Shown here in pieces: positions 1-36,349 of a DNA stretch of 36,349 bases (position 1 is its first letter; every line of letters starts with the position of its first letter). Where the stretch lies: the NCBI GenBank assembly GCA_947453225.1, contig CANGFV010000008.1, forward strand, positions 1 through 36,349, read 5' to 3'. Below the pieces are notes generated by a model. It made no database searches. It saw only the letters and a program-made list of their open reading frames with translations, and was not told where the DNA came from. The translations under genes and the position numbers were made by a program. Source of the stretch: Pseudomonadota bacterium. GTDB lineage: Bacteria > Pseudomonadota > Gammaproteobacteria > Steroidobacterales > Steroidobacteraceae.

Positions 1-1043
1 GCATCAGAGGCCGAGTTGGCCATGACAAAGCCGGCACGACCATTGGCATTCAGTGAGGAATAAAACAACTGAATCCATAAGTAATTGGCGTTGTCGGTGC
101 GCGGCACACCAAACGGAAAGCGACGACCTGGCCCGACCACGTCTTTTAGGCGTTCTTTATCGACGGCATCAACGTTGAACGGCGGATTGGCGAGCACGAA
201 GTCGAACTGACCGGTGGCACTGTGCGGATCGTCGTAATAGCTGTTGGTTTGGCCGCCGTGGCGAATATCGCCTTCTAAGCCGTGAACCGCTAAGTTCAAG
301 CGACATAAGCGACCGGTGTCGTCGGTTTTTTCCACACCGCAGACTGACAACTCTGCCGCAGGATTTTTTTGATGCTCAGCCACAAAGCGAGCCGACTGCA
401 CAAACATACCGCCTGAACCACACGCCGGATCGAGAATGCGCCCGTGAAATGGCTCGATGATTTCGGTGAGCAATTTAACGATGCTGGCGGGCGTGTAGAA
501 CTCACCCCCACCCTGGCCTTCGCTCATGGCGAACTCGCCGAGGAAGTATTCGTAAATACGACCGAAGGCATCGAAGTCGAGCGTGGCGGGAATTTCGGAG
601 ATTTTCTTCAGCAGCTCCTTAAGCAAGGTGCTGGTGAATAAGTTGTACGACTTAGGCAACACACCGGCGAGCTTGGGGTTGTGCTTTTCGACCTCGCGCA
701 TGGCGTCATTGACGCGACCGCCGATGTCTTGTGCCTCGGGCAGGTTCAGCAGGTAATCAAAGCGTGCCGTGGGCGATAAGAACAGGATGTTGTCGGCATC
801 GTAAGCGGCAGGGTCATCGACCCGCGAACCGCGACGGGAAGAAGCGGCCGACTTTTCCAGTTCGGCGCGTTTGGCAGCAAAGCGCACATCGGCAAAGCGT
901 AAAAACACTAAACCCAGAATCGGGCCGGAGTATTCCTGCGCCTTAAGGCCGGAGTTGGCGCGAAACTGGTCGGCGGCTTCCCACAGGCGCTTTTCTAGCG
1001 TGGCCTGGGCGGTGTCTTTCTCAGACGGAGCGATCCACTTCAT
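1..1043 (-). CDS. hsdM: Type I restriction-modification DNA methyltransferase subunit HsdM, 5' part (cut by window edge)
   Basis: The minus-strand frame is open from an ATG at 1043 to the left edge, giving about 347 residues; full HsdM proteins are usually around 500 or more, so the C-terminus is missing. An N-terminal helical HsdM domain begins [13 protein letters not shown]. The N6-adenine methylase core follows, with SAM motif I as [12 protein letters not shown] (about residues 210-221) and catalytic motif IV as [11 protein letters not shown]. The signature [13 protein letters not shown] lies just before motif I. An AAGGA Shine-Dalgarno-like sequence sits about 12 nt before the ATG. HsdM methylates adenines and, together with HsdS and HsdR, forms a type I restriction enzyme. 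Those partners would be expected past the left edge, because nothing related lies upstream of this gene. The family call is secure; whether the system is complete cannot be seen. Confidence 0.95.
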
Positions 1044-1404
1044 GGGTTAGTTGGTTCCTTGTCGGTGTGCGGGCCGTATTGTCAGAACAAATACCGGCCA
1101 ACGCAGAGGGTTATTTCGGCATTAGATATAGAAAACCGATTTTCGGCAAGTCACGGAGGATGCCCATGCACTTTTGCATCGGCTGACTTCGATCGCTGGC
1201 AAAAACCATGCGAAAAACTGGTAGCATCACGCCCTCTTTTAGCGACTTAAACCGCTGAAGAATTTTGAAAAAGCACCCCCGGCAAGTCAGCTGACTTGAG
1301 GCTGGGTTATTGGCATTACTCACCGAGAATGTTTGACCCCTGAGTTTGACCCCTGAGTTTGACCCCTGAGTTTGATCTTTGAGTTTGATCTTTGAGCTTG
1401 AATC
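1044..1404. other. Intergenic region between divergent hsdM and mfd
   Basis: About 360 bases without a convincing gene. The short open frames here lack ribosome-binding sites and resemble nothing I know. It should hold the promoters for leftward hsdM and rightward mfd, but I cannot pick clear -35/-10 boxes. Near the hsdM end is an imperfect inverted repeat (about 1070-1101, GGCCGTATT facing AATACCGGCC). Further right are the 16-bp palindrome and the 13-bp tandem array listed separately. Confidence 0.6.
1283..1298. repeat. 16-bp perfect palindrome
   Basis: CAAGTCAGCTGACTTG is its own reverse complement. It lies 33 bases before the tandem array and about 107 bases before the mfd start. Related half-sites (CGGCAAGTCA and GGCTGACTT) occur separately between about 1142 and 1188. 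The arrangement could be a binding site for a dimeric regulator, but no regulator is identifiable in the window. Confidence 0.5.
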
Positions 1405-1408
1405 TTGA
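1331..1408 (+). repeat. Six tandem 13-bp repeats abutting the mfd start codon
   Basis: Three identical copies of GTTTGACCCCTGA (1331-1369) are followed by two of GTTTGATCTTTGA (1370-1395) and one diverged GCTTGAATCTTGA (1396-1408). The last copy contains the TTG used as the mfd start (1405-1407). The graded divergence toward the gene suggests expansion by slipped-strand duplication. The unit length is not a multiple of three, so a gain or loss of copies would change the spacing ahead of the gene. Confidence 0.85.
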
Positions 1409-4400
1409 GCAAGAAATTTTTACTGCCCTCCGCTGAGAAGCCGCGTGTCCGTTGGGGACAGCTGTATGGCTCGGCGATGGCATTGAAGTTGGCCGAGGCT
1501 GCACAACAACTGACCGCCCCGCTGCTGGTGATCGCCGCTAATGCCCGCGAACTGAGTCGGCTTGAAGATGAGCTGCGCATATTTTTGCCTAAGTCAGTAC
1601 CGCTGCTGGGTATCCCTGGTTGGGAAACGCTGCCGTACGATCAATTTGCCCCGCATCCGGACATCATTTCGCAGCGCTTAAGCACGCTGTCAAAACTGCC
1701 ACATCTGAAACAAGGCGTAGTGCTGGTCGATGTAGACACCGTGATGCAACGGTTGCCACCCCGCAGTTACATCGAAGCACATGCCTTTGATATCGAAGTG
1801 GGTCATCGGTTGGAGCTGCACTCGTTTCGCGTGAAGCTGGCCTCTGCCGGTTATGCGCATGTTTCACAAGTAATGGCGCCCGGTGAATTTGCGGTACGCG
1901 GCTCGTTATTGGATTTATTCCCCATGGGTTGCGCCACACCGTATCGCATTGATTTATTCGACGAGGAAGTCGAAAGCATTCGCAGCTTTGATACCGACAC
2001 GCAGCGCACACTGGAAAAAACTAAGGGCATTCATTTACTGCCCGCGCATGAGTTTCCACTCACCGTAGAAGGCGTACAGTTATTCAAACGACAATTTCGT
2101 ACGCGCTTTGAAGGCGATTTAACGCGCGTGCCGATGTACAAAGATGTGGCTGTCGGTGCCGCGCCCGCAGGTATTGAATATTACTTACCGCTGTTCTTTG
2201 AAAAAGTGAGCGACATTTTTAGCTATCTACCTACCGACACGGCCGTGGCCTATAGCGAAGAATTCACTGGGCTCATCGAAGAGTCATGGAACTCGATTGT
2301 GCAACGTCACGATCAACGCGCCCACGATGTCGAGCGCCCTATTCTCACGCCACAAGAATTGTTTGTGCCGCCTGCTGATTTTTTACAGCAGCTCAATGCA
2401 CGCAGGCAAATTGAACTGTTTGTGAATCAGCTTGATCCCAATCGACAACATATTTCGTGGCAGAACTTTGATAGCTCCATACCACCGCCAGTGAAACTGG
2501 ATGCGCGCGCCCCAGAACCAGCACGCGCCTTGCTAGATCACTTACAAACTTATTCAGGCCGCACGTTGATTGCCGCTGAATCCACTGGCCGACGCGAAAT
2601 GATGCTGGATATCTTGCGCAAGCATAATTTGAACGCACCCAGCCTAGATGATTGGCAAGTGTTCATGGGCAGCAACATTCCGCTGGCCATTACCGTCTCC
2701 CCAATTGCGCGTGGATTACAACTGAAAGATCCCGCCATCACCGTGTTGGCGGAAGAACAATTGTTTGGTGAACGCGGCAAACAAGATCGGCGACGCCGAC
2801 GTGCTGATCGCGATCCAGAAAAAATCATTCGCGATTTATCTGACCTGATGCCCGGCTCGCCCGTGGTGCACGATGAATATGGCGTAGGTCGCTACTTAGG
2901 CTTACACACCATGGACGTGGGCGGCTTGATGGGTGAGTTTCTTGTTCTTGAATACGCCGATGGCGACAAAATTTATGTGCCCGTCCAAGCCTTAGATCGG
3001 GTTAGTCGTTACACGGGTTCCGCCGGTGATAACGCACCGCTGCATAAACTCGGTACCGACACGTGGGCCAAAGCAAAGAAGAAAGCGGCACAAAAGGTTA
3101 ACGACACAGCAGTTGAACTACTCGACTTGTATGCGCGACGTGCAGCGCGACAAGGCACATCTTTGGAGGCCGCTGAAGTAGATATGTTGGCCTTTGCCGA
3201 TGCCTTCCGCTTTGAAGAAACCCCCGATCAAGCCCAAGCGATTGCGTCCGTGGTTGAAGACATGCGCAGTGGCAAACCCATGGATCGCGTGGTGTGCGGT
3301 GATGTGGGCTTTGGTAAAACCGAAGTTGCCTTACGTGCCGCGTTTGTCGCCGTGCAAGCCGGTAAACAAGTGGTCGTGTTGGTACCCACCACGCTACTGG
3401 CACAACAGCATTATCAAACCTTTGCTGATCGCTTTGCCGACTGGCCCGTGAAAGTCGAAACCATGTCACGCTTTAGAACCGCCGCGCAGGTGAATGAAGC
3501 GTTGAAGGGCTTGGAAGATGGCACGGTCGATATCGTGGTAGGTACACATCGTTTATTACAAAGCTCGGTACGTTTTAAGAATCTGGGTCTGATCATCATT
3601 GACGAAGAACATCGCTTTGGCGTCAAAGATAAAGAAAAACTCAAACACATGCGCGCTGAAGTCGATGTACTAACACTGACTGCTACCCCCATTCCTCGCA
3701 CGCTTAACATGGCCATGGGTGGCTTACGTGATTTGTCATTGATTACTACCCCGCCCTCATCTCGTTTAGCCATTAAAACCTTTGTCACGCCATTTGATGG
3801 CGTGGCGGTGCGGGAAGCTTGCTTGCGTGAAATTCGTCGTGGCGGGCAAATTTATTACGTACACAACAGCGTCGATACTATTGAGAAAACCGCACGAATG
3901 CTCGGCGAACTGGTACCCGAAGCCAACATTGCCATCGGTCACGGGCAAATGCGTGAACGCGAATTGGAACAAGTGATGCTCGATTTTAGCCATCAACGCT
4001 GCAACTTGTTTGTCTGCACCACCATTGTAGAAAGCGGCATCGACGTGCCTACCGCAAATACCATCATCATTGATCGTGCGGATCGTTTTGGTTTGGCACA
4101 GTTACACCAAATGCGTGGTCGCGTCGGACGTTCCCATCACCAAGCATATGCCTACTTGCTCACGCCACCTAAGGCCAACATGACGCCAGATGCCATTAAG
4201 CGACTTGAAGCGATTGAGTCATTGGAAGATTTAGGCGCAGGCTTTACCTTGGCCACGCATGACTTAGAAATTCGCGGCGCGGGTGAGTTACTTGGTGAAG
4301 GTCAAAGCGGTCAGATTCAGGAAATTGGCTTTGCGTTGTATATGGAAATGTTAGAGCGCGCAGTTGAAGCCCTCAAAGCAGGCAAGACGCCAGACTTGGA

Positions 4401-4899
4401 TCAACCCCTACACCGCGGTCCCGAAGTGGATCTGCATGTACCTGCCCTACTGCCTGAAGATTACATGCCCGATGTGCACATGCGCCTAGTACTATACAAA
4501 CGCATTGCCGCGGCAGAATCCACCGAAGCGCTGCGTGAACTGCAAACTGAAATGATTGATCGCTTTGGTCTACTGACCGAGCCAAGCAAAAATCTATTTC
4601 GCATCACCGAACTGAAACTGCGCGCCAAATCCATTGGCATCCGCAAATTGGATTTACACGCCAATGGCGGACAGGTAACGTTCGATAAAGACGCTAACAT
4701 TGATCCGACTAATTTGATTCTGTTCGTGCAGCGCAATAACCGAACGCATAAATTTGATGGGCCGCTTAAATTGCGCTTTACACTGCCCTTGGAAAACCCA
4801 GAGTCGCGATTCAAAGCTGCCGAAGATTTGCTAGATGGGATTACACTATCGCCCGCTGCGATTGCCGCTACTGCTATCGCCAAAAGCCGTAAACACTGA
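1405..4899 (+). CDS. mfd: Transcription-repair coupling factor Mfd
   Basis: A 1164-residue protein, close to the usual length of about 1150. Mfd displaces RNA polymerase stalled at DNA damage and recruits UvrA for nucleotide excision repair. Visible parts are a UvrB-like N-terminal module (GWETLPYDQFAPHPDIIS near residue 72), the RNA-polymerase-interacting domain (SPVVHDEYGVGRYLGL near 483), Walker A GDVGFGKTE (residues 632-640), the DEEH box (733-736), helicase motif VI RGRVGRS (near 904) and a TRCF C-terminal domain. The start is TTG at 1405: an in-frame TGA lies two codons upstream, and the next ATG would remove 24 residues of the N-terminal region. No good Shine-Dalgarno is visible because tandem repeats fill the leader. 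trhO follows after 9 bases, so the two are probably cotranscribed. Confidence 0.97.
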   Translation: MSKKFLLPSAEKPRVRWGQLYGSAMALKLAEAAQQLTAPLLVIAANARELSRLEDELRIFLPKSVPLLGIPGWETLPYDQFAPHPDIISQRLSTLSKLPHLKQGVVLVDVDTVMQRLPPRSYIEAHAFDIEVGHRLELHSFRVKLASAGYAHVSQVMAPGEFAVRGSLLDLFPMGCATPYRIDLFDEEVESIRSFDTDTQRTLEKTKGIHLLPAHEFPLTVEGVQLFKRQFRTRFEGDLTRVPMYKDVAVGAAPAGIEYYLPLFFEKVSDIFSYLPTDTAVAYSEEFTGLIEESWNSIVQRHDQRAHDVERPILTPQELFVPPADFLQQLNARRQIELFVNQLDPNRQHISWQNFDSSIPPPVKLDARAPEPARALLDHLQTYSGRTLIAAESTGRREMMLDILRKHNLNAPSLDDWQVFMGSNIPLAITVSPIARGLQLKDPAITVLAEEQLFGERGKQDRRRRRADRDPEKIIRDLSDLMPGSPVVHDEYGVGRYLGLHTMDVGGLMGEFLVLEYADGDKIYVPVQALDRVSRYTGSAGDNAPLHKLGTDTWAKAKKKAAQKVNDTAVELLDLYARRAARQGTSLEAAEVDMLAFADAFRFEETPDQAQAIASVVEDMRSGKPMDRVVCGDVGFGKTEVALRAAFVAVQAGKQVVVLVPTTLLAQQHYQTFADRFADWPVKVETMSRFRTAAQVNEALKGLEDGTVDIVVGTHRLLQSSVRFKNLGLIIIDEEHRFGVKDKEKLKHMRAEVDVLTLTATPIPRTLNMAMGGLRDLSLITTPPSSRLAIKTFVTPFDGVAVREACLREIRRGGQIYYVHNSVDTIEKTARMLGELVPEANIAIGHGQMRERELEQVMLDFSHQRCNLFVCTTIVESGIDVPTANTIIIDRADRFGLAQLHQMRGRVGRSHHQAYAYLLTPPKANMTPDAIKRLEAIESLEDLGAGFTLATHDLEIRGAGELLGEGQSGQIQEIGFALYMEMLERAVEALKAGKTPDLDQPLHRGPEVDLHVPALLPEDYMPDVHMRLVLYKRIAAAESTEALRELQTEMIDRFGLLTEPSKNLFRITELKLRAKSIGIRKLDLHANGGQVTFDKDANIDPTNLILFVQRNNRTHKFDGPLKLRFTLPLENPESRFKAAEDLLDGITLSPAAIAATAIAKSRKH

Positions 4900-4908
4900 G
4901 CCTGCATC

Positions 4909-5853
4909 ATGAATAACTTTCTTGTCGCCGCCCTATATAAATTTGTTGTGCTGCCCAACTGCAATGAGATGCGCGAACCCTTGCAGGCTTTTTGTGATCA
5001 ACACGGCGTAAAGGGCACGCTGCTGCTGGCTAATGAAGGCATTAATGGCACGATTGCCGGCACGCATGAAGGCATAAAAGCGGTTTTAGCTTATCTACGC
5101 AGCGACCCGCGCTTGGCGACGCTGGAACACAAAGAGTCACTCGCACCACGCATGCCCTTTAATCGCATGAAAGTGCGTGTCAAAAAAGAAATCGTCACGA
5201 TGGGCGTGCCAAACATTGACCCGAATAAAATTGTCGGCACTTACATTAAGCCTGAAGACTGGAATGCGCTGATTAGCGACCCTGAGGTGGTCGTGATTGA
5301 TACTCGCAATGATTACGAAGTGGCTATTGGCACATTCAAAGGCGCGGTTGACCCGAACATCAAAAGTTTTCGCGAACTGCCAAGCTGGGTGAAAGAACAA
5401 AAGACACTGGAAAAAAAACCCAAGGTGGCCATGTTCTGCACCGGCGGCATTCGCTGCGAGAAATCCACGGCCTTTATGAAGGCTCAAGGTTTTGATGAGG
5501 TGTATCACCTGCAAGGTGGCATTCTGAAATACTTAGAATTAGTACCAGAAGAAAACAGCCTGTGGGAAGGCGAATGTTTTGTGTTTGATGAACGTGTCGC
5601 AGTCAAACATGGATTGGAAGTTGGCGAACATCAACTGTGCCGCGCTTGTCGCGAGCCAATTGGCCCGCAAGATAAACTCTCACCGCTATTTGAACTGGGC
5701 GTCAGTTGCCCACGCTGCCACGCTAAAACCAACGATGAAAAGAAGCATCGGATGCGGGAACGCCAGAAACAGGTGGAACTGGCCGCAGCTCGCCGGCAAC
5801 AACACGTTGGTGCCAAGCATCCACCAAAGCGTAAAGCTCCGTCGCCTCAATAG
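4909..5853 (+). CDS. trhO: tRNA uridine(34) hydroxylase (rhodanese family)
   Basis: A 314-residue member of the TrhO/YceA family, which hydroxylates U34 in certain tRNAs as the oxygen-dependent route to 5-hydroxyuridine derivatives. The N-terminal half is the UPF0176 domain ([17 protein letters not shown]). The rhodanese domain follows, with DTRNDYEV and the active-site loop [13 protein letters not shown]; Cys177 is the expected catalytic cysteine. Two CxxC pairs (Cys244/247 and Cys267/270) could bind a metal near the C-terminus. A basic tail rich in Arg, Lys and Gln ends the protein. It starts 9 bases after mfd on the same strand, which suggests one transcript. The family assignment is strong; the function is taken from characterised homologues. 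Confidence 0.94.
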
Positions 5854-5921
5854 CTTTGGTTGACGATAGAGATTTGTTGTAATGTCACGACTTATTTTGA
5901 CTTTCACTGTTTGAGTTAACG

Positions 5922-7448
5922 ATGAACAAGCCACGCACCGCTATTACTCCCACCCGCGAAGAAAATTACGCCGAGTGGTATCAACAAGTGATTCGCGCAG
6001 CAGATCTTGCGGAAAACTCTGCGGTGCGCGGCTGCATGGTCATCAAGCCCTGGGGCTATACGCTGTGGGAGAATATGCAGCGTGTACTGGATGATGAATT
6101 CAAGGCTACCGGTCATCAAAATGCTTACTTCCCCTTGTTTATTCCATTGTCGTTCTTGCAAAAAGAAGCCTCGCATGTGGATGGCTTCGCCACTGAATGC
6201 GCCGTAGTCACTCATCATCGCTTAGAAAAAAATGCCGAAGGCAAATTAGTGCCCACCGGCGAACTCGAAGAACCATTAGTAGTGCGCCCTACTTCAGAAA
6301 CCATCATTGGTGATGCTTTTTCTCGTTGGGTGCAAAGCTACCGTGACCTGCCCTTGCTCATTAATCAATGGGCCAATGTCGTTCGCTGGGAAATGCGCAC
6401 GCGTATGTTCCTGCGTACCGCAGAATTTTTGTGGCAAGAAGGCCACACTGCCCACGCCGCCCGCGATGAAGCAGTCGCCGAAACCATGAAGATGCTCGAT
6501 ATCTATGCCGACTTTGCAGAAAACTATATGGCCATGCCGGTGATTAAAGGCGAGAAAACCGCAGGCGAACGCTTCCCTGGCGCAGAACAAACCTTTTGCA
6601 TTGAAGCCATGATGCAGGATCGCAAAGCGCTACAGGCCGGCACCAGCCACTTCCTCGGCCAAAATTTTGCCAAAGCCAGCGGCATTCAATTTTTAGATCA
6701 ACACGGCTCACAACAACACGCTTGGACCACCAGTTGGGGCGTATCCACCCGTCTGATCGGTGGCATGCTCATGACTCACTCCGATGATGATGGCTTAGTG
6801 CTGCCACCGAAATTGGCACCGACACACATCGTAATCATTCCGATTTATCGCAACGACGAAGAACGCGCCAAGGTATTAGAGTACTGCCAACAAGTTGCCA
6901 CTGAATTACGGCAGCAAACATTTGCACAGCGCAAACTCAATGTGAATGTAGATCAACGCGATGAACGCGGTGGTGACAAAGTTTGGCACTGGATCAAGAA
7001 AGGCGTGCCACTGCGCATTGAAGTCGGTCCCCGCGACATGGAAAAGAATGCGTTGTTTGTTGGGCGCCGTGATCAAGGCCATAAAGACAAAGTCAGCATT
7101 GACCGTAATGAGTTCATTCACAGCGCTGCCAATATCTTGCAAAGCATTCACGACAACTTACTCGCCAAAGCGAAAGCACATCGCGCCGCGCATACGCGCA
7201 ACATCGATACTCAGGAAGAGTTTTATGCGTACTTCACCGCACCTGCCACCGATGCCAATCAGCCCACACCAATCCACGGCGGCTTTGCCATGACCCACTT
7301 CTGTGGTGACGTTGAATTGGAAAAGAAGATCAAGACTGACCTGTCAGTGACGGTACGCTGCATTCCGTTGGAAGCCACAGAATCGGGCACCTGTCCATTT
7401 ACTGGCAAACCCAGCCGCACCCGCGTGGTCTGGGCGAAGTCTTACTGA
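5922..7448 (+). CDS. proS: Prolyl-tRNA synthetase, archaeal/eukaryal-type (ProS type 3)
   Basis: A 508-residue class II aminoacyl-tRNA synthetase that charges tRNA-Pro. It matches the short type 3 form: N-terminal NYAEWYQQVIRAADLAE, VRPTSETIIGDAFSRW, motif 2 RWEMRTRMFLRTAEFLWQE (about residues 154-172), GTSHFLGQNFAKASG, and motif 3 with GVSTRLIGGMLMTHSDDDGL. The C-terminal extension ends in a terminal tyrosine (VVWAKSY), a hallmark of this class. There is no room between motifs 2 and 3 for the INS editing domain of the roughly 570-residue bacterial ProRS usual in gammaproteobacteria. It lies 68 bases after trhO. The ribosome-binding site is weak. Its gene is convergent with hrpA. Confidence 0.95.
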   Translation: MNKPRTAITPTREENYAEWYQQVIRAADLAENSAVRGCMVIKPWGYTLWENMQRVLDDEFKATGHQNAYFPLFIPLSFLQKEASHVDGFATECAVVTHHRLEKNAEGKLVPTGELEEPLVVRPTSETIIGDAFSRWVQSYRDLPLLINQWANVVRWEMRTRMFLRTAEFLWQEGHTAHAARDEAVAETMKMLDIYADFAENYMAMPVIKGEKTAGERFPGAEQTFCIEAMMQDRKALQAGTSHFLGQNFAKASGIQFLDQHGSQQHAWTTSWGVSTRLIGGMLMTHSDDDGLVLPPKLAPTHIVIIPIYRNDEERAKVLEYCQQVATELRQQTFAQRKLNVNVDQRDERGGDKVWHWIKKGVPLRIEVGPRDMEKNALFVGRRDQGHKDKVSIDRNEFIHSAANILQSIHDNLLAKAKAHRAAHTRNIDTQEEFYAYFTAPATDANQPTPIHGGFAMTHFCGDVELEKKIKTDLSVTVRCIPLEATESGTCPFTGKPSRTRVVWAKSY

Positions 7449-7475
7449 CTGCGGTTTATAGCGCTCAAATCGCTA

Positions 7476-7500
7476 AGGCAGGTTTGGTTAGCCTGCCTCT
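7476..7500. terminator. Possible terminator hairpin between proS and hrpA
   Basis: AGGCAGG (7476-7482) and CCTGCCT (7492-7498) form a 7-bp stem around a 9-nt loop, followed by a short CTTTA on the plus strand. It overlaps the stop codon of hrpA on the other strand. The U-run is poor, so termination strength is uncertain. Confidence 0.4.
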
Positions 7501-10500
7501 TTACGCGCCCGCTCAAGCTGCTCCGAAAGTCGCTTGGCGGACACCGGCATAGAAGTTTTAAGCTCTTGAGCAAATAAAGACACACGAAACTCTTCGATCA
7601 TCCGCTTAAGCCTAGTGAGCTCAACTTGCACCAACGGCTTACGTGAACACAACTGTAGATACTCTTTAACGAATGGCTGAACTTGCTGCATTAACGCTGC
7701 ATCACGCTCTACCCCACTGGGCATTTTTTCCATACGCCGCACTAGCGCTTTTAAGTACCGAGGCAAATAACCAAACCATGGTTGGTCTGTGGTCTGCAGA
7801 AAATCATTCGGCAGCAAGTATGCAAGCTGTTGCTCCACATCTGCTTTAGCCGCTGTAAATACCGATGAGTTTAATTTAGCCAGCAACTGCTTCACTGTAT
7901 GCACATCCTTGAGCAACCCTTGCATAGCATCAGCAGTCTTTGTAACTGTAAAATTTATTTCTGCACGATATGTATCAATTATTTTATAAAAAGCCTCTGC
8001 TGATCGGGGCACCGCTTGATCTTCCGGCAAGAAGCAATCAAGAAATGCTCGCTCAGAAAAACGATCTGCCAAGTGCTGATGACCTGACAAACCGTGTCCC
8101 AGTAACATCAACTGTCGATTGGCAGTAAATTGCTGGCGTGCAAACTTGTACTGCTGAGGCAACGCCAAGACTAATAATCGCAGCACACCCTGACGCAAGG
8201 CAGTTTCTGCCTGTAAAAGATTATTTAATTCAATACGTTTGACGTGATCTTGCTGATCACTTAAGGACGGATAAACTTTATAGCGCACACCACTGCGCAA
8301 CACTTCGGTAAATTCAGGTAGTTCACCAAACGTCCAAGCGCGGTACTGCTCATCCAAATGGCCACTTGTAGATACAGGGGCCTTTTTGAAGGACGCTTCC
8401 ACATGACGGCTACGCAGCAATGTGCGCAAGTCACGCCCCTGTACCACCACCCCACCGTTAACATCTTCAATACGAAAATACGGGTTTAGATGCGATGGAA
8501 TATCTAAAGCATTGAGCTGATCAATGGTGAATACCTCACCACTGATACGGGTAATCCAACGCACTAGCGCTTGGGAAATATCTGGTTGACTACTTACTTC
8601 CTGTGAAGCCTCGGCGGCAAACTTTGGCACCGGTACAAAGTATTTTCGCAATGATTTAGGCAGCGCACGCAGCAATTCGGTGATTCGTTCTAAATGCCAG
8701 CCCGGTACACACCACGATAATTGCGCCTGATCCAACACCGGCAACAAAGGCGCTGGCACTGCAATAGTGAAGCCATCATCTTCGTCTGCAGGTTCAAATT
8801 TATAGCGCAGGGCTAGTTGGTTACCGCTGACATTCACACAGTCCGGATAAGCAGCAAGATTAAATTCGCCCAAATCACGATACGTAACATCATCAAGTGT
8901 CATCCGTAATCGCTGTACATCTAATCGTTGCTCGCGAAGCCATACCTTCATCGCAACCGTCGAGTGAATATGTTCTGGCAACAGCCGCAAATAAAAATCG
9001 ACCTGATCTTGCTCGGTAAAGAGCACATCTCTACGGCGAATTTTGGCCTCGATAATTTCCACCTGTTGAATAACCGCCCGATTGTGTTCTAAAAAATCCG
9101 CTTTTAGGTCTGACTGCCCTTCTACCAATGCCGCGCGCACGAAAATTTCACGCGCTTCTTCGGGTGCCACACTGGCATAGTTGACACGCTTTCCTGATGA
9201 CAGCGTGAGCCCATAGAGCGTTGAAGTTTGTATAGCCGACACATAACCGCGCTTAGAATCCCACACAGGTTCGCTATAACTGCGCTTGAGCAAATGTTCA
9301 CCAGCAAATTCAATCCATTCCGGTTCAACCGCTGCAACCATGCGGGCAAACATACGATGCGTCTCTACTAGACTCGCCGCCACCATCCACTTAGGTGGCT
9401 TATTTGCCAGTGGCGTTCCGGGAGCAATTACAAAGCGTGTACCACGAGCGCCCTGATATTCACGATTTTCATCGAGCGTGCCAATACCACCCAAAAAGCC
9501 ACACACAATAGCTTGGTGCAGGTCAGCAAAACTGGCTTCTTGTTGATTGGCTTTCAGTCCAAGCTCATCAATCCCTTCGCGCAACTGACGATGTACTTCC
9601 TGCCATTCCCGCATGCGCATATAAGAAATGAACTGCTCACGACACCACTTACGCAACTGATTTCCCGATACCGAGTCAGCCGTCTCGTGATAACGCTTCC
9701 ATAATGTAATCATCGTGATGAAATCAGAGCGCACGTCCGAATAGGAAGCATGATGCTGATCGGCTTTTTGTTGTGCTTCTTGCGGACGTTCACGTGGGTC
9801 TTGAATAGACAGAAACGCCGCAACCACTAACATTTCGGTCAGACAGTGATGATGAGCTGCAGCGATCAGCATACGCGCTAAGCGTGGATCTAACGGCAAG
9901 GAAGCAATTTGCTTACCGAGCGCCGTAATTTTTCGCTGCGCGTCTACGGCCTTTAATTCTTGTAGCAGTCGATAGCCATCGTTAATAGCTTTCAGCTCAG
10001 GCGTATCTACAAACGGAAACGACAAAGGATCAGGCAATCCCAACATCGCCAACTTGAGGATGACGCTGGCTTGATTGGTACGCAGCAATTCAGGCGCAGT
10101 AAACTCATCGCGCGCCTCAAAATCAGCTTCGTCATACAGCCGAATACAGATACCTTCGGCCACGCGACCGCATCGGCCCTTACGTTGATCCGCATTGGCC
10201 TTAGCAATTTTTTCAATAGGCAATCGCTGGACTTTATTACGTACGCTGTAACGACTAATACGTGCCAGACCTGAATCCACCACAAAACGAATGCCTGGGA
10301 CTGTCAGCGAGGTCTCAGCCACATTAGTCGCTAACACCACACGTCGACCTGAGTGATTCGCAAAAATCCTCTCCTGCTCCGACACCGACAATCGCGCATA
10401 TAACGGCAGAATTTCAGTTTGGCGTAACTTGGCATCCTGAAGCACTTTAGCCGTTTCACGAATCTGCTTTTCACCGGGCAGGAACACCAGCACATCACCA

Positions 10501-11387
10501 CCTTGGCCACGCGTGCTTTGCTCCAACTCTTCAACCGCAGCCAATACACCTTCAGGCAAAGACATCTCAACCGATTCTTCATCGTCTGAGATCAGCGGAC
10601 GGTAACGAACTTCAACCGGATAACTCCGACCCGAGGCTTCGATAATGGGTGCGCCATCGAAAAAGTCAGAAAACTTTTTTGGATCAATCGTCGCTGAAGT
10701 GATGATCAGTTTCAAATCCGGCCGGCGTGACAAAACCTGCTTGAGCATGCCGAGAATCAAGTCAATATTTAGACTGCGCTCATGAGCTTCATCAATGATG
10801 AGCGTGTCATAACGACGTAAATCACGATCCACTTCCATTTCACGCAACAAAATACCGTCGGTCATTAATTTGACCCGACAGTGTGGCCCCGTGTGATCGG
10901 TAAATCGAACCTGATAGCCAACCGCGCCGCCAACCGTGGTGTGTAATTCGGCCGCCACACGATTGGCCAACGCACGCGCCGCAATACGTCTTGGCTGGGT
11001 ATGACCAATTAATCCAAAAATACCCCGCCCCGCCTCAATACACATTTTAGGTAATTGAGTACTTTTTCCAGAGCCGGTCGCACCGCAAAAAATAATGACT
11101 TGATGCGCTGCCAATGCAGTTAGAAACTGCTCTCGATGACCACAGACGGGTAACTCAGGATCGTATTCGAGTTTTAGCGATTGTTGGCGTAGCTGATCGA
11201 CCTGCGCAGCTAGCGCTTCAATTCTCTGTGAAAGCTTTTGGTAGGACTGTTCAATATCTCGCCCAGCGGCCTGTTCGGCACGCAGCCGCTGCCATTCGCG
11301 ATCTAACTTGGCACGCTCACGCAGGCGAGTCATCGAGATACGCGCACGCATCACAACCAAATCTTGCCGAGTCATTTCCTTATGCAC
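7488..11387 (-). CDS. hrpA: ATP-dependent RNA helicase HrpA (DEAH box)
   Basis: A 1299-residue protein, the same size as E. coli HrpA (1300). HrpA is a DEAH-box RNA helicase implicated in mRNA processing and rescue of stalled ribosomes. Walker A is GATGSGKST (residues 102-110, Lys108), followed by HTQPRRIAAR, the DEAH box at 199-202 and TSATID. The helicase C-terminal domain has VLATNVAETSLTVPGIRFVVDSG and ends in QRKGRCGR. The long region beyond about residue 700 corresponds to the HrpA-specific C-terminal domain (DUF3418). The first ATG has no clear ribosome-binding site; a second ATG (codon 5) sits 2 nt after AAGGA, which is too close to be decisive. It is alone in its transcription unit, convergent with proS and divergent from etfB. 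Confidence 0.97.
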   Translation of the reverse strand: MHKEMTRQDLVVMRARISMTRLRERAKLDREWQRLRAEQAAGRDIEQSYQKLSQRIEALAAQVDQLRQQSLKLEYDPELPVCGHREQFLTALAAHQVIIFCGATGSGKSTQLPKMCIEAGRGIFGLIGHTQPRRIAARALANRVAAELHTTVGGAVGYQVRFTDHTGPHCRVKLMTDGILLREMEVDRDLRRYDTLIIDEAHERSLNIDLILGMLKQVLSRRPDLKLIITSATIDPKKFSDFFDGAPIIEASGRSYPVEVRYRPLISDDEESVEMSLPEGVLAAVEELEQSTRGQGGDVLVFLPGEKQIRETAKVLQDAKLRQTEILPLYARLSVSEQERIFANHSGRRVVLATNVAETSLTVPGIRFVVDSGLARISRYSVRNKVQRLPIEKIAKANADQRKGRCGRVAEGICIRLYDEADFEARDEFTAPELLRTNQASVILKLAMLGLPDPLSFPFVDTPELKAINDGYRLLQELKAVDAQRKITALGKQIASLPLDPRLARMLIAAAHHHCLTEMLVVAAFLSIQDPRERPQEAQQKADQHHASYSDVRSDFITMITLWKRYHETADSVSGNQLRKWCREQFISYMRMREWQEVHRQLREGIDELGLKANQQEASFADLHQAIVCGFLGGIGTLDENREYQGARGTRFVIAPGTPLANKPPKWMVAASLVETHRMFARMVAAVEPEWIEFAGEHLLKRSYSEPVWDSKRGYVSAIQTSTLYGLTLSSGKRVNYASVAPEEAREIFVRAALVEGQSDLKADFLEHNRAVIQQVEIIEAKIRRRDVLFTEQDQVDFYLRLLPEHIHSTVAMKVWLREQRLDVQRLRMTLDDVTYRDLGEFNLAAYPDCVNVSGNQLALRYKFEPADEDDGFTIAVPAPLLPVLDQAQLSWCVPGWHLERITELLRALPKSLRKYFVPVPKFAAEASQEVSSQPDISQALVRWITRISGEVFTIDQLNALDIPSHLNPYFRIEDVNGGVVVQGRDLRTLLRSRHVEASFKKAPVSTSGHLDEQYRAWTFGELPEFTEVLRSGVRYKVYPSLSDQQDHVKRIELNNLLQAETALRQGVLRLLVLALPQQYKFARQQFTANRQLMLLGHGLSGHQHLADRFSERAFLDCFLPEDQAVPRSAEAFYKIIDTYRAEINFTVTKTADAMQGLLKDVHTVKQLLAKLNSSVFTAAKADVEQQLAYLLPNDFLQTTDQPWFGYLPRYLKALVRRMEKMPSGVERDAALMQQVQPFVKEYLQLCSRKPLVQVELTRLKRMIEEFRVSLFAQELKTSMPVSAKRLSEQLERARKEAG

Positions 11388-11590
11388 CGAACGCGGACAA
11401 AGTCATGTATTGCTCGCCGCAGAGGAAATGACGCAGTAAATCGAACGCTATATTTGAGGCTAGGCCGGTCATAAAGCAGGCAGTGTACCAAGATTCAACC
11501 CGCCCCACTGAACAGCAACACACGCCCTGACTCATTAAAAATCATATGGTTACAAGCCACTAATCAGCGATTTCGACATTCCAAAGTGGT

Positions 11591-11620
11591 TTGCAGCCCC
11601 AGCGCTCAAATCGTTAGAAT
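11591..11620 (+). promoter_or_regulatory. Candidate promoter for etfBA
   Basis: TTGCAG (11591-11596) and TAGAAT (11615-11620) are separated by 18 bases and lie about 70 bases before etfB. The -10 matches consensus at five of six positions; the -35 is weak. The rest of the 299-base gap between hrpA and etfB shows no gene. Confidence 0.35.
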
Positions 11621-11686
11621 GCGCGCCCTGATTTACCCTGACCCCGAAACCTACATCATCTTTTTAGGTCAGGCACGGAGCATTGA

Positions 11687-12436
11687 GTGAGCAAAATCCT
11701 GGTTTGCATCAAACGGGTTGTTGATTACAACGTGCGCATTCGCGTCAAACCCGATGGCAGCGGCATCATCACCGACGGCGTGAAGATGAGCATCAATCCC
11801 TTTGATGAGATTGCGCTTGAAGAAGCCATTCGCCTGAAAGAACGCGGTATTGCCAGCGAAGTGATTGTCGCATCTATTGGCCCTACTGAAACTCAGCAAC
11901 AACTCCGTGTGGGTTTAGCCATGGGAGCCGATCGTGCCATTCACATTCAGCACGACACCGCCATTGAACCACTTACTGCGGCTAAAGCCTTCTTAAAAAT
12001 CGTCGAGCAAGAAGCGCCTTTGTTAGTCATCACCGGAAAACAAGCGATTGATGATGACAATGCACAAACCGGTCAGATGTTGGCAGCCTTATGGAATCGT
12101 CCTCAGGCGTGCTTTACCTCTAAGCTTGAAATCACCAACAACATTACTCGTGCCACACGCGAAGTCGATGATGGCTTAGAAACCATTGAACTGGATTTAC
12201 CTGCAGTGATCACCTGCGATCTTCGGTTGAATGAACCGCGCTACGTGAAATTGCCTGAAATCATGAAGGCCAAAAAGAAACCTTTGGAGTTATTCATGCT
12301 GAACGATATGGGTATTACCTTGAATCAGCAATTTAAGACTGTGAATGTTGCGCCCCCTCCAGCGCGGCAGAAAGGCGTACTGGTCAAAGACGCCAAAGAA
12401 CTGGTTGAACTCCTGAAAGTTAAAGGAGTGCTGTAA
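11687..12436 (+). CDS. etfB: Electron transfer flavoprotein subunit beta
   Basis: A 249-residue EtfB that pairs with EtfA to carry electrons from acyl-CoA and other flavin dehydrogenases to ETF:ubiquinone oxidoreductase. It begins MSKILVCIKRVVDYNVRIR and contains the family signature GKQAIDDDNAQTGQMLA (near residue 117), part of the nucleotide-binding region. The start is GTG at 11687, chosen because GGAG lies 6 bases upstream and no better in-frame start exists. Its stop codon overlaps the etfA start by one base (TAATG), indicating translational coupling. EtfBA supports fatty or amino acid oxidation; no acyl-CoA dehydrogenase lies nearby. Confidence 0.97.
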   Translation: MSKILVCIKRVVDYNVRIRVKPDGSGIITDGVKMSINPFDEIALEEAIRLKERGIASEVIVASIGPTETQQQLRVGLAMGADRAIHIQHDTAIEPLTAAKAFLKIVEQEAPLLVITGKQAIDDDNAQTGQMLAALWNRPQACFTSKLEITNNITRATREVDDGLETIELDLPAVITCDLRLNEPRYVKLPEIMKAKKKPLELFMLNDMGITLNQQFKTVNVAPPPARQKGVLVKDAKELVELLKVKGVL

Positions 12437-13374
12437 TGACACGCATTCTGATTATTGCTGAACATGCGCACGGCAAGCTCAATATAAGCACGCGTAAAAC
12501 AGTCAGCTGCGCCGCACAAATTATTGGCGCTGAGATTGATATTGCTGTTTTTGCTGATCAGGCCAGCGACGTCGCCACTCAAGCTGCACAACTTGCCGGA
12601 GTAAAGCGTGTTCTGAAAGTTGAGCATCCTGCATTTGCTCACGCGTTAGCAGCCACCTATGCACCTGCCATTGTTGAACTGGCGAGTAACTACACTCACC
12701 TGTTCGCGCCATCCACCACCTTCGGTAAGGATTTAATGCCGCGTGTCGCCGCGTTACTCGGCGTGGGGCAGATCAGTGATGCCATGGCCATTGAAGGCAG
12801 CCATCGCTTCGTGCGCCCTATCTATGCCGGCAATGCAATGGTTACCTTAGATGCTGAGCCAGGACATAAGTTAGTCGCGACGATACGCACTGCTTCATTT
12901 CAACCGGCTGCGACGACGGGCAATGCCAGCATTGAATCGGTCAGCATCGCTGCAACTCTGCCCAACCACACTCGGTTTATTAGTCACAGCGAAGAACACA
13001 ACGATCGTCCCGACCTACAAAGCGCCGCTCGCGTGGTCGCCGGTGGCCGCGCCTTGGGTAGCGCAGAAAACTTTAATCTCATCTATCAATTGGCAGATCA
13101 ATTAGGTGCCGGCGTGGGTGCGTCGCGTGCCGCCGTGGATGCCGGTTATGCAGCTAACGAATTACAAGTCGGTCAGACCGGCAAGATCATCGCCCCCGAC
13201 TTGTATATCGCCGTGGGTATTTCCGGCGCCATTCAGCACCTGACCGGCATTAAAGACGCGCGCACGATTGTGGCGATTAACAAAGACCCCGAAGCCCCTA
13301 TTTTTGATGTGGCAGATATTGGTCTGGTGGGGGATTTATTTAGCGTGCTGCCAGAACTGGCAAAGCATCTATAA
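12436..13374 (+). CDS. etfA: Electron transfer flavoprotein subunit alpha (FAD-binding)
   Basis: A 312-residue EtfA of usual length. The N-terminal ETF domain spans about residues 1-180. The C-terminal FAD-binding domain carries VAGGRALGSAENFNLI, GASRAAVDAGYA, and the signature DLYIAVGISGAIQHLTGIKD followed by VAINKDPEAPIFDVADIGLVGD. It overlaps etfB by one base and is followed within 10 bases by a strong terminator, so etfB-etfA form a two-gene operon. Confidence 0.97.
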   Translation: MTRILIIAEHAHGKLNISTRKTVSCAAQIIGAEIDIAVFADQASDVATQAAQLAGVKRVLKVEHPAFAHALAATYAPAIVELASNYTHLFAPSTTFGKDLMPRVAALLGVGQISDAMAIEGSHRFVRPIYAGNAMVTLDAEPGHKLVATIRTASFQPAATTGNASIESVSIAATLPNHTRFISHSEEHNDRPDLQSAARVVAGGRALGSAENFNLIYQLADQLGAGVGASRAAVDAGYAANELQVGQTGKIIAPDLYIAVGISGAIQHLTGIKDARTIVAINKDPEAPIFDVADIGLVGDLFSVLPELAKHL

Positions 13375-13381
13375 GAAAATA

Positions 13382-13412
13382 AAAAAGGGCGGTTTTAGTA
13401 CCGCCCCTTTTT
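13382..13412. terminator. Bidirectional intrinsic terminator between etfA and the peroxiredoxin gene
   Basis: GGGCGGT (13387-13393) pairs with ACCGCCC (13400-13406) around a 6-nt loop. A T-run follows on the plus strand, and on the minus strand the A-run at 13381-13386 becomes a U-run. It can therefore serve both etfBA and the converging ilvD-peroxiredoxin transcript. Confidence 0.85.
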
Positions 13413-13445
13413 AAGTCAACCCAGCACATCAACTCAGTTGATCTA

Positions 13446-13928
13446 TTACAACTGGTCTAACGCACATTCAGCGCTGGACACTTCAAACTTGCCGGGCGGT
13501 TCAATATTTAGCTGCGTCACCACACCGTTATCGACAATGATGGAGAACCGTTGTCCACGCACGCCCATACCAAAGCCACGCGCATCTAACTCTAAACCCA
13601 GTGACTTAACGTAGTCACCATTGCCATCGGCCAGCATCAATACCTTGTCAGCCACATTAGCCGATTGACCCCATGCATTCATTACGAACACATCGTTGAC
13701 TGCCATACAGGCAATGGTATCAATGCCCTTGTCCTTCAATGCAGCGGCATTAGCCACATAACCGGGCAGATGCTTCTGCGAGCAGGTAGGCGTAAACGCA
13801 CCGGGCACGGAGAACAACATCACTTTCTTTCCCGCAAATAAAGACTCTGCGGTGACTTCGCTCGTACCTTCAGCCGTCATGGTCTTGAACTTGCCTTCAG
13901 GCATCTTATCGCCAACTTTAATCGTCAT
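13446..13928 (-). CDS. Peroxiredoxin (Prx5-like, AhpC/TSA superfamily)
   Basis: A 160-residue thiol peroxidase of the Prx5 group that reduces hydrogen peroxide and organic hydroperoxides. The active-site motif is VPGAFTPTCSQKH with peroxidatic Cys49. Further cysteines are Cys74 and Cys155; the last, near the C-terminus, might act as a resolving cysteine, but this is inference. Arg127 lies in the GVRGQRFS segment expected around the active site. I chose the ATG at 13928 because GGAGAG lies about 7 nt upstream; an in-frame GTG at 13943 would add five residues but overlaps that Shine-Dalgarno. It lies 33 bases after ilvD on the same strand and probably shares its transcript, which may matter because IlvD carries an oxidant-sensitive iron-sulfur cluster. 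Confidence 0.93.
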   Translation of the reverse strand: MTIKVGDKMPEGKFKTMTAEGTSEVTAESLFAGKKVMLFSVPGAFTPTCSQKHLPGYVANAAALKDKGIDTIACMAVNDVFVMNAWGQSANVADKVLMLADGNGDYVKSLGLELDARGFGMGVRGQRFSIIVDNGVVTQLNIEPPGKFEVSSAECALDQL

Positions 13929-13961
13929 TACATCGCTCTCCACTTAATGAAACATTGAAAA

Positions 13962-15680
13962 TTATCGATCTAGATCAGTCACCGCACCTAACGAGGCACT
14001 GCTCACGGTTCGTGCATATTTGGCAAGCACACCGCGCGTTGATTTCGCAGGTGGCGCTTTCCACGCAGCACGCCGCTTCTTCATTTCTGCACTCGAAACA
14101 CCACAGGTAATGGTATTGGCCACCGCATCAATAGTGATTTGATCGCCATCTTTGATCAACGCAATCGGACCACCCAATGCTGCCTCGGGCGATACATGCC
14201 CAACAACAAAGCCGTGACTACCGCCAGAGAATCGTCCGTCAGTAATAAACGCCACTTTGTCACCCAGCCCACGGCCCATGATGGCACTGGTTGGACTGAG
14301 CATTTCGCGCATACCTGGACCGCCCTTTGGGCCTTCATAACGAATCACCAGCACATCACCGGCCTTGATTTCGCCATCCAGAATGGCTTGCAGTGATGAT
14401 TCTTCTGAATCAAACACGCGAGCCTTACCACTGAAATTCAAGCCTTCTTTGCCGGTGATTTTGGCCACCGCACCTTCGGGCGCAAAGTTGCCGTACAGAA
14501 TTCGCAGGTGACTATCGGCTTTGATGGGGTCATTAAAAGCATGCACGATGTCTTGATGCTTTGGATAAGGCTTCACCTTTTTAAGATTCTGCGCCAAGGT
14601 TTTGCCCGTCACCGTCATGCACTGGCCGTGCAGTAAACCTTCATCCAGCAACATTTTCATTAGCGGTTGAATGCCACCGATCTTAATCAGCTCTGACATC
14701 AGGAACTTACCACTAGGACGCACATCGGCCAGCACCGGTACGCGCTTACCAATACGCGTGAAATCATCCATTTCCAACTTCACGCCAACACTGTGCGCAA
14801 TGGCCAACAAATGCAACACTGCATTGGTTGAGCCGCCCAACGCAATCGACACGGTAATGGCGTTTTCAAATGCCTTGCGAGTCAGAATGTCCGAGGGCTT
14901 GATGTCGTGCTTAATCAAATTCAGTACCGCTTGACCTGCGGCTTTGCAGTCATCGAGCTTGGTGCGTGACACCGCTTCTTGAGCAGAACTATTTGGCAAG
15001 CTCATGCCTAAGGCTTCAATCGCTGAAGCCATGGTGTTGGCGGTGTACATGCCGCCGCAACTGCCCGGACCTGGAATAGCGGTCTTTTCAACTTGCTTTA
15101 ACTGTTGATCGTTAATGGCGCCTTTAGCATATTGCCCCACCGCTTCAAATACAGACACCACGTCGGTGTGCTTAGCGCCCGGACGAATCGTTCCACCGTA
15201 AACAAAGATGGCTGGACGATTGAGACGTGCGATAGCCATCATGCAACCCGGCATATTTTTATCGCAGCCACCGATAGCCACCAGACCATCAAAGCCCTGC
15301 GCGCTGGTCACAGTTTCGATGGAATCGGCGATCACTTCACGCGACACCAAGGAATAACGCATGCCCGGTGTACCCATGGAAATACCATCGGAAACTGTAA
15401 TCGTGCCGAAGGTAGTGCTCTTGCCACCTGAGGCATCAACCGAATTAGCGGCAGCCTCGGCCAGCTTATCGATGTGCATGTTGCAGGGCGTGAGATTACT
15501 CCACGTAGAAGCAATACCCACCGAAGGCTTTTTGAAATCCGCATCGGTATACCCCACCGCACGCAACATGGCGCGACTGGCAGTTTGCTTCAAACCATCA
15601 ACCACGACACTTGAATAGCGACGGGTTTTATTAGCAGTAGTTTTTTTGCTGCGAGCAGCAGTTTTGGCACGTGAAGGCAT
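13962..15680 (-). CDS. ilvD: Dihydroxy-acid dehydratase
   Basis: A 572-residue IlvD/Edd-family enzyme that converts 2,3-dihydroxy-isovalerate and -methylvalerate to the keto acids of valine and isoleucine. Cluster-ligand candidates are Cys66 (TPCNMHID), Cys139 ([11 protein letters not shown]) and Cys208 ([13 protein letters not shown]), a three-cysteine pattern consistent with the [2Fe-2S] branch. The C-terminal half contains [12 protein letters not shown] and [16 protein letters not shown]. The first 20 or so residues are an unusual Lys/Arg/Ala/Thr-rich extension before the conserved [14 protein letters not shown]. It completes the common branched-chain pathway with ilvC and ilvE on the opposite strand, and the peroxiredoxin gene follows it closely. 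Confidence 0.97.
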
Positions 15681-15775
15681 ATTTCACCATTGAAAAAGAG
15701 GCGTAATCGTAGCGGGTCGGCGGCAGATGACAAGCGTTAGATGCAGTTCATGGCAAACGCAACCACTCGCCGCAG

Positions 15776-16687
15776 TTAAGTTTGAGCGGAATCCGAAAAC
15801 ATTCGCTGAGTACGCAGCTCAATAATCAGTACTCCAGCAATCGTGATCAGTCCACCGAGCAACATTCTTGAGGTCAGTTGGTCGTGGTTGAACAGCACGC
15901 CTGCCAACATACCAAACAGCGTCTGCAACACGGTTAACGGTGCAACACTGCTCACGGGGTAATGTTTGAGTAAATAAAAAAACAGCCCCTGCCCTAATAA
16001 ACTCGAGGCAATCACCGCGAAAAATACCGCACCCCATGCCTGCATACTGGCGGTACGTACCGCCTCAACCTGTCCATGCTCTAACACTAGACTTAACGCC
16101 AACAATACTGGGCAGGTAATCACCGAAATCCATGCGAGTAATTGGAATGGCCCCACACCTTTGAGGCGCTTAGCGTAAATCATGCCGATGGCCGCACCAA
16201 ATGCCTGCATCACCACACACAGTAAGCCCGGCAAATAACTAAAGGCTCGTGGATCAAAGCCAATAACAATCACCCCAAGAAACGCCAACGCGATACCCAA
16301 ACTACGCCGCCAATGAATGACTTCACCCAACATCCACACTGATAGCAACACCGAGAACGGCACAATCAACTGAGTGAACACTGCAACAGCCGCGACATCT
16401 TTTGAAATGGAGAGCCCTAACGACAACATACCAAACCCAGCAGCGCCGGTACCGAGCGCCACCCGAAATAACACCGCCATTTGCCCACGAAACCAGCGCA
16501 GCCACGGCAAAAACACTAAGGACATCAACGCCACGCGTAGGCAAGCAAAGGTGACGGGCGGAATTTCACGCACGCCAATTTTGACGGTGAGCAAATTGAT
16601 ACCCCACAGTGCATTGGCCAATATCAGCAACAACAGGTGATGCCATTTAAGCCACTTGTGATGCACGGCAGTAGTCACACCGGTCAC
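15776..16687 (-). CDS. EamA/DMT-superfamily transporter
   Basis: A 303-residue inner-membrane protein with about ten hydrophobic segments and the two repeated EamA halves typical of the drug/metabolite transporter superfamily. Recognisable pieces are LLILANALWGINLLTVKIG near the N-terminus, a second-half segment with FFAVIASSLLGQGLFFYLL, and PLTVLQTLFGMLAGVLF. Related proteins export amino acids or other metabolites; the substrate here cannot be read from sequence. The start is a GTG at 16687 that overlaps the stop of the preceding aminopeptidase gene by four bases (GTGA), so the two are translationally coupled. Its C-terminus lies 95 bases upstream of ilvD in the same direction. Confidence 0.9.
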   Translation of the reverse strand: MTGVTTAVHHKWLKWHHLLLLILANALWGINLLTVKIGVREIPPVTFACLRVALMSLVFLPWLRWFRGQMAVLFRVALGTGAAGFGMLSLGLSISKDVAAVAVFTQLIVPFSVLLSVWMLGEVIHWRRSLGIALAFLGVIVIGFDPRAFSYLPGLLCVVMQAFGAAIGMIYAKRLKGVGPFQLLAWISVITCPVLLALSLVLEHGQVEAVRTASMQAWGAVFFAVIASSLLGQGLFFYLLKHYPVSSVAPLTVLQTLFGMLAGVLFNHDQLTSRMLLGGLITIAGVLIIELRTQRMFSDSAQT

Positions 16688-18090
16688 GCCTGCTTTCCAA
16701 ATCTTTGTTGTAGATATTCAAACAAGGCTCGCACGCCTTGTGGCTCTGCACCCACTGGTCGGCCGGGTCTTTCCTTGGAATTCCAACCATATAAATCCAA
16801 ATGCACCCATTGCTTAGCTTTGCTGACAAAACGCTGCAGGAATAAGCCACCTATGATCGCCCCACTAAATCCGCTTGCAGACACATTATTCAGGTCAGCG
16901 ATTTTTGACGATAATTCATCGTCATAACCCGCCCATAACGGCAAATGCCACAGAGGATCAACCTCACGCGCGCCCACCGACATCAACTCAGTTGCCAACT
17001 GCGTATCTTGGGTAAATAAGGCAGGAATCTCAGGGCCCAGCGCCACGCGCGCCGCACCCGTCAGCGTAGCCATATCAATCAACAAATCAGGCGCATCGGC
17101 ATCCGCTAGTGCCAGCGCATCACACAGGATCAGGCGCCCTTCGGCATCGGTATTGCCGATTTCTACGCTCAGACCAGCGCGTGTTTTGATGACATCCCCC
17201 GGCCGAAAGGCATTGCCGGAAATTGCATTTTCGACCGCAGGAATAATGACGCGTAATCGCACCGGTAATTTCGCCTGCATGATCAACTGCGCTAGAGCCA
17301 ACACACAAGCTGCGCCACCCATATCTTTTTTCATGAGCAACATGCCTGAGGCCGGTTTGATATCCAGACCGCCACTGTCAAAACACACGCCCTTACCTAC
17401 CAGTGTCACCTTAGGATCATCTGCATTACCCCAAGAAAAATCGATTAATTCTGGAGGTGCAACCGCCGCTCGTCCCACAGCGTGCACTGTTGGAAATCCT
17501 GCAGTTAACACGTCATCACCCGAATAACGCTGCACATCAGCGCCATAAGTATTGGCAACACCGATTGCTCGCTGAACTAAAACCTGAGGGGTTAATTCGT
17601 TTGCTGGAGTGTTAATTAAATCGCGCGCCAGAGAACAGGCTTGCTGAATTGATTGCAAATAAGTGGTGTCAACATTGTTTTCCAAAACCAAGCGTCGAAC
17701 TTTTTGTTCAGGCTTTTGTTTGTATTGATCAAAACGATACTGACCATACTGCCAACCCAAAACAAACTGATTCAGCGCGGTGTTCGATAACTCGGTGACC
17801 AACTGGTAACTACCTTCCGGCAAGCGATCCACTAAGCTGGCCGCATCCCATAACGATACTTTTGACTGAGCCTGTTGCTCGCCCAAACCGAAAACGACCA
17901 GTTCCAGCGCCCCCTGCTCGCTTGGAATCATTAATAGTGTATTTCGCTCGCCACAAAACCCGTGCAATAGCACCCATGACCGCACGCGAGTTGGTTGCTG
18001 TTCCAGCCAAATTGAGAATTGGGCTTCATGCAACAGGGTAATACCAGCGATAGGTTCGGACGACTTTAAGGATTGGCGAGTCACTAACAT
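16684..18090 (-). CDS. Leucyl aminopeptidase family protein (peptidase M17)
   Basis: A 468-residue M17 cytosolic exopeptidase that removes N-terminal residues from peptides using two metal ions. Metal and catalytic segments are VGKGVCFDSGGLDIKP, LLMKKDMGGAACVLA, and the family signature NTDAEGRL (residues 313-320). SARDLINTPANELTPQ-like sequence precedes the catalytic domain. The N-terminal domain is divergent. I prefer the ATG at 18090: GAGA lies about 5 nt upstream, whereas the ATG at 18141 has no ribosome-binding site and would add 17 residues (MGLAPVISFLGKLFEIF) not expected in this family. It overlaps the EamA gene by four bases, suggesting that peptide breakdown and metabolite export are coexpressed. 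It is PepA-like but shorter than E. coli PepA, so I give no symbol. Confidence 0.93.
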   Translation of the reverse strand: MLVTRQSLKSSEPIAGITLLHEAQFSIWLEQQPTRVRSWVLLHGFCGERNTLLMIPSEQGALELVVFGLGEQQAQSKVSLWDAASLVDRLPEGSYQLVTELSNTALNQFVLGWQYGQYRFDQYKQKPEQKVRRLVLENNVDTTYLQSIQQACSLARDLINTPANELTPQVLVQRAIGVANTYGADVQRYSGDDVLTAGFPTVHAVGRAAVAPPELIDFSWGNADDPKVTLVGKGVCFDSGGLDIKPASGMLLMKKDMGGAACVLALAQLIMQAKLPVRLRVIIPAVENAISGNAFRPGDVIKTRAGLSVEIGNTDAEGRLILCDALALADADAPDLLIDMATLTGAARVALGPEIPALFTQDTQLATELMSVGAREVDPLWHLPLWAGYDDELSSKIADLNNVSASGFSGAIIGGLFLQRFVSKAKQWVHLDLYGWNSKERPGRPVGAEPQGVRALFEYLQQRFGKQA

Positions 18091-18243
18091 GAAAATCTCG
18101 AATAATTTTCCCAAAAAGGAGATAACAGGCGCTAAACCCATTAAATCGAAGCAACTGAAAAAGCAAAATTTTCATGGGCAAGCATAACAGGCCAACCCAA
18201 TCATGATCTGCCATTAAATCAAGCACTTTGGCGCTTTTATCCA

Positions 18244-18273
18244 TTGACAAATCAGGGGGTTATATGATGTCAT
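18244..18273 (+). promoter_or_regulatory. Candidate promoter of the ilvC-leu operon leader
   Basis: A perfect -35 TTGACA (18244-18249) is followed after 18 bases by TGTCAT (18268-18273), a four-of-six match to the -10. An alternative TATGAT (18263-18268) matches better but is only 13 bases away. Transcription would begin near 18280, about 20 bases before the leader frame. Confidence 0.5.
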
Positions 18274-18301
18274 TGTTCGGTTTTTTTAACGGGTCGTTTT
18301 C

Positions 18302-18400
18302 GTGATTTTTCTTCTCGCAAATTTTTCCGATGTACCAACACCGGAAAGTAGCGTAGTCCGGAACCTTTCCGTACCGGTCACGACGCCTGCGGGAAGCTGA
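18302..18400 (+). CDS. Putative branched-chain amino acid leader peptide (attenuation)
   Basis: A 32-codon frame from GTG 18302 to TGA 18398-18400. It holds five valine codons (positions 11, 18, 19, 24, 26), three leucine codons (4, 5, 22) and one isoleucine (2): nine of 32 codons, clustered as SSVVRNLSVPV before the stop. An in-frame TAA (18287-18289) bounds it upstream. It ends just before a terminator hairpin and 164 bases before ilvC, as expected of an attenuator peptide. The Shine-Dalgarno is weak and the start is not ATG, which is the main doubt. Its size puts it below usual gene-finding cut-offs. Confidence 0.6.
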   Translation: MIFLLANFSDVPTPESSVVRNLSVPVTTPAGS

Positions 18401-18470
18401 ACTGAAACGTCACTCAGATACATTCAGACAGTGAACCCCGCCCACCCTCCGCGGGGTTTGTCGTTTCTGT
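18341..18470 (+). promoter_or_regulatory. Transcription attenuator upstream of ilvC
   Basis: Alternative pairings are visible. CCGGA (18341-18345) pairs with TCCGG (18357-18361) inside the leader frame, a possible pause hairpin. GCGGG (18389-18393), just before the leader stop, can pair with CCCGC (18437-18441), helped by CTGAA (18397-18401 or 18402-18406) with TTCAG (18423-18427). That antiterminator would use the 5' arm of the terminator at 18434-18458. A ribosome reaching the stop codon would cover GCGGG and favour termination; stalling at the valine codons 18 and 19 would leave it free. This is the standard attenuation logic; the pairing is seen, the function is inferred. Confidence 0.6.
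18434..18470 (+). terminator. Terminator hairpin of the ilvC leader
   Basis: AACCCCGC (18434-18441) pairs perfectly with GCGGGGTT (18451-18458) around a 9-nt loop, followed by the moderately T-rich TTGTCGTTT. A longer T-rich stretch begins at 18477. It lies between the leader peptide stop and ilvC on the same strand, so it should be conditional rather than absolute. Confidence 0.75.
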
Positions 18471-18564
18471 AGTGTCATTTTTTTGGTTTGTTGTTTTTTT
18501 ATTTTTCGAGTTGTTTTTTAATTCTTAATTGGTCATTTACGGTCGCCCCTCAGGAGCCCTCACA

Positions 18565-19551
18565 ATGCAGATCTACTCACAGAAAGACGTTAACAAGAAA
18601 GCGCTTAAGGGCGCACGCATCGCTATCCTCGGCTACGGCAGCCAAGGTCGCGCTCATGCACTGAACCTTAAGGACAGCGGTTATGACGTTGTTGTTGGCC
18701 TACGCAAGGGTGGCGATAGCTGGAAAAAAGCTCAGAAAGATGGCCTGAAGGTGGTTGAACCTGCCACCGCTGTAAAAGGCGCAAAGCTTATTGCATTCCT
18801 AGTGCCTGACTTGGCTCAGAAAGATCTCTACAAGCAAGTGATCGGCAATGTTTCTTTGGGCGCAACCATTCTGTTTGCTCACGGCTTTAACATTCAGTAC
18901 AAACTCATTAAACCTCGTAAAGATCTTGATGTGGTGCTGATTGCACCAAAAGGCCCTGGCCATTTAGTGCGCCGTCAGTATGAACAAGGTCGCGGCGTGC
19001 CTTGTCTGATTGCCGTTGCTCAAGATGCGACTAAGAGCGGTTTCGATAATGCCCTCGCCTATGCTGATGGTATTGGCGGCACTCGTGGTGGCGTAATTAA
19101 GACCACCTTCGCTGAAGAAACAGAAACTGATCTATTCGGCGAACAGTCTGTACTGTGCGGCGGTACCACTGAACTGGTTTGCAAAGGCTTTGAAGTATTA
19201 ACTGAAGCCGGCTATCAACCTGAAGTGGCCTACTACGAAGTAATGCACGAACTAAAACTGATCGTTGATTTGTTGCACGAAGGCGGCTTGGCCAAAATGC
19301 ATCAATACGTCAGCGAAACTTGTAAGTATGGCGACTTAACTCGTGGCCCACGCATTGTTACGCCATCGGTAAAGCGCGAAATGAAGAAAGTACTGAAGGA
19401 AGTTCAGAACGGTAAGTTTGCCCGTCAATGGATTGCTGAAAACAAGCGCGGTCAGAAAAAGTACAAGGCTTTAATGAAGAAAGACCTTGCACATCCAATC
19501 GAAAAGGTTGGCGCCAAACTGCGTGCACGTATGCCATGGCTGGAAGCGTAA
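18565..19551 (+). CDS. ilvC: Ketol-acid reductoisomerase, class I
   Basis: A 328-residue NADP-dependent enzyme that isomerises and reduces acetolactate or acetohydroxybutyrate to the dihydroxy acids used by IlvD. The Rossmann motif is GYGSQG (residues 23-28). [20 protein letters not shown] and the magnesium-binding [20 protein letters not shown] segment are present, and the single C-terminal knotted domain identifies the short class I form. I chose the ATG at 18565 because AGGAG lies 8 nt upstream and homologues begin at this point; an upstream ATG at 18529 would add 12 unlikely residues. It is the first gene of the ilvC-leuA-ilvE-leuCDB cluster and is probably controlled by the attenuator in its leader. 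Confidence 0.97.
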
Positions 19552-19595
19552 GCTCCAGTCCATAGCCCAGATCCGTTAAGGAACAAGCACAGCGC

Positions 19596-21161
19596 ATGAT
19601 CACCCCTGATCCAAACCGCGTTCTAATATTCGACACCACATTACGTGATGGTGAACAGTCTCCCGGTTGCAGCATGACGCAACCGGAAAAACTGCGAATT
19701 GCCAGAGCATTGGCGGAATTAGGGGTGGACATTATTGAAGCCGGCTTTCCTGCGGCTTCGCGCGGTGACTGGGAAGCAGTCAATGCGATCGCCCGTGAAA
19801 CTCATGGGCCACGCATTGCTGGATTGGCGCGATGTCATCGTGATGACATCAACAAAGCTTGGGCCGCACTTAAAGATGCCGCCAAGCCACGTTTGCACGT
19901 ATTTCTCGCCACCAGTGCCATACACCGTCAATACAAACTCAATATGGCGAAGGATGAAATCATTCGCACTGCGGTTGAAGGCGTAAAAATTGCCCGCGAT
20001 CTTTGCGACGATGTTGAATTTTCTCCAGAAGATGCTTCACGCACCGAACCGGAATTTTTAGCTGAAGTGGTCAGCGCCGTTATTGATGCAGGCGCAACCA
20101 CTATTAATGTGCCCGACACTGTCGGTTACACCGTACCGGAAGAATTCTATGAAGTGTTTCGGTACCTCAAACAACATGTTTCGAATATCGATAAAGCTAT
20201 CTTGTCGGTTCACTGCCACGATGATTTAGGCATGGCCGTAGCCAATAGTTTGGCAGCAGTACGCGCTGGCGCTCGTCAAATTGAATGCACGATTAACGGA
20301 ATTGGCGAACGCGCTGGCAACTGCTCACTTGAAGAAGTGGTCATGGCGATTAAAACCCGTGAAAACCAATTCAAAGTTCATACCGGCATTCATACAACCA
20401 AGTTATATCCCACCAGTCGCTTGGTCTCTTCGATCACCGGCATGGCCATTCCCCGCAATAAAGCGATTGTGGGCGAAAATGCATTTGCACATGAATCAGG
20501 CATCCACCAACACGGCATGCTACGCAATAGCTCTACTTACGAAATCATGCGTCCGCAAGATGTGGGCTTAACACGCACTAGTCTTGTATTGGGCAAGCAC
20601 TCAGGTCGGCATGCATTTCGTGAGCGCGTAAAAGAACTCGGCTTTGAAGTCAGCGACGCTGAATTCAATCAAATGTTTGAAAAGTTCAAATCTTTAGCCG
20701 ATAAAAAGAAAGAATTATTTGATGGCGACATCGAAGCATTAGTCATGCAGGCCGAAACCGACGCTCCTGGTCCGTGGCAATTACTTGAAGTGAACGTCAA
20801 CACTACACCAGGTGAAGCACAAGCTACCATCAAACTGCAACATGCTGAGGGTCGTACTGAACAGCACTCTGTAACCGCTGCTGGCCCTGTAGATGCTGTG
20901 ATCAAAGCCATTGAAACAGCCACACAACTTAAAGCCGCGCTATGTAAATTTGAGGTACGCAGCGTTTCGATTGGTGAAGATGCTCAAGGTGAAGCCCTCA
21001 TCACCGTGGATCACAACGGCCGCAGCTACCGTGGCGTCGGCATCAGTACAGATATCATTGAAGCTGCCGCACGCGCCTTCCTTGAAGTTGTTAACCGTAT
21101 AGAGACCACTCGCCATAGCGCCGAACGCCGCGCTGAGCGCTCAGTCATGGCTAATCCCTGA
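19596..21161 (+). CDS. leuA: 2-isopropylmalate synthase
   Basis: A 521-residue LeuA that condenses 2-ketoisovalerate with acetyl-CoA in the first committed step of leucine synthesis. The catalytic barrel begins FDTTLRDGEQSPGCSM; the second signature includes LSVHCHDDLGMAVANSLAA, and NGIGERAGNCSLEEV follows. The metal-binding and linker part has HESGIHQHGML. The C-terminal regulatory domain (about residues 390-510), where leucine feedback inhibition acts in homologues, is intact. AAGGA lies 13 bases before the ATG, a long spacing. It starts 44 bases after ilvC and 21 bases before ilvE. The length matches E. coli LeuA (523). Confidence 0.97.
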   Translation: MITPDPNRVLIFDTTLRDGEQSPGCSMTQPEKLRIARALAELGVDIIEAGFPAASRGDWEAVNAIARETHGPRIAGLARCHRDDINKAWAALKDAAKPRLHVFLATSAIHRQYKLNMAKDEIIRTAVEGVKIARDLCDDVEFSPEDASRTEPEFLAEVVSAVIDAGATTINVPDTVGYTVPEEFYEVFRYLKQHVSNIDKAILSVHCHDDLGMAVANSLAAVRAGARQIECTINGIGERAGNCSLEEVVMAIKTRENQFKVHTGIHTTKLYPTSRLVSSITGMAIPRNKAIVGENAFAHESGIHQHGMLRNSSTYEIMRPQDVGLTRTSLVLGKHSGRHAFRERVKELGFEVSDAEFNQMFEKFKSLADKKKELFDGDIEALVMQAETDAPGPWQLLEVNVNTTPGEAQATIKLQHAEGRTEQHSVTAAGPVDAVIKAIETATQLKAALCKFEVRSVSIGEDAQGEALITVDHNGRSYRGVGISTDIIEAAARAFLEVVNRIETTRHSAERRAERSVMANP

Positions 21162-21182
21162 TCGAATTTCGGAGTCGCATTC

Positions 21183-22139
21183 ATGCCTATTACCCCAGCA
21201 AACTTTATATGGCAGAACGGAAAAATGGTTCCGTGGCATCAAGCCACCACCCATGTGTTAGCACACGCGCTGCATTATGGCTCCACAGTATTTGAGGGTG
21301 TGCGCGCTTACTCAACCCCTAAAGGGCCGATTATCTTTCGATTGAAAGAACATACGCGCCGTCTGTTTGATTCAGCTCGTATCTATCGCATGGATATTCC
21401 CTACTCTGTTGATGACATCAACAACGCGTGTAAAGAAATTGTGATGGCCAATAACCTCACCAATGGCGCTTATCTTCGTCCCTTTGTCTATCGTGGCTAT
21501 GGTGAAATTGGCGTGGCGCCAAAAAATCCACCGCCCATTGATACCGTGGTGGCAGGCTTTGAATGGGGCGCTTACTTAGGCGCTGAAGGCATGGAAAAAG
21601 GCATTGATGTATGTATTTCTTCTTGGCAACGTTTAGCACCAAACACTATTCCTTCCCTCGGTAAAGCAGCCGGCAATTATCTTTCCAGCCAACTGATCAG
21701 TATGGAAGCTAAACGCATGGGCTTTGCTGAAGGCATTGGCTTGGGCGTGGATGGCACAGTCAGTGAAGGCGCCGGTGAAAATCTATTCGTGATCCGCGAT
21801 GGCATCATTTACACGCCAGGACTGGGCAATTCGATTCTGCAAGGCATTACACGCGATACCGTGATTCAATTAGCCAGAGCCCATGGCTTTGAAGTACGTG
21901 AACAAGCCCTGCCTCGTGAAATGCTCTACATCGCAGATGAAATGTTTTTCACTGGTACTGCTGCTGAAGTCACCCCAGTGCGATCGGTAGACCATATTCA
22001 AGTGGGTGCTGGCCGACGCGGCCCAATCACTGAAGCTATTCAATCTGCGTTCTTCGGCTTATTCAACGGCAAGACCGCAGATAAATGGGGCTGGTTAGAA
22101 AGCTGCGAGCACTACACACCAAGCCCAAGAACAACCTGA
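21183..22139 (+). CDS. ilvE: Branched-chain amino acid aminotransferase
   Basis: A 318-residue class IV PLP-dependent aminotransferase that catalyses the last step to leucine, isoleucine and valine. The PLP lysine is Lys161 (SLGKAAGNYLSS); the signature EGAGENLFVIRDG (residues 195-207) and GITRDTVIQLA follow. LHYGSTVFEGVRAY near residue 31 is characteristic of IlvE rather than D-amino-acid transaminase. GGAG lies about 9 nt before the ATG. Its location between leuA and leuC is informative: all enzymes acting after the keto acids are in one unit. It is followed by a 139-base gap containing a perfect hairpin, so the leuCDB part may be differently expressed. Confidence 0.96.
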   Translation: MPITPANFIWQNGKMVPWHQATTHVLAHALHYGSTVFEGVRAYSTPKGPIIFRLKEHTRRLFDSARIYRMDIPYSVDDINNACKEIVMANNLTNGAYLRPFVYRGYGEIGVAPKNPPPIDTVVAGFEWGAYLGAEGMEKGIDVCISSWQRLAPNTIPSLGKAAGNYLSSQLISMEAKRMGFAEGIGLGVDGTVSEGAGENLFVIRDGIIYTPGLGNSILQGITRDTVIQLARAHGFEVREQALPREMLYIADEMFFTGTAAEVTPVRSVDHIQVGAGRRGPITEAIQSAFFGLFNGKTADKWGWLESCEHYTPSPRTT

Positions 22140-22173
22140 TGCATTAATAACGCTTCAGAAACAACGGAACGGC

Positions 22174-22202
22174 TTAAGCCATCGCTATTCACGATGGCTT
22201 AA
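22174..22202. repeat. 11-bp perfect inverted repeat between ilvE and leuC
   Basis: TTAAGCCATCG (22174-22184) and CGATGGCTTAA (22192-22202) surround a 7-nt loop. No T-run follows, so it is not a typical terminator; it may be an mRNA stability or processing hairpin. A smaller stem (GTGCA/TGCAC, 22235-22247) follows before leuC. Confidence 0.65.
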
Positions 22203-22278
22203 CACTAGTCAATTAACTTGTTATTGATACACACGTGCAAGATGCACCCCACTACACTGACTGTGATCAAGAAATAAC

Positions 22279-23688
22279 ATGAACACACCAAAAACCCTTT
22301 TCGAAAAAGTTTGGGAACGTCATGAAGTCGTGCCAGAAACTGCCGACACCCCCGCCGTGTTGTACATCGACCTGCATCTCGTGCATGAAGTCACTTCACC
22401 ACAGGCATTCTCTTTGCTGCGCGAACAAGGACTAAAGGTACGTCGTACTGATCGCACCTTGGCGACCATGGATCATTCCACACCGACTGATCCTGCCGAA
22501 ATTGCCGGCAGAGTGCCTATCAAGGTGAAATCTGCTGCAGAGCAGATTAAGCAACTGGAAAAAAACTGTGCTGAGTTTAATGTTGAACTACTGAATCTAC
22601 ATTCAACTCAGCGCGGCATTGTGCACGTTGTAGGCCCTGAACTAGGCGCCACACAACCAGGCAAAACCATTGTGTGCGGCGACAGCCATACCGCAACGCA
22701 TGGCGCATTTGGTGCGCTTGCCTTCGGGATCGGCACCACCGAAGTGGGTCATGTGCTAGCCACGCAATGCTTATTACAGCGCCGCCCCAAAACGTTAGCC
22801 ATTACCGTTGATGGCAAGTTAGGAAAAGGCGTTACAGCTAAAGATTTAATTCTCGCCATTATTGGCAAAATCGGCGTGGCGGGCGGTACCGGCCAAGTCA
22901 TTGAGTACCGTGGCTCAGCCATTGAAGCCCTGTCGATGGATGGACGCATGACAGTGTGCAACATGTCAATTGAAGCGGGCGCTCGCGCCGGCATGATTGC
23001 ACCTGATGAAACTACTTTTGCCTATTTGAAAGGTCGCCCCAAAGCACCACAAGGTGCACAGTGGGATAAAGCCGTTCAAGAATGGAAGCAATTATGCAGC
23101 GATCCGGGCGCAAAGTTTGATCGCGAAGTTCATATCAACGGTAACGAACTCGTACCAATGATTACTTATGGCACTCATCCCGGCATGGTGATGCCAATCA
23201 ATGGACAAGTGCCCGACCACAGCGGCGATTCTGTGTTTATGAAATCCCTTGCGTATATGGGACTGCAGCCCAACGAAACATTGCTGGGCAAACCTATCCA
23301 AGTGGTCTTCATTGGTAGTTGCACCAATGCACGACTCTCTGATTTGGAATTGGCGGCACAGGTGATGAAGGGACGAAAAGTAGCGCCCGGCGTACGAGCA
23401 CTGGTTGTACCCGGCTCGCAACAAATTAAGCGTGAAGCCGAAGCGCTTGAACTGGACAAAATATTCACTGACGCAGGCGCCGAATGGCGTGAATCAGGCT
23501 GCTCTATGTGTATCGGCATGAATGGCGACACCGTCGCTAGCGGTCACTATGCAGTGAGCACCAGCAATCGCAACTTCGAAGGCCGACAAGGCGCAGGGGC
23601 GCGTACCTTACTGGCCAGCCCAGCGACCGCCGCTGCATCCGCTATTCGCGGCTGCGTCGCCGATCCTCGTGAATTTATAAATCAATAA
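22279..23688 (+). CDS. leuC: 3-isopropylmalate dehydratase large subunit
   Basis: A 469-residue aconitase-family subunit that with LeuD isomerises 2-isopropylmalate to 3-isopropylmalate. The expected [4Fe-4S] ligands are Cys348 ([13 protein letters not shown]) and Cys408 and Cys411 ([10 protein letters not shown]). Other family features are [35 protein letters not shown] and a C-terminal [20 protein letters not shown]. The length matches E. coli LeuC (466). It starts 139 bases after ilvE and ends 17 bases before leuD. The Shine-Dalgarno (AAGAAA) is modest. Confidence 0.97.
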
Positions 23689-23705
23689 TTTATAGAGTAT
23701 TCATC

Positions 23706-24281
23706 ATGGAACCAATACGTTTAATTAAATCCAAAACCGTAGTACTGCCGTACTCTGACATCGACACTGATCAGATCATCCCAGCTCGGTTTTTAACGAC
23801 CACCACCAAGGCCGGCTTGGGGCAACATGCATTTTCCAACTGGCGCTATCTTGCCGACGCCAGCACCAATCCAGAATTCATCCTGAATCAAGACAGCGCC
23901 CGCGGCTGCAAAATACTCGTTGCCGGCAATAACTTTGGCTGCGGCTCTTCTCGTGAACATGCGCCCTGGGCCCTACTCGACTTTGGCTTCAAGGCTGTAA
24001 TTAGTACTGAAATCGCCGACATCTTCCGCAGCAACAGCCTTAAGAACGGTTTACTCCCGGTTGTTATTGATAAAGAAAACCATGCTTGGCTTATGGCCAA
24101 CCCTGGAACCGAACTGACTATCGACTTACAAAACAGCACCCTCACACTAGCCAATGGCAAAGCAGTGAGTTTCAAGATTGAGGGCTTTGCTAGATATTGC
24201 TTACTTAATGGCGTCGATGAACTCGGCTTCATCATGAATCAACTAGACACCATTCAACAATACGAACAGGCGCGCGCATGA
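23706..24281 (+). CDS. leuD: 3-isopropylmalate dehydratase small subunit
   Basis: A 191-residue partner of LeuC, forming the swivel domain of the dehydratase. It contains [13 protein letters not shown] near the N-terminus and the conserved [21 protein letters not shown] segment (near residue 76). E. coli LeuD is 201 residues, so this is full length. Its last bases overlap the leuB start (ATGA, four bases), indicating translational coupling. Confidence 0.97.
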
Positions 24282-25339
24282 GAGCAAAAATTGTAGTTCT
24301 ACCGGGTGACGGCATTGGCCCAGAAGTTACCGAGCAGGCGGTCCGCGTTCTTCAAGCTGTCGCCAAAAAATTTGGTCACCAATTTGAAACTGAAGAACAA
24401 CTGATCGGTGGCGCTGCTATTGATGCGACAGGTTCAGCTTTACCAAAACAGACTGAAACAGCCTGTAAACAAGCAGATGCGGTGTTACTTGGCGCTGTCG
24501 GCGGCCCTAAGTGGTCAGCCCCTGAAGCCAAGGTTCGTCCTGAGCAAGGCTTATTGGCCATTAGAAAATCGCTGGGACTGTTTGCCAATTTACGTCCAGT
24601 AACGCTTCACCCAGCATTGATGGATGCATCCACCATTAAACCTGAAGTACTCAAAGGCACCGACATCATGGTGGTACGGGAACTGACCGGCGGCATTTAC
24701 TTCGGCGAAAAAACTCGCACTGAAACTACGGCTAGCGACTTGTGCAGTTACTCTGTTAATGAAATTGAACGCGTCACTCGCGTTGCCGCCCAGTTGGCTC
24801 GCCAACGCCGTAAGCAATTAGTGTCCGTCGATAAAGCCAATGTGCTGGAAACCTCTCGCCTCTGGCGTAGCACTGTTGAAAAACTCATGAAGAGCGAATT
24901 CCCTGACATCCAGGTGGAGCACATGCTGGTGGATTCAGCTGCCATGCACCTAATCCGTCGTCCCTCAAGTTTTGACGTGATGGTCACAGAAAATATGTTC
25001 GGCGACATCCTTACCGATGAAGCATCGATGCTGGCAGGATCTTTGGGACTCCTACCTTCGGCTTCCCTTGGGGCTGGCACCCTAGGTCTGTACGAGCCAA
25101 TTCATGGCTCCGCCCCAGATATCGCCGGCAAGGGCCTAGCCAACCCCTATGCCACTATTTTGAGCGTAGCCATGCTAGTCAGACACTCCTTGAAGCTGGA
25201 AACCGAAGCGCAAGCCATTGAATCGGCTGTATCTTCTGCCATTTCAGAGGGCGTCAGAACCGCAGATATATCCGCAGGCGGCCCTGTGGCCAGCACCTCA
25301 GAAGCGGGCTCGGCTGTAGTGGCGCGTTTATCGCAATAA
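24278..25339 (+). CDS. leuB: 3-isopropylmalate dehydrogenase
   Basis: A 353-residue NAD-dependent beta-decarboxylating dehydrogenase producing the keto acid precursor of leucine. It begins [20 protein letters not shown]. Substrate and metal contacts lie in [12 protein letters not shown] and [20 protein letters not shown], and the NAD-binding part has [18 protein letters not shown]. The length is normal for the family. It overlaps leuD by four bases and is the last gene of the ilv-leu cluster. The likely terminator lies 212 bases downstream, beyond a structured segment. Confidence 0.97.
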
Positions 25340-25385
25340 TCACGTATCTTATTGTTTTTTATAAGGAATATAGTTAATAAAAAAA

Positions 25386-25581
25386 ACAAAAAGACGCTTG
25401 CCAAGTCACCACCCTGAGGGAGTATGATGATCGCAACTCCCTCCTGTTTTGCGGAGTGTGTAATCAGACTTGGTGGAAAGAAGCGGTGTCAGGTTAGTCC
25501 CACGTTGATGCAATCACATCATCAAGACTCTAGTCTTCGTTGCCACATTTAGGCCGACCTAAACAGTCGGCCTTATTTTTT
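25386..25581 (+). ncRNA. Candidate structured RNA (sRNA or long leuB 3' UTR)
   Basis: About 195 bases with several nested stems and no open frame. An outer stem CCAAGTC (25401-25407) pairs with GACTTGG (25467-25473) and encloses GAGGGAGT/ACTCCCTC (25416-25423 with 25436-25443). TTGATG/CATCAA (25505-25510 with 25520-25525) and AAGAC/GTCTT (25524-25528 with 25533-25537) follow, then the terminator hairpin. A weak promoter-like pair precedes it (TTGTTT 25352-25357, TTAATA 25374-25379, 16-base spacing) within an A/T-rich stretch. GGA triplets occur at about 25419, 25453 and 25475. I recognise no known RNA family. It could equally be the untranslated end of the leu mRNA. Confidence 0.45.
25551..25581 (+). 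terminator. Strong intrinsic terminator after leuB/candidate RNA
   Basis: AGGCCGAC (25551-25558) pairs perfectly with GTCGGCCT (25566-25573) around a 7-nt loop, followed by TATTTTTT. The T-run is only on the plus strand, so it ends rightward transcription and does not serve dnaE, which ends at 25625 on the other strand. Confidence 0.92.
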
Positions 25582-25624
25582 CGTAGCAGTGATTTCACTC
25601 AACACAAAATAACAACGCACAAGA

Positions 25625-28600
25625 TCAAGCGCGCCCATAACTTAACTGCACACCGTCTGAGCCACACACCTTACGCAACTGATCGAGTAACTCGTCACTC
25701 GGTGAGATCTTCCAATCCTCAGGCAAGTGCAGCACGGCACGTGCATTGTTATTTCGATAGTACACTGCAACGTCACACGCACCCTTACGGTGCGGTTTAA
25801 GAATTTTTTCAAGCTGCGGTACCATATCGCGCACGCTTTTATCCGGCCAGCGAATCATGAGCCGCTTAGCATTCTGTAAGCGCACTTGCCCAACCGCTTG
25901 CACTTTATTCACGGTAAGTCGCCAACCATCGATGAAATCGTCATAGCGCAACTTACCTTCAAGCAAAACAATTGAACCTTTGGTCAACAGGGATTTGTAT
26001 TGCAGGTAAGCCTCTTCAAATAACGTGGCTTCCAAACGCCCGCTACGATCATCTATTTTTAAAATAATTCGATTACCACGCTTACCGACTTCATCCACCA
26101 TGCCTGCAACTGTGACGGGACGACCTTGAAAGCGGAAGCCTTCTCCTTGGGGTACCGTTGGCTTATCTCCAGCTAAATCCGCAATTGATCCACTGGTCAT
26201 GCCACGCAGTTCATCGCGATATTCATCGTAGGGATGCCCACTTAAATATAACCCTAGAGTTTCTCGCTCACCCTCCAAGCGAACTCGCTCATGCCATTCA
26301 GGTACTTGCTCCATCACTAAGGATGCCGTATCGGTAGCATCTTCGACAGAGAGTCCAAACATATCGTTTTGTCCAACCACCTTGGCTTTAAGCGCCTGAT
26401 CCGCCATCTGTGTGGCACCGTTTAGGTTATGCATTAACGTCGCGCGGTTTTCACCAAACGAGTCTAACGCCCCTGAACGGATCAATGCTTCGAGCAAGCG
26501 TTTACTGAGACGATTCGCATCACAACGCTGACACAAATCCACCAAGCTCTTAAATGGTCCTCGAGCTTCACGCTCAGCCACCAAAGCATCGACAACCGCC
26601 TGCCCTACACCCTTGATTGCCCCTAGCCCATAACGAATAGTGCGCGGTCCTGAGACCGTAAACATATATGACGAATGATTAATATTCGGTGACTCAACCG
26701 TCAGCCCAATGCGGCGCGTCTCTTCAATAAGCGCTACCACCTTGTCAGTCTTATCCATATCAGAAGATAAAACCGCCGCCATGAAGGCCTCAGTGTGATG
26801 AACTTTGAGCCAAGCCGTTTGATACGACAGCATGGCATAGGCAGCAGAATGCGACTTATTGAATCCATAGCCAGCAAACTTTTCCATCAAATCAAAAATA
26901 AAGCCGGCCTGATCCGCATTCACCCCGCGGGCTTTAGCACCATCAACGAAAATGGCACGCTGCTTAGCCATTTCTTCTGGTTTTTTCTTACCCATGGCGC
27001 GACGCAACATGTCGGCACCGCCCAAGGTATAACCGGCAAGCACCTGAGCAATTTGCATCACCTGCTCTTGGTACACAATCACGCCATACGTTGGGGCCAG
27101 CACTGGCTTCAAATCTGGATGCAGATAATCAATGGGCACGCCTGCATCAGCTTTTTTGCGAGCAATAAAATCATCCACCATGCCCGCTTCGAGCGGACCG
27201 GGACGGAACAGCGCCACTAAGGCCACAATATCTTCAAAACAGTCGGGCTTAAGGCGGCGATTCAAATCCTTCATGCCACGAGATTCCAACTGGAATACCG
27301 CAGCAGTATCACCTCGCTGCATCAACTGATAGGTGGGTTGATCATTCAGTGGCAGTGCTGACATATCCAATGGTGGCTGCCCAGCCTTACTGCGTTGTGC
27401 ATTAATGGTTTTGACCGTCCAATCAATGATGGTCAGGGTACGCAACCCAAGGAAGTCAAACTTCACCAATCCCGCCGCTTCCACATCGTCTTTATCAAAC
27501 TGGGTGACCATCCCAGTGCCATCATCTGCACAATATAACGGCGCAAAATCCGTCAGCTGCGTCGGTGAAATTACCACGCCACCGGCATGCATACCGGCAT
27601 TGCGCACCAAACCTTCAAGCGACATAGCCAAATCAAGCAAGGCTTTGGTTTCTTCTTCATTCTGATACCGACGACGTAATTCGTCTTCTTTGGCAATCGC
27701 AGACTTAAGCGTGATACCCAACTCAAACGGAATCAGCTTCGCCACTGAATCAGCAAACCCATAACTGTGACCCATCACTCGAGCCACATCACGCACTACC
27801 GCTTTGGCCGCCATCGAGCCATAAGTAATGATTTGCGACACACGATCACGGCCATACTTTTGAGTCACATAATCAATGACTCGATCTCGACCTTCCATAC
27901 AAAAGTCGATATCGAAGTCGGGCATGGACACACGCTCTGGATTTAAGAAGCGCTCAAACAACAGATCATATTGCAGCGGATCAATGTCAGTAATTTTGAT
28001 GGCATACGCAACCAATGAACCAGCACCTGAACCACGTCCAGGGCCAACTGGAATTCCGTTATCTTTAGACCACTGAATAAAGTCAGCAACAATTAAGAAA
28101 TAACCTGCAAAGCCCATATTACAGATCACATCCAACTCTAATTGCAGGCGCTTGCGATACTCATCATGAGGTATTTGCCGGGTGCCAGGCGTGGCTTGCG
28201 CCACCAGTTGTTGCAACCTTCTCTCAAGCCCCTGCTGCGCTTCTTGCCGTAAAAATTCTTCTGTAGATAAGCCCTTAGGTACTGGATAGGCAGGCAGCAC
28301 TGACTTACCCAAATTCACTTCAAGACTGCACCGCTTTGCAATCTCAATGGAGTTATGAATGGCTTCAGGCAAATCAGCGAATAACTGAACCATCTCCTCG
28401 GGCGACTTCAAATACTGCTGTTCGCTATAGCGCCGTACCCGATTGGTATCACCAAGCAACGTACCCTCATGAATACATACGCGCGCTTCATGAGCCTCAA
28501 AATCGCTCTGCGAAACAAAGCGCACATCATTACTGGCCACCACGGGAATACCATGTCGCTGCGCAACCTCTACAGCGGCAGACAAATGAGCTGCTTCACC

Positions 28601-29155
28601 CGCCCGTCCCGTTCTGAGTAACTCCAGATATAAACGATCATCAAACAGCTGTCGCCAATAATCCAAACCCTGCGTGACTTCCTCAGCCTTGTCGTTGAGT
28701 AGCAAACGCCCAAGATGACTGTGGGGTCCGGCAAGTGCAATGAGTCCCGTCAACGACTCTCGACTTAACCAACTGCGATGCACAATGGGCACCCCCAGTT
28801 TTTGCCCTTCAATATACGAACGCGTAACTATCCGGGTTAAATTTTTATAGCCCTGCTCGTTCTGGCATAACAACACTAGGCGCGAGGGCTCTGCCTTCTC
28901 GCCCAGTTCTTGAATTAATAAGTCCACACCAATGATGGGCTTAACACCCACAGACCGAGCAGCCTTGTAGAACTTGACCATCCCAAACAAATTGCTTTGA
29001 TCAGTCAGCGCCACCGCAGGCATACCGGCACCGGAAGTGGCATCCATCAATCCCTTCACCGTGAGCACACCCTGCTCATCTCGCTCACTTTGAATACGAA
29101 CCACGCTATCCAGCAGCGAATATTCAGTGTGAAGATGTAGGTGGACGAAGGACAT
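25625..29155 (-). CDS. dnaE: DNA polymerase III subunit alpha
   Basis: The 1176-residue catalytic subunit of the replicative polymerase, slightly longer than E. coli DnaE (1160). The N-terminal PHP domain starts FVHLHLHTEYSLLDS. The palm contains MPDFDIDFCMEGRDRV with catalytic Asp413 and Asp415, and a third acidic position in GLVKFDFLGLRTLTI. FNKSHSAAYAMLSYQTAWLK and the helix-hairpin-helix region with YGLGAIKGVGQAVVDAL follow. An OB-fold (VTVAGMVDEVGKRGNR...) and a C-terminal tail complete it. The ATG at 29155 fits the conserved N-terminus although no Shine-Dalgarno is visible. It stands alone on the minus strand, convergent with the leu operon and divergent from the phosphoesterase gene. 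Confidence 0.98.
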   Translation of the reverse strand: MSFVHLHLHTEYSLLDSVVRIQSERDEQGVLTVKGLMDATSGAGMPAVALTDQSNLFGMVKFYKAARSVGVKPIIGVDLLIQELGEKAEPSRLVLLCQNEQGYKNLTRIVTRSYIEGQKLGVPIVHRSWLSRESLTGLIALAGPHSHLGRLLLNDKAEEVTQGLDYWRQLFDDRLYLELLRTGRAGEAAHLSAAVEVAQRHGIPVVASNDVRFVSQSDFEAHEARVCIHEGTLLGDTNRVRRYSEQQYLKSPEEMVQLFADLPEAIHNSIEIAKRCSLEVNLGKSVLPAYPVPKGLSTEEFLRQEAQQGLERRLQQLVAQATPGTRQIPHDEYRKRLQLELDVICNMGFAGYFLIVADFIQWSKDNGIPVGPGRGSGAGSLVAYAIKITDIDPLQYDLLFERFLNPERVSMPDFDIDFCMEGRDRVIDYVTQKYGRDRVSQIITYGSMAAKAVVRDVARVMGHSYGFADSVAKLIPFELGITLKSAIAKEDELRRRYQNEEETKALLDLAMSLEGLVRNAGMHAGGVVISPTQLTDFAPLYCADDGTGMVTQFDKDDVEAAGLVKFDFLGLRTLTIIDWTVKTINAQRSKAGQPPLDMSALPLNDQPTYQLMQRGDTAAVFQLESRGMKDLNRRLKPDCFEDIVALVALFRPGPLEAGMVDDFIARKKADAGVPIDYLHPDLKPVLAPTYGVIVYQEQVMQIAQVLAGYTLGGADMLRRAMGKKKPEEMAKQRAIFVDGAKARGVNADQAGFIFDLMEKFAGYGFNKSHSAAYAMLSYQTAWLKVHHTEAFMAAVLSSDMDKTDKVVALIEETRRIGLTVESPNINHSSYMFTVSGPRTIRYGLGAIKGVGQAVVDALVAEREARGPFKSLVDLCQRCDANRLSKRLLEALIRSGALDSFGENRATLMHNLNGATQMADQALKAKVVGQNDMFGLSVEDATDTASLVMEQVPEWHERVRLEGERETLGLYLSGHPYDEYRDELRGMTSGSIADLAGDKPTVPQGEGFRFQGRPVTVAGMVDEVGKRGNRIILKIDDRSGRLEATLFEEAYLQYKSLLTKGSIVLLEGKLRYDDFIDGWRLTVNKVQAVGQVRLQNAKRLMIRWPDKSVRDMVPQLEKILKPHRKGACDVAVYYRNNNARAVLHLPEDWKISPSDELLDQLRKVCGSDGVQLSYGRA

Positions 29156-29342
29156 GGAGCGTCGAAGTGGTCTGTCGAATTAGTCTTATGATCTATGCGT
29201 CTATTATTGCACGTGACAACGCTGGTATTTGTAGAACTTGAAGCCAAAGGGAAGCCACTCCAAAGCCCGAACCCCGGCTGGTTATGATTTCTTTACGCTG
29301 GACGTAGAATCACTAAAAAAAACTCAGGTATTATCGCCGCCT

Positions 29343-29370
29343 CGCTCTGATCTGCTGCTTGACCAGAGCG
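29343..29370. promoter_or_regulatory. Inverted repeat in the dnaE/phosphoesterase intergenic region
   Basis: CGCTCTG (29343-29349) and CAGAGCG (29364-29370) are perfect 7-bp arms 14 bases apart, 57 bases before the phosphoesterase start. TACAAT (29374-29379), a possible -10 box, follows directly. It may be an operator or a 5' UTR hairpin. The rest of this 272-base gap must hold the dnaE promoter, but I see no clear boxes. Confidence 0.4.
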
Positions 29371-29427
29371 TCATACAATTTAACTAGATTCGGGCGGGGC
29401 ATACGCCATTAGTTCAGGAGTTTATTC

Positions 29428-30942
29428 ATGAAAGTAAAAAATTATGGCGTAATCGCTGCTCTGATCATCGGATCGGGCGTGATTATCGCCACCCAAGAGA
29501 CCGGCGCTCAATCTGCAGCGGGTGGTTCCCAGTTTAAAGAGGCCGTCAATCCAACTGCCGTTAATCATCCTGCGCCCTCCAATAGTGGTCTCGGTGATCG
29601 CAAACGTGCCACCAATGACCCTGTTTTCATTGCACAGGAAATGCTGGGCCGCCCAACGGATACTTCCATCACTATCAACGCAGCCTCTCAGAAAGACTTA
29701 GAAGTATTCTTTGAATACGGCACTAAGTCGGGGACTTACACTGGCAAGACTCCAGTGGCAATTTTCAAAGCCAAAGATCCCGTGGACACGACTATTGATG
29801 GACTGAAGGCAAACACTCAATATTTCTATCGCACCAACTACCGCGAAGTTGGTACTCAGAAATTTACTGCTCGCACCGAGCGTTCATTCTGGACCCAGCG
29901 TGCTCCAGGCAGCACCTTTACTTTCACCGTACAGTTCGACCCTCACTTAGACGAACGTACTGATGAAGATGCCTACAAAATCAGTCTATTGAATATGCTC
30001 AAGGACAAGCCTGACTTCATTATCGACGTGGGCGATAACTTTTTCGTAGATAAGCTCGGTATGGATGCTTCTCGTGCAGCCGTCGAAGGACGCGTTCAGT
30101 TGCAGCGTTCTTACTTCGATCTACTGACCCACTCTGCCACCATGTTCCTCGGACTGGGCAACCACGAAGGTGAAAAAGGCCCAGCCAGCATCACCAATAT
30201 CGGCATCATGAATGCATTGGAACGCAAGCGTTATTTCCCTAACCCTTATCCAAATAGCTTCTATACGGGTAGCAGCCGCAGCGAAGAAATCGTCGGTGTC
30301 CGTGAAGCCAACTACGCTTGGCAATGGGGCGACGCACTGTTCATCATGCTTGATCCTTATTGGAATAAGCCTAGCGCACCTGAACTTGCTGGTGACTGGA
30401 GCCTAACTTTAGGTAAAGAACAATATGATTGGTTACGCAAAACGCTTGAAACTAGCAAAGCCAAGTGGAAATTTGTATTTGCCCATAACTTGATTGGCGG
30501 CTTGAACATGGACGGTGCAATGCGTGGCGGTATTGAAGCCGCTAAGTATCTTGAATGGGGTGGCTACAACCTAGATAACACCTATGGTTTTGATACCGCA
30601 CGTCCAGGCTGGGGCAAGCCTATTCACCAGTTACTCGTTGAAAACAAAGCCACGATCTTCTTCCATGGCCATGACCACACCTACGCGAAGCAAGATCTAG
30701 ACGGCATTGTTTATCAAGCCGGCCCACAACCTAGCGCTTCTGATACCGACCTTGGCAATCGCGGTCAGCTGTATCACTACGATAACGGTACTGTAGTGGG
30801 TGGTACAGGCTACATTCGCGTGACCGTATCACCAGACCAAGTGAAGGCTGACTATGTACTGACTTGGACTCCTTCAAAAGAGAACGCCAAACAGAAGAAT
30901 GGCATGTTGGGCGATACTTACACCATCAAAGCTCGTAAGTAA
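29428..30942 (+). CDS. Exported calcineurin-like metallophosphoesterase
   Basis: A 504-residue protein with an N-terminal signal segment (MKVKNYGVIAALIIGSGVII, probable cleavage near residues 27-30). A fibronectin-like domain resembling the N-terminal domain of purple acid phosphatases follows (about 65-155, with GLKANTQYFYR). The metallophosphatase domain then shows all expected metal-ligand motifs: DPH (171-173), GDN (202-204), GNHE (244-247), FAHN (His353) and GHDH (414-417, with His413 before it). It is likely a periplasmic or secreted phosphatase or phosphodiesterase; the substrate is unknown. AGGAG lies 7 nt before the ATG. It is monocistronic and ends in a strong terminator. Confidence 0.9.
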   Translation: MKVKNYGVIAALIIGSGVIIATQETGAQSAAGGSQFKEAVNPTAVNHPAPSNSGLGDRKRATNDPVFIAQEMLGRPTDTSITINAASQKDLEVFFEYGTKSGTYTGKTPVAIFKAKDPVDTTIDGLKANTQYFYRTNYREVGTQKFTARTERSFWTQRAPGSTFTFTVQFDPHLDERTDEDAYKISLLNMLKDKPDFIIDVGDNFFVDKLGMDASRAAVEGRVQLQRSYFDLLTHSATMFLGLGNHEGEKGPASITNIGIMNALERKRYFPNPYPNSFYTGSSRSEEIVGVREANYAWQWGDALFIMLDPYWNKPSAPELAGDWSLTLGKEQYDWLRKTLETSKAKWKFVFAHNLIGGLNMDGAMRGGIEAAKYLEWGGYNLDNTYGFDTARPGWGKPIHQLLVENKATIFFHGHDHTYAKQDLDGIVYQAGPQPSASDTDLGNRGQLYHYDNGTVVGGTGYIRVTVSPDQVKADYVLTWTPSKENAKQKNGMLGDTYTIKARK

Positions 30943-30962
30943 CTTCTAATAAGCAACCAAAC

Positions 30963-31003
30963 AAAAGGGCCAGATGTGGAAACATCTGGCCCTTTTAATT
31001 TTT
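30963..31003. terminator. Perfect 15-bp terminator hairpin between convergent genes
   Basis: AAAAGGGCCAGATGT (30963-30977) and ACATCTGGCCCTTTT (30982-30996) pair without mismatch around a GGAA tetraloop, a GNRA-type loop. The T-runs at both ends make it usable in both directions, for the phosphoesterase gene and the FGE-like gene. Confidence 0.93.
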
Positions 31004-31055
31004 ATAGCTGTTTTTTTAATTAGATCGCCAAGGTCAATGAACCTACCAATTTGCG

Positions 31056-31871
31056 TTATTTGTCTTCTGCCAAGCGAAATCCAAGATTGCCATTTCTGGA
31101 AGTAATGTTCACTGCATAATGATTTGATAATCGCAAGTTAATAACATCACTACCCCAAGACCCGCCACGAGTGATACGACGTCCGCTACAGTCAGCGTTG
31201 GCCGTCCAAGCAGAACCATCAGTCGGCGCACCGACATAGCCTGAGTGATAACAATCTTGTACCCACTCATACACATTGCCTACCATGTCGTACAAACCAA
31301 ACTTATTTGCAGGATATTGCGCCACAGGCGCTGTCTGTTTAAGCGCATTGGCACCGTTAGCCTGCGCAGAAGAAAACGTATTTCTCCAAGGGAAATTAGT
31401 GGTCGTACCGGCACGCGCGGCATATTCCCATTCAGCTTCACTAGGCAACCGGAAGCGTCGCCCTGTTTGCTGATTTAACCAAGTAATATAACCCTGCGCC
31501 TCATCCCAACTGATATTGAAGACCGGACGATTGCCGCGCCCCCAGCCATTATCATCTGGCAAGTTACTCACGAAGTGATCATTATTTTTTGGTGCAGCAT
31601 CAGCTATAGCGTGTGCATAAATATCGTACTGCTCAAAAGTCACTTCCGTTTCACCTAGCCGAAAAGCCTTGATACTCACTCGATGCACCGGCTTTTCATC
31701 AATAGAGCCGTCTCCTACGTTATCGCCCATCAAAAATTCACCAGCCGGAATATCCACCATATTGCCAATGATGGGCTTAGCTGGAACGGTATTTTTTGTG
31801 GATGTAGACTCACCTGCATAGGCCACTCCACCCACAAGTGCAGATAGAAAAATCACAGAGGCAGTTTTCAT
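31056..31871 (-). CDS. Exported SUMF1/FGE-sulfatase-domain protein lacking the catalytic cysteines
   Basis: A 271-residue protein with a signal peptide (MKTASVIFLSALVGGVAYAG, cleavage likely after AYA). The FGE fold runs from about residue 38 to the end: VDIPAGEFLMGDN, ETEVTFEQYDIY, RPVFNISWDEAQGYITWLN, RRFRLPSEAEWEYAARAGT, FGLYDMVGNVYEWVQD, and RITRGGSWGSDVINLRLS. True formylglycine-generating enzymes have two copper-binding active-site cysteines just after RGGSF; here that stretch has none, so it should not make formylglycine. Such relatives often have structural or unknown roles. The SOUL-domain gene lies 44 bases upstream on the same strand, so the two are probably cotranscribed. Confidence 0.9.
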   Translation of the reverse strand: MKTASVIFLSALVGGVAYAGESTSTKNTVPAKPIIGNMVDIPAGEFLMGDNVGDGSIDEKPVHRVSIKAFRLGETEVTFEQYDIYAHAIADAAPKNNDHFVSNLPDDNGWGRGNRPVFNISWDEAQGYITWLNQQTGRRFRLPSEAEWEYAARAGTTTNFPWRNTFSSAQANGANALKQTAPVAQYPANKFGLYDMVGNVYEWVQDCYHSGYVGAPTDGSAWTANADCSGRRITRGGSWGSDVINLRLSNHYAVNITSRNGNLGFRLAEDK

Positions 31872-31915
31872 TTTTTGTTTTCCAGAATTTAAGTTAATAA
31901 TTCAATCAACAATGA

Positions 31916-32551
31916 CTACTGAATTTCGAACCAGATTTCATTAGTGCGCATAAACCATGGCGTGAACGGCGGATTGTAACGAGAATAAATCGGCTCGCCA
32001 CGGGTAACTATTCCTTCTTGTTCCAGCGCCGATTTGAGCATCTGCAAATGCTGATCGTAATTCTTCTGAGACCAAGTACCAGAATACTTAATCACCGCAA
32101 CCTTCTTACCAGTCACCTCACGCAATTTGACCCGCGAATCATCGGGTTCAGGCAGGGTTGCAAGCGTATATTTTTTGGGCATTACAAACTGCACCACGTA
32201 ACCGCCCTCGCCTGCAACCTGCATCACTGGCGCAGTCATATCCATTTTGATTGATTTTGCCTTTTGGATCACCGGCGCAGTCATGTCCATCTTTTGTTTG
32301 GTTTTGTTTTTACCAAAAATATAGCCCGCTAGAATTGGAAACGCTTTAGTGCCCGCCTCAGTGGCGGAAGCATTGATAACCACCTCAGCCACACAGTAAG
32401 GACTGTACTGTCGTACCTGAAAGGTTTTAGTCTCACGCACAACCGAGTAGTCGGGTGACTCTATCGCAAACGCACTCATTCCCCACCCTAATGCTGCAAA
32501 TACCGCAATCACGAGGCCGATAATTTTTATTTTATTGACACTACAAACCAT
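31916..32551 (-). CDS. SOUL haem-binding family protein, exported
   Basis: About 211 residues with an N-terminal hydrophobic signal segment (IIGLVIAVFAALGWGMSAFA). The SOUL domain follows: ESPDYSVVRETKTFQVRQY, the duplicated KMDMTAPV motif usual in this family, YVVQFVMPKKYTLATLPEP, and a C-terminal YNPPFTPWFMRTNEIWFEI. SOUL relatives bind haem or hydrophobic ligands; no single haem ligand is conserved, so the cargo is uncertain. I prefer the ATG at 32551, which has GGGGTG 6 nt upstream; an in-frame GTG at 32560 would add three residues. The FGE-like gene follows after 44 bases. Confidence 0.9.
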   Translation of the reverse strand: MVCSVNKIKIIGLVIAVFAALGWGMSAFAIESPDYSVVRETKTFQVRQYSPYCVAEVVINASATEAGTKAFPILAGYIFGKNKTKQKMDMTAPVIQKAKSIKMDMTAPVMQVAGEGGYVVQFVMPKKYTLATLPEPDDSRVKLREVTGKKVAVIKYSGTWSQKNYDQHLQMLKSALEQEGIVTRGEPIYSRYNPPFTPWFMRTNEIWFEIQ

Positions 32552-32668
32552 ACCATTCACCCCTATACACGTATGATACTTAGATCATCACAATGCACCA
32601 TCATACACGCCCAAAATAATCGCTCCCTAAAGTTTTGTTGACAAGCCCAGCCTAGCGACCTGCAATCC

Positions 32669-33109
32669 ATGAGCCTCACCCCAGCCAACACACGAATTGA
32701 TCCAGAAAAAATTGCCGCATATTGCAAGACATCCTATTGTCTGATTCTTCAATCCGGCACGCTCGAGTTAGCTGTAAATATTCGCCACGATGATTTATCG
32801 GCTTTATTTGAAAGACACGCCGTCGAATGCGGCGCCTTCATTACCGCTTATAACCCTAGGGGCACACTTCAACATACCCACCTAAACCAAATCGCTCACG
32901 CATCGCTAAAAAATAGAGTAGCCACGCTTAAATTAATTGGCATTGATGCTTTCACACAGACCCATTCTGGCGATTGGCCAACTGAACATGGGTTATTTGT
33001 ACTGGGCATTGGTCTTGAACAAGCAAAGTTGCTGGGTAGTGAGTTAGGACAGGACGCCTTGGTATGGATAGGCCCAGATCTAACCCCAACTCTTATCTTG
33101 CTACGCTGA
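32669..33109 (+). CDS. DUF3293 domain-containing protein
   Basis: A 146-residue cytoplasmic protein that I match to the DUF3293 family by the segments GAFITAYNPRG, GDWPTEHGLFVLGIGLEQAKLLG and GQDALVWIG. The family is found in gammaproteobacteria and has no known function. It stands divergent from the SOUL-domain gene across 117 bases and 91 bases before the SDR gene. TTGACA (32639-32644) lies 24 bases before the ATG, but no -10 fits it. No clear ribosome-binding site is visible. Confidence 0.75.
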   Translation: MSLTPANTRIDPEKIAAYCKTSYCLILQSGTLELAVNIRHDDLSALFERHAVECGAFITAYNPRGTLQHTHLNQIAHASLKNRVATLKLIGIDAFTQTHSGDWPTEHGLFVLGIGLEQAKLLGSELGQDALVWIGPDLTPTLILLR

Positions 33110-33200
33110 CACAGTTATAAATATCCCCCACTCCTTGGCAAGATCATTAGAATCATAATTACCACCCCAATACAGTCAGAAATTTAATCACGCCATAGCC

Positions 33201-33926
33201 ATGTCAAAAAAATATCTCATCTTTGGTGCCACGGGCGGGATCGGTGCGGCCACCGCTCGCCTGCTCGCCGCACGCGGTCACCAACTGCATCTGGTAAGTC
33301 GCAATACCGATGCCCTGACCTCGATTGCCGCTGAACTTAACGCATCCTATAGTGTGGGCGATGTACTTGATGAATCATTCCTACAACGCGCGGTAAACGA
33401 GGCCGGTGATAACATCGATGGCTTGATCTATGCTGTCGGCAGCATCACGCTCAAAGCGCTACCCCGCCTGACACGCGCTGACTTTATCCGCGATTATGAA
33501 TTAAATGCAGTTAGCGCAGCACTTGCCATACAAGCAGCACTACCTGCCTTAAAAAAGTCTGAGCATAGCGCAGTGGTATTGTTTAGCTCTATTGCTGCAG
33601 CTCAAGGATTTGGCATGCATGCCTCAATTGCCATGGCTAAAGGCGCTATTTCCAGCCTGACATTAAGCCTTGCAGCAGAACTTGCGCCGCATGTGCGCGT
33701 CAATGCCATCGCACCTTCACTCACACAGACCCCCTTGTCAAAATCACTCTGGCAAAACGAAGCCATGGCGCAATCTATTGCTGGATTACACCCCATTCCA
33801 CGACTTGGGCAGGTGGCAGATATTGCATCGCTCGCGGCATTTCTAATTTCTGAAGAAGCCTGCTGGATTACTGGGCAAGTCATTGGCGTAGATGGTGGAC
33901 GATCCACTTTGCGAGTAAAAGGCTGA
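33201..33926 (+). CDS. Short-chain dehydrogenase/reductase-family protein with altered active site
   Basis: A 241-residue classical-SDR fold protein. The nucleotide-binding glycine motif is GATGGIG (residues 9-15). The usual NNAG is replaced by YAVG (77-80), while an asparagine at 102 and serines at 129/130 are kept. The catalytic YxxxK is changed: Lys147 is present but position 143, 13 residues after Ser130, is isoleucine (HASIAMAKGA). The C-terminal part reads RVNAIAPSLTQTPL and ends in TGQVIGVDGGRSTL, as in active SDRs. I believe a subfamily with this HAxIAxAKG pattern exists, so it is not a sequencing error. Its stop overlaps the next gene by one base (TGATG). Confidence 0.88.
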   Translation: MSKKYLIFGATGGIGAATARLLAARGHQLHLVSRNTDALTSIAAELNASYSVGDVLDESFLQRAVNEAGDNIDGLIYAVGSITLKALPRLTRADFIRDYELNAVSAALAIQAALPALKKSEHSAVVLFSSIAAAQGFGMHASIAMAKGAISSLTLSLAAELAPHVRVNAIAPSLTQTPLSKSLWQNEAMAQSIAGLHPIPRLGQVADIASLAAFLISEEACWITGQVIGVDGGRSTLRVKG

Positions 33927-34837
33927 TGCGCATTCTTATTACCGGCGGCACTGGTTTTATTGGTCGTCATCTAGTCAATCGGTTGCTACGCGCTGGGCAT
34001 CAAATCACTGTACTTAGTCGCAACCCAAATAAGGTCAAACAACTGTTTGACGGACAAGTCAACTCTTGGAGCTCGTTAACTGCGTGGCGACCTGACATCT
34101 ATTTTGATGCAGTTATCAATTTAGCTGGCGAACCAATTATTGATCAGGCGTGGACACAAGCGCGCAAACGTGAACTAGAAGACAGTCGGATTGGCATTAC
34201 GCAGCAACTCATTTCGTCCATGACTCACGCTCGTGTTAGGCCCGCAGTCTTTTTAAGCGGATCGGCCATTGGTATATACGGCAATACTGGAGAACTACAG
34301 TGCACTGAGTCTAGCCAATTAGGCAGTGACTACGCTGCAACACTGTGTCAACGCTGGGAAGCAGCTGCGCGCCCCGCTGAGGCTTTAGGTGTAAGAACCT
34401 GTCAATTACGTACTGGATTGGTGCTACACCAAAATGGCGGTCTGATCAAAAAAATGCTACTGCCATTTAAATTAGGTTTAGGTAGCCGTCTTGGTAACGG
34501 CCAGCAAATCATGAGCTGGGTACATCTTACCGATTACCTCAATGCTGTAATTTTTTTACTACATACACCCACATGCCATGGTGTCTTCAACTTAACCGCG
34601 CCACATCCTGTCAGTAACGAAGTCTTTACTCATACGCTCGCAAACAGCCTGCGTAGAAAGGCCTGGCTAGTCACCCCTGAATGGGCTCTAAAGCCGTTAC
34701 TTAAAGAACGATCTATATTGTTATTTGGTGGACAGCGGGTAATACCCGAGCAACTGACGACAGCAGGATTTCAATTTAAGTTCTCAACAATAGATAGCGC
34801 ACTACAACACCTCCAGCATCTCGATGAGATGACTTGA
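33926..34837 (+). CDS. TIGR01777-family (YfcH/SDR39U1-like) epimerase-type protein
   Basis: A 303-residue extended-SDR-fold protein. It has TGGTGFIGRHL at residues 6-16, INLAGEPIIDQAWTQARK near 69 and SGSAIGIYGNTG near 112. QRWEAAARPAEALGVRTCQLRTGLVL and a C-terminal DUF1731-like segment (WALKPLLKERSILLFGGQRVIPEQL) follow. These are diagnostic of the TIGR01777 family, whose biological role is poorly defined. It overlaps the SDR gene by one base and precedes DUF3025 by 12 bases, so the three genes probably form an operon. Confidence 0.92.
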   Translation: MRILITGGTGFIGRHLVNRLLRAGHQITVLSRNPNKVKQLFDGQVNSWSSLTAWRPDIYFDAVINLAGEPIIDQAWTQARKRELEDSRIGITQQLISSMTHARVRPAVFLSGSAIGIYGNTGELQCTESSQLGSDYAATLCQRWEAAARPAEALGVRTCQLRTGLVLHQNGGLIKKMLLPFKLGLGSRLGNGQQIMSWVHLTDYLNAVIFLLHTPTCHGVFNLTAPHPVSNEVFTHTLANSLRRKAWLVTPEWALKPLLKERSILLFGGQRVIPEQLTTAGFQFKFSTIDSALQHLQHLDEMT

Positions 34838-34849
34838 AACCCTCCCCAT

Positions 34850-35665
34850 ATGCGCTTTTCTATTGATTGGACACAGCCCTGGTATTCCTCTGTCAGAGAT
34901 GCGGCAACGAGCTGCCATACAAGTCATTGGATCAATGCACTCAACCAACAGGCCTTAACCGCCTCTTTACAGAACCATCGCGGTATTACGCTATCTTTTG
35001 TGAATCAAACGGAGCTTCCCGAAGGCATTGCTTACGAAGCATTTATCAGCAACACCGGCAAGATTCCAACACGAGATAATGCACATGATTTTTTCAATGC
35101 ATTAGTTTGGCTGAGCTTTCCAAACATTAAGCGCGAGTTAAACGCTATCCAGGCGAAACAGATTGCCCAACATGGCATTAATCACATTCGCGGCGGAATC
35201 CGAGATGCTGCCACCGTATTTGATGAAAACTCTGCATTGCTGGTCATTAGAGATCACGCGCTAGGAGATCAACTCGCCAGAGCATTACAGCATCATGAGT
35301 GGATTTCATTATTTATCGATCAACGCAAGCCCTTTATAGAACACACTGAGGTTTTTATTTTCGGACATGCCTTGATGGAAAAGTTACTTAACCCCTATAA
35401 ATCCATCACCGCTCACACCAAAATAATTATGGCACCCGATCACTACTTCTCCCAGTCAAAGCCAGACAGGATCAAGTGGTTAGATCTAGAAATCGCCAAA
35501 CAACTGAGCGCAGAACAGCCACAGCCACTGAATATGTCTTGGTTTACGCCACTGCCAATACTTGGCATTCCCGAATGGTGGTCCGCACAAAATTTTAACT
35601 TCTATGCCGACACACAAGTCTTTAGGCCCTACAAAGCCAGACACAAAGCTTTATGCACCGCTTAA
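34850..35665 (+). CDS. DUF3025 domain-containing protein
   Basis: A 271-residue protein assigned to DUF3025 by the characteristic stretch YEAFISNTGKIPTRDNAHDF, then NALVWLSFPNIKRELNAIQ, and GGIRDAATVFDENSALLV. The family is found mostly in beta- and gammaproteobacteria and has no established activity. There is no signal peptide, and the conserved His/Asp/Arg positions suggest an enzyme, but this is inference. It follows the TIGR01777 gene by 12 bases. Its stop codon lies in a small inverted repeat (CCGCT/AGCGG, 35659-35672) that overlaps the next promoter. Confidence 0.85.
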   Translation: MRFSIDWTQPWYSSVRDAATSCHTSHWINALNQQALTASLQNHRGITLSFVNQTELPEGIAYEAFISNTGKIPTRDNAHDFFNALVWLSFPNIKRELNAIQAKQIAQHGINHIRGGIRDAATVFDENSALLVIRDHALGDQLARALQHHEWISLFIDQRKPFIEHTEVFIFGHALMEKLLNPYKSITAHTKIIMAPDHYFSQSKPDRIKWLDLEIAKQLSAEQPQPLNMSWFTPLPILGIPEWWSAQNFNFYADTQVFRPYKARHKALCTA

Positions 35666-35690
35666 AAGCGGCTTTGGTTTACCCTATAAT
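35662..35690 (+). promoter_or_regulatory. Promoter of the Sel1-repeat lipoprotein gene
   Basis: A perfect -10 TATAAT (35685-35690) lies 17 bases after TTAAAA (35662-35667), a four-of-six -35. Transcription would start near 35697, about 33 bases before the ATG. It begins inside the end of the DUF3025 gene, so the lipoprotein can be expressed independently. Confidence 0.65.
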
Positions 35691-35729
35691 ACTTTGATGG
35701 CACGCCCGAACTAATAATGACCACGAATA

Positions 35730-36349
35730 ATGAAAATAGCACTACTCGCCTTTATCTTGATTGTAATCAGCGCCTGCAGCGCCTCTGAACGTGGAACTTC
35801 TGAGGATACCGATTCATCGGCAAAAACTTCAGAACTGAAGAAACTTGAATCATCCTGCAACTCTGGCAATGGCAAAGATTGCGATCAATTAGTAACTCTA
35901 CTTGAGAGTGAGCAAAATTCAGAAAGCAGCACCAAAATCATCTCGCTATTAAATAAAGCATGTGAAATTGGTTATTTGGCCTCCTGCACTCACCTTGGAG
36001 AAATATATTCAACCGCTAGAATAGTGGACGAAGACTTTACGAAAGCCGCAGAACTGTATGAAAAGGCCTGCACCGCCGGTGAATGGAACGCCTGCACACT
36101 CTTAGCTCACTTACATTACGTTGGCCAAGGCGTTGACGAAGACCACAAGAAATCAGCAGCATTATTACAACAAGCCTGCACTCACGACGATGGTGCCGCA
36201 TGCAATCTTCTGGGCGCACAATACCTCAGTGGCGATGGTGTACAACAAAGTAACGACAAAGCTCTTGAGCTATTTAAGCAGGCATGCAACTTAAAGAACG
36301 ATATTGGCTGCCAATCGCTGTCCAAATTACAAACAAAATTGCATAGATA
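35730..36349 (+). CDS. Cysteine-rich Sel1-like repeat lipoprotein (reaches window edge)
   Basis: The frame runs 206 codons from ATG 35730 to the last two bases (TA), which are probably the start of a stop codon, so the protein is likely complete or nearly so. A lipoprotein signal (ALLAFILIVISAC, lipid Cys16) is followed by an acidic Ser/Thr/Glu-rich linker. Five helical Sel1-like repeats follow, each with a CX7C pair: Cys43/51, 78/86, 114/122, 150/158 and 186/194, spaced 35-36 residues. This matches the disulfide-clamped repeats of Helicobacter Hcp-type proteins and indicates folding in the periplasm. A role in protein binding at the envelope is likely; the partner is unknown. No clear Shine-Dalgarno is visible. 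Confidence 0.85.
   Translation, partial: MKIALLAFILIVISACSASERGTSEDTDSSAKTSELKKLESSCNSGNGKDCDQLVTLLESEQNSESSTKIISLLNKACEIGYLASCTHLGEIYSTARIVDEDFTKAAELYEKACTAGEWNACTLLAHLHYVGQGVDEDHKKSAALLQQACTHDDGAACNLLGAQYLSGDGVQQSNDKALELFKQACNLKNDIGCQSLSKLQTKLHR

Follow-up and report, generated by a model that had tools for sequence, protein, structure and literature searches.

Between leuB and the convergently oriented dnaE gene of the window (the whole stretch of DNA analysed here, 36,349 nucleotides from a genome of the Steroidobacteraceae), we predicted a small RNA of approximately 147 nt on the plus strand, at positions 25435..25581. Judged from comparison between genomes, the segment at 25386-25581 holds a real small RNA gene that is specific to one clade and that no Rfam family matched at its threshold. 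The family is new to Rfam; in kind, it looks like an ordinary small regulatory RNA of bacteria, a class that is already known. The upstream gene leuB (24278..25339, plus strand; TIGR00169, 502 bits against a cut-off of 353) encodes 3-isopropylmalate dehydrogenase and is the last gene of leuC-leuD-leuB, and the RNA follows it directly in all 18 aligned loci.

The segment had been singled out in an earlier, sequence-only reading as a possible new small RNA with its own terminator. This proposal was supported by the presence of the RNA in 19 of 217 genomes of the family, by covariation, by a conserved −10 box and by the lack of an Rfam family at gathering score, and the location given for it, between leuB and dnaE, was confirmed. 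The segment stands above chance because it is conserved between genomes: a lack of conservation, which that reading had named as evidence against an RNA gene, was looked for, and the homologues were found to have kept both sequence and structure.

Predicted promoter, terminator and extent of the RNA

We placed the start of the predicted RNA at 25435 from the −10 box and its end at 25581 from the terminator. The −10 box of the predicted promoter (TATGAT, 25423..25428, plus strand) was present in all 18 aligned loci, including the window, as TATGAT in 15 and as TATCAT in 3, and it was located approximately 70–120 nt before the invariant GGUUAGUCC (18/18 loci). When the identity of the 12 loci of genus g4 was computed in 5-nt bins, the two bins at the −10 box reached 0.97 and 0.95, compared with 0.40–0.73 in the bins upstream of it. 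These values suggest, from conservation, that the RNA has a transcription start of its own.

A −35-like element, TTGCCA (25398..25403, plus strand), lies 19 nt before the −10 box. In 15 of the 18 loci, the distance from the start of the corresponding motif TTG[AC]C to the −10 box is 25 or 26 nt (a spacer of 19–20 nt), and in the two g17 loci it is 29 nt; among the 18 loci compared, the motif was absent upstream of the −10 box only from L033. The usual spacing between −35 and −10 elements is 17 nt, and a spacer of 19–20 nt is therefore longer. A simple sigma-70 scan, which allowed spacers of 16–18 nt, found no promoter site in this region of the window. The distance from the leuB stop codon to the −10 box was 83–90 nt in 16 of the 18 loci and 122 nt in the other 2, so that the spacer is of nearly fixed length in these 16 loci (within L017-L035), although comparison of the 12 g4 loci shows poor conservation of its sequence.

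The intrinsic terminator (25551..25581, plus strand), detected by a terminator scan, consists of a stem at 25551-25573 followed by TATTTTTT, and a terminator stem followed by a T-run was also found in the homologues. Between 25200 and 25800, four terminator-like sites were counted, including two on the plus strand, whereas shuffled sequences gave 0.5 on average. The plus-strand terminator described in the sequence-only reading was thus recovered, and the 3΄ end that it gave to the segment is correct. Its 5΄ boundary lies approximately 50 nt too far upstream, since conserved promoter-like elements occupy 25398-25428; likewise, the conserved elements are these, and not the A/T-rich, promoter-like stretch that had been noted before 25390.

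The same reading described nested stems of 7 and 8 bp. The inverted repeats are indeed present in the sequence (7 bp, 25401-25407/25467-25473; 8 bp, 25416-25423/25436-25443), but their left arms overlap the −35-like and −10 elements, respectively, so that they straddle the predicted promoter, and the homologues do not preserve them as RNA helices. Around the −10 box, an inverted repeat of 8 bp was found in the window, where 3 of 300 letter shuffles contained one as long, and in G003/L018 (0/300), with different letters in the two; in the other 16 loci, the repeat at this position reached only 3–5 bp. In the two genomes that carry it, such a repeat might serve as an operator, or it might have arisen by chance.

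Conserved secondary structure and covariation

Most of the stems on which the sequence-only reading relied proved to be wrong, and a conserved core and the terminator stand in their place. The core spans 25470..25548 on the plus strand and is supported by covariance-model matches in the 19 family genomes and by pair counts. It comprises an outer stem GUGG/CCAC (25473-25476/25543-25546), an inner stem (25480-25483/25535-25538), a GUC/GAC stem (25488-25490/25526-25528), a mini-hairpin GG-UUAGU-CC (25492-25493/25499-25500) and a variable, covarying hairpin (25506-25510/25517-25521). The UUAGU loop of the mini-hairpin (25494..25498), a candidate seed or binding site, is invariant in all 18 rows.

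We evaluated covariation in two alignments. In A7, a MAFFT alignment of 18 rows (L024 was left out, as its aligned stretch is the same as that of L023), 97.5% of cells paired, compared with 91.9% in shuffled alignments; double-change cells numbered 22 versus 7.1, and the covariation score was 0.273 versus 0.155, with none of 500 shuffles as high for either measure. Only 4 pairs had double changes, however, and 163 of 500 shuffles had as many; every double change fell within the variable hairpin. In the inner stem, variation is confined to one side (94.1% paired), and the outer stem, the GUC/GAC stem and the mini-hairpin say nothing about covariation because they do not vary. In A6, which contained the 14 rows of g4 and g17 (the four g1 rows were left out), we found nine double-change pairs (1/500 shuffles), namely five in the hairpin, three in the terminator helix and one in a 5΄ stem, and 91.0% of cells paired versus 87.8% in shuffles. 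Covariation is accordingly above that of shuffles on most measures, in a comparison where a structure drawn from the same sequences is favoured in the slide control and where kinship alone can lift rows above shuffles.

Two other consensus structures were given no weight. A helix GGGACU/AGUCCC, which appeared in one consensus fold of the g4 and g17 rows, was discarded, since g1 does not form it and several further rows interrupt it. Folding the full-length alignment of 18 rows to a consensus produced another structure, a weak one, in the region of the 5΄ part, and we relied on the core and the terminator.

Folding of individual sequences was less informative. The segment had been described as too folded for an ordinary 3΄ UTR; its single-sequence fold showed no clear excess over chance (z = −1.70), and because 11 of 200 shuffles folded as well, the folding of the window sequence alone is not evidence for an RNA. 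With 60 shuffles each, the predicted window transcript gave z = −1.08 and the window core without the terminator z = +0.12, and predicted transcripts across the homologues ranged from −1.1 (the window) to −5.2. For three of the four g1 rows (the window, G001 and G003), the core without the terminator was no more stable than shuffled sequences (z = +0.04 to +0.59).

Phylogenetic distribution and origin

A DNA search of 40 genomes, including the window's own, matched five, of which four belong to the genus of the window (g1) and one to g17. A pattern built from two conserved blocks occurred in 6 of 217 genomes of the family, and the reversed control gave 0. The covariance model of the core (R1) matched 20 of the 217; one match (G175/L036, E = 2.4e-4) was judged to be due to chance and dropped, as the core letters are missing from it and the surrounding sequence reads as coding. 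The remaining 19 genomes represent 3 of the 25 genera of the family, namely g1 (4/4 genomes), g17 (2/2) and g4 (13/14), with one match per genome. The g4 genome G195 gave no match with R1 or in a laxer run. That run, which covered 19 family genomes with 150 candidates each, yielded three matches with E values of 0.18–0.62, which we attributed to chance because GGUUAGUCCC is missing from the aligned letters.

We extended the search with a second model (R2), using 11 first-look candidates per genome and strict filters. Within the order, R2 matched 17 of 371 genomes, all in the same three genera (3/73) and none beyond them. Among 370 genomes of the class, drawn evenly from a larger group, 2 matched, both of which were already known. 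Scans of this breadth depend on a limited first look and may overlook weak relatives, so that the lack of matches elsewhere should not be taken as absolute. Sixteen stretches were returned when titled genome contigs were scanned with a pattern; R2 confirmed 14 of them, and two (L054 and L065) were dropped because the model did not match. The named bearers were Povalibacter uvarum, Peristeroidobacter agariperforans, Peristeroidobacter soli, Steroidobacter gossypii and metagenome-assembled genomes of Steroidobacter or Steroidobacteraceae. At least three of these stretches are the same records as G001-G003, and the scan therefore adds names more than independent cases.

To the Steroidobacteraceae, these searches add a well-delimited small RNA family, for which a covariance model and a predicted promoter are now available. 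Of 30 relatives, 26 yielded a LeuB, and 23 of these 26 leuB loci (all except those of the window, G001 and G003) were scanned with the filters off; the loci L078 and L087 are cut by contig ends. G006 and G002 alone gave strong matches, the best of the remaining matches scored 17.1 bits (E = 0.03), and in the 23 loci scanned, those of other genera contained no strong match after leuB. In a LeuB tree of 39 rows, rooted at the midpoint, the 18 RNA-bearing rows lay on one side of a branch with a support of 100/99, which was recovered in 100% of 200 bootstrap trees; a single gain of the RNA therefore fits. With an origin that can be placed on the tree and no strong match behind leuB in the loci scanned from other genera, the locus offers a compact case for the birth of a small RNA gene at the 3΄ end of a biosynthetic operon.

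Comparison with known RNA families

We searched the window and 17 homologue loci against Rfam 15 (4227 models), and nothing reached the gathering score in either; a hit to a known family, the other result that the earlier reading had named against its proposal, thus did not occur. A permissive scan of the window returned eight weak matches, all below threshold, and the permissive scan of the homologues behaved likewise. The best permissive match was the Betaproteobacteria toxic small RNA RF02278, at the terminator end (25532-25580; 22.9 bits, E = 0.016); its cut-off of 50 bits is far above this score, and the shared part is in essence the terminator hairpin. 6S RNA, which had not been recognized in the earlier reading either, was rejected because the RF00013 match of this genome is located elsewhere, on contig C45 (64 bits).

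Among known classes, the leuB RNA resembles the Hfq-dependent trans-acting small RNAs of Gammaproteobacteria: it is intergenic and about 150–200 nt in length, has a predicted −10 box of its own, an intrinsic terminator with a U-tract and C/U-rich unpaired segments, and the genome encodes hfq. However, it matches no Rfam member of that class at gathering score, and its core is more structured and more invariant than a simple seed needs. In the open-access literature, we found no paper on a small RNA at the leuB locus and no small RNA study of Steroidobacter or its family; a passage in one paper names Steroidobacter denitrificans among the genomes that match a Paracoccus small RNA (PMC5107571).

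Proposed function and alternative explanations

The reading to which we lean, with somewhat better than even confidence, is that of a small RNA gene with its own transcription and its own terminator, which the ancestor of one Steroidobacteraceae clade acquired a single time behind leuB, which has been kept in a single copy and whose product acts in trans by base-pairing. Hfq is encoded in the genome (PF17209, 103.5 bits). The UUAGU loop has a mean unpaired probability of 0.75–0.93 over the 18 rows (0.54–0.82 in the window), and a second conserved segment, AAAUCUCCAU, seen mostly in g4 rows, is unpaired with a probability of approximately 0.6–0.9. Near the predicted 5΄ end lies the C/U-rich ACUCCCUCC (25436..25444, plus strand), a candidate anti-Shine-Dalgarno segment, and 17 of 18 transcripts, all but that of G001, contain CUCC in their 5΄ part. 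From the presence of Hfq, the conserved unpaired segments and, more tentatively, the 5΄ CUCC, we favour a base-pairing RNA, which would most likely be assisted by Hfq and act on ribosome-binding regions. The folded core and the terminator might stabilize such an RNA, and Hfq would probably bind its U-tract. The exposed UUAGUCC loop, the anti-Shine-Dalgarno-like 5΄ segment or both could then pair with the ribosome-binding regions of mRNAs and lower the translation of these targets, on which the wider meaning of the RNA depends.

The terminator at 25551..25581 probably also ends the leuCDB mRNA, and part of the RNA may consequently come from read-through. Indeed, a terminator-like site between leuB and the promoter was found in only 1 of the 18 loci (L033), so that read-through from leuB is likely. 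This leads to a rival interpretation, in which the RNA has no promoter of its own but corresponds to the 3΄ UTR of leuCDB together with its terminator, from which processing might release a stable fragment. Like the small RNAs derived from 3΄ UTRs, it lies at the 3΄ end of an operon, whose terminator it shares; its constant position right behind leuB in the 18 loci, the nearly constant distance of the −10 box from the leuB stop codon in 16 of them, the lack of an intervening terminator in 17 and the poor −35 spacing are all compatible with such an origin. The conserved −10 box, which suggests a separate start, distinguishes it from that class: upstream of the RNA, conservation is highest at the box and does not extend to the remainder of the spacer, and in L033 the terminator-like site precedes the predicted promoter. 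We regard derivation from the 3΄ UTR as possible but rather unlikely. The role in binding CsrA/RsmA that had been suggested from GGA triplets fits the data far less well. The 1.86-Mb genome contains two csrA genes (G000:C43:15765-15920 and G000:C78:1731-1886), and the leuB RNA is, like the sponges RsmX/Y/Z and CsrB/C, an intergenic RNA with stem-loops, but it lacks their repeated GGA loops. The predicted transcripts have only one to three GGA each (two in the window), and the one GGA common to the 18 aligned rows lies at the outer stem with its GG paired; without several GGA in exposed loops, a sponge was rejected, and we consider it highly improbable. Equally remote is a gene for a small protein. 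An ATG-led frame, CC-AUG-UCUCGACC, is open in several g4 sequences, and a GTT-AGT frame of 38 codons from stop to stop crosses the core in the window. The latter shrinks to 15 codons in G002, however, the g4 ATG reading is shifted in L032 and L033, its ATG is missing in L034, and in its upstream part it does not keep the same phase as in g1. As the frames differ between homologues, this explanation was rejected. The earlier statement that the segment has no open frame thus holds in that no frame across the core is common to all 18 rows, although the 38-codon frame does cross it in the window.

A further interpretation attributes the invariance of the core to binding of a protein or ligand, instead of base-pairing with targets. 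The junction stems and the UUAGU loop are invariant in 18/18 rows, in contrast to the variable hairpin and 5΄ part, as might be expected of a binding structure; invariance within one young clade can also mark a seed, however, and neither a matching known family nor, for a riboswitch, a fixed downstream gene was found. We consider such a core unlikely, and it is similarly doubtful that the outer stem, the GUC/GAC stem and GG-UUAGU-CC form the dedicated protein- or ligand-binding module of a new family, coupled to transcription of the leucine operon by its position at the 3΄ end. A cis-acting leader or riboswitch was rejected because the downstream neighbours vary, with no fixed type of same-strand gene in the loci whose frames were read. 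In the window, G001 and G003, the RNA is followed by dnaE, which is encoded on the opposite strand. G002 has an mfd-like gene in the same orientation, approximately 500 nt further on, whereas the neighbours are again on the opposite strand in G019, G148, G189 and G193 (a metB/metZ-like gene) and in G188 (an enoyl-CoA-hydratase-like gene; names other than the dnaE of the window are from a reading of translations). Separately, in G034, a relative from the same order, a SAM riboswitch (RF00162, 80.9 bits; L091, 1307-1438, minus strand) was found after leuB, before a gene whose start reads as metB/metZ-like.
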